Shown one piece after another: positions 1-64,000 of a stretch of 64,000 nt of DNA. The translations under genes and the position numbers were made by a program. Under the pieces are notes generated by a model. That model did not search any database. It worked only from the letters and a program-made list of their open reading frames with translations, and was not told the origin of the DNA. How positions within the stretch are numbered: position 1 is the first letter of the stretch; each line of letters begins with the position of its first letter. This DNA comes from Halobacteriovorax marinus (GTDB taxonomy: Bacteria; Bdellovibrionota; Bacteriovoracia; Bacteriovoracales; Bacteriovoracaceae). The DNA is taken from assembly GCA_002163155.1 (NCBI GenBank), contig MAAO01000006.1, positions 682,001 through 746,000 of the forward strand. The letters are read 5' to 3'.

Positions 1-1986
1 ATCTAAAATCTTGGCCCTAGAAAAAGCTTCCTCATTATTATAGTAGTCGCGACAAACATGTTCTCCCGATACTATTAGCTCACCAACTTCACCATCAGCT
101 AGTGTGATTTCTGAAAACTCTTGATCGTTAGATATAGAAATAGTCCCTTTGGAAATTTTTATAAATTTATAACCCAGACCTTCATCGAGGTGTCCTACGT
201 TCACTCCTTCATCAACCATTTCAGCATCATCTTCAGTCACTGACTTTAGAGCGATCATCTCTTTTGCTGAGATATGAGCGATTGGTTCAACTTCAGTTGA
301 TCCGTAGAGAACGAGAATTTCCGCATTAGGGGCGACTTTTGTAAAATCCACAACATTATCGCGTGACACTGGAGCTCCTCCGGTCACAACTCTTTTAAGT
401 TCTGGCATAGTAATATTGTTCTCTAAACAGTACTTAGAAAGTGAATTAAAAATTGAGGGCGAAAGGGTAGTGCAAGTCACATTACAGGCCTTAAATTGTC
501 CTAGTAGTGTCACAGGTACTGTTTCAGTTGGAGCTCCCACATCAAATGAAGGAATCACTGTTGCAACACCTTCAGCTAAATTATTTAATGAGAATATAGG
601 AAAAACCGGTAGGTCTACATCAGACTCTTCGTAGGGAAGACCTCTATGGAGAGCATAATGTTGAGCGGCGAGAAAGCGATGAGTTCTATCGGCTCCTTTC
701 GGTGTTCCTGAACTTCCTGTTGTAAAAGTAATTAGCGCTGTATCTTCTTTTTCCATGGGACAAATATCAACTTCTCCCTCAGATTGCATAAGTTCTTCAA
801 TAGTGGCGTCAAATTTTCCAGTATGTTCACCTGCGACGATCTTCAGAGGCATATTATCAAAAACTTCAGCCCCGCTACATAAGTCAAAGGCCTGTTGAAA
901 ACTAATCATACATTTTGGAGAGGCCACTTCTGCTGAGACTCCTAATTGATCACGACGTGCCCATGAATCTAGGAACGTTGGTATGGCGCCAATTTTTTGT
1001 AGAGCAAACATAGAAGCGTAGAGATAGAGAGACATGGGAACAAAGAGGATGACTCTGTCGCCTTTTTCAATTCCTAAATCAGTAAAGCCTTTAGCGATCT
1101 TATTAGAGAAGTGATAGAGCTCGGCCACTGAGACTGATTTATGCTCTAGTGGATCATTAGTATTGAAAGACCACTTGGTGATCGTTTCTCTATCAACCCA
1201 TTTTAAAATAGGTCTATTAGGAAAATTCTTAAGATGTTCCTCTATAAAAGAATAAACATTATTCCCCGGGTGGGCACCTTCAAAGTAACCTAACTTCTTA
1301 CTCATTACTTTCTCCGAACTTAAAAAATCACTAATTCTGCCTTCAATCTCTTTTGAACTTGTCCAAGGAAGTGCGTGACCACAACCTTTTATCACTTCTA
1401 ATTTTGTCTTTTCTATACTTCGAATGAGAGGTTCTATTTGTACATCTTTCAAAGAAGTCGCATCACTCTCTCCGTAGAGAATGAGTACGGGAACAGCTAC
1501 ATTTAAGACTTTTATATCTGCTTCAGTTACGAAATCTTTTTCTGTAGTGGCCTTTCTTAAAATATCTGGACGCGCAAGGTATTCTCTTTGCTTAAGGTAA
1601 CTAATCCCCGGCGAGAGGGGACTTGAGCTCTCTTTCATAAATTTATCAATCGCCTTTTCTCCCACACGCTTTAAAAGGGCTTTACCTAGAAAAGGAGTGC
1701 GAAGAAGAGCATTCTTTGCAGTTGAGACATTGGCATGAAGTATATAGGGTGAGATGAAAATAATCTTACTCACTCTACTTTTATTTTCACTATAGAATTT
1801 TAGTAGTTCTCTACAACCCCAAGAGTAGCCAAGTAAAACTAACTCATCTTCAGCAGAGTCGTTAGTCTTTCTAACATATCTATTTGTGTGAAAGAACTTA
1901 GCCTCTAGGTGTTCTTGTAAATACTCAGCTAGTTCTTTAAAATCATCTGGTCCACCAGGGGATCCGTGAAAGGTCATAATTTTCAT
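1..1986 (-). CDS. alpha/beta-hydrolase / AMP-ligase fusion protein (partial, runs off left edge)
   Basis: I read one uninterrupted frame from ATG at 1986 to the window edge, at least 662 codons. Residues 1-225 are an alpha/beta hydrolase: oxyanion loop HGSPGGP, nucleophile elbow GYSWG (Ser55), acid in GESDA (Asp175), and GCGH (His204). From about residue 228 an AMP-binding ligase follows, with the P-loop TTGSSGTPKG (423-432) and YGSTE (Glu565). The ligase has an internal ATG at 1305, but it is in frame with the hydrolase and no stop lies between. Its start overlaps the stop of the upstream formyltransferase (ATGA), so the two are translationally coupled. The pairing recalls the OleB/OleC hydrolase and beta-lactone synthetase of olefin biosynthesis, which are fused in some Actinobacteria. 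A plain acyl-CoA ligase fused to a hydrolase is equally possible. The C-terminus is not visible. Confidence 0.85.
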   Translation of the reverse strand, partial: MKIMTFHGSPGGPDDFKELAEYLQEHLEAKFFHTNRYVRKTNDSAEDELVLLGYSWGCRELLKFYSENKSRVSKIIFISPYILHANVSTAKNALLRTPFLGKALLKRVGEKAIDKFMKESSSPLSPGISYLKQREYLARPDILRKATTEKDFVTEADIKVLNVAVPVLILYGESDATSLKDVQIEPLIRSIEKTKLEVIKGCGHALPWTSSKEIEGRISDFLSSEKVMSKKLGYFEGAHPGNNVYSFIEEHLKNFPNRPILKWVDRETITKWSFNTNDPLEHKSVSVAELYHFSNKIAKGFTDLGIEKGDRVILFVPMSLYLYASMFALQKIGAIPTFLDSWARRDQLGVSAEVASPKCMISFQQAFDLCSGAEVFDNMPLKIVAGEHTGKFDATIEELMQSEGEVDICPMEKEDTALITFTTGSSGTPKGADRTHRFLAAQHYALHRGLPYEESDVDLPVFPIFSLNNLAEGVATVIPSFDVGAPTETVPVTLLGQFKACNVTCTTLSPSIFNSLSKYCLENNITMPELKRVVTGGAPVSRDNVVDFTKVAPNAEILVLYGSTEVEPIAHISAKEMIALKSVTEDDAEMVDEGVNVGHLDEGLGYKFIKISKGTISISNDQEFSEITLADGEVGELIVSGEHVCRDYYNNEEAFSRAKILD

Positions 1987-2735
1987 AGTATCATTCCGTT
2001 TTTCTTAAATTGTTTTACTTGATCTCGCGTGGGATTTTTCGTGTAGACTTTTTCTTTAGATGAATTCTTAATTCCCTTAGGAAATCTACCTGATTTAGCG
2101 ACGTCATTCATTAGTTTTGCTAACTCTTCACCCTCTATGGAGGCCCCAATTTGTAAGTAGTCTATGTAATCTTGATGTTCGCCGCCACTCACTTCAACTG
2201 CTCTAAAGATCACCCCGTCATCAATTTTCTTATTCATTTGATGAATGGTAAAGCCGGCCCCTCTATTTTCAGACAAGGCGTAGAGATCACACATCGTTCC
2301 TCTGTACTTAGGTAGGATACCGTGGTGAATATTTATGCACCCTAGTTTTGGAGCTTGTAGAATTTCATTCTTATAAATACATCTGGTTCGTACATTTATT
2401 ATAATATCGATATTTTTAGCGTGAACCCAATCAATGGCACCTTGATCATTCATCGTTTTAAATGATTTCACTTCTATCTTTCTCTTTTTAAAGATTCTCT
2501 CTCTCTTCTTTAGGGGAAGAGCAAAAATATTTTTACAAAGAGTTCGTTGAACTTTATCGGCACCAAGATATTTTAAACCTGCAACGGACTTCACTAGATT
2601 CAGATCAAGATTATTCAGAAGAATTAATCCTGCCACTTCTACATCTTGAATATGCTTAAAAAATTCTTTAAAGAGGTCCTCATAGTTCCTGGGAACATAA
2701 GTTACCTGTGAAGTTACAAAGAGAACTCTAAGCAT
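1983..2735 (-). CDS. formyltransferase-fold protein (GART/Fmt N-terminal family)
   Basis: This 250-residue protein carries the formyl-transfer core of the GART family. It has Asn135 and His137 in INIHHGILPKYRG, the downstream segment GFTIHQM, and Asp172 in IDDGVIF, matching the Asn/His/Asp catalytic triad of 10-formyl-THF-dependent enzymes. It lacks the C-terminal tRNA-binding domain of Fmt, so it is more likely a small-molecule formyltransferase or hydrolase, such as a sugar or amine N-formyltransferase. It is first in a two-gene operon; its TGA overlaps the ATG of the hydrolase-ligase fusion. The substrate is unknown. The operon suggests an acyl or amine tailoring pathway. Confidence 0.75.
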   Translation of the reverse strand: MLRVLFVTSQVTYVPRNYEDLFKEFFKHIQDVEVAGLILLNNLDLNLVKSVAGLKYLGADKVQRTLCKNIFALPLKKRERIFKKRKIEVKSFKTMNDQGAIDWVHAKNIDIIINVRTRCIYKNEILQAPKLGCINIHHGILPKYRGTMCDLYALSENRGAGFTIHQMNKKIDDGVIFRAVEVSGGEHQDYIDYLQIGASIEGEELAKLMNDVAKSGRFPKGIKNSSKEKVYTKNPTRDQVKQFKKNGMIL

Positions 2736-2896
2736 ATTTAACCAAAGTTATAAATTATTAATATTCCTCTAATTATCGGTCTGATGCGAAATAATATTTA
2801 GTGAAAAAAGCATTTAAATTCAGGTGTTTATGAATTGATTCAATGAGGATTATTAAGATTTACAAGTGGTTTATAAGACTTATAATAAAGGGAATA

Positions 2897-4237
2897 ATGA
2901 AATCTGAAATAACCAAAATACTAAAGCTTAGTACCCCCATTATATTTGCTCAAATTGGAGTTGTGCTCCTTGGCGTTGTGGATATGGTAATGCTTGGCAA
3001 CTACAGTGAAACCGCCTTAAAAGCGGCGGGACTTGCCAATGTATGGGTGATTGGAACCCTCATGTTTGGCATTGGGTGTTGTTTAGGAGTTGATCCCATT
3101 ATTTCTCAAGCGCTGGGACAAAAGAATGACCTAAGAGCGAGATCGGCACTGGTTAACGGAAAAATCATGGCGATTGGGGTTTCTGTTGTGACGGCAATTC
3201 TCTGGTTATTTACTGGCCCGATTCTAATGTTATTTGGACAAAATGAAATCTATGCCAATCTGGCCCACGATTACGCTTTGGTGCAAATTCCTAGTCTCAT
3301 CCCATTTTTCATGTACATGATCTTTAGACAATATATGATTGGTCACGAGAAAGCGGTGCCTGTTGCGGTAGTTCTTATTTTAACCAATGTTGTGAATATC
3401 TTTTTAAATTGGCTCTTCATTTATGGTGGGGGAATTTTCTCTCCCATGGGTCTTTTTGGTGCAGGACTTTCAACTTGCCTCATGCGTGCTTGTCAGTATT
3501 TAATCCTCTGCTTAATTGTCTACTATAGTAAACGCTATAAATCTCTCTGGGAGCCCTTCTCATTTAAAGCTTTTGATAAGAAGATATTTAAGAGTGTTCT
3601 CTTTATGGGCATTCCCATCGGAATTCACTTAATGCTTGAAGCCTTTGGTCTGCAATTAACTATTTTCTTCTCTGGCATGATGGGGGAGTCTGAACTCGCT
3701 TCTCATTCAATTCTTATTAATCTGGCTTATCTCTTCTTTGTCCTACCCATGGCCTTTTCTCTAAGTGCTGCCATGAGAGTTGGACATGTCTTTAAGAAAA
3801 GTAGAGAAGAGTTGATCCATGTTTATCAATCGATTTCACTCATTTCCCTGCTAGGTTTTCTTTTTTCAAGTGCGGTACTCTGGATTTTTGGAGAATTTCT
3901 TATAAGAAGTTATGGAGTGAGCGAAGAGATTCTCTTAAGTGCTAATCAGGGAATTTTCTTCTGTGCTTGTTTCTTATTCTTCTACGGAATACAACTGGTG
4001 GGAGCTGGACTGTTAAGAGGGGCAGGTATTACACTCTTTCCCTCTCTTCTAAATATTATCTCTCTCTACGTCATTGCCCTTCCTCTTTGTTACTTCTTAA
4101 GCATCAAAGAGCAGTGGGGCATAAATGGCCTGTGGTTAGGACTTATGATTGGAATGATTTTTTCAACAGTACTCATTCTTATCTATAGTTTTAATTTTCT
4201 CAGAAAAAGTAAGGATGAATTTGTTATTCATCCTTAG
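2897..4237 (+). CDS. MATE family efflux transporter
   Basis: A 446-residue integral membrane protein with about 12 hydrophobic segments and the two-fold MATE organisation. The N-terminal half begins STPIIFAQIGVVLLGVVDMVMLGNYS, typical of NorM/DinF-type multidrug exporters driven by H+ or Na+. An upstream ATG at 2843 would add 18 residues, but the ATG at 2897 has a purine-rich AAAGGG ribosome site and gives the usual family start, so I chose it. The 3' end overlaps the end of the convergent RND gene by 14 bases. The substrate cannot be told from sequence. Confidence 0.88.
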   Translation: MKSEITKILKLSTPIIFAQIGVVLLGVVDMVMLGNYSETALKAAGLANVWVIGTLMFGIGCCLGVDPIISQALGQKNDLRARSALVNGKIMAIGVSVVTAILWLFTGPILMLFGQNEIYANLAHDYALVQIPSLIPFFMYMIFRQYMIGHEKAVPVAVVLILTNVVNIFLNWLFIYGGGIFSPMGLFGAGLSTCLMRACQYLILCLIVYYSKRYKSLWEPFSFKAFDKKIFKSVLFMGIPIGIHLMLEAFGLQLTIFFSGMMGESELASHSILINLAYLFFVLPMAFSLSAAMRVGHVFKKSREELIHVYQSISLISLLGFLFSSAVLWIFGEFLIRSYGVSEEILLSANQGIFFCACFLFFYGIQLVGAGLLRGAGITLFPSLLNIISLYVIALPLCYFLSIKEQWGINGLWLGLMIGMIFSTVLILIYSFNFLRKSKDEFVIHP

Positions 4238-6515
4238 CAATGATCAACAGCAATGCTGGTAAGAAAATCAAATCAATGATAAGCGCGATGGTTAAAACCA
4301 GTGCCGTTAAAATTCCAAAATTAGTATTAGGAACAAAATTCGCAAACATCAGCGCACCAAATCCAAGTGCCAAAATTGCTGTGGTCCAAAAGAGTGCAGG
4401 TCCCGTGGAACCCAAAACAAACTTTAACGACTCTTTAGTGCCCATGCCTTTTTTCTGACAATGATTGAAGTTTGAAAGAAAGTGAATGGTATCATCGACA
4501 ACAATCCCTAGACATACAGAACCCACAAGAGCAGTTCCCACATCAATGGGTTTATCTAGTAAAGTCATAATTCCTGCACCAAACCCTAGGGGAATGATAT
4601 TTGGAAGCATAGAGAGAATTCCCAATTTGAATGATTTAAAAATAATGATTAAGAGTATGGCAATCCCAACGAGTGCCAAGGAGATAGATGAGAAGAATGA
4701 GTGAACGACAAAAGTCGTCATGTTTTGGTAAATGGGAATTTTCCCTGTCACGTGGGCATCTAGTCCAAAGTCTTTTGATTTCTCTTCAAACATTTTCATT
4801 CTCTTAAGAGATAACTTAGATGCCTGAGTCGTCCATAGAATCGCCATTCTCATGGAGTCCATATTAATAGTCATTCTGTCATTTAAATCTTTTCCCTGCG
4901 GCAAGCTGATCGTATAGAGAAAGAGAAGTTCAGCAATTGTTTTCCTATTATCCGGAATACGGTAGTACTCCTCTCTATCTCCATGCATGGACTTATTCAT
5001 AGACTTTACAATCTCTACAATGGAAGTCACTCTGGAGACGTATTCCTTTTCTTGTAACCACGCTTGATAACGATCGACTCGCTTTAAGAAATCAGGGTCT
5101 TTAATCCCATCTGTAACTCCCGTATTAATGACAATCTGTGGCCCATAGAAACCTCCAAGGTTTTCTAGGGTGAAGTCATTTGAAATACTAATGGGCACGT
5201 CTTTGGTGAAGTAGCCATAGGGATTTGAGTTCACCTCATTGAGAGAACCAATCCATACAAAGAGTGCGGAGAGAATAATTGTTCCCCAGAAAACTGGATG
5301 GCGATACTTTGCAACAAAATCGATAACTTTATTGGCCACCTTCACTTCTGTCTGACTATCGGGGAGACCAGCGTCCTTTTCCCATTTTACTTTGACTAGC
5401 GTTAGCGTGGGGGCGATGAAGACCATGGTGAAAAACCAGGCCAGCATTGTTCCAAAAGCTGCTAGCAATCCCATGTCTCTTAGAGGGATTAAGTCAGAAG
5501 TGGCACAACTTAAGAATCCAATCGTCGTTGATATACTAGTGAGAAAAGTAGGTTTTATATTTTTTTGAAAAGCGAACTTAGTACCTTCTAAATCATCGTG
5601 TCCAAGGGATCGGTATTGAAAGTAACTTACGAGAACATGCACGCTATCGGCAATGGCAATAGCGGTGAGAATAATAGGCACCATGGCGATAAGGTTATTA
5701 AATTTAATTCCTATATAGCCTGCAAAGCCAAAAGTTCCGACGATGGTTGTGAGGATAACTACAACAGGAAGAAAGATTCCAACAAATCTCTTAAAAGTGT
5801 AGATGAGAAAGAGAAAGATAATGGCAAAGACTATGGGGAAAATTGTTTTTACATCATGTTCAGAAACTTCTCTAAAAGAATTATTTATGTCTAATGAACC
5901 ATTCATATAGACTTCGTGCTTATCTCCCTTTGGAAGTTTAGCCTTTAGTTTTTTGATGAGCTCTCTTGTTTTTAGAACAATGAGTTTATCATCAGGTGCT
6001 CCCGTGAAGTGAGGCCTGATCTTTGCGTAAATATTTGTGACAGTGGCCTTTCTATTAATGAGGTAGTCGGGAAGGATTTTATCATTTAAGGCCTGCTCCC
6101 TTCTCTTTAAGAGAAACTCATTAGTAGAGTCTTCAGGAATAAAATCTTCGATGGTGATGTCATCTTCTTCAGCGTAGGTCCATTGGTAGTTGGTGATTGA
6201 GTCGACACTAATCACATCTGGAATCAGCCACATATTCTCTGTGAATTCTCGAATAAGAGCTATACTTTCTTGATCAAAGACACCGTCTGGAGAGTGAATA
6301 ATAATATTAACGAGATCATCATTCCCAAACTTTGCTTGAAAATTGTCATAGGTTTTAATTAAAGGTTCCGAATCTCTAAACCAAATTCTATAAGTAAAAT
6401 CAGACTTTAGTTTTGTTAAACCTGGCGCTAGGGCCAGCGTAACTAAAATACCAATAAAGATATTCTTCCAAGGATTGTTGATAAGATAGTTCGTGAGACT
6501 CTTAGTAAATTTCAA
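4224..6515 (-). CDS. RND/MMPL-type exporter, efflux permease
   Basis: A 763-residue membrane protein with duplicated architecture. Each half has one N-terminal membrane helix, a large extracytoplasmic loop, and a bundle of five helices (about residues 220-390 and 600-755). Helix motifs AIADSVHVLVSYF and GIVVDDTIHFLSNF correspond to the proton-relay helix of each half in the MMPL/sterol-sensing superfamily. At about 760 residues it is the compact form that usually works with a LolA-like periplasmic protein and an outer-membrane barrel in lipid export. Those partners are not adjacent, but genes of exactly those two types occur at 53.5-55.6 kb. It overlaps the convergent MATE gene by 14 bases and seems to be transcribed alone. 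Confidence 0.85.
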   Translation of the reverse strand: MKFTKSLTNYLINNPWKNIFIGILVTLALAPGLTKLKSDFTYRIWFRDSEPLIKTYDNFQAKFGNDDLVNIIIHSPDGVFDQESIALIREFTENMWLIPDVISVDSITNYQWTYAEEDDITIEDFIPEDSTNEFLLKRREQALNDKILPDYLINRKATVTNIYAKIRPHFTGAPDDKLIVLKTRELIKKLKAKLPKGDKHEVYMNGSLDINNSFREVSEHDVKTIFPIVFAIIFLFLIYTFKRFVGIFLPVVVILTTIVGTFGFAGYIGIKFNNLIAMVPIILTAIAIADSVHVLVSYFQYRSLGHDDLEGTKFAFQKNIKPTFLTSISTTIGFLSCATSDLIPLRDMGLLAAFGTMLAWFFTMVFIAPTLTLVKVKWEKDAGLPDSQTEVKVANKVIDFVAKYRHPVFWGTIILSALFVWIGSLNEVNSNPYGYFTKDVPISISNDFTLENLGGFYGPQIVINTGVTDGIKDPDFLKRVDRYQAWLQEKEYVSRVTSIVEIVKSMNKSMHGDREEYYRIPDNRKTIAELLFLYTISLPQGKDLNDRMTINMDSMRMAILWTTQASKLSLKRMKMFEEKSKDFGLDAHVTGKIPIYQNMTTFVVHSFFSSISLALVGIAILLIIIFKSFKLGILSMLPNIIPLGFGAGIMTLLDKPIDVGTALVGSVCLGIVVDDTIHFLSNFNHCQKKGMGTKESLKFVLGSTGPALFWTTAILALGFGALMFANFVPNTNFGILTALVLTIALIIDLIFLPALLLIIAKDE

Positions 6516-6615
6516 GTCATGCTCCTAAAAAAATAGTGATTTCTCTATTCTTTTCGGACATTTAGAAAATTTGATAAGAGGGTTTTTCCCAGAAATTTAA
6601 ATAAGAGAAATTTAC

Positions 6616-6867
6616 CTAGTCATCCATTTCAATATCATCAAGGGATATTTTAAGGGAGTTCGTTTTCTTGGGACATTTTGGACACCAAGAACCGGCGTCG
6701 CTCTTCTTTCCCATGACTGCAAGTGCAGAGGCTTTCCACTTATGACCCAATTTACATTCCCACAATAAGTACTTAGTCGAGTTCTCAAACTCTAGGGAGA
6801 GCAGTCTTCCGCCTTTTAACTCAGCATATTCTTGTAACATTTCTAGGTTAAATACTCGCTTGCTCAT
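6616..6867 (-). CDS. small zinc-ribbon-like protein
   Basis: An 83-residue protein with the pattern WECKLGHKWKA then WCPKCPKK. The C-x2-G-H-x-W and W-C-P-x-C halves match the treble-clef/zinc-ribbon repeat found in DUF4379-type proteins. The two Cys pairs probably hold one zinc. The C-terminus is acidic (ISLDDIEMDD). It has no signal peptide. A GGCCCC-type purine-poor leader precedes it, so translation strength is unclear. In the family this motif is often repeated in nuclease- or restriction-related proteins; here it stands alone between the exporter and a divergent MerR regulator. Its function is unknown. Confidence 0.65.
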   Translation of the reverse strand: MSKRVFNLEMLQEYAELKGGRLLSLEFENSTKYLLWECKLGHKWKASALAVMGKKSDAGSWCPKCPKKTNSLKISLDDIEMDD

Positions 6868-7095
6868 GAGGGGGCCTTTATTATGATTGTGTTAAGAAGG
6901 GCGTAACTTAGACTTTTTGAGGGAAGATGACTAGTTCTTATCGTAGTGTAAATTACATGTATTAAGTAATTACAGAACCTTAAGTGGTTGGTGATAGAGA
7001 AGCTCTATCCTAAGATCAATTTTGTCGATGACTATTGATATAAGACAAAATTTAACCTATTTTAGCTAATAAGTTACAAGACTAAGGAGTATGTT

Positions 7096-8022
7096 ATGTA
7101 CAATATTCAATTAGCTTCCTCATTAAGCGGTATCAACGTTCACAACCTACGGGCCTGGGAAAGAAGATACAGTGCTGTAACTCCAGATAGAGATTCTGTC
7201 GGAAGAAGACTTTACTCAAAAGATCATATTCAAAAACTTTTCTTACTTAATCAACTTGTTAAGGAAGGAACGGCCATAAGGCATATTGCTGAAAAAAGCC
7301 GTACTGAACTTCTTTCTCTAGTTGAAGAGAAAGGACTTGAAAGTGATTTAAATTTTGATCAAAAGCCTAATGAAGAAGAAGAAATTCACTTAAGTTTCAA
7401 CGCCATGACTATGGCCTTAAACTTTAAAAAATTTGATATCGTGACTCACGAATTAAATAAGGCCATTTCAAAATACGATTTAAGAAGAGTTGTTTTTGAA
7501 TTACTTATTCCATTCTTAGGAGTTATGAGAAAGAAACTTAATACAAAAGAGTTAACTCTTTCAGAGAAGCAATCACTGATTACTTTAATTAAGTTCTATC
7601 TAAGAAGAAGTATTTATCAAGGTAATACTGGTATTTCTTCACAGAGTGTCATTATTGCAGCTCCTGCAGGCGACAGCTATGAACTACAAGTTCTGATCGC
7701 TTCTCTACTTATGAGTCACTACGGAAAAGAAGTGATTTACTTAGGGGCGAATGTAGAAGCTCGCTCAATTCTTGATACATCTGAGGCCACTGGAGCAAAG
7801 AATATTCTTATTTGGGCATCTTGTCTTTGGAGTGAGAAGAAATCTGTAGAGCTTTCAGAATATTTTAAAGAACTTTGTGAGAATTCAAAAGAGGGGACGA
7901 ACTTAGCATTTGCCTGCAATGGTGGTGCATCTTACGAGTTCTCGCTAAAGGATCACTCTGTAAATCTCATCAAAGACTTTAAAGATTTTGATACTTCACT
8001 AAAAGATCAAGACCTCTTCTAA
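7096..8022 (+). CDS. MerR-family regulator with cobalamin-binding-like domain (CarH/CarA-like)
   Basis: 308 residues. Residues 1-70 form a MerR winged helix (NLRAWERRYSAVTPDRD, then GRRLYSKDHIQ). Residues 100-180 match the four-helix cap, and residues 183-290 the Rossmann-like B12-binding domain (VIIAAPAGDSYELQVLIASLLM). In light-sensing CarH the motif D/E-x-H-x-x-G supplies the lower cobalamin ligand; here the His position is Tyr195 and the Gly is Gln198. A W-x9-E-H motif is not evident. The protein therefore looks like a B12-independent member of the family. A strong AAGGAG site lies just before the ATG. No target gene is visible next to it; the gene downstream is convergent. Confidence 0.82.
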   Translation: MYNIQLASSLSGINVHNLRAWERRYSAVTPDRDSVGRRLYSKDHIQKLFLLNQLVKEGTAIRHIAEKSRTELLSLVEEKGLESDLNFDQKPNEEEEIHLSFNAMTMALNFKKFDIVTHELNKAISKYDLRRVVFELLIPFLGVMRKKLNTKELTLSEKQSLITLIKFYLRRSIYQGNTGISSQSVIIAAPAGDSYELQVLIASLLMSHYGKEVIYLGANVEARSILDTSEATGAKNILIWASCLWSEKKSVELSEYFKELCENSKEGTNLAFACNGGASYEFSLKDHSVNLIKDFKDFDTSLKDQDLF

Positions 8023-8028
8023 AGTTAC

Positions 8029-8946
8029 TTATGGGCATAGTTGATTAAGATCTATGTCCATTTTATTTTTCTCAATATATTTCTTTAAATGAAAACGAAA
8101 TGAATTCCAAGAAATTTGATTTTCTAGTTTCAAATGGCATCCTGAAGAGGCCAGTTTAGCCAACTCTTCGCTTGAGAGCGTCAGAGAAGATAACTTTTGA
8201 AAGAACGCCACAATAGAGTAGGGGTCTGAATCTTTAAACTGCGTAGCAAGTGCTTCAATAACATGACTTCTCTGGTAAGAGTTAGAACTTCTTATGAGAG
8301 TAGAGAAAAAGATTTGTTTATTTGCTCCCTCTAGGTCTTGCGCAATATCTAAGTAATTTTCTAGTTCACTTTCTGTTGGATTAGCTTTTAAAAGTAAAGA
8401 GGCGGTACTTTCTAAAATCTTAGTATTTTCTAGCTTTAATAGATCTTGAAAGGGAATATCATCAAGCTGTAGATCTTTATATTCTAAATTTAAATCTAGT
8501 AGTGCAAGAGTCCTCGCTAAGAGTGAGTGGGCAGGAGTGCCATTTTCATCAAAGTAACCTGCTGAGTCTGGTTTGGTTCCACAGAAATTATCAATAATGC
8601 ACATGGAAAGTTTGTTTGAGAGTTTCAAGCTATAAGTCTTGAGCAATTCCTTGGAAAGAATGAACTTAAGATCTTTCACATCAATTCTATAGTCATTTAA
8701 TTTTCTAAAGGCCTGGTCTTTAGAGATGGTGATTTCCAGGTTTTTGGCCAAGGTTATGAGATTAGCTTGTAGCACCTCTTCGCCGAGAGGTTTGACCTGT
8801 TGCTTATTCTTTACAACTCTTAGAGTTTCTATATCTTCTGGGAGCATTACGGAATTTTTTGGTTCTTTGTCTTTTAGGAAAATCGACCAGATAGCTAAGA
8901 GGACAATGAGAGAGGATACGAGAATTTTAAGAGAAGTTTTTTTCAT
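8029..8946 (-). CDS. secreted/anchored alpha-helical protein with C-x5-C-G motif (paralogue of 12070 gene)
   Basis: 305 residues with an N-terminal signal anchor (residues 7-24) and an otherwise helical, HEAT-like composition with Leu-rich repeats. I do not recognise a family. The notable motif is C116-x5-C122-G followed by a conserved Ser/Tyr segment. The same C-x5-C-G pattern at about the same distance from a helical domain occurs in the 12070-12783 protein. Each of the two follows a GH23-like lysozyme-fold gene in its operon. It lies 60 bases downstream of the 9007 gene with a hairpin in the gap. A protein matched to a secreted lysozyme, such as an immunity or folding partner, is conceivable but is inference. 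Confidence 0.6.
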   Translation of the reverse strand: MKKTSLKILVSSLIVLLAIWSIFLKDKEPKNSVMLPEDIETLRVVKNKQQVKPLGEEVLQANLITLAKNLEITISKDQAFRKLNDYRIDVKDLKFILSKELLKTYSLKLSNKLSMCIIDNFCGTKPDSAGYFDENGTPAHSLLARTLALLDLNLEYKDLQLDDIPFQDLLKLENTKILESTASLLLKANPTESELENYLDIAQDLEGANKQIFFSTLIRSSNSYQRSHVIEALATQFKDSDPYSIVAFFQKLSSLTLSSEELAKLASSGCHLKLENQISWNSFRFHLKKYIEKNKMDIDLNQLCP

Positions 8947-8968
8947 AGATCTATTATAAATAAAATTA

Positions 8969-9000
8969 GCGCCCAGACAACTCGAAGTTTGAAAGGGCGC
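8969..9000 (-). terminator. intergenic GC-rich hairpin between lysozyme-like gene and its downstream gene
   Basis: Stem GCGCCC (8969-8974) pairs with GGGCGC (8995-9000); AACT/AGTT inside can extend it. On the minus strand it is followed by a T-rich run (TAATTTTATTTATAA) before the ATG at 8946. It could be an attenuator that lowers expression of the downstream gene, or a partial terminator. Confidence 0.5.
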
Positions 9001-9006
9001 CCATAT

Positions 9007-10119
9007 TTATTTTAAAACTTTTTCTATTTCAGTTCTTACATTCTTATTTTTCTCATAGTTACTAAGGATTTGGTTATAAGCAGACTTAACCTCATCATTT
9101 AACTTAAAAGATACTTGCTTAAAGATTCCAATTTTTTCTTGATCTTGAAAATCGTGGATTCTGTCTAAATTCTTTTTAAAGCCTTTATCGTGATTTGCGT
9201 AAGAGCCTCTTGTGTCTGCAAAGCGACAAGTTTCAGCTATAGAGCCTGAATTATACTTTCCGGCCCAAGTTCCTCTGATGAGTTTAGCGTAATCAAGTTT
9301 CTTAGTTGTTGGATGCTTTAAGCATTTCATCCAAGAACTCCATCTCTTCTTCTTAACACTTCCTCTGAACCACATTTTCTTCTTCGAACGACTGTTCCAG
9401 TTATATAGAACTGGCTTATAACCTTGCATTAAAAAGTTCACACCATAACGAACAGTTTTACGAAATGATTTATACTGCTCTTTAGCGAGGAAAGTTTCAT
9501 AGTGCCAACGAATACTTAATTGCATTGCTCCGATATCAGACCCATCACCACCACGGATAATTTGTCTAATGACTTGGTCATCAGCAACTTTGTCACAGTC
9601 TGGAAAGAAAGGACTGTCTCCATTCTTAAAGTATTTCGTAAAATTCTTATAAGTAGTAGACTTTAACTTCTTTGCTGCAAGTACTGAAGGCGTATATTTG
9701 GCATCCAGCTTCTCTTTAGTATAGGCATAGAGAATATCCCCACTACTGGCGTGTTGATTACAAAGACCTTTCGAATCATTTGTCTCTCTAAAGTGAAGGT
9801 ATAGTCCTTCGTGAAGAGGAACTGTCAGAGCGAGAGTTAAAAAAGCATAGTAGGCCTTTTCATTCCCTTCATCTAAGAGAAACTTTGCTCTCTTATGCGC
9901 CTCTTGAATAATAGTTTTTACAAATTCTGAACCGTAGGCGAGTTTGGCCGCATCAGTATTCTTAAAAATAGGACCATCAAGAACTGCCCCGGGGTCTATT
10001 GTCGTCATCATTTTATCGAGTACTTTAACTCTCGCAATTTCACTTTGCTCTGTGGCCGCAAAGCCCGCCAGTGAATTAAGGATGACCAAAGTACTGATCG
10101 TTTTCTTTAAAAGACTCAT
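9007..10119 (-). CDS. secreted lysozyme-fold (GH23-like) protein
   Basis: 370 residues with a signal peptide ending near FAATEQ (about residue 22). HEG at 103-105 gives a candidate catalytic Glu104, followed by GSDIGAMQLSIRW (194-205), the G-x-M/L-Q segment typical of soluble lytic transglycosylases. The C-terminal part contains an N-x-G...C-R...N-H-D-K-G-F block that is also found, as N-G-G...C-R-W...N-D-K-G-W, in the divergent 10278 protein. The two are therefore distant paralogues. The likely action is cleavage of peptidoglycan glycan strands in the periplasm or in prey. The long basic region W-F-R-G-S-V-K-K-K-R-W at about residue 250 is unlike housekeeping Slt proteins. Confidence 0.65.
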   Translation of the reverse strand: MSLLKKTISTLVILNSLAGFAATEQSEIARVKVLDKMMTTIDPGAVLDGPIFKNTDAAKLAYGSEFVKTIIQEAHKRAKFLLDEGNEKAYYAFLTLALTVPLHEGLYLHFRETNDSKGLCNQHASSGDILYAYTKEKLDAKYTPSVLAAKKLKSTTYKNFTKYFKNGDSPFFPDCDKVADDQVIRQIIRGGDGSDIGAMQLSIRWHYETFLAKEQYKSFRKTVRYGVNFLMQGYKPVLYNWNSRSKKKMWFRGSVKKKRWSSWMKCLKHPTTKKLDYAKLIRGTWAGKYNSGSIAETCRFADTRGSYANHDKGFKKNLDRIHDFQDQEKIGIFKQVSFKLNDEVKSAYNQILSNYEKNKNVRTEIEKVLK

Positions 10120-10277
10120 TTTATCTCCTAATATTATTCTAAATATCTGAAATTTAAGAATTTATAACGTGTTGCGCAAGTAAATCCTAGGGAAATGTTT
10201 GCGCACTGTATTATTTTCACAAATCCCTTATAATTAAGACCTATAATTAAGTACTTAGCGTTCTAGGAAGGAACTCA

Positions 10278-12062
10278 ATGAAAAGAATTATGACTTTAAT
10301 ACTCTTGTTTTTAATCACACTGGCCCCAAACGTTACTGCGGCTCCTGACGATACTCCCGATTGGTGGAATTGTAACAACCGCACAAGTGGTGAGTGGAAG
10401 TTCGGTCGTGCTCCTGATGTGTGTGACATGGATAGTTTCATCGATTTAAATTATGTGAATAATGAATTTAGTGATTTCGTTTTCTATGACTCTGAAGATA
10501 GAGACAGTGAAAGAGAAAGGTATATGACTGAGGTTCACGCTCTTATAAATGAAGTGGCGAACTACTACTATAAAAAGAGAAGAAGTGAAGTCTCCGAGGC
10601 CGAGCTACAAGTCTTTCTAAGATCGGCCCTATCAATTGGTCATCAAGAGAGTTTTTGGAGTCATTATAGAACTCCAACTCACGGAAAAGTTCAGTTCATG
10701 CGAAGTGGTGGAGACTATGGTCACGGACATGGAATGTTTCAGGTGGATGATCGTTGGCATTTTCCTGCGATTAAAGATGGAACAGCGGCCAATATTGTCA
10801 TGAACATGATTTACTCCCTTGAGGAGTATTTCGATGCCTGGGAACGAGCTCCAGCTGCAGGATGCGCGGCTGAGGACGATTACGAAGCTCGCGGAAGATC
10901 AGCCTATAGTGCTTTTAACGGGGGACCAAGTCGTATTTGTCGTTGGACGAATCCAAACGACAGGTGGGCCCGAAATGATAAGGGCTGGTGGAGTAAGTAT
11001 CAAAATAGAGGATGGGAAAACTACATCCAAGATTTTGATAAAGTTTCCTCTGTTGATGTGGATTGTATCGTTCAAGGAAATGAAGGTTGTCTGAGAGATT
11101 CTGATGATGACGATGAACCACAAGTGGGAAGAATTTATAAGAGCGAAGCGGGAAAGTTCTGTTCATTTACAAATGGAGAGTTTGAGTGTGTTTCTCTCTT
11201 ACAAGACGCGAGTTGTTTAGCACTAAAGGGTGGAGATGACTTTGCAAATTATAGAGGAAGATTTAGAAGAATGCCCAAGGACTTTGAGGACGAGTACAAT
11301 TTTTCTGAAATTGATCGCCATGAAGTTTGTCACAATTTTTCAAATGATTTAACTAGAGTCTCAAAATCCATAAAGGTTCTAAAAAATATTAATCTTAGAA
11401 AGTCTCCCGCAGGAGCTTGGCTTGTGACAATTCCTGCTAACAGAGTTGTTCAGGTTTTAGACTTTAATTTAAAAAGCTCTTTTAAAGAAGAGCGCTACTA
11501 TAAAGTGAAATATAAGAATCACATTGGTTTTATCTACGCTGGAAATAAGGAAGACTCTAAGAGTTGGTCCCTTGAAGTTTCCGAGAAAGCAGAAGACCGA
11601 ACTATAGCCGCTAACTCTGATAAAGTTAGAGTTGTAGAAGAGAGTGGAGTTTCAGTTTATAGTGCTGATGGAACTCTCTTAAGAGAGTTAGTATTGGACG
11701 AAGTTATTGAAGTGATGGACTCTTCAGTATTAGGTTCTTTAAATGAAATTCGCTACGCCATAGGAAATGATGAATTTGTAAAAGCTGGTTTCTCTGGAGA
11801 CTTATACAATCTAGAAGAAGTGTTCAGTGTAATTAAGAAAACAAGAACACCAGTCTATAGAGTCGCAAGTCTTAGGAAGAAGACTTGGTGGAAGAAATTA
11901 AGATTATGTCCCTCTAAGAAGTGTAAGAAGAGCGGATCATTAAAGGGTCCTAGACTTTCTAAGAAAACTTTTCATGTGACAAGTCATCAAGGTGATTGGC
12001 TACTTATTGAACAAGGAAGTAAGAAGGGTTGGTTAAGAAGTAAGTACGTAGTCTACCAATAG
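10278..12062 (+). CDS. secreted lysozyme-fold (GH23-like) protein with C-terminal SH3-like domains
   Basis: 594 residues with a signal peptide cleaved near TAAPDD (residue 22). The lysozyme-like domain spans about 85-270: GHQESFW (Glu124 candidate acid), GHGMFQVDDRWHF (150-162) and AYSAFNGGPSRICRW. An acidic linker DSDDDDEP follows. Two bacterial SH3-like regions come next, one near 370-430 (NLRKSPAGAWLVTIPANRVVQVLDF) and one near 525-594, ending GWLRSKYVVYQ; such domains commonly bind cell wall. The start has a good GGAAGGA site. It lies divergent from a paralogous gene, with 158 bases of shared upstream region, and 7 bases before a C-x5-C-G protein. The probable role is muralytic. Confidence 0.72.
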   Translation: MKRIMTLILLFLITLAPNVTAAPDDTPDWWNCNNRTSGEWKFGRAPDVCDMDSFIDLNYVNNEFSDFVFYDSEDRDSERERYMTEVHALINEVANYYYKKRRSEVSEAELQVFLRSALSIGHQESFWSHYRTPTHGKVQFMRSGGDYGHGHGMFQVDDRWHFPAIKDGTAANIVMNMIYSLEEYFDAWERAPAAGCAAEDDYEARGRSAYSAFNGGPSRICRWTNPNDRWARNDKGWWSKYQNRGWENYIQDFDKVSSVDVDCIVQGNEGCLRDSDDDDEPQVGRIYKSEAGKFCSFTNGEFECVSLLQDASCLALKGGDDFANYRGRFRRMPKDFEDEYNFSEIDRHEVCHNFSNDLTRVSKSIKVLKNINLRKSPAGAWLVTIPANRVVQVLDFNLKSSFKEERYYKVKYKNHIGFIYAGNKEDSKSWSLEVSEKAEDRTIAANSDKVRVVEESGVSVYSADGTLLRELVLDEVIEVMDSSVLGSLNEIRYAIGNDEFVKAGFSGDLYNLEEVFSVIKKTRTPVYRVASLRKKTWWKKLRLCPSKKCKKSGSLKGPRLSKKTFHVTSHQGDWLLIEQGSKKGWLRSKYVVYQ

Positions 12063-12069
12063 GACTTAG

Positions 12070-12783
12070 ATGAAGAAGCTATTTGTTTTTACTATTGTTG
12101 GATTGACCGCCCTCTTTTTGAGTTCTCAATTCTTTGAATCAAGTTCTAAGAGCGAGGACTTATCTGTGAGCTCAATTACTAGTGACAAGACTCAAACGAA
12201 AACTCTTCGCTCTGTGGCCTCAGTTGAGCTTGGTCAAAAATTAAAACAATTAGATGATTTAGAGAACTGCTTAGATAGTAGAAAATGTGGTTTTTCTAAT
12301 TCTGACTCTAGAGAGTATGACCTTGAAGTTGGAAGGGCGATTAAAGTTGAACTAGAAAAACTCTACGAATATATTAGTGATGAAGAAATTGAAGATGAAT
12401 GGGTGAGTGAATTAGGCAGAAGATACATCCAGTTCGAAGACGGACATATAAAGGAAGCGGCCTTAATGCTCCTGAGCACTCAAGCACCTAGCGATAAAAA
12501 TCTGGAAGTGGTTCTATCTGAAGTGATTTCCTTTCATTCAGCACCTTTAGTTGAGCTTGGACTCTTAGAGCTCACAAAGTATAAAACGCCAGTTTGGAAC
12601 AGACGAATAGATGAGAGTTTTATGAAGAATTTAAATTCAGGTAGTCTGGTGGTGAGACAACTTCTTGCTAAGAAGATTTCTCAATTTCTCACGAATGATA
12701 ATAGAGCTATGTATAAGGAATTTGCTGCGACAACCAATGACAGTAAAGTCAAAAGATATATTGAAGCAGCATTATCTAAGTAA
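12070..12783 (+). CDS. secreted helical protein with C-x5-C-G motif (paralogue of 8029 gene)
   Basis: 237 residues with a signal anchor (residues 3-19, VFTIVGLTALFLSSQFF). The motif C67-x5-C73-G is followed by an acidic helical domain rich in Leu/Glu, compatible with HEAT-like repeats (LGRRYIQFEDGHIKEAALMLLS; LVVRQLLAKKISQFL). The start is 7 bases after the lysozyme-like gene stop, so the two are co-transcribed. No known family is recognised. Its similarity to the 8029 protein in motif, signal anchor and operon position is the main clue. Function is unknown; a partner of the adjacent muralytic enzyme is inferred. Confidence 0.6.
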   Translation: MKKLFVFTIVGLTALFLSSQFFESSSKSEDLSVSSITSDKTQTKTLRSVASVELGQKLKQLDDLENCLDSRKCGFSNSDSREYDLEVGRAIKVELEKLYEYISDEEIEDEWVSELGRRYIQFEDGHIKEAALMLLSTQAPSDKNLEVVLSEVISFHSAPLVELGLLELTKYKTPVWNRRIDESFMKNLNSGSLVVRQLLAKKISQFLTNDNRAMYKEFAATTNDSKVKRYIEAALSK

Positions 12784-12796
12784 AATACCTTTTAAA

Positions 12797-13687
12797 TTAA
12801 AATATTGATTGGCAGCTCTTATCTTTGTAAGAGTATTCTTTGACTTCACTTAGAGGAACAATTTCAATTCCTTTTCTCTTAGCTGCTTTAATAAAAATTT
12901 CAGTCGCTTCAATACTTCTTTCGTGAATATCGTGAAGTAGAGCTACTCCTCCACCAAAAGGATATTTGATTTTATACTTCTTCATTTTATATTTAGTGTT
13001 ACCAAAAATCGTTCTCTTTACTACGTGTCTATAGGCAGTACCACCTACGACGTGGGCCATAATATTACTAGCGATCTGCTCTTTAGTAATGGTTGGAACC
13101 CAATCAGAAGTATCAATGTCCCAAAAAGCAAAGTTAATACAGTTCTCACCATAAATGATGTCACTGACTTTCTTCATTACATTGAAGTGGTGGTAGAGTT
13201 TATTCTTTCCGTAAGCTCCGTAAGGAAAACGGTAATAACTTGAAATTTGATTTGAACCAAACTTTTCTTTTAGGCCTTCTAAGATAGATATCGACTTTAA
13301 AAGTTCACCTTGAAACTCGTCTTCAGTTTCATTGTTATTATTTTCATGATCGTGATCATGACTCGCAAGAATGTGACCTTCGTCTAAAATTCTTTGAATA
13401 ATTGGAAGTGTGCTTTCATTAATCTTTCTTGTAAGAACAAAGAAAGTGGCCTTAACATTTTCTTTTTTTAAAATATCTAAGAGTTTAGGAGTTCTCGTAA
13501 TATGAGGACCATCATCAAAAGTGAGAGCAACTTTATTCGACTTTTTAAGAGAAGCTGATCTATATTGATCAAAACCAACATCGACTCTAGGTCTATAAAG
13601 TAGTGAGTCTACTGGAAATTGCTTCATTTCAGCTGATATACTTAGTGAAGTAAAAAGTGCTAATGCACTCATCGCAATAATTTTCAT
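12797..13687 (-). CDS. secreted polysaccharide deacetylase (NodB homology domain)
   Basis: 296 residues with a signal peptide (1-19, cleaved near ISAEM). All carbohydrate-esterase-4 motifs are present in order: TFDDGP (56-61, Asp58 base and Asp59 metal), SHDHDH (His110 and His114 metal ligands), RFPYGAYG, FWDIDTSDW, and LLHDIH (catalytic His). The expected reaction is removal of N-acetyl groups from peptidoglycan GlcNAc/MurNAc or chitin-like sugars outside the cytoplasm. It is convergent with, and 13 bases from, the lysozyme-like/C-x5-C-G operon. In Bdellovibrio, prey-wall deacetylation and a deacetylation-specific lysozyme work together, so the neighbourhood may be a predation locus; that last step is inference. 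Confidence 0.88.
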   Translation of the reverse strand: MKIIAMSALALFTSLSISAEMKQFPVDSLLYRPRVDVGFDQYRSASLKKSNKVALTFDDGPHITRTPKLLDILKKENVKATFFVLTRKINESTLPIIQRILDEGHILASHDHDHENNNNETEDEFQGELLKSISILEGLKEKFGSNQISSYYRFPYGAYGKNKLYHHFNVMKKVSDIIYGENCINFAFWDIDTSDWVPTITKEQIASNIMAHVVGGTAYRHVVKRTIFGNTKYKMKKYKIKYPFGGGVALLHDIHERSIEATEIFIKAAKRKGIEIVPLSEVKEYSYKDKSCQSIF

Positions 13688-13765
13688 CTGTGTCTCCCAT
13701 TAATCCTCAAGCTTTGTAACCCAGTGAACTAACATTGTCGACACAGTGTGTAAAGATTCTCTATT

Positions 13766-14497
13766 TTAAAGCTTGAATGGGAGCTTCTTATAAACTTCAA
13801 CCCCTAGGCCATCCAACTTACATTGATAAACTAGGATTTCCACACCCACTTCATGGGCGAGAGTCAGTAGGCGAGCATACTCGGGATCAATATGGGAAGC
13901 CGGTGAAAAGGAAGTAACATCTTCACGTTGTACTATATACAACATGCAAGCGCGGATTCCCTGCTTTTTTAGAGAGGTCAATTCTAAGAGGTGTTTCTGA
14001 CCTCGTTCAGTGACGCCATCAGGAAAGAGAACAACTTGGTTGTCTCCTAGTAGTGTGACGTTTTTGACTTCAACATAGCATTGGTCAGTGGGAGAGGACT
14101 TTTCTCCATTATAGAGCCATATATCAATTCTACTGTTGCCAATTTTAGCTTCGGGCTTAAGTGTTTCATAACCTTGTAATTCTTTTATGACACCATTTTC
14201 AATCGCCTCTATGGAAATTCTATTGGGAATAGAGGTATTCACTCCAATCCAAGTTTCTCCGTTATGAGTCATCTCCAAAGAGTATTTTAGTTTCCGCTTA
14301 GGATTATCGTGATAGCTAATAATGACATCCCAATCTTTTTCCCAGCAAGTTGTCATGGCGCCTGTATTAGCAGTGTGGGCAATGATGATTTCACCTTTTT
14401 TATTTAGAGGTGTGTCTTCGAGCAATTCAATATCTGCCAGAAAACGTTTGTAGCGCTTGAGAATTTTTCCTTTAAATAAAGGGATTTCATATTTCAT
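13766..14497 (-). CDS. sfsA: SfsA family nuclease-like protein (sugar fermentation stimulation protein homologue)
   Basis: 243 residues, the usual SfsA length. It has an OB-like N-terminus (KGKILKRYKRFLADIEL), the AHTANTGAM segment, and a restriction-endonuclease-like core with RIDIWLY and CYVEVKNVTL (Asp and E-x-K) followed by FPDGVTERGQKHLLEL. The family was named for a stimulatory effect on maltose metabolism in E. coli and binds DNA; its enzymatic role is unsettled. It stands alone on the minus strand, divergent from an HD-GYP-like gene. Confidence 0.9.
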   Translation of the reverse strand: MKYEIPLFKGKILKRYKRFLADIELLEDTPLNKKGEIIIAHTANTGAMTTCWEKDWDVIISYHDNPKRKLKYSLEMTHNGETWIGVNTSIPNRISIEAIENGVIKELQGYETLKPEAKIGNSRIDIWLYNGEKSSPTDQCYVEVKNVTLLGDNQVVLFPDGVTERGQKHLLELTSLKKQGIRACMLYIVQREDVTSFSPASHIDPEYARLLTLAHEVGVEILVYQCKLDGLGVEVYKKLPFKL

Positions 14498-14642
14498 AAT
14501 TTGTCCGAGTGAAATTGTCGTATAAAATATATCTTTTAAATTTCATCTTGAAAAGATTGTCTTAATTTTCTGAGGGTTTTTTGCTGTCGAGAATTCATTT
14601 TAATGTTAAAATATCCTTTGATATTAACAAGATATAAGGTTT

Positions 14643-16001
14643 ATGAGCCAAGCACTAATAATCTCAAATAACGAAGTTTTAAGCGATCTCTATATAGTGA
14701 ATCTCGAAGTTTACACGGGAACAAATGTAACTATTAAGAGAAGTTGTGATGAGGCCATCAAACTACTAGAGCTTAATCCTGATTTTGACGTGATCATCTC
14801 TCTTTGTATGTTAGATGACATAGACAGTGGTGCCATCATTTATCAATATCTCATTGAAAATGATCTTGAAAACCCTCTCATTGTTATTGGTAAGAAAAGT
14901 GATGTCCCAAAAGAGGTCCCTCAAGTGGCCGGCAGTTACGATGTAAAAAGTCTCGTGCGAAATGTTGCAAGTGTCTTGCAGATCTCGGCCAAGGATATGG
15001 TGGATAGATCTGTACCTGAATATTATCCTGTTCCGATTAAACTCTTTTATAATGTGAATTCTGTTCCCTGTGATATTTACTATCGCGTAAAGAAGTCCAT
15101 GACAGATAGTGAGTATTTAAAAATTTTTACTAAAAGTGATGCTCCTTCTCCAGGAATAAAGAAGTACATTGATGAAGGAGTGCACACTCTCTATGTTGAT
15201 TCTACTATGAGACTAGAGATGATTAATCTTGCTAGTCAATGTATCTTAAGTGAATTGAAGGGCCTAGAAGCTGAAGGCGTGTCTGATGAGAAGAAGATCG
15301 AAATCGTCGAGCAGGGAATAGAGATTGTTTCAGATCGATTATTCCATGAAAAAGAAGTCAACGCAGAGATTATAGAAATTTCTAAAACTTGCATGAAGTC
15401 CGTAAAAGATGTCGTGGAAAATGCTCCAAAATTAAAGAATATTTTGAAGCTACTTACGTCTAATAGAGCAAGCTACTTATATTCTCATTCTATAATTGCA
15501 ACTTTTGTGGCCACTCATATTGTAAAAACAATTTCCTGGGGAGGAGAGAGTCATATTGATAAGATTAACTTTGTGTTCTTCTTTCACGATATGTTCTTAG
15601 CGCCTATTTATGCTAAACATCCTGATTTAAGATATGAAGAAGAAGCTCTCTTTAGTAATCAATTAAATGATGCAGAAAAAGAGACGATTCTTGATCACGC
15701 AAAACTCGCTGCTGATGCTCTCGCTAAATATCCTAGACTACCTCTAGGGGCCGATCAGATTATCCTACAACATCATGGAATGACCAATGGTCAGGGTTTT
15801 GCTATGAATTTTAAGGATGATATATCACCACTCGCAAAAGTTATGATCATTGCTGAAGCATTCACTGAAGAGCTACTTAAAACTCTTGAAGACTCTTCTG
15901 AGGTGGTGACTAAGAAGGAAATGATCAAGTCCATGCATAATCGATTTCCAAGACATACCTATAAAAAGATTATTGAGACTTTGACAGAAATTAAACTCTA
16001 A
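14643..16001 (+). CDS. degenerate REC + HD-GYP-like protein (paralogue A)
   Basis: 452 residues. The N-terminal 110 residues resemble a receiver domain that has lost the acidic pocket (ALIISNNEVLSDLY). A middle module (PIKLFYNVNSVPCDIYYRV, about 130-200) is shared with two other proteins in this window. The HD domain keeps HD (His315/Asp316) and QHH (His377/His378). The GYP signature is changed to GMTNGQGF, where intact enzymes have the R/F-x-D-G-x-G-Y/F-P form, so the third metal site or the c-di-GMP pocket is probably altered. It may sense or bind c-di-GMP without efficient hydrolysis. It is convergent with paralogue B, overlapping by 11 bases. Confidence 0.75.
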   Translation: MSQALIISNNEVLSDLYIVNLEVYTGTNVTIKRSCDEAIKLLELNPDFDVIISLCMLDDIDSGAIIYQYLIENDLENPLIVIGKKSDVPKEVPQVAGSYDVKSLVRNVASVLQISAKDMVDRSVPEYYPVPIKLFYNVNSVPCDIYYRVKKSMTDSEYLKIFTKSDAPSPGIKKYIDEGVHTLYVDSTMRLEMINLASQCILSELKGLEAEGVSDEKKIEIVEQGIEIVSDRLFHEKEVNAEIIEISKTCMKSVKDVVENAPKLKNILKLLTSNRASYLYSHSIIATFVATHIVKTISWGGESHIDKINFVFFFHDMFLAPIYAKHPDLRYEEEALFSNQLNDAEKETILDHAKLAADALAKYPRLPLGADQIILQHHGMTNGQGFAMNFKDDISPLAKVMIIAEAFTEELLKTLEDSSEVVTKKEMIKSMHNRFPRHTYKKIIETLTEIKL

Positions 16002-17361
16002 TAGATTTTTCTAATGCCTGAAGTGTTTCTTTAAAATTTCCTACATTATATTCAAATCTAAGTTGATCAAGAATTCTTATCTTATCTTCAGGCGTTCTCT
16101 TACTAATAGCAAAACGACAAACAAAAGTACTCGCTAGAATAAAAGCACATGAGTGAGCTGATAGTTTATTGACTGTCACTCCAAAGGGAAATCCTGTTCC
16201 ATCCGGTCTTTCATGTTGTTGAGCAATGACAAAATCAACTTCAGAATATCCCTGAAAATGTCTTGCAATCTCTGCGGCCTTTATAGGGTGGGTGAGAAAC
16301 TCATCTTGTTCATCTTTAGTAAACATTTGTAAATTTGGATCTTGTGGACCGTCCACTTTCATGAGGTCTTCATTTGAAAGGGTCGAATCTTGTAGTAGAG
16401 ACGCCAGTCCTAATTTCTTTCTAGAAAGATCTGATTTCCAGCCCAGATTATGTAGAATGGCCTCACAATAGTATGAAGTCATAATGGCCTGTTCTGCAAA
16501 ATCACCATTTTTAAACGGGATATCATCAAATAAATTTTTATAGTTACCCTGTTTTCTAAAAATGCGATCTGTCGTTTCTATAATTAAAGAACAGAGAGCT
16601 TGAATATCATCACTGACTCCAATCGCCCTAATATATTGCTGAATAATTAAAGCACCTCTAATTTGATTACCAAGGTATTTAACATTAGATTGATTTTTTT
16701 GAAGTAAGTTCTCTGTGACTTTCTTTATCCCTTCTTCCAACATGAGAATAAAATCATTCTTTCCAAGATAGAGGTTCTTAATATTCTTCTTAGCGTAAGT
16801 TTGAATTTTAGAGTGGGTATAAGGACGATTTCTCTTAATAATTTTAATAAACTTCGTTTGCGTCAGCTCTAGATAAACATCATAGGGAACAATTTTAAAC
16901 ATGTAGAAGTTTCTAATTCGCATGGGGAGAAGATCATCTCTGTCCATCTCTTCAATAGATTCTTCAAACTCTTCTTGCTTGGCCCAATCTAAGGATTGAC
17001 CAATGACATCTTTAAAATTTTCTGCATCGTAGGGATTATAAATAATCCCATTAATAGGATGATTATTATAGAGATCATCATCGACACGATCTTTGATGAA
17101 GGCCTTAGTTCCAATGAAAATTATAGGTCTCTCTCCAACGGTATCTAAAACTTCTTTACCAAGGAGTGAGGGATCATCATCTTTAATTGAAGCTTCAATC
17201 ATGACGATGGCAAATGGACCTTCATAAGAGAGATGCTCAAGGGCATCGTGTCCATTGAGAGCACAAATAAGTTCAACCTTGGGAAAGTTTCCCATAAATA
17301 GCTGACTCAACTTGGTCCATTCTTCTTTATTGTCACAAATGAATAATGCTTTCATGCCCAC
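15991..17361 (-). CDS. degenerate REC + HD-GYP-like protein (paralogue B)
   Basis: 456 residues with the same three-part layout as paralogue A: receiver-like domain (ALFICDNKEEWTKLSQLF), middle module (IRNFYMFKIVPYDVYLELTQ), and HD-GYP domain. The GYP end is good (HERPDGTGFPFG), but the metal-binding HD is Q324-D325, and the paired His of the downstream motif is Gln382-His383. It has thus lost different catalytic residues from paralogue A. Phosphodiesterase activity is unlikely; a c-di-GMP-binding or protein-interaction role fits better. The 3' ends of A and B overlap. Confidence 0.77.
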   Translation of the reverse strand: MGMKALFICDNKEEWTKLSQLFMGNFPKVELICALNGHDALEHLSYEGPFAIVMIEASIKDDDPSLLGKEVLDTVGERPIIFIGTKAFIKDRVDDDLYNNHPINGIIYNPYDAENFKDVIGQSLDWAKQEEFEESIEEMDRDDLLPMRIRNFYMFKIVPYDVYLELTQTKFIKIIKRNRPYTHSKIQTYAKKNIKNLYLGKNDFILMLEEGIKKVTENLLQKNQSNVKYLGNQIRGALIIQQYIRAIGVSDDIQALCSLIIETTDRIFRKQGNYKNLFDDIPFKNGDFAEQAIMTSYYCEAILHNLGWKSDLSRKKLGLASLLQDSTLSNEDLMKVDGPQDPNLQMFTKDEQDEFLTHPIKAAEIARHFQGYSEVDFVIAQQHERPDGTGFPFGVTVNKLSAHSCAFILASTFVCRFAISKRTPEDKIRILDQLRFEYNVGNFKETLQALEKSIRV

Positions 17362-17510
17362 CTTTTACTTATTTACTCTATAAGCGTAAATCAGAGACTA
17401 TCATATAATGATAACGCGAAATTATCACTTGATAAAACATTGATTTTAGGTATAAAAAGCCCTCCTACTTGATTTTTTTTTAAGTTTTTCTGCAACGACA
17501 ATTGGGCAAC

Positions 17511-18416
17511 ATGAACGATTTCTTAGAATTCTTCCAAAAACAATACGATGAAGCTAACGATAATGGAGAGTGTCGACGTATATTCCATGGGAGAGGACAG
17601 CTCTTTTCTGGTTTAGATTTCTTTAATATTGATCTCTACCATCCGGTAGTCTTCATCTCGCTCTTTAAAACGACTCCCTTTGAAGGAATTCTTAAGGAAG
17701 TAATAGATATTATTGGTAAGAACACTCCACTAGTTGTGCAAAGTAGAGTCGATGGAAAAATCTCTAGAGAATTCTATGGAGATGAACTCCCTCATCCCCA
17801 TGTTGTTTGTGAAAATGGGCTCAAGTACTTAGTAGATCTCTCATCTAATCAAAATACTGGACTCTTTTTAGATATGAAAGAAGGGAGATCTTGGCTTAGA
17901 GCAATTGCGAAAGAGAAAGATATATTAAACCTCTTCAGTTACACTTGCTCTCTCTCCGTTGCGGCCAAGGCCGGAGGAGCGAATAAAGTCGTAAATATTG
18001 ATCAAAAGAAATCCTTCTTAAGTATTGGGCGTGAAAACCACCGCTTAAATGATCTTGATGAATCTATCACTTATAGAAACTGGGATGCCCTCAAGTCTAT
18101 GAATCAAATCGGTCGCTATGGACCATTTGATTTAATCTTCTGTGATCCCCCTAGTAATCAGGGAAAGAGTTTCTTCTATAAGCGAGATTATAAGAAGTTG
18201 ATTAGAAAGGGAGGACGTCTCTTAAAAGAGAATGGTCTCTTTGTCGCTTGTTTGAATACCCCCTTTGAAAGTATAGAATTCTTGAAAACTCTCTTCTCTG
18301 AGGATGAGGGGCAGTGGAGACTTCTTGAAGTGATGTATTCTAGTGCTGATTTTCAAGAGGCCGACTGTGAGCAAGGTCTTAAAATTACAGTGTTTAAAAG
18401 AATCAATGACCTTTAA
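17511..18416 (+). CDS. SAM-dependent methyltransferase (RlmI/RlmL-like C-terminal type)
   Basis: 301 residues from the ATG at 17511; a TTG nine bases upstream (17502) is an alternative. The catalytic half has LNLFSYTCSLSVAAKAGG (SAM loop), VVNIDQKKSFLSIGREN, and DLIFCDPPSNQGKSFF, with the D-P-P-S motif of RNA base methyltransferases in the RlmI/RlmK group. The N-terminal ~100 residues lack an obvious PUA or THUMP domain. The likely substrate is a nucleotide in rRNA; which one cannot be read from sequence. It is monocistronic, with no clear Shine-Dalgarno site. Confidence 0.78.
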   Translation: MNDFLEFFQKQYDEANDNGECRRIFHGRGQLFSGLDFFNIDLYHPVVFISLFKTTPFEGILKEVIDIIGKNTPLVVQSRVDGKISREFYGDELPHPHVVCENGLKYLVDLSSNQNTGLFLDMKEGRSWLRAIAKEKDILNLFSYTCSLSVAAKAGGANKVVNIDQKKSFLSIGRENHRLNDLDESITYRNWDALKSMNQIGRYGPFDLIFCDPPSNQGKSFFYKRDYKKLIRKGGRLLKENGLFVACLNTPFESIEFLKTLFSEDEGQWRLLEVMYSSADFQEADCEQGLKITVFKRINDL

Positions 18417-18591
18417 AGTTGGCATATTTGAGAGTTCTGTCAAAGGTAAATTAAATTATATCTATGGACAAAATTAGCTAAATCATCTAAGTTTCAGCAC
18501 TTTATAATAGCTTATTTAAGATAATCCAAATGTCTTAAAGTAGAATAGTACTATAAGAGAAGAAATCACTTTAATTTGTGTGTGAGACTGA

Positions 18592-19854
18592 ATGGATTTG
18601 TTAGCTAAAATTAACAAAATTTCTAAAATGCTTTTCAATGGGCCCGACTCTGAAGTGGGACTAGAGAGAAGTATGCGCTTGATCGGTGAGTCTCTCGAAG
18701 TCGATGGCATTCTCGTCTTAAAAAATATCCTAAATGAAAAAACAAGTGAAATTCAACTCGAGCCATACTTTGAATGGAAGGAGTCGAGAGAGGAAGTGTT
18801 TACATCTATCTTAGATAGTAACCTCTTAAAGAACTTCACTTACGAAGAAGTTTATCAGAGTTTCTCTATGACTTTAGCGCAAGGTCTACCTCTTTATGGG
18901 AACTCTTCAAACTTTGATTTTCAATCGAAAGAAATAGCTCCCTATTTCCTTAAAAAAGGACTGAAGAGTTTTATCATTCTTCCTGTTTTCTATGATTCTT
19001 TTCATTGGGGAAATTTGGTTCTCATTGATTTCACAAAAGAGAGAGACTGGGCCGAAGTGAGCGAAGGTCTTATGATCGTTGCAGGTATGTTAGGAGCTTT
19101 CATAAAGAATAAAGAATTCCGAGATAACATGAACGAAGAACTGGTCTCTGATCATGGAAAGAAGATGGCCACCCTTGGGGAGATGGCAGCAGGAATTGTT
19201 CACGAAATTAACAACCCCTTATTTATCATTAATGGTTATGCTACAAAAATAAATACTCTCATAGAGAGAGAGCAGTTAGATAAAGAACAACTTAGAAATA
19301 TCTCAGATATGATTCAGAAAAGTTGTAAACGTGTAACAAGTATTATTTCAGGCCTTCGCATGATCTCTAGAAAAACGAGATTGGATGACCTTGAAGTAAA
19401 GAGTTTTAAAGATGTAATTAATGGAACTATTGATATCTCTAAAGAGAGAATTCGATTGGCCGATATTGAACTTAAGATTAATTATCCTGAAGGGGATGAC
19501 TTTCCCATTGAATGTCATCCCGAGCAACTGTCTCAGGTCTTAGTAAACCTATTTAATAACGCCTATGACTCTATTTCTGAGAGAGATGACACAAAGTGGA
19601 TAGAGCTCTCTTTGAAGGACTTAGGGGACCGTTTACACTTCAGTGTGACGGATTCCGGAAATAAGATCCCCAAAGAAATTGCCAGTAAGATTATGCAGCC
19701 TTTCTTTACTACCAAAGAAGCTGGTAAGGGTACAGGTCTTGGTCTGAGTATTTCAAAAGAGATTGTCTCTAAGCACGGAGGGAATTTCTTCTTAGATCAT
19801 GATTGTGAGAACGTGCGATTTGTAATTGAGCTACCAAAATTAGAATACGAATAA
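18592..19854 (+). CDS. soluble sensor histidine kinase, GAF-like input domain
   Basis: 420 residues without membrane helices. Residues 1-175 look like a GAF-type sensory domain (VGLERSMRLIGESLEVDGILVLKNI...SFIILPVFYDSFHWGNLVLIDF). The HisKA motif GIVHEINNPLFIING places the phospho-acceptor at His204. N box NLFNNAYDSI, G1 VTDSGNKIP, and G2 GKGTGLGLSIS complete the ATPase. This is the NtrB/HWE-like HEINNPL class. No response regulator is adjacent, so the kinase is an orphan here. A bidirectional terminator follows the stop. Confidence 0.88.
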   Translation: MDLLAKINKISKMLFNGPDSEVGLERSMRLIGESLEVDGILVLKNILNEKTSEIQLEPYFEWKESREEVFTSILDSNLLKNFTYEEVYQSFSMTLAQGLPLYGNSSNFDFQSKEIAPYFLKKGLKSFIILPVFYDSFHWGNLVLIDFTKERDWAEVSEGLMIVAGMLGAFIKNKEFRDNMNEELVSDHGKKMATLGEMAAGIVHEINNPLFIINGYATKINTLIEREQLDKEQLRNISDMIQKSCKRVTSIISGLRMISRKTRLDDLEVKSFKDVINGTIDISKERIRLADIELKINYPEGDDFPIECHPEQLSQVLVNLFNNAYDSISERDDTKWIELSLKDLGDRLHFSVTDSGNKIPKEIASKIMQPFFTTKEAGKGTGLGLSISKEIVSKHGGNFFLDHDCENVRFVIELPKLEYE

Positions 19855-19884
19855 AAAAAAGGCTCCATTCGGAGTCTTTTTTTT
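19853..19884. terminator. bidirectional intrinsic terminator
   Basis: GGCTCC-ATTC-GGAGTC hairpin (19861-19876) flanked by A8 on the left and T8 on the right, serving both the kinase gene and the convergent metalloprotease gene. Confidence 0.9.
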
Positions 19885-19899
19885 ATTCGATTTATTTAA

Positions 19900-22440
19900 T
19901 TACTTTAAAGGAGAGTAAAGCTTCTTCTCATCCATGAAGTAATCATAGATATCATCTGGAGTTGACTCAATTGTTGAGAACGTTCCTAGAATAGTTTCCT
20001 TAAGCGTCTTAAACGATTTAAAAGTCACAGCATTTAACTTCTTCATCTCTCTTTTAAAACTATGAGATCCTGGAAAGAAATCAGATTTAGCTAAATCAAC
20101 AGCTTCTTTTCTAAGACTCTTTCTATTGATTTTAAAATCAAAAGTAGGTTTTAAAAGTCCAGACTCACTGATTACTTCAACTTTAGAGTCAAGAGTGTTG
20201 ATTACTGTCGCTGTAAGTGTCGTAACATCTTTTGCAAAACCTGCTTCTTTTACAGCAAATTTTTGATCAAGATATTGAAGAGAATAGAGTAGGAACATTC
20301 TATCAAAATCTAAAGCATAGACTTTCATCTTAGCATCAATCGCTTTTTTTATTTTCTCTGTTAAGAACTCTTCGTAGTAAGCAGGAGCTAATTTCTTAGT
20401 AAGAGCAATCATCTCATGGGCAACAGGAGTCGCTAGGAGATCACCATTTCTAATTGGAGTAATATTCTTAAAGAGAACTTGATTCATTCCACCAATTTTT
20501 AAAAAGTCTTTAGTCACTTTCTCAGCTGTCTTAGCTTGGTATTCTGCCAATTCTTCTCTAGTTGCTGCTAGCGAGTAAGTTCTCTCAAGCATAGTACTCT
20601 TTTTACCTAACTTTGCTTTTTCAATAAGAGGCTTAAAACGTTTTTCTGCTAACCATGATCCATCCTCTTCACCAGGGACTTGTATCATGTTGATTGCAGT
20701 CACTTTCTGATCTTCAGAAAGCTCGTTATTTGCAAGAAGTGAAAATTGCTTCTTTAACATGATGTGAACAAGGTTCTTCATTGAACTCTTCATGAAGAAT
20801 TGCTTACTTTCCATAATGTTAGTGAAAGCATCAAATCTAAAACAGTCAAAGAATTTTCCTGCGTCACCATCTGTACAGTACTGAAGTTCTGAAATCTTAC
20901 TAGCACCTTTATAGGCAACATTAATGGCGTGTTGATCATAAGCAAGAGCATCGTTCTCTAGTCTTATCTTAGCTCCAATGAAGTTAGAGAAAAATCCTGG
21001 AGTATAATCCATAACAGAACTTCCAACATTTACTTCTGTCTCTAAGAGGCCTGTCTTTAAATAATTCTTAGCAAGAGCTTCATAGTTGCTAGAGTCAACA
21101 TTTGAATCTAAACTCGCTGCAAAGTTATGTCTAAAACCTAGCGTGTGACCAACTTCGTGGGCCACAACTTCACGGATATAGTCAGAAACGTATCTTACAT
21201 ACATCACTTCTTTTTCTTCATCAGTGTAAGTTCCAGCTTCAACAACTTCTATAAGTTCTTTAAGCTTAAATGATTCGGCCTGCATTCTTTCTTCTTTATT
21301 TCTACATGTAAGAGTGCTTGTGAATCCCTGTAGAGATAGGTGGTGAATGTTGGCCTTGTCTTCTTTATCAAATCTCTCTAAGTAAGTTTTAGCTGAGCGG
21401 TATGAACCTTTAGCAAATGAACTTGTCATGAAGACGTGAGCTTGTTTAATTTCTCCAGTTAGAGGATCAGAGCTAGAAGCTGCATAAGCAAATCCTGCTG
21501 TATCCCAATCTAACCATTGTACAATGTTATAACCTGGCTCGAAAATTTTCACATCACTTGGAAGAGTTTCTACTGAAATAACTTCTTTAGAGAATGCTTT
21601 GTTCCAGTATTTAACACCGTCAACAACCGCTTGGTAATATTTCTTAGGGACATTATTAGTCACATGAAAAACAATTGGTTTTGTAATATCAAATTTCTTT
21701 ATATGAACAACTTGAGTTTCATTAATGCTTCCATCTTCGTTGTTGGCATATACAGGATGATTCTCAAAGTATCCTACGTAATCAAAACCAGGACTAGTCA
21801 CAGACTTAAAGTTTTCATTCTTCTTGTAGCTTGAAAAGATATACTTAATTTGAACTGGACTTACAGAAGCAGCAGCACGGCTTGTCGCTGGAACTTCTAC
21901 ACGTAGGTACTGGTCTATAAAGATATTTCCATCTCTTAGTTCTACTTCATTAATGAAACTCTCTAAAATTCTATAAGTACTTTCAGATGATGTATCACTT
22001 TTAGGATCAGCTATATAATAAGAACCTTTTTGAAAAAGAATTTTCATTCCTTCTTCAAAGTTGAAAGTCACTTCACTATTGTTTTCAAAAACAACTGGAA
22101 ACTTCGCTAGAAGAGTTTCTGTCGTAACAGAATCAGTCACAAGCTTTCCACTAGTAGATTCAAACATTCCAATGAATGGTCCGTTCTTTCTGAAATAAAT
22201 AACTTTAGAAGCTAGAGGATTTCCTGTTGCCGATGGAGGGTTATCTATTATTGATGATTGCATTAAGAAGAGGTGACCAAGAGCACTCTTTTCAATTGTA
22301 ATATTATAATTGTCCTCTGTTGAAAGAGACTTAACAATTTTGCTTGGCTTTAATAGAGGAGTAGTATCTGTGTGATTAACTTCTTTATTTCCACATGCAG
22401 TGGCGAGAAGAAGTACTCCAAGAAAAACTAAATTTTTCAT
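19900..22440 (-). CDS. zinc-dependent metalloprotease lipoprotein (HExxHxxGxRHN)
   Basis: 846 residues from the ATG at 22440, chosen because AAAAAGGA lies just upstream and because it yields a clean lipoprotein signal (MKNLVFLGVLLLATACGN, Cys near residue 16). An upstream ATG would add 13 unlikely residues. The zinc site HEVGHTLGFRHN begins at His428, with Glu429 as catalyst, then His432 and His438, followed by a Met-turn-like SVMDYTPGF. This matches the large DUF5117/DUF4953 family of metzincin-like secreted proteases. It is anchored in the outer membrane or periplasm and probably degrades protein there. It is divergent from pyrE. Confidence 0.85.
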   Translation of the reverse strand: MKNLVFLGVLLLATACGNKEVNHTDTTPLLKPSKIVKSLSTEDNYNITIEKSALGHLFLMQSSIIDNPPSATGNPLASKVIYFRKNGPFIGMFESTSGKLVTDSVTTETLLAKFPVVFENNSEVTFNFEEGMKILFQKGSYYIADPKSDTSSESTYRILESFINEVELRDGNIFIDQYLRVEVPATSRAAASVSPVQIKYIFSSYKKNENFKSVTSPGFDYVGYFENHPVYANNEDGSINETQVVHIKKFDITKPIVFHVTNNVPKKYYQAVVDGVKYWNKAFSKEVISVETLPSDVKIFEPGYNIVQWLDWDTAGFAYAASSSDPLTGEIKQAHVFMTSSFAKGSYRSAKTYLERFDKEDKANIHHLSLQGFTSTLTCRNKEERMQAESFKLKELIEVVEAGTYTDEEKEVMYVRYVSDYIREVVAHEVGHTLGFRHNFAASLDSNVDSSNYEALAKNYLKTGLLETEVNVGSSVMDYTPGFFSNFIGAKIRLENDALAYDQHAINVAYKGASKISELQYCTDGDAGKFFDCFRFDAFTNIMESKQFFMKSSMKNLVHIMLKKQFSLLANNELSEDQKVTAINMIQVPGEEDGSWLAEKRFKPLIEKAKLGKKSTMLERTYSLAATREELAEYQAKTAEKVTKDFLKIGGMNQVLFKNITPIRNGDLLATPVAHEMIALTKKLAPAYYEEFLTEKIKKAIDAKMKVYALDFDRMFLLYSLQYLDQKFAVKEAGFAKDVTTLTATVINTLDSKVEVISESGLLKPTFDFKINRKSLRKEAVDLAKSDFFPGSHSFKREMKKLNAVTFKSFKTLKETILGTFSTIESTPDDIYDYFMDEKKLYSPLK

Positions 22441-22560
22441 AAAATTCCTTTTTGTTCTGATTGATGGCCCTTTGAGCAAGGGGACTGTATACTCTCAGGC
22501 AAATAGCAGTCAATTTTATTGGTTCTTACAAAGACTTACATTTAATAGGCGAGGTTTCAT

Positions 22561-23196
22561 ATGAGTATCGACAGAGAAGTAGCGAAAGTATTATTAGACA
22601 GTTTATGTTTGCAGCTTTCACCTAGTGAGCCATTTACCTATGCCTCAGGCCTTAGAGGACCTATTTATTGTGACAATAGGCAGCTTTTAAGCCTTCCTGT
22701 TGCGCGCAAGGTCATTATTGATGGATTTGTCGAGGCCTTAAAAGAATCTGGTTGGCAATTTGACCAATTGGCGGGGCTAGCAACTGCGGGGATTCCTCAC
22801 TGCGCTTTCGTAGCTCACGAATTAGATCTTCCCATGATCTATATTAGATCAAAGGCCAAGGGCCACGGTAAGCAAAACCAAGTTGAAGGTAAGTATGAAC
22901 CGGGTCAGAAGGTCATCCTCATTGAAGATCTCGTCAATCAAGGAAAGAGCTTAGGTGAAGCTATAGAGGCGACACTAGCGGCTGGATTGGTGCCTGTTGG
23001 ATGCTTAACTATCGTGACTTATGAGATGGCGAGAGCGCAGGAAGTGTTAAACAAATTCAAGATACCCTTAATATCATTGACAAATTTTTCAACTATTGTG
23101 GATTTGGCCCTTGAGCAAAAGAACATATCTGCCGAAGAGAAAGATATGTTAATTTCATGGCAGGCAGATCCCGTATCGTGGTCTTCAAAGGTTTGA
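22561..23196 (+). CDS. pyrE: orotate phosphoribosyltransferase
   Basis: 211 residues. The PRPP-binding motif VILIEDLVNQGKSL is present, with the OPRTase N-terminal PFTYASGLRGPIYCDNR and the GLATAGIPHCAFVAHELDLPMIYIRSKAKGHGKQN loop carrying catalytic Lys residues. It joins orotate and PRPP to give OMP, the fifth step of UMP synthesis. It stands apart from other pyr genes. Confidence 0.93.
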   Translation: MSIDREVAKVLLDSLCLQLSPSEPFTYASGLRGPIYCDNRQLLSLPVARKVIIDGFVEALKESGWQFDQLAGLATAGIPHCAFVAHELDLPMIYIRSKAKGHGKQNQVEGKYEPGQKVILIEDLVNQGKSLGEAIEATLAAGLVPVGCLTIVTYEMARAQEVLNKFKIPLISLTNFSTIVDLALEQKNISAEEKDMLISWQADPVSWSSKV

Positions 23197-23352
23197 TTAA
23201 GTTCTCTTAACCTTTGGACGCTAAGCGGTCGACATTATATTGACGACCGTGGTATTAAGATTCCAGTTTGAAACACTCATTTTCATGAAGTTTTCTAAAG
23301 CAATTAATATTGTTTCACATTTTATTTTATATAATACGTTAAAGGAGTTTAT

Positions 23353-24624
23353 ATGGCGGACAAGGCGAAGCTGGATTTAGGTGACAAGGTTATTGAGCTT
23401 CCAATAGTAGAGGGAAGCGAGGGCGAAAAGGCCATCGATATATCTAGACTTAGAGCAGAGACAGGATTCATTACACTAGATAATGGTTTTGTGAACACTG
23501 GTTCTTGTATGTCTGGTGTTACTTTTTTGAATGGAGAAAAAGGAATATTAAGATATAGGGGTTACCCAATTGAGCAATTAGCTGAAAGTTCAAACTTCTT
23601 AGAGGTTTCTTGGCTGCTCTATTACGGTGAACTTCCATCATCTACAGAGATGGTTAATTTTAAGAAGAAAGTTTCGAGTTTTTCAAAACTTCCGGAAGGA
23701 ATTGAAAAATTAGTTGATACTTTCCCAAAGACTGCCCATCCAATGGGAGTGCTCTCTTGTGCAACTGCAGCTCTGTCTGCTTACTATGAAGATTTCTTAG
23801 GGCCTCAGCCAACTAAAGAAGATAAAGACGTACTCTTTGCTCAATTGCTTGGACAATTAAAAGTGATTGTTTCTAGATTTTATAGAAAGTCGCAAGGGTT
23901 AGACTTAATTGCTTCAAACCCTGAATTAGATTACTGTTCAGACTTTTTAATGATGATGTTTGGTGAAGCCGATGCTGATGTAGCAAAAGCACTAGACGTT
24001 CTACTCATACTTCACGCAGATCATGAGCAAAATTGTTCAGCTTCTACTGTTAGAGTTGTCGGATCATCTCATGCAAATATTTTCTCAACAATTTCTGGTG
24101 GAATTGATGCTTTATGGGGACAACTTCACGGTGGTGCCAACCAAGCAGTTCTTGAAATGTTAGATGAAATCACTACAGAGGGTGGAGACGCTGCTAAAGC
24201 ACTTGAAAAAGCAAAAGATAAAGAAGACCCATTCAAACTTATGGGATTTGGACATAGAGTTTATAAGAACTTTGATCCAAGAGCGAAAATTATCAAAGTT
24301 GCTTGTGATACAGTTCTTGAAAAACTAAAAGTAAACGATCCTCTTCTTAATATTGCCAAAGGTCTCGAAGAGCAGGCGCTTAAAGATGAGTACTTCGTTA
24401 AAAGAAAACTCTATCCAAACGTAGATTTCTATTCTGGAATTATATATAAGGCTCTTGGGATTCCAACAAATATGTTCACAGCAATGTTTGTATTAGGAAG
24501 ACTTCCTGGATGGTTATCACAATGGAAAGAACTTAGAGAAGATACCTCTGCTAAGATCTGTCGTCCGAGACAAATCTACACAGGTGCAACCGAAAGAAAT
24601 TATAAAAAATTAGATGAAAGATAG
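23353..24624 (+). CDS. gltA: citrate synthase
   Basis: 423 residues, the normal length of the hexameric type I enzyme. It begins with the domain LRAETGFITLDNGFVNTGSC and GILRYRGYPIEQL. The active site follows: LHADHEQNCSASTVR, WGQLHGGANQA and MGFGHRVYKNFDPRA (catalytic His residues), then VDFYSGIIYKALGIP (catalytic Asp). It condenses oxaloacetate with acetyl-CoA. AAAGGAG precedes the ATG, and an intrinsic terminator follows the stop. Confidence 0.96.
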   Translation: MADKAKLDLGDKVIELPIVEGSEGEKAIDISRLRAETGFITLDNGFVNTGSCMSGVTFLNGEKGILRYRGYPIEQLAESSNFLEVSWLLYYGELPSSTEMVNFKKKVSSFSKLPEGIEKLVDTFPKTAHPMGVLSCATAALSAYYEDFLGPQPTKEDKDVLFAQLLGQLKVIVSRFYRKSQGLDLIASNPELDYCSDFLMMMFGEADADVAKALDVLLILHADHEQNCSASTVRVVGSSHANIFSTISGGIDALWGQLHGGANQAVLEMLDEITTEGGDAAKALEKAKDKEDPFKLMGFGHRVYKNFDPRAKIIKVACDTVLEKLKVNDPLLNIAKGLEEQALKDEYFVKRKLYPNVDFYSGIIYKALGIPTNMFTAMFVLGRLPGWLSQWKELREDTSAKICRPRQIYTGATERNYKKLDER

Positions 24625-24629
24625 AAAGA

Positions 24630-24654
24630 GGCTCCAGAGGGAGCCTTTTTTTTT
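24630..24654 (+). terminator. intrinsic terminator of gltA
   Basis: GGCTC/GAGCC stem with AGAGG-containing loop followed by nine T. Confidence 0.9.
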
Positions 24655-24706
24655 GCTTAAATATTAAGAAATATTGTTATTTCATCCTAAAAACCTGAGG
24701 GAGAGA

Positions 24707-25777
24707 ATGAAGTTCATAGGCTTTACGCTAAGAAAATATCGACGCTTTCTTGGTGCTCGCTTCTCCTATATTCCCTGGGGATTATCTTTCTTAGTCGCTT
24801 GTGCCGTTAGTGTTTACTTCTTCAGTACTTACTCCGAGAGACTAGACAATTTCTTTTCCTCTGGAAGTCCAACGGTTTCTAACCAGCTTAGTTTGATTAT
24901 TAAGTTAGATGCTAAAGTCACTCACTGGATGGTTGGTATTGATCAATTTCTAGATTCAGGTGAAGAGGTCAATTTAAAAATAGATAAACAAAGCCTTAAG
25001 CTGGAAATAGCAGAGCTAAAAGAGAATCACAAATCCATTAAGCAATATATGGGTTTATGGTCAATTAAAAATGAAGAATTAAACAGGTTTAAGGATATTT
25101 CTCAGTTCTTCTATGTTAATCCCATAGAGACATTACCTAATCGAATTGCACGTAAAGATAGTGCCACTGTCTTAAAGAAGAAATACTCCCTAGTTATGGG
25201 GGCTTTTTCTTTGTATGCCGAAGCTCTTCGCCAAAATCAAAATGAGGTTTCAAAGAGGGTGGGCTTTATCAGTGCCCTTAATTATTTCTTTGCTACCTGC
25301 TCCATCGTATTTGGACTCATATCAACGTTCTTTTTCTTAGAAGCTATTCTTGTTAAGTTAGATAAATTTAGAGATTTTGCGTCTAAGAAGAAATTCTGCG
25401 TTCTCTTTGTTGATGATGAACAAGGTATTTTAGATGTGGTGGAGAGTAGCCATGAGAAATTAAGAAGCTGCGACTTTCTTATGGCAGCAAATGGAAAAGA
25501 AGCACTAAAGATCATTAAACGTCAGCACGTGGATTTGATTATCACCGATTTATGTATGCCCGAGATGGGAGGATTAGAGCTTATTTCTAAGCTTAAGAGA
25601 GTACATATTCCCATCGTTGTTATGACGAGTAAGAGTGTTCTGACCTCTGAAACTAGAGAGGCACTCCATAATCAGATAGTTTATGACAAATTTGATATTC
25701 TCAATCGCTTGGACGAAATTATTGGAAAACAAATTCAATTGGAGGCCAAACATCAAAACTCTAAAAAAGCCTCATAA
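24707..25777 (+). CDS. membrane-anchored receiver-domain protein
   Basis: 356 residues from the ATG at 24707, which has GAGGGAG just upstream; a TTG at 24674 is a weaker start. Two membrane helices (about 22-42 and 195-215) bracket an extracytoplasmic helical sensor domain. The C-terminal 110 residues are a full receiver domain: VLFVDDEQ acidic pair, phospho-acceptor Asp281 in IITDLCMPEMGG, VVMTSKS. This is the layout of a sensor kinase with the kinase replaced by a receiver. It probably links an external signal to phosphorelay state. It has no kinase neighbour. Confidence 0.78.
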   Translation: MKFIGFTLRKYRRFLGARFSYIPWGLSFLVACAVSVYFFSTYSERLDNFFSSGSPTVSNQLSLIIKLDAKVTHWMVGIDQFLDSGEEVNLKIDKQSLKLEIAELKENHKSIKQYMGLWSIKNEELNRFKDISQFFYVNPIETLPNRIARKDSATVLKKKYSLVMGAFSLYAEALRQNQNEVSKRVGFISALNYFFATCSIVFGLISTFFFLEAILVKLDKFRDFASKKKFCVLFVDDEQGILDVVESSHEKLRSCDFLMAANGKEALKIIKRQHVDLIITDLCMPEMGGLELISKLKRVHIPIVVMTSKSVLTSETREALHNQIVYDKFDILNRLDEIIGKQIQLEAKHQNSKKAS

Positions 25778-25822
25778 GAGAGCTTGCTTTTGTTCTTGGG
25801 GAAATTCAAGTAATATGGTGAT

Positions 25823-26860
25823 ATGAAATTTCAATTAAGCGAATTAAAGAAAACTCTATTAGAGCCCGATTTACCTGAGACTAAAATTGCTAAAATCCTC
25901 AGTAAAATTTCTAAGGGGTTTACTAGTGAAAGAAGTAAAATCACTGAGTATGTAAGTGATAGAGAACAGGTTTCTGCCTATACACTCTTTTATCTTCCAA
26001 CCAATATTCCAAAATTAAAGTTCGTCTTGGATCAGCTTTCTCCTTCACTACTTAGTGATATACAAAATTCAAAAATATTAGACTTGGGAACTGGTCCTGG
26101 AACTTTTGCTTTTGCTTTCGATGAATTCTTCGAAGGAGAAGTCGATGTTACTGGAGTTGATACAAGTGGTTTAATGCTTGAGCAGGCCAATAATATCAAC
26201 GAGCAAATTTATAAGAATGAGCGGATCAAGTTTCTTCCTGAAATTCCTAGTTCATTTAAAAATGAAACTCTTTTTTTAGGTCACTCCATGAATGAAATGG
26301 GTGTTGATAAATTGATTTCACTGGTTGAGAAAACTCAGCCTAGAAACCTCATTATCATTGAGCCGGGAACGAGTGAAGTCTTTATTCAAGTGGTAAAGCT
26401 TCGTGATCGTATGAGAGAGCTAGGCTTCAATTGTGCCTTTCCTTGTGCCAATATAACTTCCCCTTGTCCTGCAAAGCTCAAACGGGATGAAGGAATTGAG
26501 GATTGGTGTCACCAAGTTCTAAGAATGTCCCACGATGACGAAGTTGAGCGACTTTCACAAATTATAAAACTCGATCGTAAGGCGATGCCACTCATCGCCC
26601 ACGTTTACACAAAAGATCAGGACTATAAAGCTAGCAGTGCTCGAAAAGTTCGTTTCTTAAGGGAGACTAAGTATTCTTTCGATTGGGAAGTTTGCCTAGA
26701 AGTTGAGGGCACTTTAAAGCATTATACTTTTGAAATTGTTAAAAAGGGTTTGAAGAAGAAAGAGATTAAGGCACTACAGAAAACTTCTGTGGGAATTAGT
26801 TTAGAGTATGAAGTGCTTAAAGAGTTGGGCGAGAACCATCTTAGAGTAAAACTAATATAA
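25823..26860 (+). CDS. Rsm22-like methyltransferase-fold protein with four-Cys motif
   Basis: 345 residues. SAM-fold motif ILDLGTGPGTFAFAF (85-99), then GHSMNEM and IIIEPGTSEVF. The diagnostic segment is C204, C208, C215, C229 (NCAFPCAN, TSPCPAK, DWCHQ), the pattern of the Rsm22/METTL17 family, which binds small-subunit rRNA and in eukaryotes carries an iron-sulfur cluster. The usual histidines of the PCPH motif are replaced here (PCAN, PCPA). A role in ribosome small-subunit assembly is likely by family. Confidence 0.75.
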   Translation: MKFQLSELKKTLLEPDLPETKIAKILSKISKGFTSERSKITEYVSDREQVSAYTLFYLPTNIPKLKFVLDQLSPSLLSDIQNSKILDLGTGPGTFAFAFDEFFEGEVDVTGVDTSGLMLEQANNINEQIYKNERIKFLPEIPSSFKNETLFLGHSMNEMGVDKLISLVEKTQPRNLIIIEPGTSEVFIQVVKLRDRMRELGFNCAFPCANITSPCPAKLKRDEGIEDWCHQVLRMSHDDEVERLSQIIKLDRKAMPLIAHVYTKDQDYKASSARKVRFLRETKYSFDWEVCLEVEGTLKHYTFEIVKKGLKKKEIKALQKTSVGISLEYEVLKELGENHLRVKLI

Positions 26861-26896
26861 TAAATAAAACTTATAAATATATGTTATAGTATAAAA

Positions 26897-27739
26897 ATGT
26901 TACCAAGTTCAAATGATATTCAATACTTTATCGAAGTCTCAAAAACTTTAAACTTATCACGTTCTGCTGAGAGGTTGGGGGTGACTCAACCGACTTTGAC
27001 CTTTGCTATTAAGCGCTTAGAAGAATCCCTTGGAGTGAATTTACTTGTTCGCTCAAAAACAGGAGTAGCTCTCACTCGTCATGGAGAGAGTTTTAGACGT
27101 GAGTCAAAAAAGTTCTTAGAAGATTGGTATCAGTTAAAGTCAAAAATTGTTCAGGAGAAAGAAGAGGTTAGGGGACTTTACTCAATTGGAGTTCACCCTT
27201 CTGTCGCGCTCTATACTCTTTCTGATTTTATCCCAGAGCTCTATTTGAATTATGACAAACTTGAAATCAAACTTGTACATGATTCTAGTCGTATCATTAC
27301 GGAACAAGTTATTTCTAATAAACTTGATTTGGGAATTGTTGTGAATCCTGTTTCCCATCCTGACTTAGTGATCATTAAATTGATCACAGATGAAGTTTCT
27401 CTATGGGAGAGTCCTGAGAATAAGAACTCAGATGTTCTTCTCTGTGACCCAGATTTAAATCAAACTTCCTCACTGATGCAAAAACTTAAGAAGCAAAAAT
27501 TTAAATTCTCTCGCATTATTCACTCTCAAAATTTAGAAGTTTTAACTGACCTAGTTCAAAATGGTGCAGGAATTGGAATTCTTCCCGGTAAAGTTGTTAG
27601 CGCTAGTAAAAGACGTTTGAATAAAGTTCCTTCTTCCCCCTTTTTTAAAGATACTATCTGTCTTATTTATCGCGCTGATAGGGTCAAAACTAAGGCCTCT
27701 GAAGAGATCATTGCAAGAATTAAAAAATTGAAGAAATAG
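26897..27739 (+). CDS. LysR-family transcriptional regulator
   Basis: 280 residues. The N-terminal winged helix is typical (DIQYFIEVSKTLNLSRSAERLGVTQPTLTFAIKRLEESLGVNLLVR), followed by a periplasmic-binding-protein-like effector domain. It reads toward the flavoprotein gene 95 bases downstream, which is the most likely target or partner. The effector is unknown. Confidence 0.9.
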   Translation: MLPSSNDIQYFIEVSKTLNLSRSAERLGVTQPTLTFAIKRLEESLGVNLLVRSKTGVALTRHGESFRRESKKFLEDWYQLKSKIVQEKEEVRGLYSIGVHPSVALYTLSDFIPELYLNYDKLEIKLVHDSSRIITEQVISNKLDLGIVVNPVSHPDLVIIKLITDEVSLWESPENKNSDVLLCDPDLNQTSSLMQKLKKQKFKFSRIIHSQNLEVLTDLVQNGAGIGILPGKVVSASKRRLNKVPSSPFFKDTICLIYRADRVKTKASEEIIARIKKLKK

Positions 27740-27833
27740 TTCACTTTGACTCATGACGTTTTAAAACTTTCATGGCCATGAGAGTAATATTGCGTTTTAA
27801 TACCTTCATAAAATTCATTTATAAGGAGTTATC

Positions 27834-28817
27834 ATGAAACAATTTGAACTCATTATTATGGGCGCAGGACCTGCTGGAATTAGTTTGGCCGCTGAAGCCG
27901 TTCAGTCTGGAGTCTCTCCAGAGAAAATCATCATCCTCGAAAAATCCCAAGAACATTCCTTCTCCATTAGAAGATTCTATCCTGAGCAAAAATTAGTAAC
28001 AGCAAACTATAAAGGCAAGGAAGCTCTGTGTAATGGAGTTATGTGCATAAGTGACACATCAAAATCTGCAACATTAAGTTACCTCGATAAGTGCATAGAA
28101 GACTTTAAAATTAACGTTCACTACAGTGAAACCGTTTGGAAGATAGAAAAACAAGTAGATGAAAGTTTTATCGTGGCCACTGATAAAGGTGACTATCAAG
28201 GAAAAATTTGTGCCATAGCTATGGGCATGATGGGAAAACCAAATAAACCTAGTTACCCCATTCCAAGTGATATTAAAGCTCAAGTAACTTTTGAAATTAC
28301 TTCAAAGAAAATTGAAAACTGTGAAGTCATGGTTGTGGGCGGGGGAGACTCTGCAAGTGAATATGCCCAATACCTTTTGCAAGAAGGGAATAAAGTGACT
28401 TTCTGTTATAGAAAGAAAGATTTTTCTAGAATGAATCAAATTAATAGGGACTCTCTATTGGCCCTTGGTCAGCAAGGAAGAGTCGATATACAGCTCGAAA
28501 CTGATGTTCTAAGTCTTTCTAAGCGTGGAGACAGAGTTGTGGCAGAACTTACGGGGAAAACTTCTGAACGTGAGTTTGATCATGTGGTGCTGGCGCTTGG
28601 GGGAACAACTCCTAAGAATTTCCTAAGTTTACTGGGGATTGAATTTAATGGAAATGAACCTGTGATCAAAGAGGGTTTTGAAACTTCTATTGCTGGATTA
28701 TTTCTCATTGGAGATTTGGGCGCTGGAAGAAGAGGCGGATCAATTATTTCTGCATTTAATTCCTCTAGAGAAGCTATGCAAAAGATTTGTACTGATTATC
28801 TAACTTGTAATGTTTAA
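27834..28817 (+). CDS. FAD/NAD(P)-binding oxidoreductase, thioredoxin-reductase-like (YpdA-type)
   Basis: 327 residues. FAD dinucleotide motif MGAGPAGISLAAEA at the N-terminus, NADPH motif VMVVGGGDSASEYAQYL in the middle, and the terminal FAD motif GLFLIGDLGAGRRGGS. The redox CxxC of true thioredoxin reductase is absent; the only Cys pair is C-x4-C near residue 62-67. This fits the YpdA-like group, some of which reduce bacillithiol disulfide. A LysR gene lies directly upstream in the same direction, and an AAGGAG site precedes the ATG. Confidence 0.8.
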   Translation: MKQFELIIMGAGPAGISLAAEAVQSGVSPEKIIILEKSQEHSFSIRRFYPEQKLVTANYKGKEALCNGVMCISDTSKSATLSYLDKCIEDFKINVHYSETVWKIEKQVDESFIVATDKGDYQGKICAIAMGMMGKPNKPSYPIPSDIKAQVTFEITSKKIENCEVMVVGGGDSASEYAQYLLQEGNKVTFCYRKKDFSRMNQINRDSLLALGQQGRVDIQLETDVLSLSKRGDRVVAELTGKTSEREFDHVVLALGGTTPKNFLSLLGIEFNGNEPVIKEGFETSIAGLFLIGDLGAGRRGGSIISAFNSSREAMQKICTDYLTCNV

Positions 28818-28826
28818 CTACATTCT

Positions 28827-28860
28827 ACAAAAAAAAAAGGCTCCTTTCGGAGCCTTTAAT
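28827..28860. terminator. bidirectional intrinsic terminator
   Basis: GGCTCC-TTTC-GGAGCC (28839-28854) with an A12 run on the left and a T-rich tract on the right, between the flavoprotein gene and the convergent L31 gene. Confidence 0.9.
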
Positions 28861-28894
28861 TTCTCTTTCGAGAAGAATATTTAAAAAATTATAA

Positions 28895-29158
28895 TTATTT
28901 TTTAAGTCTTGCAGCGTAAGAACCACCAAATTTCTTCTTGAATTTCTCAATTCTACCTTCAGAATCCACAATTTTTTGTGTTCCTGTATAGAATGGGTGA
29001 GATTCAGAAGAGATATCAAGTTTTACCATTGGGTACTCAACACCTTCGTAAGTTTCTGTCGCATCAGTTTTAATAGTTGATTTAATAACAAATTTCTTTG
29101 AACAAGAAACGTCAAAAAATAATACATCTCTATATTCTGGGTGAATATCTTTTCTCAT
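28895..29158 (-). CDS. rpmE2: 50S ribosomal protein L31, type B
   Basis: 87 residues from the ATG at 29158, which is preceded by AAAGGA; an earlier in-frame start adds 13 residues foreign to the family. Sequence MRKDIHPEYRDVLFFDVSC, then the insert-bearing SESHPFYTGTQKIVDSEGRIEKFKKKFG, is characteristic of the zinc-independent L31B form. Only one Cys is present. Confidence 0.95.
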   Translation of the reverse strand: MRKDIHPEYRDVLFFDVSCSKKFVIKSTIKTDATETYEGVEYPMVKLDISSESHPFYTGTQKIVDSEGRIEKFKKKFGGSYAARLKK

Positions 29159-29252
29159 AATTATCCTTTTGTTTGCCTTGCTTGATACAAAGCCCATTTT
29201 TTATAAGATTTTGAAGCTGTAATTTCGCTAATTTTGCTCTACTTGTCAAGAG

Positions 29253-29534
29253 TTAATGGGCGCTGCAACTAGAGCAACCATCAGTTTCGGGCGGGTTTTC
29301 AAAGTCGAAGACTTCCCAGTGTCCATACCTTTTATTGATAAGGGCCAGAGTTTCTTCAATAGTGTTAAAGCTAGTTTGAAAGATTTCCTGGTTGTCTTGG
29401 TCGGTAACAGTTATAAAGTATTGAATTTCTTCATTTTTAGGACTGGCTCCAAGGGAGATAAAGGCCTTGTAAGTCTTAGTCTTATAGTGAACAAAGGTCC
29501 AATTTTCAAAAGTAATTTCAGTGGCTCGATTCAT
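29253..29534 (-). CDS. small hypothetical protein with C-terminal CSSC
   Basis: 93 residues, no signal peptide. The body looks like a small beta-rich domain (EITFENWTFVHYKTKTYKAFISLG...YFITVTDQDNQEIFQ). The C-terminal tail PPETDGCSSCSAH holds a Cys-x2-Cys plus His, a possible metal or redox site. The opposite-strand open frame over the same bases shows no family features. Not recognised. Confidence 0.5.
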   Translation of the reverse strand: MNRATEITFENWTFVHYKTKTYKAFISLGASPKNEEIQYFITVTDQDNQEIFQTSFNTIEETLALINKRYGHWEVFDFENPPETDGCSSCSAH

Positions 29535-29672
29535 TCTAGTTATTTCCTATGGTTTTTACTTTTTTAACAATTATAGGTTGTCATGCCAATGAAAATCTAG
29601 TAATTTGGCTTTCCATACAAGATTTATTATATAGATTTTAACAAATATATAGATATATACCCGGAGGAAAAC

Positions 29673-29849
29673 GTGGCAAAAGGACCTAGAGTAGTGATTA
29701 CGCTTGAGTGTACTGAAGCGAGAAAACTAGGAAAATCACCTTCTCGTTACACAACAACTAAGAACAAGAAGACAACACCAGATCGTCTTGAAATTAAGAA
29801 GTACAACCCGTACCTTAAGAAACACACGATCCACAAAGAAATTAAATAA
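29673..29849 (+). CDS. rpmG: 50S ribosomal protein L33
   Basis: 58 residues beginning at GTG (29673), with a strong GGAGG at 29663-29667. Sequence [18 protein letters not shown], then [10 protein letters not shown] and [20 protein letters not shown], is L33. It has a single Cys, so it is the zinc-free form. An intrinsic terminator follows. Confidence 0.95.
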
Positions 29850-29879
29850 GACTTTTATTTAAATATTCTTAATAAAAAA

Positions 29880-29904
29880 GCCTACTTTTAAAGTAGGCTT
29901 TTTT
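29880..29904 (+). terminator. intrinsic terminator of rpmG
   Basis: Near-perfect stem GCCTACTTT/AAAGTAGGC followed by six T. Confidence 0.92.
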
Positions 29905-30008
29905 ATTATAATTTCAGTCATTTATCTCAACAAATTGCCGTATTTTTCCTTCAGAAAATTCCTATTTCACCGATAAGATTATGTATTTCAAAACAAGGCG
30001 TAATCAAT

Positions 30009-31457
30009 TTGGCACTAAAAGTACTATTAGTAGATCCCAATGAGGAATGGCTTCAGTCTGCATCAAAGTTTTTGATTGAGCAATTCTATGAGATCAAGAA
30101 AGTAAATAATGGGAAAGATGCTCAGCTTGCTTTGTATAACGATAAATTCTTCGCCGTCATTCTAAACTTCGATACGAAGAACCACAGTGGAATGCAAGTT
30201 TTAAAATTCATCAGAACTAATCATCCAAGTCAACGCGTAGTCATGGTTCTTGAGGGTCAAGAGATCCTAGACAAGGGAAGAACTTCAGAAGAAAAATTAA
30301 AAAAAATGGGTGCCACTGAAATTGCTGTTAAACCTTTTGAAATCGAACATCTTAAAGACTTATTAGAGGGTCACCAATCTCTTGGCGATGTAATGAGTAA
30401 TATTAAGAGAAGAGAGGGGCAGTCTGACGAAGTTGAAGTAGATACTCCTGATGAGGAATTTACTAAAGTAAGAATTGATGATTTTTACTCTGCTAAGGCC
30501 GTTCTCTTTGATGTCTATATCCAATTGAGATCAAATCGATATATTAAAATTCTTCACAGTGGAGACACTTTCTCTAAAGAGAGAATTGATAAATACAAGA
30601 ACGAAAAAAATGTAGAAAACTTATACTTTCATAATTCTGATCGTAGGAAGTTTGTACAATACCATAATCAATTGGCAGCTAAGCTTATCGCCAGTAAGCA
30701 AATTCCTGCATCCGTGAAAGTTAAGATGGTAAAGAATGTGGCCGATAAATATATTCAAGAGGCCTTTCATCAGGGGATGAAGCCACAAGTTGTGGAACAA
30801 GGTAAAGAAGTTTGCGCCAATATCTTTAATCTTGTGGAAAAGGAAAAGGATCTCTACAAAGTTTTAAAAAGTTACGAAGAGTTAGATCCTTCTGCATTTA
30901 CTCATGCCTTCTTAGTCAGTTTATTCTCGACTGCTATTATTAAACAATTCGACTGGCAATCTAGAACGACAATTGAAGCCACTGCTATGGCCTGTCTCTT
31001 TCACGATATAGGTAAGGTGAAACTTCCTAAGGAACTCTTAAACAAACAAGTTAAAGATATGAACGATGAAGAGCTAGAGCTTTATAAGACTCATCCCGAA
31101 CTTGGAGTTGAGATTATTGAAGGTAATAGACTCATCAATAATTCTGTTAAACAAATTATTCTACAGCATCATGAAGCTTTTGACGGAACGGGTTTTCCCT
31201 ACGGTAAAAGAGGTTCAAAAATTCTTACCCTCGCTAATATTGTCTGCCTCGCTGATGATTTTGTTCATATCATGGTTGACGACAAATTAGACCCACCTGC
31301 AGCACTTAGAAAAATGCTCATGAATCAAGAGCAGGTTTCAAGATATAATTCTATGATTGTTGAGAATTTTATTAAGGTTTTTGTTGACCCTGAGAAAATT
31401 GTCAAAGAAAGCTCTCTTCCTTCTAATTCTAGAGTTGTTAATAAAAAAGTTTCTTAA
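30009..31457 (+). CDS. REC + HD-GYP c-di-GMP phosphodiesterase (intact paralogue C)
   Basis: 482 residues, starting at TTG (30009) because the receiver domain begins at once (MALKVLLVDPNEEWLQ) and no ATG precedes it. The middle module VRIDDFYSAKAVLFDVYIQLRSNRYIKIL matches paralogues A and B. The HD-GYP domain is complete: HDIGK at His332/Asp333, a distal His in YKTHPELG, LQHHE at His387/388, and DGTGFPYG. It should cleave c-di-GMP. The receiver has an Asp in LNFDTK at the usual position. The 3' end overlaps the convergent DUF4340-like gene by 20 bases. Confidence 0.85.
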   Translation: MALKVLLVDPNEEWLQSASKFLIEQFYEIKKVNNGKDAQLALYNDKFFAVILNFDTKNHSGMQVLKFIRTNHPSQRVVMVLEGQEILDKGRTSEEKLKKMGATEIAVKPFEIEHLKDLLEGHQSLGDVMSNIKRREGQSDEVEVDTPDEEFTKVRIDDFYSAKAVLFDVYIQLRSNRYIKILHSGDTFSKERIDKYKNEKNVENLYFHNSDRRKFVQYHNQLAAKLIASKQIPASVKVKMVKNVADKYIQEAFHQGMKPQVVEQGKEVCANIFNLVEKEKDLYKVLKSYEELDPSAFTHAFLVSLFSTAIIKQFDWQSRTTIEATAMACLFHDIGKVKLPKELLNKQVKDMNDEELELYKTHPELGVEIIEGNRLINNSVKQIILQHHEAFDGTGFPYGKRGSKILTLANIVCLADDFVHIMVDDKLDPPAALRKMLMNQEQVSRYNSMIVENFIKVFVDPEKIVKESSLPSNSRVVNKKVS

Positions 31458-32469
31458 TTGATAATTTCTTAAAGGATCTTTGGCTCTTGTGAAAGAGTGT
31501 CATTTTATCTTTTTCAATTATATAAGGGTGCGGGCTATTGGAAGACTTAATAATAAAAGTCTGCTTCTTTTCCATTTTTAAATCAGGAATCGTGTTGATG
31601 AGATAAGTCACTTCGTAGAAGGTCTTATTTCCATTCTTATGAGCGACTTCCATAGTGTAACTTGGATTCGTGAAGTACTTAGATAGGGCCTTATCAAGCT
31701 TCTTAGAGCGTTTATCAATGATCAGGGAAGACTTTAAACTCAAGAGATTTCTCAGGTAGCTTTCTACCGCTTTAGGGGCCAACGTTTTCTTGTTAGCATC
31801 GACCCAGTCATCCTTATCCCTTAGAATATTTAGTCTGGCTTTTGTTGCTGGTAATTTCCCTTTATAAATTTTCAGGTGAGTTATATCAGATATTTTTTGA
31901 GTAAAGATTTTTGATTCAATAAAGTTTGATAAATTTAAAGACTCAAGGTTACCCTTCAGGGCATCCACATGGTAGATGGCTTCTTGTTCAGAGAAAGTTA
32001 CATAGGTTGAATTATCGAAAGGATTTAAGAGGCCTAAATTTAATGTGTGCACCTTTCCACCATAGTAGGAAAGTTTGAGTTTCATTAAAGGGGTGTCTAG
32101 TGAGAAGTTTGAAATATTGATGGCATCTTTTGAGAGTATTTTTCTAATTTTTATTTGTGATAAATTGGTGAGAATATTTTGAACAGTAGTCTGATTACTT
32201 GGAAGATTTCTTGGTTCTGTTAGTGACCAAACTTTTGAGTTGTCTTTAGAGATTGTGAAAACACCTAATCTATTGGTGAGTTGAATTGATTTAACTTGTT
32301 CAATCTGCTCAGGTTTTATAAGTAGTTGATAACGACTAAGTGCGGTATTCTTGGTTAATGGCGCTTGAAATAGCCAACTCGCTAATCCTCCGAGAACTAT
32401 GGCGATTAAGAACATAAATGTGAGGACGTTGGCAGCTTTTGTGCGATCTGTCGAGATCTTAACCAGCAC
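31438..32469 (-). CDS. DUF4340-like membrane-anchored protein
   Basis: 343 residues with one N-terminal membrane helix (about 14-34) and a large extracytoplasmic part. The repeated beta units (VKSIQLTNRLGVFTISKDNSKVWSLTEPRNLPSNQTTVQNILTNLSQIKIRKIL) match the DUF4340 pattern. In many bacteria such proteins are coded beside GldF/GldG-type ABC exporters; no such exporter is next to it here. It could act with the divergent ExbB/ExbD genes, but that is only proximity. Confidence 0.65.
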   Translation of the reverse strand: MLVKISTDRTKAANVLTFMFLIAIVLGGLASWLFQAPLTKNTALSRYQLLIKPEQIEQVKSIQLTNRLGVFTISKDNSKVWSLTEPRNLPSNQTTVQNILTNLSQIKIRKILSKDAINISNFSLDTPLMKLKLSYYGGKVHTLNLGLLNPFDNSTYVTFSEQEAIYHVDALKGNLESLNLSNFIESKIFTQKISDITHLKIYKGKLPATKARLNILRDKDDWVDANKKTLAPKAVESYLRNLLSLKSSLIIDKRSKKLDKALSKYFTNPSYTMEVAHKNGNKTFYEVTYLINTIPDLKMEKKQTFIIKSSNSPHPYIIEKDKMTLFHKSQRSFKKLSIKKLFY

Positions 32470-32574
32470 AGAGACTCCTTCTATAAAGTAATTTAAAGCT
32501 ATTCTAACTTGATTAATCAGGTAAGTATAGGGATGATTGGGACCGTAAAAGTATAGAAATGGAGATATATTTCG

Positions 32575-33168
32575 ATGTTTGAATTATTTGTTGCTGGTGG
32601 ATTTATTATGTATCCACTACTTATTTGTTCTCTCTTAGTTTGGTTTGTAACTTTTGAAAAAATGTGGTTTTTGCATCAGTTAAATAAAGAGTTGGTTATT
32701 CTCTTTGATAAGGGACAACACCTTTTATCTGAAAAGAAAATTCATGAAGCGAAGGGTCTCTCTTATAGTGTTCACCCATTAATCGGTGTTCCTTATCTCA
32801 CTCTTTTTGAAGGAGAGACGTTAGATAAAGATCAATGGAACTCCAGAATGGGAAGGCGTTTAGTAGACACGCGACAAGGATTGAAAAAATCTATCTGGAT
32901 CATTGGAACAGTGGGAGCTTCTGCTCCATTCATTGGTCTCTTTGGAACGGTTGTTGGGATTATAAAATCTTTTCAATCAATTGCTACTTCTGGAAAGAGC
33001 GGATTTGCTGTTGTTGCCGGTGGTCTGTCTGAAGCTCTTGTGGCCACAGCTGCAGGAATTGTAGTGGCCGTCATGGCAGTGGTTCTTTTTAACTATTTTC
33101 AAAATAGACTCTCAAATGTGAATACAGATATTAAAAATCGCATGCAAGATTTAATGGATCTTCTTTAG
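32575..33168 (+). CDS. exbB: ExbB/TolQ/MotA-family proton channel subunit
   Basis: 197 residues with three membrane helices. The signature ExbB segment GTVGASAPFIGLFGTVVGIIKSFQSIA and GGLSEALVATAAGIVVAVMAVVLFNYF are both clear. It forms the proton-driven motor with ExbD, coded 9 bases downstream. No TonB, TolA or TolR-associated barrel gene follows, so the energised partner is elsewhere. Confidence 0.9.
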   Translation: MFELFVAGGFIMYPLLICSLLVWFVTFEKMWFLHQLNKELVILFDKGQHLLSEKKIHEAKGLSYSVHPLIGVPYLTLFEGETLDKDQWNSRMGRRLVDTRQGLKKSIWIIGTVGASAPFIGLFGTVVGIIKSFQSIATSGKSGFAVVAGGLSEALVATAAGIVVAVMAVVLFNYFQNRLSNVNTDIKNRMQDLMDLL

Positions 33169-33177
33169 GAAAAAACT

Positions 33178-33597
33178 ATGTCAATTAAAATGGACGAAGA
33201 AGATAATGACCAGATAATGGCCGATATTAACATGACACCGTTAATCGATATCATGTTAGTTCTCCTCATTATTTTCATGGTAACTTCTTCTGTTTCCTTA
33301 GAGTCAGGTTTAGATATCGATATTCCAAAAACGATTTCAAATACCAAAGAGCAAGAGGGGAGATCTGTTTTAGTTTCTCTAAATAAAGCAGGGGATGTTT
33401 CTGTTCAGGGTAAATTAGTTCCTTGGAATTCTTTGCAAGAAGAAATTTCAGGGGCGCTAGAAAGAGAGAAGACTGGTCTCGTGATTTTCGAAGGAGACAA
33501 GAGCTCAATGTTAGGTAGTGCTGTTGAAGTGATGGATGTGGCTAAAGCCGCAGGCGCAGAAAAATTTGCGATAGCGGCAGAATCAGTAGGTCACTAA
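33178..33597 (+). CDS. exbD: ExbD/TolR-family motor subunit
   Basis: 139 residues with a single membrane helix carrying the essential Asp (MTPLIDIMLVLLIIFMV), then the periplasmic ExbD domain, with SLESGLDIDIPKT after the helix and the C-terminal GAEKFAIAAESVGH. It is co-transcribed with exbB. Confidence 0.9.
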   Translation: MSIKMDEEDNDQIMADINMTPLIDIMLVLLIIFMVTSSVSLESGLDIDIPKTISNTKEQEGRSVLVSLNKAGDVSVQGKLVPWNSLQEEISGALEREKTGLVIFEGDKSSMLGSAVEVMDVAKAAGAEKFAIAAESVGH

Positions 33598-33601
33598 AGA
33601 T

Positions 33602-34456
33602 CTAGAGATCTAGATCATCTAATTCATCAAAATCTTCATCATCATCTTGAGGCTTGCTATCAGTTTTCACTGGCGCTTCAGGAATGTCTGGCTCGATTGA
33701 ATTGATAAATTGTCTAAGTAGTGTTCTTTCACCTTCTTTTAAAAATGAAAAATCAGCTCCTATTCTGTAGGGGAGTCTATTCTTAGAAATAATTCTACTT
33801 TTCATATTGTATTCACGACAGAATAAAATATTTGCATTTAAGACGAATCTCTTAGGAATAACAAATTCAATAACTATTGATTCACCAGTGAGAAATGGCT
33901 TATTACTAAAAAAGAAAAGTCTATCCATTCCAATTTCAGCAAGAATGGTTGTTCCGTTAGAAACCTCTTCTTCTACTAGAGTTGGATATCTTTGAGTAAT
34001 GCTAATTGTATTATCATCATCATCACCTGTTTGACCTTCTAACATTGCAGCGGCCATATCATCTGCACTTCCCTCAGTATCACCTTCTGCAGCAGCTTCT
34101 TCTGGAGCATCTCCTGCAATAGCCGCGGCCATTTCATCTTCACCTGTGTTGAGATCACCAATGGCCTGAACTTCACCACCACCATCAGCAACATCTGTTT
34201 TAGAGCGATACTCTAAAATAAGGTCATCAATAGAGAGATTTTCATCTTTGGAAGTCTTCATTCTCTCGCGGATAACCGCTTTGAGTTCGTCACGAAGGGC
34301 CCAAATTTTAAGGGATATTTTTTTTATGTAAACAGGATCGGTAGAATTGTTGTAAATCATGTCTAACATTTTCTCACATTTCACGATGAAATGGGAGCTT
34401 ACGCTATACTGGTAATAATTACCTATAGTGAAATTTAACTTAGAGTTTAAGCTCAA
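33602..34456 (-). CDS. PilZ-like C-terminal domain protein with acidic/Ala linker
   Basis: 284 residues. The N-terminal ~110 residues are helical, with no family recognised. A low-complexity linker (about 110-165) contains two related pieces, DEMAAAIAGD and DDMAAAMLEG. The C-terminal part (GTTILAEIGMDRLFFFSNKPFLTGESIVIEFVIPKRFVLNANILFCREY...YRIGADFSFLKEGERTLLRQFI) has the beta-barrel order of PilZ domains but lacks the R-x3-R c-di-GMP motif, so nucleotide binding is doubtful. The tail is acidic (DDDEDFDELDDLDL). It is convergent with exbD. Confidence 0.55.
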   Translation of the reverse strand: MSLNSKLNFTIGNYYQYSVSSHFIVKCEKMLDMIYNNSTDPVYIKKISLKIWALRDELKAVIRERMKTSKDENLSIDDLILEYRSKTDVADGGGEVQAIGDLNTGEDEMAAAIAGDAPEEAAAEGDTEGSADDMAAAMLEGQTGDDDDNTISITQRYPTLVEEEVSNGTTILAEIGMDRLFFFSNKPFLTGESIVIEFVIPKRFVLNANILFCREYNMKSRIISKNRLPYRIGADFSFLKEGERTLLRQFINSIEPDIPEAPVKTDSKPQDDDEDFDELDDLDL

Positions 34457-34535
34457 TAGTAAGAAATTATTTTAAGTAATTACAAAGAATTAGTCAGGTT
34501 TAGGAATGACCAATTTTTAGCTCCAAGGAGGGAGA

Positions 34536-36227
34536 ATGAAAAAAACTAATGTAATGATTGGCGCCACTTTAGCGGCCATGAGTTTCTCAGGTTTTGCAGC
34601 CAAGCATGTTCCAGGTGAAATGATTGTAAAGTTGAAAGAGGGCGTAAATAAGAGTGCTCTTACATCATTTAAGTCTATGGGCGTAGAGCTAGATAGATCA
34701 ATTATCTTATCAGCTGAAACTCTCTATGTTGTAAAGTTTGATTCAAACAAGTCTATGAAGAGCATGACAACTCTTTTAAGTAACAACCCAAATATTGAAT
34801 ACGCAGAGCCTAACTTCATTTATGAAATTGTTAAGCCTATTAAAAGTTTTTCAATTGATTCATATGTTGCTGGTGTAACAGGTGTAGATACTGAAGCTTA
34901 TACTCCAGTTGATCCAAAATTTAGAAACCTTTGGGGATTACAGAACACAGGTTCAAATGATCCAAAAGGTGGAACTGGTTTAGCTGGTGCAGATATTGAT
35001 GCTCTAAAAGCTTGGGCCATCACTAAAGGTGATAGAAGCGTAAGAATTGCCGTTATTGATACGGGAATTGATTACAATCACCCAGACCTAAAAGATCAAA
35101 TGTGGACAAACACTGCTGAGCTTAACGGAACACCTGGTGTTGATGATGATGGTAACGGTTATGTAGATGATATCCACGGATACGATTTTGCAAACAATGA
35201 CGGTGATCCAATTGATGGTCACTCTCACGGAACTCACTGTGCAGGTACAATCGGTGCTTCTCACAATGACCTAGGTGTTGCTGGTATTATGGCAGACGTT
35301 GAATTTGTTGCAGTTAAGTTTTTAACTGATTCAGGTTCTGGTTCAACTGAAGGTGCGATCAAGTCAATTGATTACGCAACTAAATTGAATGTTGATTTAA
35401 TGTCAAACTCTTGGGGTGGGGGCGGACGCTCACAAGCTCTACAAGATGCTATTCAAAGAGCAGCTGATAAAGGAATTGTTTTCACAGCAGCAGCTGGTAA
35501 CTCTTCAACAAACAATGATCAAAGACCACACTATCCTTCTAACTATGATGTGAAGAACGTAATCTCTGTTGCAGCGACTACTTCTTCTGATTCACTAGCA
35601 AGCTTTTCTTGTTACGGTAGAAGAACAGTTCATATCGCAGCTCCAGGACACAACATTCTTTCTACTGTTAAAAATGGTGGATACGCAACTTACTCTGGAA
35701 CTTCAATGGCAACTCCTCATGTTTCAGGAGCTATCGGTCTTCTTATCGCGCAAGAAGGTAGAATGGATTTAGGTGAGTTAAGAGAGAGACTAATGGCCAC
35801 TTCTGAGCCACTTTCAGCTCTTAGAGGTAAGACAATCAACTCTGGTAGATTGAACGCTTACAATCTTTTAACTGATACAAGACCAACTAGAAACGAGCCT
35901 AAGCCAGGTAACTGGGAAACTAAAATGCTCGATGAAGTTTGGGAATCAGCTCATCCTTACGCACATAACTTAAATGTTGTTAAAACTTTTTCTTACCCAG
36001 GTGCTAAATATATTAGACTTAGAGTTAGAAAATTAGATCTTGAAAAAGGTTATGACTTCCTACAAATTTCAGATAAAAACAGAGGTATCGCAGAAAAAGT
36101 TTCTGGTGCTTCAGTTGATTATATTTCTGAATATGTTGAAGGTGATCTTATGACTGTAACTTTCAAATCAGATAGATCAGTTTCTAAATGGGGATTCGTT
36201 ATTGATTCGGTAGACGTTCAATACTAA
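34536..36227 (+). CDS. secreted subtilisin-like serine protease (S8)
   Basis: 563 residues: signal peptide (1-22), I9-type inhibitory propeptide (24-97, GEMIVKLKEGV...NPNIEYAEPNF), then the S8 catalytic domain with Asp175 (VIDTGIDYNHPD), His231 (HGTHCAGTIG) and Ser390 (GTSMATPHVSG). The C-terminal ~105 residues form a CUB/PPC-like beta domain (YPGAKYIRLRVRKLDLEKGYDFLQI). It is exported and activated by propeptide removal; the role is protein digestion outside the cell. A GGAGGGAG site precedes the ATG, and an intrinsic terminator follows. Confidence 0.94.
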   Translation: MKKTNVMIGATLAAMSFSGFAAKHVPGEMIVKLKEGVNKSALTSFKSMGVELDRSIILSAETLYVVKFDSNKSMKSMTTLLSNNPNIEYAEPNFIYEIVKPIKSFSIDSYVAGVTGVDTEAYTPVDPKFRNLWGLQNTGSNDPKGGTGLAGADIDALKAWAITKGDRSVRIAVIDTGIDYNHPDLKDQMWTNTAELNGTPGVDDDGNGYVDDIHGYDFANNDGDPIDGHSHGTHCAGTIGASHNDLGVAGIMADVEFVAVKFLTDSGSGSTEGAIKSIDYATKLNVDLMSNSWGGGGRSQALQDAIQRAADKGIVFTAAAGNSSTNNDQRPHYPSNYDVKNVISVAATTSSDSLASFSCYGRRTVHIAAPGHNILSTVKNGGYATYSGTSMATPHVSGAIGLLIAQEGRMDLGELRERLMATSEPLSALRGKTINSGRLNAYNLLTDTRPTRNEPKPGNWETKMLDEVWESAHPYAHNLNVVKTFSYPGAKYIRLRVRKLDLEKGYDFLQISDKNRGIAEKVSGASVDYISEYVEGDLMTVTFKSDRSVSKWGFVIDSVDVQY

Positions 36228-36263
36228 GAACCATATAAAGAAAACAACTCCAAATACGCCCAA

Positions 36264-36292
36264 AGGCCCCTCTAATGAGGGGCCTTTTTTTT
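36264..36292 (+). terminator. intrinsic terminator of the subtilase gene
   Basis: AGGCCCCTC-TAAT-GAGGGGCCT followed by eight T. Confidence 0.94.
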
Positions 36293-36330
36293 GGTGCAAA
36301 CAAGTCTTTCTATGGTAACTTAAGCCCACA

Positions 36331-36415
36331 TTAATAGATGAAGTTGGTGAAAGTCCACGCTGTCCCGCAACGGTAAAGTCCGATCTCTATTCAACATTTA
36401 TTTCCCGAGGAGGAA
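36331..36415 (+). promoter_or_regulatory. cobalamin-riboswitch-like RNA element
   Basis: Positions 36339-36380 match the conserved B12-box core order: GAAG, TTGGTGAAAGTCCA, GCTGTCCCGCAACGGTAA. TGG/CCA (36345-36347 with 36355-36357) makes the P4-like stem. C-T-G with C-G-G (36360-36362 with 36371-36373) makes a P5-like stem with loop TCCCGCAA. AATAGA (36333-36338) pairs exactly with TCTATT (36386-36391) to close the core. The ribosome site GAGGAGG (36407-36413) can sit in a TTCC/GGAA hairpin (36402-36415). The usual peripheral P1 and long right arm are absent, so it is a compact or decayed version. It directly precedes the thioesterase gene. Confidence 0.6.
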
Positions 36416-36417
36416 CT

Positions 36418-36810
36418 ATGACTTCAAATTATGAAAAACGCATTCGCATGGCCGAAACAAGAGTTACTAAGGCCGTATTCCCAAACACAACTAATCACTA
36501 CGACACTCTCTTTGGAGGGACCGCAATGCAGTGGATGGATGAAGTGGCCTTCATCACCGCCACAAGGCTCACACGTATGAAAGTGGTGACTGTTTCAAGT
36601 GATCGTATAGATTTCAAAAAGCCCATCCCTGAAGGAAATATAGTTGAGCTGGTTGGAAATGTTATCAATGTAGGAAAAACTAGTATTAAGGTTCAAGTAC
36701 AAGTCTTCTTAGAATCTATGCTGTCTGATTCTAGAGAACTCGCTCTCGAGGGATGTTTCTCTTTTGTTGCCATTGATGATGATAGAAAACCTACGAGAAT
36801 AGAGCTCTAA
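36418..36810 (+). CDS. acyl-CoA thioesterase, hotdog fold (YciA/ACOT type)
   Basis: 130 residues. The hotdog core NHYDTLFGGTAMQWMDEVAFITATRLTRMKVVTVSSDRIDFKKPIPEGNIVEL matches YciA/cytosolic acyl-CoA thioester hydrolases, with the catalytic Asp in the WMDE segment. It hydrolyses acyl-CoA to free acid and CoA. It carries a strong GAGGAGG site and lies behind the B12-riboswitch-like element. Confidence 0.9.
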   Translation: MTSNYEKRIRMAETRVTKAVFPNTTNHYDTLFGGTAMQWMDEVAFITATRLTRMKVVTVSSDRIDFKKPIPEGNIVELVGNVINVGKTSIKVQVQVFLESMLSDSRELALEGCFSFVAIDDDRKPTRIEL

Positions 36811-36963
36811 TCAACTGGTACGGCATTCCTCTTTATTGACGCAGAGATGAATCATCAGAGAATGACGTACCTTACTGAAATTATGAAGAACATGTGAGAA
36901 TTAATTGATGACATAACTCGATTTCGTTTGGTACGATTTAGCCATCGAAAAAAGGGAGTTTTT

Positions 36964-38259
36964 ATGCTGATAAGGAAGTTAGCGATATTTTTATTGTTAG
37001 TTCTCACAAGTTGTTCAGGAATTGTGGCCGTAAATGGTTGGCCTTGGACAAGAGATACCGTCTCAAAAATTAGAATCACTTGGTCTCAAGACCCGGCAAC
37101 TTCTATGAAGATTATCTGGGACACCAAATCCGCTTCAGGAAAAAAACAAACTCTTCACTACGGTGTTGTAGATCACGGGAGAAATTACCGTGAGTATACT
37201 AATAAGAGACGCCTAGATTCCTTCATTAACTATAAAGGAATGAACAATGCCTTTGTTCATCTTACTAATCTAAATCCTGATACAAAATACTACTTTGTTA
37301 TTCGTACTTCTAAGGGTGACCTTTCAAAGAGATATTGGTTTCAAACTATGAGTCAAAGTGAAAATGCTAGACTCTCAGTTGTCGCTGGTGGAGATTCTAG
37401 AAATAATAGAACACCAAGAATTGCTGCCAATAAACTTGTGAGTAAATTAAGACCTCACTTTGTGCTCTTTGGTGGTGATATGACCAGTAGAGATTCCTCG
37501 GGACAGTGGGAAGAGTGGTTTTCAGATTGGCAACACACTATCTCTAAGGACGGGAGGATCACTCCTATAATTCCTGCTAGAGGAAATCACGAAAGAAGTA
37601 ATGAGAGTATTTCTAGACTCTTTGGAACTAGTCATGGTGTTTATTACGCACTTACTTTTGGAACAAACCTGCTTAGAACTTACACTCTAAATTCTGAATC
37701 TTCTGTTACAGGAAATCAGCTCACTTGGTTAAAAGAAGATTTAGCGAAGAACTTTGGGGTGACTTGGAAAATTGCTCAGTATCACAAACCTATGCGACCA
37801 CACACAAAGAATAAGAGTGAGAACGATAGGATCTACCGAGCTTGGGCACCACTTTTCTATAAGTATGGTGTGGATCTTGTGGCCGAGTCTGATTCCCATA
37901 CTGTTAAGTCGACATATCCCGTTAGACCTACTGTGAAGAATGGTAACGATGAAGGATTTATAAGAGACGACGTAAATGGAACTGTCTATGTAGGTGAGGG
38001 ATGTTGGGGAGCTCCTCTTAGAAGAAATAACGACGACAAGGTCTGGACTAGGGCCTCAGGAAGTTTCAATCAGTTTAAGTGGATGTTCATCGATAAGAGT
38101 GGAATAGATCTTAGAACTATTATGGTGGACAATGCTAACGAGGTAAGTGCTTTGACTGACAGTACTCGTTTTGAAAAGCCTGACAACTTACAAGTTTGGA
38201 ATCCTAAGTCTGGAAATGTTATTTCTCTGAGTCCCCGAACGAATGCCGTCCCACTCTAA
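36964..38259 (+). CDS. purple-acid-phosphatase-like metallophosphoesterase lipoprotein
   Basis: 431 residues from the ATG at 36964 (AAAGGGAG upstream), giving a lipoprotein signal with LVLTSC at about residue 17. An N-terminal fibronectin/Ig-like domain (SKIRITWSQDPATSMKIIWDT, about 30-125) precedes the metallophosphoesterase domain: AGGDSRNN, FGGDMTSRD, PARGNHERS, QYHKPMRP, and ESDSHTVK. These give the dinuclear metal ligands of the PAP family. It is likely an extracytoplasmic phosphatase. Its last 17 bases overlap the start of the next gene. Confidence 0.87.
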   Translation: MLIRKLAIFLLLVLTSCSGIVAVNGWPWTRDTVSKIRITWSQDPATSMKIIWDTKSASGKKQTLHYGVVDHGRNYREYTNKRRLDSFINYKGMNNAFVHLTNLNPDTKYYFVIRTSKGDLSKRYWFQTMSQSENARLSVVAGGDSRNNRTPRIAANKLVSKLRPHFVLFGGDMTSRDSSGQWEEWFSDWQHTISKDGRITPIIPARGNHERSNESISRLFGTSHGVYYALTFGTNLLRTYTLNSESSVTGNQLTWLKEDLAKNFGVTWKIAQYHKPMRPHTKNKSENDRIYRAWAPLFYKYGVDLVAESDSHTVKSTYPVRPTVKNGNDEGFIRDDVNGTVYVGEGCWGAPLRRNNDDKVWTRASGSFNQFKWMFIDKSGIDLRTIMVDNANEVSALTDSTRFEKPDNLQVWNPKSGNVISLSPRTNAVPL

Positions 38260-39106
38260 AACTCTAGAATACCTTTTAAGAATTGCTGCTTTCTCTGTCC
38301 TCTTTGGACGTGGATTGCAGCATATAATATATGATGTTCCCTATAGAGTACTTGTTTGGGATGAATCTCTATGGCAGGGATTATTTCAAACAATGGACTG
38401 GAATTGGAGCTCATTTGTCACCAGTCCCACTGTAGACAAGGCCATCGTTACTACCGGTGCAGTGGTGGGAATTTTTCTCATACTCACTTCGCTAGTTGCT
38501 GCCTTTAACTATAAAAAAGCAAAGTTAGCGTTAGTTCTCTCTAGTAGTTACCTGGTTTTTATCAGCATCTTATATACCGCCGACAAATTCTTTATACCTG
38601 CCCAGTTTATTGAGTACTCCACCCAAATGTTCACACCATTTTTTCTCGTATTGTTTTGGAAGTTTGGTGAGAAACAGAGACTGGTTTTTTGGATGAGAGT
38701 TGCCGTGGCGCTCACTTTCATAGGGCATGGTTCATATGCACTTGGAATCTATCCCACGCCAGGACCATTCATTGATATGGTTATTGCTATTATGAATTGC
38801 GATGAGCCTACAGCAATAGTCTTTTTAAAAATCATGGGAAGTTTAGATTTTGTCGCGGCCATTTTACTCTTCATCCCTTACGCAGATAAATGGGCCTTAG
38901 GCTTTTGTTGTACTTGGGGAGCTCTCACCACAATGGCGAGAATCAGTGAGGGGAATGTGTTTGGAATTACTCATACTCTCGTCTCGCTCGGACACGAATT
39001 TATCATAAGACTTCCACACTTCTTTATTCCACTATTTCTTCTGGTTTCTGTGCAAAAAAAAACCTTCAATTTCTTGAAGGTTTTTTACTTAAAATATAAA
39101 TTTTGA
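38243..39106 (+). CDS. DoxX-like integral membrane protein
   Basis: 287 residues with about eight hydrophobic helices. LLRIAAFSVLFGRGLQHIIY and VAVALTFIGHGSYALGI resemble DoxX/DoxD-type quinone-linked membrane proteins (helix with G-x-G/H-x). It overlaps the phosphatase gene by 17 bases, so the two are translated together. Its last ~15 codons also form a terminator hairpin. Function not established. Confidence 0.65.
   Translation: MPSHSKTLEYLLRIAAFSVLFGRGLQHIIYDVPYRVLVWDESLWQGLFQTMDWNWSSFVTSPTVDKAIVTTGAVVGIFLILTSLVAAFNYKKAKLALVLSSSYLVFISILYTADKFFIPAQFIEYSTQMFTPFFLVLFWKFGEKQRLVFWMRVAVALTFIGHGSYALGIYPTPGPFIDMVIAIMNCDEPTAIVFLKIMGSLDFVAAILLFIPYADKWALGFCCTWGALTTMARISEGNVFGITHTLVSLGHEFIIRLPHFFIPLFLLVSVQKKTFNFLKVFYLKYKF
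39053..39086. terminator. bidirectional terminator inside the 3' end of a coding region
   Basis: AACCTTCAA-TTTC-TTGAAGGTT (39061-39082), preceded by a long A run and followed by T4. It lies before the stop of the DoxX-like gene and also serves the convergent L28 gene. Confidence 0.88.
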
Positions 39107-39113
39107 ATTCTTT

Positions 39114-39344
39114 CTAGAAAAGGTGGTTATACTTCTTAAGAAACTTAGAAAGTGAACCAACTTTATCAAGAGTTCTAATCGCTCTTGTAGAAAGTTTTAA
39201 TTTAATTGTTTGTCCAGAAACAGGATCAAAAATTCTCTTCGTTTGAAGATTTGGTTTTTGAGTCATTTTAGTTCTGTTTTTTGCGTGAGAAACTTTATTC
39301 CCTACAAGTCTTCTTTTACCAGTTAAATCACATACATTTGCCAT
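39114..39344 (-). CDS. rpmB: 50S ribosomal protein L28
   Basis: 76 residues: MANVCDLTGKRRLVGNKVSHAKNRTK, then the conserved RIFDPVSGQTIKLKLSTRAIRTLDKVG. A single Cys, so the zinc-free form. Monocistronic. Confidence 0.96.
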   Translation of the reverse strand: MANVCDLTGKRRLVGNKVSHAKNRTKMTQKPNLQTKRIFDPVSGQTIKLKLSTRAIRTLDKVGSLSKFLKKYNHLF

Positions 39345-39479
39345 ATCTATATCCTCTTCTGTACGCCTCAGCGTTCAGATTATTAATTATGATCACTTAC
39401 AAGTTCGATAATATATACATCAAAATGCCATATTTCAAGGGCCAATTGGGGCCCTTTGTTACTTTTTGTCAGATCAGGA

Positions 39480-39926
39480 CTATTTCTTCTTTCTATACTG
39501 TTTCATTTTCGCTTTAAATTCTTGTCTTCTTTTCTTTCTATCTTCTTTCGCCTGTAATTTCAATGGTTTAATTTTATCTTCGCGAAAGGCCTTTCTCTTG
39601 TTCTTCGAGTTCTCTTTAAATTCTTTCCTAATCTTTTTCATTTTTTCGCGGATGGCCTTATTCTCTTGGCGCTTACCGGGGACTATTTGATTGGCTAAAG
39701 TCTCAATATCACTAAACATTTTAAGTTGATTTTCGTAACTCTCTTTGAGCATCTCTGCTTTTAGATCATAGATCTTCTTAGCATTCTCTTTTCGCTGACT
39801 CAAATTCTGCGCCTGAAATGCCTTCATTTCCTTAGTGATAGCTGCACTTTGCTCTGCACTCATTTCCTTCTGGGCCATTGTTTGAAGTGAAGTTATTAAG
39901 AGTAGACTGACGATTATAGCTTTCAT
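39480..39926 (-). CDS. periplasmic charged helical protein, Spy/ZraP-like
   Basis: 148 residues with a signal peptide (1-18). The mature part is almost all Lys/Glu/Arg-rich helix (EIEKMKKIRKEFKENSKNKR-type composition) with a basic tail, like the Spy/CpxP/ZraP helical chaperones that bind unfolded proteins or metals. It is divergent from an ECF sigma gene, and its promoter region has the same -35/-10 pattern and spacing as that gene, so it is probably in that sigma factor's regulon. Confidence 0.65.
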   Translation of the reverse strand: MKAIIVSLLLITSLQTMAQKEMSAEQSAAITKEMKAFQAQNLSQRKENAKKIYDLKAEMLKESYENQLKMFSDIETLANQIVPGKRQENKAIREKMKKIRKEFKENSKNKRKAFREDKIKPLKLQAKEDRKKRRQEFKAKMKQYRKKK

Positions 39927-39962
39927 AAATCCTCCAGGATTATTGTGGTCTCATACCTAGCT

Positions 39963-39986
39963 AACGAGTGAGGTGGTAAAAGGTTT
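39963..39986 (-). promoter_or_regulatory. ECF-type promoter of the Spy-like gene
   Basis: On the minus strand: -35 TGAAACCTTTT (AACC 39985-39982), 14 bases, then -10 TCGTT (39967-39963), about 37 bases before the start codon. Same elements and same spacing as the sigma gene promoter. Confidence 0.7.
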
Positions 39987-40037
39987 CAATTATTTTTAAA
40001 CAATTATAACATAATGAAATTATTATAGAAATTCTTG

Positions 40038-40062
40038 TAACCTTTTCTACTCCCATTCGTTA
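40038..40062 (+). promoter_or_regulatory. ECF-type promoter of the sigma gene (autoregulation)
   Basis: -35 TGTAACCTTTT (AACC 40039-40042), 14 bases, then -10 TCGTT (40057-40061), 24 bases before the ATG. It matches the divergent promoter, which suggests the sigma factor reads both. Confidence 0.72.
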
Positions 40063-40085
40063 AAGCTATGAGAGTATAGGAGTCT

Positions 40086-40658
40086 ATGAAATTAAACGAT
40101 TGGATAAATAAATCACTTTGGAAGAGTCTAGCTGACGCTAAGTTGATGGAACTCGTGGCAAAGGATGAAAAAGTGGCCTTTGCTATTTTATTTGATCGCC
40201 ACAAAGAGTCCTTATTCAACTACGCTCTGAGTATCTTAAAAGATAGAGCAAAGTCAGAAGAGGTGGTGCAAGAGATTTTTCTAAAACTCTATGAGTTACG
40301 GTGTGAGTATAAAGAGATGGGAAAGTTAAGTGCTTATCTCTACCGCATGATTCGAAATAAGTGTTTTGATTCTTTAAAAAAGAAAGGTGAAGTGCTCCTC
40401 GGTGAAGACGAAGACTTTAGCAATCAAGTGGATGAGACTTTTGAAAGAGTAGTCACTAAGGCCAGGCTTGAACTTATTGATCGGTTATTTTGTGAACTCA
40501 AAGACGTAGACCGTGAGATTTTTCTTCTCTGGGCAAAAGGTGAGAGTATTCGTAGCATTTCCAATATTGTTGAATCTAGTGAGGGAGCTGTGAAAACAAG
40601 ACTTCATAGAATAAAGAAAGATATGATTAGAAAAGTTGAAAAAAGGAGATCAGCATGA
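40086..40658 (+). CDS. ECF RNA polymerase sigma factor
   Basis: 190 residues. Sigma region 2 (VAFAILFDRHKESLFNYALSILKDRAKSEEVVQEIFLKLYEL...YRMIRNKCFDSLK) and region 4 (REIFLLWAKGESIRSISNIVESSEGAVKTRLHRIKKDM) are both clear; no region 3. The stop overlaps the ATG of the next gene (ATGA), coupling it to its probable anti-sigma. Confidence 0.92.
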   Translation: MKLNDWINKSLWKSLADAKLMELVAKDEKVAFAILFDRHKESLFNYALSILKDRAKSEEVVQEIFLKLYELRCEYKEMGKLSAYLYRMIRNKCFDSLKKKGEVLLGEDEDFSNQVDETFERVVTKARLELIDRLFCELKDVDREIFLLWAKGESIRSISNIVESSEGAVKTRLHRIKKDMIRKVEKRRSA

Positions 40659-40993
40659 AAAAGAAAATTGATCGTGCTATTACTCGTAAACTAGATAAGA
40701 AGTTTGATGAAAAATTTTGGAATAAATTTGATGATAAATTCTCACATGAGAGTGAAGTAGAAAAGAATCAATTCAATTGGCAAAGTTATTTAAGACCGGT
40801 GATGATGGCCTCTGTACTAGTACTTCTAACCTTCAATCTCTATAGCCGTTTTGGAGCAGAGAGTAGTGGGCAAGTGCAATTACTTACAGAGCAAGATGTA
40901 GAGCTGATGATAGAGTCGACATTAGAAATTGATGAAATTGTAAACTCGGTGTCTCTCGAATTTGATGATGAATTCTACGCACTAAACGATTGA
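40655..40993 (+). CDS. putative membrane anti-sigma factor
   Basis: 112 residues. A charged cytoplasmic N-terminus with repeated aromatic-acid pairs (KKFDEKFWNKFDDKF), one membrane helix (about 49-66, VMMASVLVLLTFNLY), and an acidic extracytoplasmic tail. The zinc anti-sigma motif H-x3-C-x2-C is absent. The 4-base overlap with the sigma gene and the topology make it the likely anti-sigma; the sequence alone would not. Confidence 0.65.
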   Translation: MKKKIDRAITRKLDKKFDEKFWNKFDDKFSHESEVEKNQFNWQSYLRPVMMASVLVLLTFNLYSRFGAESSGQVQLLTEQDVELMIESTLEIDEIVNSVSLEFDDEFYALND

Positions 40994-42355
40994 TTTAATT
41001 TCCTCAGCTACTTTTTGAAAAGTGATTTTGAAAATTGTTCCATGATCTTCTTTATGCTCTTTTAATGTTCTACTAGTGACATGAATATTTCCCCCAATCA
41101 TTTCAATACTTCTCTTCGCGATGGGCATTCCAAAACCTGTACCTTTTTCTCCCTCAGTTCCTTCTCGTGTAGTTGTGGCCAGAGGATCAAAGATTTTCTT
41201 TAAAAGAGCTGTGGGAATTCCAATCCCATGATCTTTGATAATAAGATGAACTTGGTTCTCCACGACTTTTGTGTGAACCAGGATGTCACTTTTTTCAGCA
41301 GAAAATTTAATACAATTAGAAAGTATATTACAAATAACCTGATGAATAATAACACTCTTTATTCCCCAAACTTCTTCATCTTCTATAACTACTCTCATAT
41401 GTATTCTCTTCACACTTATCATGGAGGAAAGAATCTCTAAACTCTCTTCAATGCAATCTTTTAGGGAAATTTCAAAAAGTTGCAAATCTTTCTTACCAGA
41501 GTCAAAGGCTTCAATTTCCCTTACAGCGTGAATAAGATCTGAAATGGTATTACTACTCTTTAAGGTTAAGCTCAGTTTTCTTTTAAACTTTGGATGTATT
41601 TGATCTAAGTCACTAACAAGAGCTTGTTTGTTTAGAAAGCTCATATTGTTTCTAATGATGGTTAGGGGATTGGACACATCGTGAGCTAAAACTCTTAAGA
41701 GATTTTGTTTTGAAAGAACTTTCTTTCTTAGTTGTTCTTCACTTAAATCTCTTAGATTGAGTAAGAAAATTATGAAGCCGGAGTGAAGTAGCATAATGCC
41801 AAAGCCCGTGAGAAATTGAGTCAAAAACTTTCCATTTTCATGGAGATAATTAATCTCAAACATGCCCTGTGAAATATCTAGGTAAGCAATAATGATACTT
41901 GTGATGAATATAATAACGAACCAAATAAAGGTATGTAACTTATTTGTTACTACTCCCGCAATAACAGGAAGTATCGCCACCCACATGAGAACTGGAGTAA
42001 AGAATCCTCCTGTGAGTACTGAAAAATGTACCTGAAACATCCCCCCAGGTAGCAGCATGACATAGATAGACTTTTCTAAAGACTCTGTGATTTTATAATA
42101 AATTGGAGTGAACAAGTGAATTAAGGCATAGATAAAACCCATGTACTTTATACTTGTATGATCTATGTAGAAGTATGCAATGAAGGCATAACTCCACATG
42201 AGAGCGCCAGTAATGAGCGTAATCATGATGAGCAGATGAGTTCTGAAACAGTGAACCCTGTCCATTTTTTCAGATGGAGAAAGGCACCAATTATAAAAAA
42301 CTAAGTAGAGTTTTTTCACTCTTTCTAATTTAAACATGTAACTATTTATCGGCAC
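40982..42355 (-). CDS. membrane sensor histidine kinase
   Basis: 457 residues. Six membrane helices (about 40-215) with short loops form the sensor; no large periplasmic domain. The HisKA motif LLRVLAHDVSNPLTIIRNN follows, then the N box QVICNILSNCIKFS, G1 IKDHGIGIP, and G2 GEKGTGFGMPIAKR. The Gly-for-Leu change in the G2 box (GFGM) is minor. No response regulator is adjacent. The 3' end overlaps the convergent anti-sigma gene by 12 bases. Confidence 0.85.
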   Translation of the reverse strand: MPINSYMFKLERVKKLYLVFYNWCLSPSEKMDRVHCFRTHLLIMITLITGALMWSYAFIAYFYIDHTSIKYMGFIYALIHLFTPIYYKITESLEKSIYVMLLPGGMFQVHFSVLTGGFFTPVLMWVAILPVIAGVVTNKLHTFIWFVIIFITSIIIAYLDISQGMFEINYLHENGKFLTQFLTGFGIMLLHSGFIIFLLNLRDLSEEQLRKKVLSKQNLLRVLAHDVSNPLTIIRNNMSFLNKQALVSDLDQIHPKFKRKLSLTLKSSNTISDLIHAVREIEAFDSGKKDLQLFEISLKDCIEESLEILSSMISVKRIHMRVVIEDEEVWGIKSVIIHQVICNILSNCIKFSAEKSDILVHTKVVENQVHLIIKDHGIGIPTALLKKIFDPLATTTREGTEGEKGTGFGMPIAKRSIEMIGGNIHVTSRTLKEHKEDHGTIFKITFQKVAEEIKSIV

Positions 42356-42412
42356 TTTGGAGAGAATTTGGACTTAAGAATTGTTGATATTGAAGAAGGA
42401 GTTGAGTTTGAA

Positions 42413-42949
42413 TTAAGCTTCGGTACTACACCATCCCACAAGGTTCTTTCTCACGCCTCTTGAGACTTTATTGACTTTGTGTTCGTAATTGTACTCACCG
42501 GTTAAGAAAACCGTAAGAGTTTCGTAAGCGGGGGGAGTGATGGTGGTGCACTCAGTTGAGTTCTTTACTTTAAAAAGGAGCTCCCCACCCTCTAGTTCTG
42601 GATCATCATTAAAAGACCAAGTAAAGGCGAAATGTCGCGATCCGTCATCGTGCCAAATACCATCTTCATCTGTGCGAGCATCTCTGATGGCAATCATATG
42701 TTCAGTTGTATTATAGGGATGAAATTGATCAAGAACAGTCCTTAGAAATGCGCCAACTTCTAAGTATTCAAAGAGGAGTTGATCGACTCTTTGCCAATTG
42801 CACAGCTTTAAAGCATCTGCTAACTCTTTGGGAAAGGCGAGTTTCATCTGCAAAAAACCTTTCTTCTTGATTTCGCTGAGCAGAGGGAATTTTTGGACAT
42901 TTTTGATTTCCATAGGGTTTCTTTTCGCCCAATCATGGGATTTAGTCAA
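42413..42949 (-). CDS. 2-oxoglutarate/Fe(II)-dependent oxygenase
   Basis: 178 residues. HDD in GIWHDDGSRHFAFTWSFND gives the H-x-D metal pair, and EHKVNKVSRGVRKNLVGW supplies the distal His and the Arg that binds 2-oxoglutarate. The strand GGELLF lies between. This is the prolyl-4-hydroxylase-like fold. The substrate is unknown. An internal ATG at 42913 is an alternative start. Confidence 0.75.
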   Translation of the reverse strand: MTKSHDWAKRNPMEIKNVQKFPLLSEIKKKGFLQMKLAFPKELADALKLCNWQRVDQLLFEYLEVGAFLRTVLDQFHPYNTTEHMIAIRDARTDEDGIWHDDGSRHFAFTWSFNDDPELEGGELLFKVKNSTECTTITPPAYETLTVFLTGEYNYEHKVNKVSRGVRKNLVGWCSTEA

Positions 42950-43065
42950 TAAAAGGCCTCCATTAAATGAGTTTTCTTCATATTTCTGTTCGATATTATG
43001 GCCTTAGGAAGTATAATAGAGAAAAATATTTCGATACTAAATAAGTTAAGAGGTTTACGAGTTCA

Positions 43066-43998
43066 ATGAAGAGTTTTCGTAATTGGTTCATATTGATTTG
43101 CACGATTGTTGGAGTGGGACTACTGATAAACTATTATCAAAATGTTTTAAAGCCAGGTCATGTGCGTGAGTACCATAAGAATCAAAATGAAATGAATAGG
43201 AGTAGAACTTTCTTTGTGGATAATGCCCCTAAAGAGCTTGTTAAAAAATCTGCGATCAACACTTTAAGTAATCAAGAGACTGCTAACTACGATAAGGACG
43301 ATTTTCAAAGACTCACTAGTAAGCTGAGTACTCTTGAGCGCGCCTTGAAAGGTAGAGATAAGTATTGTTTAAAAAATCTCAATGAAGTTTTACCAGACGA
43401 TAGATATATTGACGTTAATGATCAGATCTATCAGGAAGCACTCATGGTGGTTGATATGGTCTCAGGTGTACTTGATGATTCGATGTTGAGACCTGAAGCG
43501 GATGGAGCTTATCAGGTGATGTATGAAATTATTGAAAGCAATTACCCTGTAGATCCTTTGATTATGTTTAATAGAATTGAAAGATTAGATATTTGCCGTG
43601 ACCCAAAGGCTTTAAACTTTATAGACACAGTCTTTGAAGCTTATAGAGCGAAGAAGTGGCCAGAGAATATTAAGAAATCATTACTTGGTGAAGTGTTCTC
43701 TGCTATGAAAGAGACTGTCTCTAAGAATCACTCCGTTGAAAATCTACTCTATTTCAATAATCTTCTTCTCATCATCATTGATAACGGTGCCCTTCCCAAT
43801 CATTTCTCAGATGAGTTAGAAGATTTGGGAAGAAGAATAAATGAGAATCATAATTTCTTTAAAGAAAAGTTTGGTCCCAGACAAACGCGGGAATCAAATA
43901 TGACGAACTTAAGTGACTATCTAAGGCGCAGTGAAGAACTCTCTAATGAGCTTTCACAGTCTCTGTCTGACATCGAAGCGACAGTGGAATCTAACTAA
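43066..43998 (+). CDS. hypothetical signal-anchored helical protein
   Basis: 310 residues with one N-terminal membrane helix (about 7-24, WFILICTIVGVGLLINYY) and an acidic, helical extracytoplasmic part. No family recognised. Two Cys are spaced far apart (KYCLKNL, RLDICRD). It overlaps the end of the convergent radical-SAM gene by 4 bases. Function unknown. Confidence 0.55.
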   Translation: MKSFRNWFILICTIVGVGLLINYYQNVLKPGHVREYHKNQNEMNRSRTFFVDNAPKELVKKSAINTLSNQETANYDKDDFQRLTSKLSTLERALKGRDKYCLKNLNEVLPDDRYIDVNDQIYQEALMVVDMVSGVLDDSMLRPEADGAYQVMYEIIESNYPVDPLIMFNRIERLDICRDPKALNFIDTVFEAYRAKKWPENIKKSLLGEVFSAMKETVSKNHSVENLLYFNNLLLIIIDNGALPNHFSDELEDLGRRINENHNFFKEKFGPRQTRESNMTNLSDYLRRSEELSNELSQSLSDIEATVESN

Positions 43999-45017
43999 TC
44001 CTCATCTTCCATACATAAGTAAATTTTCTCTTTTGCAATTGAAGCTTTTAAGAGTAACTCTTTAATCGTAGAGAGAATCCATAGACGCATGGGACGGTTG
44101 TATCTGACTTTTCCATCAAAGGATTTTATAAGTTCAGTTGAGAGAAGTTCACTCTTTGGATAATTCTTCTTCACTTGTTCAAAAACATTCTTAGTAAATC
44201 TGACTACTCCTACAGAGATGTATTCGAGTTTCTCATGGGGCAGAACCTCCAACATCTCTGCTATCAGCTCTCTATACTTTTCTTCAAAACCATCGTCATA
44301 GACAACTGGATCAAAGTGAATACCAATGGGATGGTCTAGTTTTGCCAACTCTTTGATCGCTCTAAGTCTCGCCTTTAGTGAAGGAGTTTTTAAATCATTC
44401 TTTTTAATTTTATCCGCAGGAGAGAGAGAGAAAGTGGTGATTATATTTTCTCTTGGAGGTAAATCTTTTAAGGGTTTTATATTGGCCGATTTGGTTCTCA
44501 GCTCCAATTTAGCGTAAGGAATTCTGGAGAAGAGATCATGGTAAAGAGAGAGCTCTCCAGTAATATGAGAGAGTGCTAGCGAGTCGGAAAATTCTCCCGC
44601 ATGAAACCAGGGAGTATTTCCTTTTTCTTGTTCTAGCAGCGCGACTCTTTCAATTTCTTGGCAAATCTCTTCGTGGTTTAAAAAGATGACTATATCTGGA
44701 GAGTGAAAGTAACCTTGTAAATAGCAGTAGTTGCACTCATAGATACAATTATAGGCGTGAATGAAGTAGTAGTGTGGTTCGCCGGAGAGGCCGTAAGCAT
44801 CGGGGGCGGCCTTAACTAGCGTTCCTTTCTTTTCACCTAGAAATAAATTTAGCGTTTCTCTTTTTTGAAGATAGGGCTTCTTCACTTTTCCAAAGACATC
44901 ATCGACACTCTCAATGACTGTGACATTTGCTTTGGGGAATTTATTGAGGATTGATCTTGCTCGTTTAGTACTTGCTAGGTGTTTCTCGACAAAAATAGTC
45001 TCAAACATTGAAGTCAC
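43995..45017 (-). CDS. radical SAM protein, spore-photoproduct-lyase-like
   Basis: 340 residues. The cluster motif C91-x3-C95-x2-C98 (YNCIYECNYCYLQG) and the following FLNHEEI, FHAGEFSDSLALSH and LELRTKSAN segments match the SplB family. SplB proper repairs spore photoproduct in DNA; non-spore bacteria carry homologues whose substrate is uncertain. It overlaps the upstream nucleoside-phosphorylase-like gene by 17 bases, so they form one transcription and translation unit. Confidence 0.78.
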   Translation of the reverse strand: MTSMFETIFVEKHLASTKRARSILNKFPKANVTVIESVDDVFGKVKKPYLQKRETLNLFLGEKKGTLVKAAPDAYGLSGEPHYYFIHAYNCIYECNYCYLQGYFHSPDIVIFLNHEEICQEIERVALLEQEKGNTPWFHAGEFSDSLALSHITGELSLYHDLFSRIPYAKLELRTKSANIKPLKDLPPRENIITTFSLSPADKIKKNDLKTPSLKARLRAIKELAKLDHPIGIHFDPVVYDDGFEEKYRELIAEMLEVLPHEKLEYISVGVVRFTKNVFEQVKKNYPKSELLSTELIKSFDGKVRYNRPMRLWILSTIKELLLKASIAKEKIYLCMEDED

Positions 45018-46041
45018 CCTTTAGAAGTTTTTGGTATTGTTCAAAGTCGAACTTAGAAAGAGCTGTAGAAATCTGTAGTAAATCAGATTCACTACGAATA
45101 GAAGCGTTTATATTAAACATACTACTCTCTAAATTCTTTGAGAGCTTGACCTGTATGTTTGCTCTCTTAAGAGGTGAGAGCACAGTATTTATTTTACCAT
45201 TTAAAATAGTATTAAAGGGAGTAAGTAGCTCTCGCATCTTTTCAAGAACCATCTGGCTTTTTTGCTTCGGAAGGACTTCCATCTCTAAAATGATACTCAT
45301 TCCGACCCGTTTTAGAATCTCATCTTCTGATTCATATTTAGAGAGTAGACTCTTAAGCACTGTTCTATATTGTCTATACTGAGAAACTGTAAAGTAGAGG
45401 TCTTTGTAAGAGTCTATGAGTCTCTTTTCTTCTACATTAGTAACTTCTGAGTTCAAACTCTTATAATGTTTATAAAGGCGATCACTATAGTATTCGGAAT
45501 TGGTCTTTACTAATTCACAAATGGGCTCATCTGAATTGTTCTCTAAAGCATTGTCTGAAATTAATTTATAGGCCTTGAAAGTAATAGTGAAGTTTGATGC
45601 AGCTCTTGCAATGGCCCAGTATTCGCGGTCAACAATTTGTGCGAAACAACTTAAGTGTTGTGCATATTCACTATTCACCACTCGATTAGAAGCAGAGATA
45701 CAATCAAGTAAGGAAGTCGATTTTGTGGAATAAGATTTAAATTCAATCTGACTTCCAATTTCAGCGTAGGCCGTTCTCACTTCATAGATTTCATCAACTA
45801 TAACTTTCTTTGAAAGACTTCCTGCGACTCCAAAGTTTAAGACACTTGTGACTTTACCTTTAAGTAGCCCTAAGGAGGCGCTTACCATTTCAAGGGCGGC
45901 CATAGTTCCTTCTCCGCAGATAAGCAGATAGGATTCACTATTAAAAAAGAGATCGTTACCAGTGGTTTCGACGCTTTTAAAGTTGCCTAATTTTAAGAAT
46001 GTTTGCGCTTCTGCTCTATGAGCAAAGACTAGCAATTGCAT
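45001..46041 (-). CDS. nucleoside-phosphorylase-like protein with helical C-terminal extension
   Basis: 346 residues. Residues 1-180 have PNP/MTA-nucleosidase features: LLICGEGTMAALEMVSASLG, VTSVLNFGVAGSLSKK, VDEIYEVRTAYAE, VDREYWAIARAASNF, and KLISDNA with the base-binding Asp. Residues 190-346 are helical (YYSDRLYKHYKSLNSE...LKSLLSKYESEDEILKR) and not recognised. It is co-coded with an SPL-like radical SAM enzyme, which suggests nucleobase or nucleoside repair or salvage. The substrate is unknown. Confidence 0.6.
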   Translation of the reverse strand: MQLLVFAHRAEAQTFLKLGNFKSVETTGNDLFFNSESYLLICGEGTMAALEMVSASLGLLKGKVTSVLNFGVAGSLSKKVIVDEIYEVRTAYAEIGSQIEFKSYSTKSTSLLDCISASNRVVNSEYAQHLSCFAQIVDREYWAIARAASNFTITFKAYKLISDNALENNSDEPICELVKTNSEYYSDRLYKHYKSLNSEVTNVEEKRLIDSYKDLYFTVSQYRQYRTVLKSLLSKYESEDEILKRVGMSIILEMEVLPKQKSQMVLEKMRELLTPFNTILNGKINTVLSPLKRANIQVKLSKNLESSMFNINASIRSESDLLQISTALSKFDFEQYQKLLKGDFNV

Positions 46042-46060
46042 AATTATCCTTGATTTTAAT

Positions 46061-47062
46061 ATGGTGCGACTCTATAGTGGGCCCAGTATAATGTCTAGTG
46101 TAGAGAAAAATGGAGAGGGTTCATTGGGACGTATTTTAAAGGGTTTAGGTGAGTATCCTCTGGGATTTGGTGGCGCTTCCATTAGTGGTGAAGGTGCGGG
46201 CTATGGTTTTGGCGATATTTCTCAGAGTGACTCTATCGATCTCCTAAATTATGTTTATGATAGAGGGCTTCGTATCTTTGATTCGGCTCCTATTTATGGT
46301 TTCGGAGAATCTGAAATTCGACTCGGTATGGCCTTTAAAAAAATCAGGGAAAAAGTTTTTCTTATTTCTAAAAGTGGAGTCTCTTGGCATTCATCTAAGC
46401 GGGTGAACATGACCAATGATCCCAAAGAGACAGAAAAAATGTTACATGAATCTCTTAAGAGATTTGATACGGATTACATTGATCTCTATATGATTCACTG
46501 GCCGGATAAACGAGTAGATATTAGACAAACTATGGAAGTCTTGGCACGTGCGAAAGCTCAGGGAAAAATTAAACATATAGGACTTTGTAATTCAAATTCT
46601 GAAGAATTTAAGTTGGCTTCTGAGGTTGAGAGTGTTGAAGTTTTTCAATCTGAACTCAATGTTTTTGAAAGGAACTCTCTCGAAGAAACTATTCCTCTTG
46701 CTGTTAAAGAAGATTTAAGTTTCATGAGTTGGGGAACCTTGGATAAAGGAATTCTTACAGGAAGAGTTCATAAAGAGAGAAGCTTTGATAAGAGTGATTG
46801 TCGCTCTTGGGCCCCATGGTGGAAGAGTTTTAATAAAGATAAACGCTATGAACTCATGGATAAAATAAATCCTCTCTTAGAGCAGTGGGAATTGTCTCCC
46901 ATAAGTTTGGCGCTTGGCTTTAATCTCAGTCATTCTCACGTGGACTCTCTGCTTTGTGGTGGAAGATCTATAAAGCAGTGGGATGGATTAATTGAAGGAT
47001 TGAAAAATCTTCCGAGTGTTGAGCAATTAAGTACCATTGAGAAGATTATTCATGAAAGTTAA
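46061..47062 (+). CDS. aldo/keto reductase
   Basis: 333 residues; an internal ATG at 46091 would drop ten residues that are foreign to the family. FDSAPIYGFGESEIRLG carries the catalytic Asp and Tyr, VFLISKSGV the Lys, and IDLYMIHWPD the His of the AKR tetrad. It binds NADPH and reduces aldehydes, ketones or sugars. The 3' end overlaps the glycosyltransferase gene by 11 bases, so the pair may modify a sugar together. Confidence 0.87.
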   Translation: MVRLYSGPSIMSSVEKNGEGSLGRILKGLGEYPLGFGGASISGEGAGYGFGDISQSDSIDLLNYVYDRGLRIFDSAPIYGFGESEIRLGMAFKKIREKVFLISKSGVSWHSSKRVNMTNDPKETEKMLHESLKRFDTDYIDLYMIHWPDKRVDIRQTMEVLARAKAQGKIKHIGLCNSNSEEFKLASEVESVEVFQSELNVFERNSLEETIPLAVKEDLSFMSWGTLDKGILTGRVHKERSFDKSDCRSWAPWWKSFNKDKRYELMDKINPLLEQWELSPISLALGFNLSHSHVDSLLCGGRSIKQWDGLIEGLKNLPSVEQLSTIEKIIHES

Positions 47063-47876
47063 TATTATTGTCCCAACATTTAATAGAGCAGAAATTCTTC
47101 CTCGTGCCATAGAGTCAATTCTTTCGCAAACCTATAAGAACTTTGATTTAACTATTGTTGATGATGGCTCAACTGATAATACTTACCAAGTGGTTAAAAA
47201 GTATCTTGAACTTGATCATGTCCGTTATGTGAGAACTGATAATAGAGGAGTCAGTGCTGCGAGAAATATGGGTGTCAGTTTAAGCTCTGGTGACTATGTT
47301 TCCTTTCTTGATTCAGATGATCTCTGGCATGCTGATAAATTAGAATTACAAATGAACTTTCTTAAAGAGAATACTCATATTGAGTGTGTTCACGGAGAGG
47401 AGATTTGGGTTAGAAATGGCAAACGGGTTAATAAGAAGAAAGTTCATCAGAAGTTTGGTGGCGATATCTTTAAAGAATGTTTACCTCTTTGTTTTATTTC
47501 TCCTTCAACAGTTATTATTTCAAGAAGTGTCTTCGAAGAGATTAATGGATTTGATGAAGAATTTGTAGTCTGTGAGGATTATGATTTGTGGTTAAAAATA
47601 TCTTCTCTCTATGAAGTTGGTTTTATTGAAACACCTATTATGACTAAGTTTGGAGGCCATGCGGATCAGCTTAGTACTAAGTACTTTGCTATGGATTACT
47701 TTCGCGTAAAGTCACTCGCTAATATTTTGGAAATAAGAGAACTCAGTCTCACGCAAAGAGAACAAGTCATTGAAAATATCTTAAAGAAGTCAGAGATTTT
47801 ATTAAAGGGTTATAAGAAGCACAATAATTTAAAAAACTATGATGAAATAGAGCAGTTATTGATTTCTTTTCGTTGA
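47052..47876 (+). CDS. family 2 glycosyltransferase
   Basis: 274 residues from the ATG at 47052 (a TTG at 47037 extends it). GT-A fold: VNIIVPTFNRAEILPRAIESILSQTYKNFDLTIVDDGSTDNTYQVV, then the D-x-D-like SFLDSDDLWH and the C-terminal VVCEDYDLWLKIS, the E-D motif of inverting GT2 enzymes. It likely adds a sugar to a surface polymer or lipid. It overlaps the aldo/keto reductase gene. Confidence 0.9.
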   Translation: MKVNIIVPTFNRAEILPRAIESILSQTYKNFDLTIVDDGSTDNTYQVVKKYLELDHVRYVRTDNRGVSAARNMGVSLSSGDYVSFLDSDDLWHADKLELQMNFLKENTHIECVHGEEIWVRNGKRVNKKKVHQKFGGDIFKECLPLCFISPSTVIISRSVFEEINGFDEEFVVCEDYDLWLKISSLYEVGFIETPIMTKFGGHADQLSTKYFAMDYFRVKSLANILEIRELSLTQREQVIENILKKSEILLKGYKKHNNLKNYDEIEQLLISFR

Positions 47877-48668
47877 TAAAATAGCATCCACTACAAACTT
47901 AGAATGTTTCTTTTTGAAGATTAAACCATCCGGTTCTCTATCGTATTCAAAAGGATTGGTATTGATGACTGCATAACTCTTCGCTGTCATTTGTACAATC
48001 ACTAGATCTTTATAACGGGGACTCTTTAAGAAATTTAGAGGAATCCCATCCACTTTTATACTGTCTACAACCTTTCCGAGAACACTGTAATTAACTTTTG
48101 AGACGCCTTGGTAGCTCTTCTTAGAGAGTTTGAAATCATTTTCAATGACTAGGTCATACTTTGGGCCATTGAATTTATAGGAGTGATACTTACTTGTTTT
48201 ATTTAAGCGATCAAAGGCCTGGTCTTTTTCTAGAATAGGGGAAGCGTCACGCAAGAGATCTGTGAGTTCGATTTTAGAGAAACGCTTATGGGACTTTTTA
48301 AGAACGCCTTTTTGTTTCTTTACTTTAGTTCTTGCACTTTTCTTCTCAACATAGACAATTTTTTCTACAACTTTTTCCACTACTAATTGATTCTTTATCA
48401 CTTTGGCGTTATTAATTTTTGCCATCTCAAGATCTCTTAGATCTATGCCAAAGTAAGCAAAGAGCAGTTGAAAGATCTTTCCATTGAGTTCATCATTTTG
48501 TCTTTGTAATTCACTATAAGAGAGTGAGCCCGCTTTGTAGCTTGCGACTAGATCCGTAACTTCTTCTTTAAAAAGAGTTTTATTCACTCCAATAAGATGA
48601 TTGGCGTAGAAGTAACTAGCGCCAATACCAATAAAGAAGAATGAGAGGGGTATGAGAAGTTTTTTCAT
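47856..48668 (-). CDS. hypothetical signal-anchored protein
   Basis: 270 residues with an N-terminal membrane helix (about 4-22, LLIPLSFFFIGIGASYFY), a Lys-rich linker near residue 115 and a beta-rich C-terminal half. No family recognised. Its ATG shares one base with the TAA of the saccharopine-dehydrogenase-like gene, so the two are coupled. The 3' end overlaps the convergent glycosyltransferase by 21 bases. Confidence 0.55.
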   Translation of the reverse strand: MKKLLIPLSFFFIGIGASYFYANHLIGVNKTLFKEEVTDLVASYKAGSLSYSELQRQNDELNGKIFQLLFAYFGIDLRDLEMAKINNAKVIKNQLVVEKVVEKIVYVEKKSARTKVKKQKGVLKKSHKRFSKIELTDLLRDASPILEKDQAFDRLNKTSKYHSYKFNGPKYDLVIENDFKLSKKSYQGVSKVNYSVLGKVVDSIKVDGIPLNFLKSPRYKDLVIVQMTAKSYAVINTNPFEYDREPDGLIFKKKHSKFVVDAILSTKRNQ

Positions 48669-49786
48669 TACATTAACGTCGGTTCAATAGGAGTATTTCC
48701 CACGAAATCAACAATCTCAGGATTAACTTGTAGAGACTTTTCAAAGAAGACTTCAAGCGCTCGCTCCCAGGGAGAATCTTCTATTTCATTATTTAGAAAA
48801 TTCTTAAAATGAGGAAGAAGTTGTGAACAGAAATCTTCACTACTTTCTCTTGGTAAGAGTGAAGGGAGGTGATCAATCGCCGTAAGGTGCAGACCGTCTT
48901 TAATTTCTATCGATGGAGCGTCCATAGTTGTACCCTCTTTATAAATAGGTAGCGGATTACAAGGACCGTTTGGATCACAACCTACATCACTAATAACTGT
49001 GAGGTTTTTATCTAACTTTAATGTTTCGTGATCTAGAAATGGTGCTCTTGGCTCTTTTATAAGAGCACAATTAATGAGTATGTCATAATCTAGAATTTCT
49101 TTAATAGGACCAATATCTCTTGTATCTTTTGAACCCCATTTCGTTGGTTCAATTCCGATTGCTTTAAGAAACTTAACGGCACCTTGTCCAGATCTACCAT
49201 TGGCGCCAATAACTAAGACACGTGGACGACTCATAATCTTCTTAAGTCTTGATTCAACATCTTCAATCATTTTTAATTGATCTGAGTAGGGAAGTAGAGG
49301 TGCTCTCTTATTATAATCCATAGAGAGTTGCGTATGTGTCCAGAGATCAATTCCTAGTGCAGCACCAGCAAAACCGGCCCATACACCAAAAGCAGCAATA
49401 CGATTGCTATTTTCATCAACGAGATACTCTAGGTCAAATAACTTTCCTTCACCTTTTATAAAGCGTGAAAGAGTTTTTTCATAACCTGTTTGATTTTTAA
49501 ATACGTGAGCGAAGTGAATATGTCGGTGACTAAGAGCAAAGTCTTGATCGTCTAGCTCTTTTAAACCTGTAATAATAGCGTTAAGAGGTGCACCGGTCCA
49601 AGAACTGGTTTCGGCAAGTGTACAACCAGCAGCCTCGTATTCAGCGTCTTCAAAGATGCGGGCGGGAGATTTTTCAACAATAACGTCATGTCCTAAGTCC
49701 AATAATTCTTTACAGGCCTTTGGTGTTAAACAACATCTCTGCTCAAAAGGCTTTGTTTCGTGCCTTAACCAAATCAATCTCTTCAT
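48668..49786 (-). CDS. saccharopine dehydrogenase (NAD+, L-lysine-forming) like protein
   Basis: 372 residues, the length of fungal LYS1-type enzymes. RHETKPFEQRCCLTPKACKELLDLGHDVIVEKSPARIF, then the H-x-H segment HIHFAHVFKNQ, LEYLVDENSNRIAAFG, and the Rossmann motif VLVIGANGRSGQGAVKFL are all characteristic of the alanine/saccharopine dehydrogenase fold. It would convert saccharopine to lysine plus 2-oxoglutarate, or the reverse for lysine use. No saccharopine reductase or other lysine gene is adjacent; the coupled downstream gene is a membrane protein of unknown role. Confidence 0.85.
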   Translation of the reverse strand: MKRLIWLRHETKPFEQRCCLTPKACKELLDLGHDVIVEKSPARIFEDAEYEAAGCTLAETSSWTGAPLNAIITGLKELDDQDFALSHRHIHFAHVFKNQTGYEKTLSRFIKGEGKLFDLEYLVDENSNRIAAFGVWAGFAGAALGIDLWTHTQLSMDYNKRAPLLPYSDQLKMIEDVESRLKKIMSRPRVLVIGANGRSGQGAVKFLKAIGIEPTKWGSKDTRDIGPIKEILDYDILINCALIKEPRAPFLDHETLKLDKNLTVISDVGCDPNGPCNPLPIYKEGTTMDAPSIEIKDGLHLTAIDHLPSLLPRESSEDFCSQLLPHFKNFLNNEIEDSPWERALEVFFEKSLQVNPEIVDFVGNTPIEPTLM

Positions 49787-49911
49787 GCATTCCTCTTCAT
49801 TTTACTTCTAATAATGTGTAGGTACCTCGCAATAAAACATATTTCGAGGTTGAAGTATAGAGATTGGGTGCTATTTACATAGAAAATCGCACTATAACTG
49901 ACTGAATTTAC

Positions 49912-50964
49912 TTAAAATGTAAAACCTAGATTGAAAGAATGGATCGCAGGCACCCAGATATCTTCTTGGGGATTAATGTAGGCCAGTCTGAGTTTGTAGT
50001 TGAAATAGAAACTCTCTCCCTTAAATTCGGGAATGAAAGTGATAAATTGCGTACTAATATTAAGGGAGCTTCTAAAAGGGAGTTCTTTTAACTGCAACCA
50101 AGTTCCCACATAAAGTCCATCAAAGAGCGAGTATCTCTTTCTCATATGCACCCCCACAAAAGGTTCCAACCAGAAAGTTTCTGGTTTCTTATGCCATTGG
50201 TGATAAGCGTGAAAGAGCGGGAAGTGATCATATTTAACATCTGTAATAGTACTCATAGGAATAATTTTTGCTTCAAGCATTTCTAGAGACCAAGACCTTT
50301 TGCTATTACTTCTTTTCCAGATGAAATCAAGAGCAATTGATGTCTCTCCCTTATCTAGTGCTCCAAAATCAAAGAGTTTGGTATCGGTTACAATTTGCGT
50401 CTTATTTAGTGTGTTGTCTACATCTGCTCTTTTGAGTTGATAGAGATTTACTTTTACCTGGGTTTCTTTGTCTGGGTGTTTGGTGATAATTGTACTCACT
50501 CCCATTTTAGTATCTTTCTTTACATAGACTCCAGCACTTGGATCTATGACACTTGCTTGATTTGAAATTGTAACAAGAGCTCCCATATTAATGCTGTAGA
50601 AGAGTGAAGGCGTCAGTCTATATTTGAAGAGGCTAAAGGTTGGTAAGGGAACTGCCGTGGAGATTTCGAGATCAATGTAGCGCTCAGAATTCATATTTTT
50701 ATTTAATATGGAGAGTATCGCCGCTTCTTTATCTGCAGTGGAAGAAGAACTATTGGAGCTATTCTTGATATCTCCAACAATACTCTTTGTCCCTGAACTT
50801 AGATTTAAATCAATATCAAAGTAATTCTCGTAGAGTTTAGAATGAAGCCTCTTATTGACTATCGTTTTATCTCGCAAGTAGGTGTAACGTTTGAGATTAT
50901 TTCTAACTCCCGCAGCGTGAACATTGTTGGCCAAAATAAGTAATACTATGATAATTTTTTTCAT
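49912..50964 (-). CDS. secreted protein, probable outer-membrane beta-barrel
   Basis: 350 residues with a signal peptide (1-17, ending NVHAAG). The mature sequence alternates hydrophobic and polar residues and ends on an aromatic strand (SFNLGFTF), as outer-membrane barrels do. A Ser-rich segment near residue 68-75 is a loop. No family recognised. Monocistronic, divergent from the deacetylase gene. Confidence 0.6.
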   Translation of the reverse strand: MKKIIIVLLILANNVHAAGVRNNLKRYTYLRDKTIVNKRLHSKLYENYFDIDLNLSSGTKSIVGDIKNSSNSSSSTADKEAAILSILNKNMNSERYIDLEISTAVPLPTFSLFKYRLTPSLFYSINMGALVTISNQASVIDPSAGVYVKKDTKMGVSTIITKHPDKETQVKVNLYQLKRADVDNTLNKTQIVTDTKLFDFGALDKGETSIALDFIWKRSNSKRSWSLEMLEAKIIPMSTITDVKYDHFPLFHAYHQWHKKPETFWLEPFVGVHMRKRYSLFDGLYVGTWLQLKELPFRSSLNISTQFITFIPEFKGESFYFNYKLRLAYINPQEDIWVPAIHSFNLGFTF

Positions 50965-51005
50965 AGGCTTATTATAAACACTGAACTAAAAAATTGCAGT
51001 ATAAA

Positions 51006-51977
51006 ATGATCATTTACAACAAAGATCTCGATTTAAATTTAGAAAGTTATGGAATAGAAGTTCCTCTGCTCGATGACAGATCTGTCAGGTGTTTCAGTGA
51101 ACTTGTAAAAGTAAATAAGTCTCTTAGAGAAACACCTTTAAAAGAAATTCCAATAATATGCAAGGAAGATCTCTTACTTGCTCATGATGAAGAGTTTGTT
51201 GAGCGCTTATTCTCAAAAGATTGCAGCGAAGAAATTATCGATTGTTATGAGCTTAAAGATGAGCGAGGAGAGAACCAGCGTTTTAATCCAAGCAGCAATT
51301 CAAAACCACTTGAGAATTTATTTCAAACAATTCTGCTACAAGCAGGAGCCACATACGCAGCTCTATTAAAAGCAGATAAGTCTGGTTTTTGTTTTGCTCT
51401 TTCTGGAGGAATGCATCACGCGATGAGTTCAACTCCTAGAGGGTTCTGTCTCATTAATGACATAGTCATTGCGGCCAGGAAGTACCAAGTCTCTAACTCA
51501 AATACTAAATTCTGCGTAGTGGATATTGATGCTCACAAAGGTTGTGGTACAGCAGAGATCACCAGAAATGATGACTCTATTGAAACTCTAAGTATTCATA
51601 TGAAAGAGGGCTGGCCACTAGATCCTGAAAGTGGTGAAGGTCCATGGCATATTCCTTCAAACATAGATATTCCCATCGCGAAGTCAGAGCAAGATCTCTA
51701 CTTAGAGAAATTACAAGAGGGTCTCACAAGTTTAAACAATTCAGATTTTGCCATTGTGGTGGCCGGAGCTGATCCCTACATTGAAGATGTATTGGAGAGT
51801 GCTAAAGGGCTACAGCTTTCAAAAGAAGAAATGTTAAAAAGAGATCGTTTGGTTTATGAGTTCTTTAAGAAGAAAAAAATCCCCCAAGTTTGGGTCATGG
51901 CCGGAGGCTATGGACCAGCGACTTGGGAGATTTACTATCAATTTCTTAAATCAATTCGTGAGGAAGAACTCGCTTAA
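51006..51977 (+). CDS. histone-deacetylase-family amidohydrolase
   Basis: 323 residues from the ATG at 51006 (a TTG at 50994 adds four). Active-site pieces: FALSGGMHHAM (the His pair), FCVVDIDAHKGCG (Asp and His zinc ligands), VVAGADPY (Asp zinc ligand), and AGGYGPA with the Tyr. The D-I-D-x-H-H of classic HDACs is D-I-D-A-H-K here. Bacterial members usually deacetylate acetylated polyamines or small amines. The 3' end overlaps the convergent nucleotidase by 32 bases. Confidence 0.86.
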   Translation: MIIYNKDLDLNLESYGIEVPLLDDRSVRCFSELVKVNKSLRETPLKEIPIICKEDLLLAHDEEFVERLFSKDCSEEIIDCYELKDERGENQRFNPSSNSKPLENLFQTILLQAGATYAALLKADKSGFCFALSGGMHHAMSSTPRGFCLINDIVIAARKYQVSNSNTKFCVVDIDAHKGCGTAEITRNDDSIETLSIHMKEGWPLDPESGEGPWHIPSNIDIPIAKSEQDLYLEKLQEGLTSLNNSDFAIVVAGADPYIEDVLESAKGLQLSKEEMLKRDRLVYEFFKKKKIPQVWVMAGGYGPATWEIYYQFLKSIREEELA

Positions 51978-53307
51978 TAGGTCTAAAGTAAGTTCTCGGT
52001 GAATGCTCAAGTAGATCAGAAACTTTAGTCATATAGATACAAGCGTATTTTTCAATTTGATCAGCGAAACGACTTTCTTCCTGTCCCGCTCTCATAAGTT
52101 CTCCCCAATAAGGGTTGAAACACTTTCCATACTCTTTAAGCTCTTCTGAAATTAGACTATTGATTTTATCGATCTTTGCGTAAACGCGACCGGTATCATC
52201 TTTATCAAATTTCTTACCAAGATACTTATCCATTTCAAGTTTATCTAGAATATCTTCTTGATCTTCTTTTTGCGCCATGTACTCATCAATCTTAAGTTGA
52301 ATGGGATCACTCTTTTTAATGGCATTGATCTCATCTTCAAGCGGCTCAACAACAAGCGCTGTTCTCCAGCCAAAAGTTTTCTTTAAGGCCAGCACGTCTC
52401 CGTAGATATGATCTCCAAGATATAAAATCTCAGATCCTTTAAGGCCTAGATCTTTCTGTAATTTTCCAGCATAACCACCCTGATAAACACCTGGAGTAAT
52501 CGCTCCTTCGTGATTAGTCATAAGTCCTGTATCTGGATCAATCCTTAGATAATGACTTCTAATGTTAAAAAACCTTGGCTTACTTGAGAGAGTAATGGTG
52601 ATCTCAAAGAGATCCTTCCAGCTCTTATGATCTTTTAAGAAAGGATCAATGGCATACTCAAGCAGAAGCTTACAGTAGTAGAATTCAGAGTTTGTGATGA
52701 TGATCAATTTCTTTCCACACTTCTTATATGTTTCAAGTAAGTTGACCAATTTCTCATCTGGAATAATGAAGTCTGACAAGTGCTCGGCGACATAGTTTTT
52801 TAAAGATCCATCAGAGTGACAAATATCAATCGCTTCTTTTATATGATCAGCAAGCTCATCGTAGTGGGGAAGGTTTAATCCCTTCTCTTTTAGATCAACT
52901 AATTGAGCAAAGAGCACACCATTGGAAACAGAAAAAGCTGTATCCAAAGATTGAAAGTTATCATCACTTAAATCAATATTTCTATTGGCGTAGGTTTTAT
53001 TTTGATCGTTGAACTCAAGAGGATCAAGTCCGTGTTGCGCTTTTTTTACTTTCCCAAAACGAGAAACGTGCAAGAGATTCCCTCTCACTTTATCAAGAAC
53101 AAGACCTTGTTGAACTAGATTAAAATCAAATTTCAATTTCAAAATTTCTTCTGGGTAATTTAAAACAGAGACGAGTTTCTTTAAAACTTCACCGTAAGTT
53201 AGTCTTTCAAAGTTTTCTGTTTTATAGCGAACTAGTGTGTAGTCCATATCAAAACCAATGGCCTTGATCTTCTTCATATTTAGTATTCTGTTGACAAAAA
53301 CACTCAT
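51946..53307 (-). CDS. HAD-superfamily 5'-nucleotidase (cytosolic purine type)
   Basis: 453 residues. HAD motif I is IKAIGFDMDYTLVRY (nucleophile Asp, D-M-D-Y-T), then motif II IITNSEFYY, and motif IV EILYLGDHIYGDVLALKK. This is the HAD-IG family of eukaryotic-like cN-II nucleotidases, widespread in Bdellovibrionota and relatives. It dephosphorylates IMP/GMP-type nucleotides. AAAGGAG lies upstream of the chosen ATG; an internal ATG at 53277 is possible. Confidence 0.88.
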   Translation of the reverse strand: MSVFVNRILNMKKIKAIGFDMDYTLVRYKTENFERLTYGEVLKKLVSVLNYPEEILKLKFDFNLVQQGLVLDKVRGNLLHVSRFGKVKKAQHGLDPLEFNDQNKTYANRNIDLSDDNFQSLDTAFSVSNGVLFAQLVDLKEKGLNLPHYDELADHIKEAIDICHSDGSLKNYVAEHLSDFIIPDEKLVNLLETYKKCGKKLIIITNSEFYYCKLLLEYAIDPFLKDHKSWKDLFEITITLSSKPRFFNIRSHYLRIDPDTGLMTNHEGAITPGVYQGGYAGKLQKDLGLKGSEILYLGDHIYGDVLALKKTFGWRTALVVEPLEDEINAIKKSDPIQLKIDEYMAQKEDQEDILDKLEMDKYLGKKFDKDDTGRVYAKIDKINSLISEELKEYGKCFNPYWGELMRAGQEESRFADQIEKYACIYMTKVSDLLEHSPRTYFRPIKRVLPHELI

Positions 53308-53496
53308 GTAATCTGACTCCTTTAGTCAAAAATGGTTTTTCTCCCCTTAGGGAACCTCCGACTTTATCAGTTTAGTTGAAACTCAGTCAATTTTCCTGTC
53401 AAAGGATAGAAAATTTTAGTTTAACTGGACCTGAAAGCCGTAAGCTTTTAAAATAATTATAGTAATTTAATTAATATTCATTAAGAAGGTGTAAAG

Positions 53497-54288
53497 ATGA
53501 GATCTCTGTTTAAGTTGTGTTTGCTTTTGGTTTTGACTCTGGGCGTTTGTTCTAGTCAAGCTGAAACTATGGAAGAAAAAGGTCTAAGAATCGCTAAGGA
53601 ATCTGAAAGTAGAAATAATGGATTCATTGGTGAAGAATCAAACTTAGAAATGGTTCTCATTGATGCTTATGGTTCAAGAATCATCAGAAAAATGAAAGGT
53701 AAGGTTTTTGAAGTTATAGGTGATGGAGATAAATCACTTAATATTTTTATGAACCCAAAAGATGTTAAGGGAACCAAGATGTTAACTTGGTCACATAAAG
53801 ATAAAGACGATAAGCAGTGGCTCTATCTTCCTTCACTTAGAAGAGTAAAGAAAATTTCTTCCAAGAATAAGTCTTCATCTTTCATGGGAAGTGAATTCTC
53901 TTACGAAGATCTAGGTTCTCAGGAAACAGAAAAATACACTTACAATTTTATTAAAGATGGAAAGAGTAGTGAAGGTAAAGATGTTTATATTTTAGAGAGA
54001 AAACCAAAAGCTAAGAGTGGTTACTCTAAACAAGTGATCTATATTTCTAAAGATCATATGAATACAGTTTACGTTGAGTACTTTGATAGAAAGGGTGAGA
54101 TCTTAAAGAAAGCTGTCATGAGCGGATTTAAGTCCTACACAATTAAAGGAAAAACAATTCATAGACCGAATCAAATTCATATGAAGAATCTCCAAACAAA
54201 GAAAGAATCAATCTTTAAGTGGCACGATAGAAAAATTGGAATCAAACTTAAAGAGAGACTCTTCACTAAAAGGGCGCTTAAGAAATGA
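53497..54288 (+). CDS. LolA-like outer-membrane lipoprotein-sorting protein
   Basis: 263 residues with a signal peptide (1-22). The middle is the family's DKQWLYLPSLRRVKKISSKNKSSSFMGSEFSYEDL, a near-universal stretch of this LolA-like group, which usually works with an RND/MMPL exporter in moving lipids or lipoproteins to the outer membrane. It overlaps the next gene (barrel) by 4 bases. The exporter itself may be the one at 4224-6515. Confidence 0.9.
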   Translation: MRSLFKLCLLLVLTLGVCSSQAETMEEKGLRIAKESESRNNGFIGEESNLEMVLIDAYGSRIIRKMKGKVFEVIGDGDKSLNIFMNPKDVKGTKMLTWSHKDKDDKQWLYLPSLRRVKKISSKNKSSSFMGSEFSYEDLGSQETEKYTYNFIKDGKSSEGKDVYILERKPKAKSGYSKQVIYISKDHMNTVYVEYFDRKGEILKKAVMSGFKSYTIKGKTIHRPNQIHMKNLQTKKESIFKWHDRKIGIKLKERLFTKRALKK

Positions 54289-55580
54289 TTCGTCCTCTAC
54301 TACTTTCTTTATTTTTAATAAGTCCTCTGACATTTTCAATGGTGACAGATCAAGGTGAAATCACTTTTGAAAACCGAGTTTTTGAAAGTGATAATGACAA
54401 TCTTTCTTACGATGAAAACTATGCCATCTTCGCTAGAGCGAAAGTTCGCTTTGAAGAGAAAGGATTCATTGGAGTTCTTAGTGCTTATGGCCGCGCAGAT
54501 TCAAAAGACCGTGAGAGAAATCAATACGTAATTGAAGATGCCTACGGTTCTTATACTTTTGGTGAAGAAGAAGATTTTAAAATCCTCGCAGGTTGGAAAC
54601 TTTTTAATTGGTCTGAGATGGAAGCTTTTCATCCGGCCGATGTAGTGAATTCAAAAAACTATGATGGTGAAATTGAAAACTTAGAAAAGAAAGGTGAGCT
54701 CACTATAGAAGCAGAGTATGTGCTAGCTGAGGGAACAATTAATTTCTACTACTGGCCTAGAGTTGAAAATCCAGTCTATCCAAGCTCTAGAGCAAGGACA
54801 GGGATAAACTTCGGTATTCCGCTTAAAGACGCTGTTTGGGTGAATGGAAAGGACGCAGGAACAAGTTCTAAGTGGCAACCACAATACGGTGTGAGATTTA
54901 ATCAAACCATTGGTGACTTAGATTTTGCTGTACAATTTCTCGATCACTTTGATCGCTCACATCCGCTAGTAGGTTATACCTTTGGAACTTCAATTCTTGG
55001 AAGCGAGTTCCCAACGAACTCAGCTGACTTAAGGCCGCACTTCTACCGAGTAAGAGAACTCGGAGGAACTATGTCGCTAGCGGTGGAGAGTTATCTCTTT
55101 AAACTAGAAACAAGTTTAAGAAAATTTGAAAACGAATTTCAAACACTAGTGCCTGTAACATCAACAACATTTGTGAGAGCACGTCCTGAAGATCACTCTG
55201 AAGTGGCGATTGGTCTAGAGGACACTATAACCTTTGATGAAATTGAGCATGAGGTCACTTTGATTTTTGAATTCACTTCCATTCTTGGTCCCAATAAGGT
55301 GGCGAGAAGAAGACTGAGTACTTTTCAAAGAGATGCACTCATAGGTATGAGATACAACTTCAATGACACAATGGGCTCAGAATTATTCATGAGTTACATT
55401 CAAGATCTGGAGTACACGGATGAGAGAATACTAAATATCTCATTCACAAGACGGCTTTCTGATCAGTGGAAGTATAAGTTTGGAGCTAGATCTTATAGCG
55501 CTAAGGAGCACGGTTTTCTGGGGCTGCAGGTGCTAAAGGGTGATAGTTACGGCTACTTAAACCTTTCACGTTTCTTCTAA
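54285..55580 (+). CDS. outer-membrane beta-barrel protein paired with the LolA-like gene
   Basis: 431 residues with a signal peptide (1-18). Amphipathic beta strands throughout, with a C-terminal aromatic strand YLNLSRFF typical of barrels. YAIFARAKVRFEEKGFIGVLSAYGRAD and AGWKLFNWSEMEAFHPADVVN resemble the DUF1302-like barrels coded beside LolA-like and RND genes. It is translationally coupled to the LolA-like gene (ATGA). Confidence 0.78.
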   Translation: MIRPLLLSLFLISPLTFSMVTDQGEITFENRVFESDNDNLSYDENYAIFARAKVRFEEKGFIGVLSAYGRADSKDRERNQYVIEDAYGSYTFGEEEDFKILAGWKLFNWSEMEAFHPADVVNSKNYDGEIENLEKKGELTIEAEYVLAEGTINFYYWPRVENPVYPSSRARTGINFGIPLKDAVWVNGKDAGTSSKWQPQYGVRFNQTIGDLDFAVQFLDHFDRSHPLVGYTFGTSILGSEFPTNSADLRPHFYRVRELGGTMSLAVESYLFKLETSLRKFENEFQTLVPVTSTTFVRARPEDHSEVAIGLEDTITFDEIEHEVTLIFEFTSILGPNKVARRRLSTFQRDALIGMRYNFNDTMGSELFMSYIQDLEYTDERILNISFTRRLSDQWKYKFGARSYSAKEHGFLGLQVLKGDSYGYLNLSRFF

Positions 55581-55675
55581 GTACAATATAAAATATTTAG
55601 CTCTGGCTTTAGAAGACTTCTCTTTTATCTTGCCAGAGCTTAGTTTTAGAACTATCTTTTTAGTTCAATAAATGT

Positions 55676-55751
55676 GGGGGATTAGCTCAGTTGGGAGAGC
55701 GCTTCGCTGGCAGTGAAGAGGTCGCAGGTTCGATCCCTGTATCCTCCACCA
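55676..55751 (+). tRNA. tRNA-Ala (anticodon GGC)
   Basis: 76 bases with encoded CCA. Acceptor GGGGGAT pairs with ATCCTCC and includes the G3:U70 pair that defines tRNA-Ala. Anticodon arm CTTCG-CTGGCAG-TGAAG gives GGC. T-arm GCAGG-TTCGATC-CCTGT. It stands at the left end of the repeat-bounded cassette array. Confidence 0.97.
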
Positions 55752-55760
55752 CATTTCTTT

Positions 55761-55789
55761 TTAACACCTCTATATGTTATTCTTATTTT
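55761..55789 (+). promoter_or_regulatory. possible promoter downstream of the tRNA
   Basis: TTAACA, 17 bases, TATTTT (55784-55789), ending directly at the ATG of the next gene, which would make that mRNA leaderless. Read-through from the tRNA is the alternative. Confidence 0.35.
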
Positions 55790-56245
55790 ATGGAAGACGC
55801 TGAAAAATCCCTATTTATCATGATTGATATTTTAAATAAAAACCAAATAGAGTTCTCTATTGGTGGAACTGGGCTACTCTATTTTTTAGGGTTATATGAT
55901 AAAGTTGGGGACTGGGATATTTTAACAAATGCTAAATGTAGTCAAATTGAAAAATGTCTAGAAGGGTTAAAGTATACAAAAGTTAGCGTAAAGCATCCTT
56001 TCTACTCTAACTTCTTATATCAAGTTGATCTAAATGGATTTGAATTTGATGTTATGGGTGATTTTAAATATGAAATTGAAGGGGATTTAGTTTCGATGAC
56101 ATCTTCTCCTTATATGTGGAAAGGAAAAGTTCCTTTGGCTGACCCTGCCGAATGGCAGTCTTTTTATGAAAGAATAAATAGAGAATTAAAAAAAGACTCA
56201 AAGAAGTCTGAATTATTGCTAGAGTATTTAAATAATAACAGTTAG
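55790..56245 (+). CDS. nucleotidyltransferase-fold-like protein (cassette 1)
   Basis: 151 residues from the ATG at 55790; the longer open frame upstream runs through the tRNA and is not coding. FSIGGTGLLYFLGLYDKVGDWDILTN recalls the G-G...D-x-D pattern of minimal nucleotidyltransferases/AbiEii-type proteins; FEFDVMGDF could give the third acidic residue. The first unit of the array, with repeat R1 18 bases after its stop. No clear ribosome site. Function is unproven; such folds occur as antitoxin- or toxin-like enzymes. Confidence 0.6.
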   Translation: MEDAEKSLFIMIDILNKNQIEFSIGGTGLLYFLGLYDKVGDWDILTNAKCSQIEKCLEGLKYTKVSVKHPFYSNFLYQVDLNGFEFDVMGDFKYEIEGDLVSMTSSPYMWKGKVPLADPAEWQSFYERINRELKKDSKKSELLLEYLNNNS

Positions 56246-56263
56246 GTCGATTTTTCTAAGAAA

Positions 56264-56293
56264 AGTTCGATATGTCCAAACTACGGTCCACCA
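56264..56293 (+). repeat. tRNA-3'-end-like repeat R1
   Basis: 30 bases: begins AGTTCGATATGTCCAAAC and ends TACGGTCCACCA. Flanks AAGAAA and TTTCTT make an outer inverted repeat. 18 bases after the cassette 1 stop. Confidence 0.95.
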
Positions 56294-56298
56294 TTTCT

Positions 56299-56327
56299 TT
56301 TACTCTTTAATTTCAATATATTACAAT
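56299..56327 (+). promoter_or_regulatory. conserved promoter after R1
   Basis: TTTACT (56299-56304), 17 bases, TACAAT (56322-56327). The same 36-base block follows R4 and R7. Confidence 0.7.
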
Positions 56328-56380
56328 CATAGCGTACAGTGGTCATCGAACTTTTAAGTTTGTGTATTATCTAGGATAAG

Positions 56381-56860
56381 ATGATGATTCGATTAGCTAA
56401 GGAAAAAGATACTAAGGACATTTGGGAGGCTCATATAGCTTCAATAAGAGAAGTTTGTTCTGAGGATTACTCTAACGAACAAATTGCTGGGTGGTCTTCA
56501 TTTTCTTATAGCCATGAGCATTGGGTAAAAACAATGAAAAAAGACCACGTCCTTGTTTACGAAAAAAATGATAAAGTTCACGGCTTTTGTCACTCTGGTA
56601 TCATCGATGATTCAACAGCTGAGATATATGGATTTTATCTTTCTCCACTTGTTGTTGGAAAAGGAGTAGGTATGGAAATGCTGTCTTCGACACTTAAGTA
56701 TTTTAAAGACTTGAATAACATAAGCAAAGTAAAGTTGATTGCAACTCGAACTGCAAAGTCCTTTTATGAAAAAGCAGGTTTTATAGTAACTGGCCCTGAG
56801 TTTCAAGAACCAACAAGAGGTATCATGTTGGAATGTATTCCTATGGAGCTAGCTCTCTAG
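56381..56860 (+). CDS. GNAT-family N-acetyltransferase (cassette 2)
   Basis: 159 residues (second ATG at 56384). GNAT motif A: IYGFYLSPLVVGKGVGMEMLSSTLKYF holds the acetyl-CoA loop (V-G-K-G-V-G); motif B: TRTAKSFYEKAGFIVTG. It acetylates an amine of unknown nature. Single-gene unit bounded by R1 (with its promoter) and R2, which begins 6 bases after the stop. GNAT genes are among the commonest integron cassettes. Confidence 0.87.
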   Translation: MMIRLAKEKDTKDIWEAHIASIREVCSEDYSNEQIAGWSSFSYSHEHWVKTMKKDHVLVYEKNDKVHGFCHSGIIDDSTAEIYGFYLSPLVVGKGVGMEMLSSTLKYFKDLNNISKVKLIATRTAKSFYEKAGFIVTGPEFQEPTRGIMLECIPMELAL

Positions 56861-56866
56861 CAAGAA

Positions 56867-56896
56867 AGTTCGATATGTCCAAACTACGCTCCACCA
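56867..56896 (+). repeat. tRNA-3'-end-like repeat R2
   Basis: 30 bases, AGTTCGATATGTCCAAAC to TACGCTCCACCA. Directly follows the GNAT gene. Confidence 0.95.
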
Positions 56897-56986
56897 TTTT
56901 TACATCTCATTCCTATTATACAAAAACTGTGCAGAGACAGGTCTCCCTTTTTCTGACTAGGCTAAAGTTGCTTTATTTTTCTATTT

Positions 56987-57919
56987 TTAACAAGAATATT
57001 CTGGAAATTTTTTAACAATAAACTGAATAAATGACTCAATTCGAGCAGGTTTAAATTCTGATTTCAAATAGAGAAGACTTATAGGAATGGCTTTAGCGTT
57101 CCATTCACTAAAAACAGGAATCAATTTTTTCTTTTTCAATTCTTCTCTGCAGTATAATTTTGGTAAACGACCTATACCAATACTTTTTAGGGTTGCATGC
57201 TTTATTAATCTTCCACTTTTACAGTTTATGTTACCTGATACAAAAATTTCTTTTTCATTAGAACTCTTTCTATTTTTAACAAAGGTCCATTTTTTTATAC
57301 TTCCAGTAATGCAATTATGGTTTTTTAGATCTTCTGGGTTTGATAATTTTTTCGATTTTGATAAGTATTTTGACGTGGCGACCGTACAAATCTCAATATC
57401 ACCAAGTCTTCTTACGATTAGCTCTGAATCCTCTAATTGTCCCATTCTAATTACAAAATCAAAGCGGTTTTTAGCTATATCTATCTTATTGCTACTAAAG
57501 TCTAACTCGATGTTAACTTTTGGATATTTCAGAGTAAATTCACTAATAATCCTACCAATAATATCCTCTCCGATAACTCCTCCGACACAATTAATTGAAA
57601 TATTTCCTTTGATCTCATCTGAATTATCAAATAGGTCTTTGAGAGAATCCTCTATATTTAAAAGTGATTCTTTCCATTTTAAAAGCAGTACCTGCCCTTC
57701 TTGTGTTAATTTCATCGACCTTGTAGTTCTTTGAATTAATTGAACTGACAGGCTTAATTCTAAATCTTTAATTTGCTTAGAGAGATGGCTTTTGGACACC
57801 TGTAGCCGTATAGCAGCCTCTGAAAAACTTTTACTTTCGGCAACGGTTACAAAGACTTTTATCTGGTCTAATTTTATATTATTAGTTAATTGGAAACAAT
57901 CTGTTCGAATATGAGTCAT
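56987..57919 (-). CDS. LysR-family regulator (cassette 3)
   Basis: 310 residues. Winged helix IKVFVTVAESKSFSEAAIRLQVSKSHLSKQIKDLELSLSVQLIQRTTRSMKLT and a CbnR/CrgA-like effector domain. It is divergent from the small monooxygenase gene 63 bases away, the probable target. It runs opposite to most array genes. Confidence 0.9.
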   Translation of the reverse strand: MTHIRTDCFQLTNNIKLDQIKVFVTVAESKSFSEAAIRLQVSKSHLSKQIKDLELSLSVQLIQRTTRSMKLTQEGQVLLLKWKESLLNIEDSLKDLFDNSDEIKGNISINCVGGVIGEDIIGRIISEFTLKYPKVNIELDFSSNKIDIAKNRFDFVIRMGQLEDSELIVRRLGDIEICTVATSKYLSKSKKLSNPEDLKNHNCITGSIKKWTFVKNRKSSNEKEIFVSGNINCKSGRLIKHATLKSIGIGRLPKLYCREELKKKKLIPVFSEWNAKAIPISLLYLKSEFKPARIESFIQFIVKKFPEYSC

Positions 57920-57982
57920 ATACGCATAATAGATTAAAGTATATTATTAATCAATAAAAGAAACCTTATTCAAGGAGAATAT

Positions 57983-58351
57983 ATGAAAAAAGTACTAACA
58001 TTTTTTATTACAACAGTTTTATTTTCAAGTACCATTTTCGCAAATGTAAGCAAGGGAAACAGTATGCATCATTATGTCATTGTAAATTTCACAGTAAAAC
58101 AAAATAAAATAAGTAGTTTTGTAGAAAAGATGAATGAGCTAAAAGCTCAATTACCCAAAGTGAATGGTTGTGAAGAGGTATCAATTTACCAAGACAAGTC
58201 GAATACAGTTAGTTTCACAATTGTGGAGAAGTGGAAGTCACCAAAGGAACATCAAGAACATATTGAAAATATAACCAATGATGGAAGCCTTGAAGCGATT
58301 TCTAGTTTATTAGCAAAACCGATGTCGGGTTATGGATATAATAAACTCTAG
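57983..58351 (+). CDS. exported antibiotic-biosynthesis-monooxygenase-like protein (cassette 3)
   Basis: 122 residues with a signal peptide (1-20). The mature part is the dimeric ferredoxin-like ABM fold: HHYVIVNFTVKQNKISSFVEKMNELKAQLPKVNGCEEVSIYQDK...VEKWKSPKEHQEHIEN. The family includes quinol monooxygenases and detoxifying enzymes; a periplasmic location is unusual for it. AAGGAG precedes the ATG. Paired with a divergent LysR gene. Confidence 0.82.
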   Translation: MKKVLTFFITTVLFSSTIFANVSKGNSMHHYVIVNFTVKQNKISSFVEKMNELKAQLPKVNGCEEVSIYQDKSNTVSFTIVEKWKSPKEHQEHIENITNDGSLEAISSLLAKPMSGYGYNKL

Positions 58352-58610
58352 GTTTTTAATCAATGCCAGTATGAAAAGACAATGAATTTATAAAAAATGA
58401 AGGGGCCAGTAATTGGCCCTTTGGTTGGTTAAGACTGATTTTAACAAAGTAAAAAATGAGCAGAGAAGTTAATTCTTTAGTCCGAATTACTTGAATAGGT
58501 ACAGGTGCAATTTCTACTTTATCAGTATCAATGTCAGGTGTCTCAATCGTTTTAGCCAGTGTTGGAAAAATGCTTTTGATTATTTATTTGAAGAGATTAT
58601 TAAGTAAGAA
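58352..58610. other. gene-free stretch at the end of cassette 3
   Basis: Contains GGGCCA/TGGCCC hairpin (58403-58419) with only a weak T tract. A minus-strand frame without a start codon (from about 58580 downward, FPTLAKTIETPDIDTD and on) stays open for ~70 codons and could be a gene remnant. I see no clear functional gene. Confidence 0.4.
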
Positions 58611-58640
58611 AGTTCGATATGTCCAAACTACGGTCCACCA
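58611..58640 (+). repeat. tRNA-3'-end-like repeat R3
   Basis: 30 bases, AGTTCGATATGTCCAAAC to TACGGTCCACCA, preceded by AAGAA. No promoter-like block follows; the next gene faces the other way. Confidence 0.95.
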
Positions 58641-58672
58641 CTTTTTTTGTAAGCCTTCTTTTTAAACTCAAT

Positions 58673-59038
58673 TTAAATCCATTCTTGTTTTTCTGACGAA
58701 ATCGTAATCTCTGTTTTTAGATCACCAGTATGAGCTGTAGAAGATGGCTCAATCATCATAAAGTGTGTATCTTCTTGCGCCAAAGGGCAATGCTCTACAC
58801 CTTTAGGTACAACATACATTTCGCCTTCATTTAATACTATGTCTTCACTTCTTAACTTCAGTGTTAGTTGTCCTTTAAATACTATAAATAATTCATCTTC
58901 ATTATCATGTTTGTGCCATATAAGTTCACCGCTACCTTTGGCAATCTTAATGAGTTGACCATTAGATTCTGCGATCACCTTCGGAGTCCAAGTCTCAGTG
59001 AAGAGTGTAAACTTCTCTTTTAAGTTTATCTTATTCAT
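58673..59038 (-). CDS. cupin-domain protein (cassette 4)
   Basis: 121 residues from the second ATG (an ATG three bases upstream is equivalent). Cupin motif 1: WHKHDNEDELFIVFKGQL (His pair and Glu as metal ligands); motif 2: EGEMYVVPKGVEHCPLAQ (third His). It binds a metal and a small substrate of unknown identity. The sole gene between R3 and R4, reversed relative to the array. Reading-frame start is preceded by AAAAGGTAA. Confidence 0.87.
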   Translation of the reverse strand: MNKINLKEKFTLFTETWTPKVIAESNGQLIKIAKGSGELIWHKHDNEDELFIVFKGQLTLKLRSEDIVLNEGEMYVVPKGVEHCPLAQEDTHFMMIEPSSTAHTGDLKTEITISSEKQEWI

Positions 59039-59117
59039 CATATTTACCTTTTTAAGTTTTTAGAGGAATTTTATCTGACAAGTTAAGCTTTGAAAGTAAA
59101 ATTCTTAATGAAAATAA

Positions 59118-59147
59118 AGTTCGATATGTCCAAACTACGCTCCACCA
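59118..59147 (+). repeat. tRNA-3'-end-like repeat R4
   Basis: 30 bases, AGTTCGATATGTCCAAAC to TACGCTCCACCA. Confidence 0.95.
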
Positions 59148-59151
59148 TTTA

Positions 59152-59180
59152 TTTCCTTTTTAATTTCAATACATTATAAT
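59152..59180 (+). promoter_or_regulatory. conserved promoter after R4
   Basis: TTTCCT, 17 bases, TATAAT (59175-59180). Aligns with the blocks after R1 and R7, including TAATTTCAATA. Confidence 0.7.
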
Positions 59181-59283
59181 CTTGAAAAATTAGCTATGGA
59201 ACTTCTAAGGTGGAATCATTTTGTACTCTCACTCTAGTCTTTATCAATAAGCTATAAAGCTTTTTAAGGTAAGAAGGTTAGTT

Positions 59284-59805
59284 ATGAGTAAAATTATCAT
59301 TTTAAATGGTACTTCAAGTTCTGGTAAATCATCGATTGCGAGAGAACTTCATAAGAAACTTTTGAAGCCAGCTTGGGTTTACTTAGAGTGGGATACTTTT
59401 ATAAATATGCTACCTCAGGACCATATTGAAAGTCGTGAGGACTTTTTAGAAATGGTTCCAGGAGTCCTAAGTGGTTTTCACAGCACGATTCGTGCATTTG
59501 CAGATTCTGGAGTAAATTGTATCGTTGATCATGTTTTTCAAGATGAAGACATATATTTTGATATATCTAAAAAATTGAAAGATCATGAAGTATTTTTCAT
59601 TGGACTCCATTGTCCAATTGATATTTTAGAAAAAAGAGAGACAAATCGAGGTGACCGAACTATCGGTACGGCTGAGCGACAAATTAACAAAGTGCATAGA
59701 AATGTATCATATAACTTGGAGCTTGATAGTCACTCTCTATCAATAGATGAATGTGTAAAAAAAGTAATTTTATTAAGTTCTAAGATAGAAAATTTTTTTA
59801 TATAA
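59284..59805 (+). CDS. chloramphenicol-phosphotransferase-like kinase (cassette 5)
   Basis: 173 residues. Walker A LNGTSSSGKSSIARELHKK, then WVYLEWDTFINMLPQ and VNCIVDHVFQDEDIYF (Asp base), and the lid ETNRGDRTIGTAERQ. This is the CPT family, which phosphorylates chloramphenicol or related small alcohols. The substrate here is unknown. Single-gene unit between R4 and R5; drug-modifying kinases of this type also occur as mobile cassettes. Confidence 0.88.
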   Translation: MSKIIILNGTSSSGKSSIARELHKKLLKPAWVYLEWDTFINMLPQDHIESREDFLEMVPGVLSGFHSTIRAFADSGVNCIVDHVFQDEDIYFDISKKLKDHEVFFIGLHCPIDILEKRETNRGDRTIGTAERQINKVHRNVSYNLELDSHSLSIDECVKKVILLSSKIENFFI

Positions 59806-59842
59806 CTATTCAAACTCTGTTAGATCTTCAATTTTTATAAAA

Positions 59843-59872
59843 AGTTCGATATGTCCAAACGATGCTCCACCA
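59843..59872 (+). repeat. tRNA-3'-end-like repeat R5
   Basis: 30 bases, AGTTCGATATGTCCAAAC to GATGCTCCACCA; differs from others at two or three positions (GATGC for TACGC). Confidence 0.95.
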
Positions 59873-59997
59873 TTTTTTATTCGTAATAACCAATTTTAAA
59901 ATTCATCAATAAACTTTTTTAAGTATTTTAGATGCTTATAAATCTCAAAAACTATTTGCTGCTGCATAAAGACTCTAGTTAAGATCTGGGAGTAAGT

Positions 59998-60504
59998 ATG
60001 TTTAAAATTCAAAATATAGAAGAAATGATTTATTTGATTCGTGGACAAAAAGTTATGTTAGATAGTGATTTGGCTAAACTCTATGCGGTTGAAACGAAGG
60101 CCTTAAACCGACAAGTTAGAAGGAATATGATTCGGTTTCCAGAGGACTTTATGTTTCAGCTAACTAAAGAGGAATTTGAATCTTTGAAGTGCCAAAATGG
60201 TACTTCAAAACTAGGAAGGGGAGGAAAGCAGAAGCAACCTCTTGTTTTTACTGAAAATGGCGTTGCAATGCTTTCAAGTGTCTTAAAATCTGATCAAGCC
60301 GCTTTAGTAAATATCGCAATAATGAGAATCTTCACAAAACTTAGAAGTTTCTTGTTGCTTGAAAAAGAGCTTACTGAACGAATGGATGGTATCGAGACAG
60401 GAGCTAATAAAGTATTCAAAGTCGTATTTGAGAGATTGGATAATCTCGAAGAGAGGTTGCCCTCTCATGATAAGGATCGAAACAAGATAGGCCTTAAAGA
60501 ATAG
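59998..60504 (+). CDS. ORF6N-domain (KilA-N-like) DNA-binding protein (cassette 6)
   Basis: 168 residues. The ORF6N domain spans about 10-95: IYLIRGQKVMLDSDLAKLYAVETKALNRQVRRNMIRFPEDFMFQLTKEEF, then PLVFTENGVAMLSSVLKSDQA. A C-terminal coiled coil follows. The domain is common in phage, plasmid and integron-cassette genes, and is thought to bind DNA. Single-gene unit between R5 and R6; R6 starts 16 bases after its stop. Confidence 0.9.
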   Translation: MFKIQNIEEMIYLIRGQKVMLDSDLAKLYAVETKALNRQVRRNMIRFPEDFMFQLTKEEFESLKCQNGTSKLGRGGKQKQPLVFTENGVAMLSSVLKSDQAALVNIAIMRIFTKLRSFLLLEKELTERMDGIETGANKVFKVVFERLDNLEERLPSHDKDRNKIGLKE

Positions 60505-60520
60505 ATAAATTAATGAAGAA

Positions 60521-60550
60521 AGTTCGATATGTCCAAAGTACGCTCCACCA
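60521..60550 (+). repeat. tRNA-3'-end-like repeat R6
   Basis: 30 bases, AGTTCGATATGTCCAAAG to TACGCTCCACCA. Flanks GAAGAAA and TTTCTTC form a perfect 7-base outer inverted repeat. Confidence 0.95.
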
Positions 60551-60783
60551 TTTCTTCTAAATAGAATATATTATCTAATCAGTCGACTGAAAACTGTTTA
60601 GTGAATAAAACCTCTTTAGAGATTCTTAATCTAAGTAAGCCCGGTACTGCACGAACCACGAAAATGTGTCGAATCTTTTTACACCCTCTGTAATCTATCC
60701 AACAAAGCTGAATATATTTATTAAAACTGAGAGAATGTCAGCACATATAAATTTTAAATTACTATTAATAATTGGAGAATCAA

Positions 60784-61347
60784 ATGAAGAAGATCTTTTT
60801 ACTTACTATGTTTTTATTGTCGGCCCTTTCTTATGCAGGAGATGGTGGAATAACGATTGAACAGTTAAATGATCTGTACGAGAAAAAGTCCGCTTCGCTT
60901 GAGCAAATCAGAATAGAAGTAAATAAAGCAAAGGTGAAAAAATCTGCTTATTATGAAGTTGAGGTAAGTGATTTGTTGTTAGAGGGAGTTGCCACGTTTG
61001 CAAAAATTGAGGCATCACTAGCAGTTGCTGTATCATCAGCGATAGTATTAACAAAAGTCTCACACGTTACTACTGCCGCAGCGATTAAGGACTTTTTCCC
61101 AAGATGTCTTAAGACAGCTGGATGTAGAAATGTTCTCGTAGGAATTCCATTAGGATACGCTCTAATAGATACACTTGGTGAAGCTCGCCAAGTCATGAAG
61201 TTCAGCATTAATGATTTCGATAAATTAATCTTAGAAATGGAAGCACAAGAAGATACTTTATATGAGATCAGACAAATACTTAGAAGTGAAGATGGTTCAA
61301 TAGTTCTTTCTCAAGAGGAATTTCAAATCCTTAGTGGAAAAGAGTAA
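60784..61347 (+). CDS. secreted protein of unknown function (cassette 7)
   Basis: 187 residues from the ATG at 60784 (AATTGGAGAA upstream); signal peptide 1-18 (ending LSYAGDGG). It has a hydrophobic helix at about 75-95 (IEASLAVAVSSAIVL) and a second near 120-138. Helical ends. No family recognised. It is 5 bases before the next gene, which also codes a secreted protein with a C-x-n-C; the two are one operon. Confidence 0.6.
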   Translation: MKKIFLLTMFLLSALSYAGDGGITIEQLNDLYEKKSASLEQIRIEVNKAKVKKSAYYEVEVSDLLLEGVATFAKIEASLAVAVSSAIVLTKVSHVTTAAAIKDFFPRCLKTAGCRNVLVGIPLGYALIDTLGEARQVMKFSINDFDKLILEMEAQEDTLYEIRQILRSEDGSIVLSQEEFQILSGKE

Positions 61348-61352
61348 GCACT

Positions 61353-62189
61353 ATGCATAAGTTTGCTTTAGTACTAGTGATAACTGTTATCAATCTTATC
61401 GCTAGTAGCGCCTTTGCGGGAGAGTATCAAGACAGGGTAAGAGCTCAGGCCTATGAGTTTACTTATGAATTATGTCAGGATGACTCTCTATTAGCTGGAT
61501 TAAATCCTTCAATAATTGAAAAGTCGTTTTCTTCAGCCTTTTTATTAGAAAGTGATAATCAAGAAGTCAGCGAAGGAGATGGATACCTTCAGTCGTTAAA
61601 AGATATCTTTCAAATAAATCCATTTGTTGCCGAATTAGTAACAAGCACAGGGTTTCATAATGCGCTCACTGAATGCTACGGCGATGACTCCACTAAAAGA
61701 AAGTACTTTCTTTATAAAGTTTTTGGTTCAGATTTCTTAGGTCGTGTTACTGGAACGATAAGTTCAATACTACCTTATGCCCTGATTAGAAAAGGTCTAC
61801 TTTTAGCTTTTCCAAAAACAGGAATAAAAATAGTTCGCTTTGTAGAAGGTTCTCTTCTCGCAGTTGGAGCAACTGTAGGAAGTGCCGTTGGTTATGACTA
61901 TTATGATAAAAATAATCTTACAAAAGAAGAGTTTAGTGAATCATTAAGCTTTGATAATGAGCAGGATCGAATAATAAAAAATAAGCTTCCTAGTATTTTA
62001 TTAAATGCGAAAATTAGGAATATTATTAAGCTAAAAAAGTACGACCTTATTCCAAATCTAGAGAAACAGATTCTCTCCATGGATGAAATTCCAGTACGTC
62101 TTTCTAAAAAGCTCTGTAAAATACAAAGTATTGAAAATTCATTTCTCTTAGGTCATCTTGATTGCAGTTCACTAGTCGCAATCCAGTAA
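61353..62189 (+). CDS. secreted/membrane-associated protein of unknown function (cassette 7)
   Basis: 278 residues with a signal peptide (1-22, ending SAFAG). Hydrophobic helices near 133-150 (GTISSILPYALIRKGLLLAF) and 165-182 (GSLLAVGATVGSAVGYDYY) match in position and Gly/Ala character those of the preceding gene, so they may form a membrane-inserting pair. Cys at ELCQD, ECYGD, KLCK and LDCSS. No family recognised. Confidence 0.6.
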   Translation: MHKFALVLVITVINLIASSAFAGEYQDRVRAQAYEFTYELCQDDSLLAGLNPSIIEKSFSSAFLLESDNQEVSEGDGYLQSLKDIFQINPFVAELVTSTGFHNALTECYGDDSTKRKYFLYKVFGSDFLGRVTGTISSILPYALIRKGLLLAFPKTGIKIVRFVEGSLLAVGATVGSAVGYDYYDKNNLTKEEFSESLSFDNEQDRIIKNKLPSILLNAKIRNIIKLKKYDLIPNLEKQILSMDEIPVRLSKKLCKIQSIENSFLLGHLDCSSLVAIQ

Positions 62190-62204
62190 TAACTTTTTCA
62201 CAAC

Positions 62205-62792
62205 TTAGCAAGTAAGTGCAGCGTCAAAATTAGTTAGCGCTACAACGTCACCTGTCATCATGTTATCGATATGGATTTTACCAATCCTAACTCTTACAAG
62301 CCTTAAGGTGGGAAATCCCACGGCCGCCGTCATTTTTCTTATCTGACGTTTCTTCCCTTCGCAGAGAGTGATAGAGACCCAACTAGTAGGTCCATGCCTT
62401 TGATCACGGATCTTTTGGCCACGAGTAGGGAGCTGTGGCTCACTGTCTAGCTTGAACGCTTTACACGGGAGGGTTAGGTACTTAGTACCATTAATTCCAA
62501 TCTCGATACCATTTTGTAGTAGTGACAAAGCTTCTGCAGTGATCGCACCATCAACTTGCACATAGTATTCTTTTTCTATGCCTTTGCTTCTGATTTTGTG
62601 GCTCATCATACCGTCGGTTGTAAGTAACAATAATCCTTCAGAGTCGTGATCTAATCGCCCAATGGCCATGGTTTTTTCGGGGAAGTTAAATAGCTCGCCT
62701 AGTAGATGTTTCTTCTTTCGTGTTTCAGGTAAAAACTGACTTAAAAAGCCATATGGCTTAAATATTTTGAAGTGCTGGTTACTGGTTGGCAT
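62205..62792 (-). CDS. RsuA/RluB/E/F-family pseudouridine synthase, RluE-like
   Basis: 195 residues, without an S4 domain, the length of RluE. Catalytic motif AIGRLDHDSEGLLLLTTDG (Asp nucleophile), then KEYYVQVDG, and CEGKKRQIRKMTAAVGFPTLRLVRVRIG. RluE modifies a single uridine in 23S rRNA. It lies 48 bases downstream of the RluA-like gene, both on the minus strand. An rRNA modification gene inside the array is unlike typical cassette cargo. Confidence 0.87.
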   Translation of the reverse strand: MPTSNQHFKIFKPYGFLSQFLPETRKKKHLLGELFNFPEKTMAIGRLDHDSEGLLLLTTDGMMSHKIRSKGIEKEYYVQVDGAITAEALSLLQNGIEIGINGTKYLTLPCKAFKLDSEPQLPTRGQKIRDQRHGPTSWVSITLCEGKKRQIRKMTAAVGFPTLRLVRVRIGKIHIDNMMTGDVVALTNFDAALTC

Positions 62793-62839
62793 TAAATATC
62801 GCCTTAATCGTAAAGTCTGGAGTAGTCACAATGAGCCTA

Positions 62840-63691
62840 CTAATTAGACTCATTTTCAAAGAGCAACCTATCTTCAGGTAATAGAACTTTCACTTCTTTA
62901 TTAGAGTATGGATCGATAAACTCTAAAGAGTAAGATACTAACTTTAAACCCTCTTTATTCTTATTCTTCTCACCATAAATTGGATCACCTATCACTGGGT
63001 GTCCCGCGTCTGCAAAGTGAATTCTTATTTGGTTCTTTCTCTCAGTTTTTAGTGAGATATCGACCATTGTTTTATTGCCGTTAAATTCTAAACATTGGTA
63101 CTCAGTCTTTGTGAATTTCTTATTAATCTCGTTTGTAAATTCACCACTTCCATCCATTTCTCCAAGAACGATGGCCTGATACTTCTTAGTAACTTTATCT
63201 CTCCACATCTCTTGAAAAAGGTTCTGTGTCTTTGGATTATACGCGATTACAACAAGACCTTCAGTTTCTCTATCTAGTCGATTGACTATATTGGCAAATT
63301 TCTTATGCTTTTCAACGTGGCGAAATAGACTTGTCTGATCTCCAAAAGTTGTCCCTTCTGTTAAAGCTCCGGCCGGCTTTAAGTAGACACCATAATTACG
63401 AGTTTCATATAGGTTTTTAAATTCGAATGCTTCATTTAGATCAATCTTTGGATCATAGTAGCACTCAATAATATTTCCAGCCTTTTGAATAGACTTTGCT
63501 TTTCTAACTCTCTTTCTCTTAGTATTAATTGTCTGATAGACGGCCCCAAAAACCATGAGTTTTTTTATTACCGATTTTGATAGGGGTGATAGCTTCTCTA
63601 TGAGGTCAACAATAAGCATGCCATCTTCAGCTGGTAGAGTTGTAAACTTGATGTTTTGCGCCTCTATTTTTTTTTCTATCTGTTCAGTCAT
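62840..63691 (-). CDS. RluA-family pseudouridine synthase
   Basis: 283 residues. An S4-like N-terminal part (SPLSKSVIKKLMVFGAVYQTINTKRKRVRK), then the catalytic IVNRLDRETEGLVVIAYNPKTQ (Asp) and KTERKNQIRIHFADAGHPVIGDPIYG. It makes pseudouridine in rRNA or tRNA; the target is not known. It starts 85 bases left of R7 and reads away from it. Expressed with the RluE-like gene. Confidence 0.9.
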   Translation of the reverse strand: MTEQIEKKIEAQNIKFTTLPAEDGMLIVDLIEKLSPLSKSVIKKLMVFGAVYQTINTKRKRVRKAKSIQKAGNIIECYYDPKIDLNEAFEFKNLYETRNYGVYLKPAGALTEGTTFGDQTSLFRHVEKHKKFANIVNRLDRETEGLVVIAYNPKTQNLFQEMWRDKVTKKYQAIVLGEMDGSGEFTNEINKKFTKTEYQCLEFNGNKTMVDISLKTERKNQIRIHFADAGHPVIGDPIYGEKNKNKEGLKLVSYSLEFIDPYSNKEVKVLLPEDRLLFENESN

Positions 63692-63775
63692 AAATTACCT
63701 ATTTTCAATTGTTTGATGATCATTAATAGTTCATTAATGATCGAATGCAAAGATGACCGGAAAAAAAGATGATTT

Positions 63776-63807
63776 AGTTGTCAATAAATCTAAACTACGC
63801 TCCACCA
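63776..63807 (+). repeat. tRNA-3'-end-like repeat R7 (variant)
   Basis: 32 bases. The right half AAACTACGCTCCACCA is exact; the left half is changed (AGTTGTCAATAAATCT), losing TTCGAT. Probably a diverged copy. Confidence 0.85.
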
Positions 63808-63812
63808 TTCCT

Positions 63813-63841
63813 TTTACTCTTTAAAATCAATAGATTACAAT
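63813..63841 (+). promoter_or_regulatory. conserved promoter after R7
   Basis: TTTACT (63813-63818), 17 bases, TACAAT (63836-63841). Same hexamers and spacing as after R1. Confidence 0.72.
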
Positions 63842-63878
63842 TAGACCATTCTTACGATATCGAACAATAGAGTTATTT

Positions 63879-64000
63879 ATGAAGAGTATTTTAAACAAAG
63901 CCATTGAACTGAGGAAGAGTGGTGATTACGAATCATCTCTAGACCTATTGAAAGAAGAGCTTAAAGTATCAAGTCATGACCCTGAGTTAAACTATCATGC
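63879..64000 (+). CDS. TPR-like protein (partial, runs off right edge; cassette 8)
   Basis: The first 40 codons are visible: KAIELRKSGDYESSLDLLKEEL matches a tetratricopeptide repeat (helix A with L-x3-G-x-Y), followed by the next helix start DPELNY. No signal peptide. It sits behind R7 and its promoter as the next unit of the array. TPR proteins with this N-terminal pattern also occur as gene cassettes. Confidence 0.65.
   Translation, partial: MKSILNKAIELRKSGDYESSLDLLKEELKVSSHDPELNYH

Follow-up and report, generated by a model that had tools for sequence, protein, structure and literature searches.

Putative secreted muramidases of Halobacteriovorax marinus and other bacteria are encoded with cognate signal-anchored helical proteins, possibly for self-protection

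Two lysozyme-like enzymes encoded in a 64,000-bp stretch of the Halobacteriovorax marinus genome (contig MAAO01000006.1, positions 682,001 to 746,000, referred to as the window) are each followed by the gene of a small signal-anchored helical protein, and each enzyme family keeps to its own family of such partners. Below we describe the genes and their pairing, the homology between the families, the folds and topology signals predicted for the proteins, and the co-inheritance of the pairs and their matching by family, together with the proposal, whose chances we put just short of even, that each pair consists of a secreted muramidase and its own inner-membrane-anchored periplasmic partner which would keep the enzyme inactive until export.

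The locus and its two wall enzymes

Positions 8029-13687 of the window contain five complete ORFs. The minus strand carries the gene of enzyme B (9007-10119, 370 aa) followed by that of partner B (8029-8946, 305 aa), and the plus strand carries enzyme C (10278-12062, 594 aa) with partner C (12070-12783, 237 aa) starting 7 bp past it, the two pairs being divergent and the start codons of the two enzymes lying 158 bp apart. The fifth gene (12797-13687, minus strand) faces pair C and codes for a 296-aa CE4 polysaccharide deacetylase with a signal peptide, which matches PF01522 (Polysacc_deac_1) with an E-value of 2.3e-25 and 89.4 bits against a cut-off of 23.1; among solved structures it is closest to peptidoglycan GlcNAc deacetylases (E-value 3e-21), and 5jp6 is matched at 4e-11. 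The source genome has a size of 4.5 Mb. Two divergent enzyme-partner operons beside a complete CE4 gene had been described in a reading of this DNA from its sequence only (the sequence-only reading), and all five ORFs were indeed found. The mirrored arrangement noted there is present in the window but does not hold as a general rule, as pair C is missing in three of the five members of the genus, and in other places the pairs are unlinked or run convergently. The conserved unit is each enzyme-partner pair and not the mirrored layout.

Neither window enzyme has a significant match in Pfam or NCBIfam, both falling below the curated cut-off of Pfam SLT, and for this reason their lysozyme-like nature could not be derived from the window proteins alone. 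Enzyme C is composed of a signal peptide, a goose-lysozyme/SLT-like domain at about residues 72-255 and SH3-like C-terminal domains. The profile of its catalytic domain built from 40 sequences (alignment A9) matched goose lysozyme 153l with an E-value of 5e-4 and other solved goose lysozyme structures with E-values from 1e-3 to 2e-2, and Pfam SLT was matched weakly by 22 of the 40 relatives. Judged by these profiles, the catalytic domain of enzyme C resembles goose lysozyme and SLT (GH23), which agrees with what had been read from the sequence. The conserved motifs of A9 include a glutamate in HQES (the ES motif), GD-x-GHGHGxMQ-V-D-D-R-x-H and a Y-N-G-G block; the glutamate, E124 of enzyme C (E53 of A9), is invariant in 40/40 sequences, and the notable residues of the domain are E124, D146, Q155 and D157. 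Two conserved aspartates, D146 and D157, coincide in the alignment to 153l with the positions of GD and VD in goose lysozyme, which suggests that enzyme C is a muramidase of the hydrolytic kind and not a lytic transglycosylase. The AlphaFold2 model of enzyme C is confident, with a pLDDT of 88.8, and its C-terminal part is similar to SH3-type wall-binding domains found in other enzymes of the wall. Most Foldseek matches of the full-length model, from the PDB and from viral models, were to such tail domains, and as the tail dominates the ranking this search is silent on the catalytic fold, whose assignment comes from the profiles, Foldseek speaking neither for nor against it.

Enzyme B also possesses a signal peptide and shows a candidate catalytic glutamate E104 as well as GxMQ (Q200) and YNxG motifs; E104, D195, Q200, Y289 and N290 are invariant in the alignment of its relatives. 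Comparison of enzymes B and C with hhalign gave 99.1% with an E-value of 1.4e-18 and with E104 aligned to E124 (97.4% and 1.5e-11 in another run), and one relative (G036) was matched by both the B and the C enzyme searches, all pointing to B and C being remote homologues. No PDB match was obtained by profile search with enzyme B, whose lysozyme-like assignment is supported by profile homology to C and by weak Pfam SLT matches in 3/25 of its relatives. Both enzymes have the catalytic glutamate, a candidate in the case of enzyme B, and the GxMQ and YN motifs in common with goose-type lysozymes and SLT enzymes of GH23, and enzyme C has the two aspartate positions of goose lysozyme as well, whereas the absence of a Pfam SLT match in the window enzymes, the long family-specific insertions and the SH3-like tails set them apart. 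Several cysteines are invariant in each of the two enzymes.

The partner proteins, their pairing and distribution

Both partners have a hydrophobic N-terminal segment without an obvious cleavage site, followed by a linker and a helical domain. In partner B the signal-anchor precedes a helical domain with conserved cysteines C116, C122, C270 and C304, and in partner C a signal-anchor at about residues 2-21 and a linker lead to a HEAT-like α-solenoid bearing the C67-x5-C73 pair. The AlphaFold2 model of partner C (mean pLDDT 90.5) is all-α with 11 helices, which form stacked antiparallel pairs of the HEAT type; alphaRep and HEAT proteins were its top Foldseek matches (E-value 5e-3, probability 1.0), and HEAT_2 was matched in 5 of 50 partner C members. 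Partners B and C aligned with hhalign at 95.6% and an E-value of 1.2e-8, the C-x5-C segments being in register, and on this evidence they are considered remote homologues. The partners are described here as signal-anchored HEAT-like α-solenoids with the cysteine pair as their top conserved feature.

In partner B each of two cysteine pairs is conserved in 32/33 sequences and makes up almost the only conserved columns. Because the exceptions lose cysteines in pairs, the first two in L145 and the last two in L139, two disulfides in partner B are suggested. The C-x5-C pair of partner C is nearly invariant over 50 sequences, with both cysteines missing in L126 and L173. The motif had been proposed as C-x5-C-G; its C-x5-C part is conserved in both partner families and, by this pattern, is real and under selection, but the trailing glycine is not invariant in partner C. 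No Pfam or NCBIfam family covering the partners was found, and scanning 14 members of partner B and 50 of partner C gave no match to Lipase_chap or to any other curated chaperone family. Ankyrin families and the PliG/MliC lysozyme-inhibitor families were likewise not matched in the partner scans, the partner C model being all-α, and there were no matches to anti-phage defence families.

Pairing was counted over distinct enzyme loci. The cognate partner is located directly downstream of the enzyme in 53/54 cases for B, and at the remaining locus (L127), where the partner was missed by the profile, an anchored 308-aa protein with C-x5-C occupies that place. For C the cognate partner is downstream in 67/77 cases, upstream in one and divergent in one. 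Linkage of this extent led us to reject chance adjacency. The eight unpaired C enzymes include two that come first in a tandem of enzymes (L205 and L209), a fragment (L211) and three remote forms from family f2 (L026, L028 and L029). At the Psychrosphaera-type loci L183 and L186 the enzyme is unaccompanied, and these were rejected as enzyme orphans since the partner genes were found elsewhere in the same genomes. No swaps between B and C were detected, including in genomes carrying both families. The suggestion that the small proteins are dedicated partners of the enzymes is thus borne out by co-location in 120+ loci, of predators and non-predators alike, and by the absence of family swaps.

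The same association is seen at the level of genomes when the enzyme and partner lists are read side by side: of the 369 Bdellovibrionota genomes covered, 37 contain a C enzyme at E<1e-30. A C partner is present as well in 36 of the 37, and in the single exception (G237) the C enzyme lies at a contig end. Enzyme and partner tree distances over 67 C pairs correlate with r=0.80, the maximum of the null being 0.22, and partner C changes faster than enzyme C (mean identity 0.24 vs 0.38). Partners with no enzyme at the locus were found as well, namely in G015 for C and in G030, G102 and G071 for B. One orphan partner locus (L138) adjoins an α/β-hydrolase gene.

The search within Bdellovibrionota found B pairs in families f1, f11, f16 and f21 and C pairs in families f1, f6, f11, f17, f19 and f24. 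Outside the phylum, the scan of named genomes, made with C enzymes only, detected C pairs in gamma- and betaproteobacteria assigned to Reinekea, Aliikangiella, Microbulbifer, Pleionea, Thalassotalea, Paraglaciecola, Bowmanella, Colwellia, Paucimonas, Roseateles/Pelomonas and Paucibacter, and they are common in Microbulbifer, Thalassotalea, Roseateles and Paucimonas. The relatives in the Bdellovibrio-like genus are all remote lipoproteins that lack a partner. This distribution weakens the link to Bdellovibrio-type predation that the sequence-only reading had drawn, and a predation-specific module was rejected, as many of the bacteria carrying the pairs are not of the Bdellovibrio type. In the genus of the window, pair B is present in 5/5 genomes and pair C in 2/5; the three members lacking pair C have CE4, enzyme B and partner B in this order on one strand, and pair C therefore sits between CE4 and enzyme B in the window.

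The proposed role of the partner

If the partner serves in self-protection, the muramidase, equipped with a signal peptide, a GH23/goose-lysozyme-like domain and, in the case of C, an SH3-like wall-binding tail, would be exported and act on peptidoglycan beyond the producing cell. The partner, consisting of a signal-anchor, a flexible linker and a cysteine-stapled HEAT-like solenoid, would sit at the inner membrane, facing the periplasm, bind the emerging enzyme and keep it off the producer's wall, or inactive on it, until release or export. A muramidase free in the periplasm would attack the cell's own wall, which counts for this proposal. So do the tight linkage with B matched to B and C to C only, the presence of the C partner in nearly every genome with a strong C enzyme, and the retention of an unlinked partner in the genomes of L183 and L186, which indicates that the link is not mere hitch-hiking. 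The correlated trees are also in favour, although such a correlation is expected from simple vertical inheritance as well. Orphan partners represent the asymmetry expected of immunity genes, but the cases are few and one of them is the locus beside the hydrolase gene. Tandem enzymes, as at L205 and L209, can share one partner. Finally, by analogy, the downstream-encoded repeat-scaffold protein Bd3460 binds and inhibits the Bd3459 endopeptidase (PMC4686830). The partner gene lies downstream of the enzyme gene and not before it, which is a point against the proposal, although the same is true of bd3460.

The anatomy of the partners also fits a membrane-anchored foldase, and a foldase of the LipH/Lif type is the main rival to self-protection. 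The partner would then be an enzyme-specific steric chaperone of the lipase-foldase type, anchored in the membrane, which, in the periplasm, folds a multi-disulfide muramidase and hands it over to type II secretion, a possibility that we regard as real but rather unlikely. LipA and LipH are alike in being a gene pair whose second product has an N-terminal anchor, a linker and an all-helical periplasmic domain, and LipH is needed for LipA maturation ahead of type II export (PMC13381987); further chaperones that are associated with the membrane and serve type II substrates are reported from Acinetobacter (PMC4713064). A gene for the type II secretin GspD is present in the genome of the window (E-value 5.6e-139), the invariant cysteines of both enzymes agree with clients of this kind, and the near-absolute genome-level co-occurrence also fits a folding requirement. 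Against it speak the lack of matches to the chaperone families scanned, the orphan partners, which are hard to explain, and the fold. The Lif scaffold is an extended architecture, unlike the compact HEAT-like solenoid predicted here.

The neighbouring deacetylase raises a different question, that of the substrate. In the pathway proposed for pair B, the CE4 enzyme would mark the prey wall and enzyme B would cut the deacetylated wall during predation in the manner of DslA (Bd0314), a lysozyme that acts specifically on deacetylated wall (PMC7511926); we consider this doubtful. CE4 adjoins pair B in 5/5 genomes of the window's genus (with pair C between them in two), in genus g10 (2/2) and in 4/9 informative loci of genus g14, and it does so in two gene orders, CE4-enzyme-partner and enzyme-partner-CE4, making a link between CE4 and pair B plausible in these genera. 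CE4 is not adjacent to the remaining B pairs or to the C pairs among the loci examined, and a general coupling of the module to CE4 was rejected, the link being confined to about three genera. Moreover, no DslA chain was found among the profile matches to solved structures, and enzyme C has the goose-type aspartate positions and not the Glu-Glu pair of DslA. With CE4 linked in so few genera, the deacetylate-then-cut scheme of the sequence-only reading could be no more than a use of pair B specific to some lineages. Such a pathway can be combined with any role of the partner; still, specificity for deacetylated wall is partly at odds with requiring an inhibitor, since an enzyme ignoring the acetylated wall of its own cell needs no restraint, and self-protection would be redundant if the enzyme prefers deacetylated wall.

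An activator or adaptor role, in which the partner would tether the muramidase to the inner membrane of the producer so that the producer's wall is remodelled locally, with no protective function, is improbable: the membrane anchor of the partner, the SH3-like wall-binding domains of the enzymes and the presence of the module in non-Bdellovibrio-like bacteria, where an own-wall function is possible, agree with it, but the patchiness of pair C within one genus (2/5) is unlike a core role in wall growth and the orphan partners are left unexplained.

Relation to known systems and significance

The closest precedent of the pairing is Bd3459/Bd3460 of Bdellovibrio bacteriovorus, Bd3460 having been put forward as the first protein of self-protection known from predatory bacteria (PMC4686830). 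In that system, to which Bd0816 also belongs, a wall-cutting DD-endopeptidase has an α-helical repeat protein encoded directly downstream, the same gene layout as in pairs B and C, and Bd3460 protects the cell by binding in the periplasm, the role proposed for partners B and C. The present pairs differ in that the enzyme is a putative muramidase and not an endopeptidase, the predicted fold is HEAT-like and not ankyrin, and the partners are signal-anchored, carry a conserved cysteine staple and occur far outside Bdellovibrio-type predators. DslA is likewise a lysozyme-superfamily enzyme of a bacterial predator, with a possible connection to CE4 deacetylation as for pair B, but it is transcribed alone with no partner described, was not detected as similar in sequence to enzymes B and C and differs from enzyme C in its second catalytic acid. 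The LipA/LipH and Lif systems (PMC13381987, PMC4713064) share with pairs B and C a secreted-enzyme gene together with an N-terminally anchored helical partner, but here the client is a putative muramidase, Lipase_chap is not matched and orphan partners occur. The periplasmic blockers PliG, PliC/MliC and PliI (PMC3458809) have the role proposed for partners B and C, the latter differing in being all-α (by the partner C model) and encoded beside their own enzyme. PliG, PliC/MliC and PliI are beta-rich and act on host lysozymes.

Taken together, it is reasonable, by analogy with Bd3460, to keep self-protection as the first choice among the roles offered by the sequence-only reading. More broadly put, the partner probably restrains, folds or holds an enzyme capable of harming the wall of its own cell. 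On a more tentative note, the pairs may represent a class of cognate muramidase-inhibitor pairs that is widespread in Bdellovibrionota and beta- and gammaproteobacteria and hitherto undescribed, in which an anchored HEAT-solenoid would restrain a secreted goose-lysozyme-like enzyme and B and C would have become strictly specific after an ancient duplication. No description of the enzyme-partner pairing was found in the literature searched, the coverage of which excludes most subscription journals; a wall enzyme with a cognate partner is known as a kind, and what appears to be new lies in the families, the fold and the breadth.

How bacteria exporting wall-cutting enzymes avoid cutting themselves has been worked out in few cases. 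The module is a second candidate self-protection system, much more widely spread than Bd3460 and different from it in fold, and it has an evident catalytic residue for mutation and an evident partner for deletion. Should the partner prove to be a foldase, it would represent a new family of enzyme-specific membrane-anchored chaperones, and either outcome would provide names and a testable function for protein families that have no Pfam or NCBIfam match.

Genes flanking the lysozyme-like pairs

The gene adjoining pair B, which comprises a lysozyme-like enzyme and its signal-anchored helical partner, in all five genomes of the genus codes for a MerR-type protein (window 7096-8022) with a B12-binding-like C-terminal half and weak similarity to CarH; it is a candidate regulator. 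Two convergent, slightly overlapping genes are located at 14643-17361 of the window and code for proteins of 452 and 456 aa, which are distant relatives (cross-matches of about 20% identity) and whose genes remain adjacent in 5/5 genus members and in genome G013.

C-type enzymes in other genomes

In Colwellia piezophila (L205:3128-9008) and Paraglaciecola algarum (L209:2819-8638), two goose-lysozyme/SLT-like C enzymes of about 690-700 aa and 920 aa are arranged in tandem and followed by a single gene for the HEAT-like partner C. In Psychrosphaera-type genomes (L183, L186; L244:3496-4971; L245:2593-3402) partner C is not linked to the C enzyme, and one such genome carries a tandem duo of partner C genes away from it. 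A 607-aa ORF in an f2-family MAG (L045:4187-6010) possesses radical-SAM and BATS domains N-terminal to the C-type lysozyme domain, which may be either a true fusion or the result of a missing stop. Remote, seemingly lipoprotein-like relatives of the C enzyme are present in genus g71 of family f6, which is probably Bdellovibrio-like (L238:3748-4728; L239:3562-4506), with no partner gene beside them at either locus.

An orphan partner B

At L138:3881-5804, an Abhydrolase_2 (alpha/beta-hydrolase) gene is directly followed downstream by an orphan partner B of 369 aa. Neither the B nor the C enzyme was detected in this genome, and the partner has possibly been re-paired with a different enzyme.
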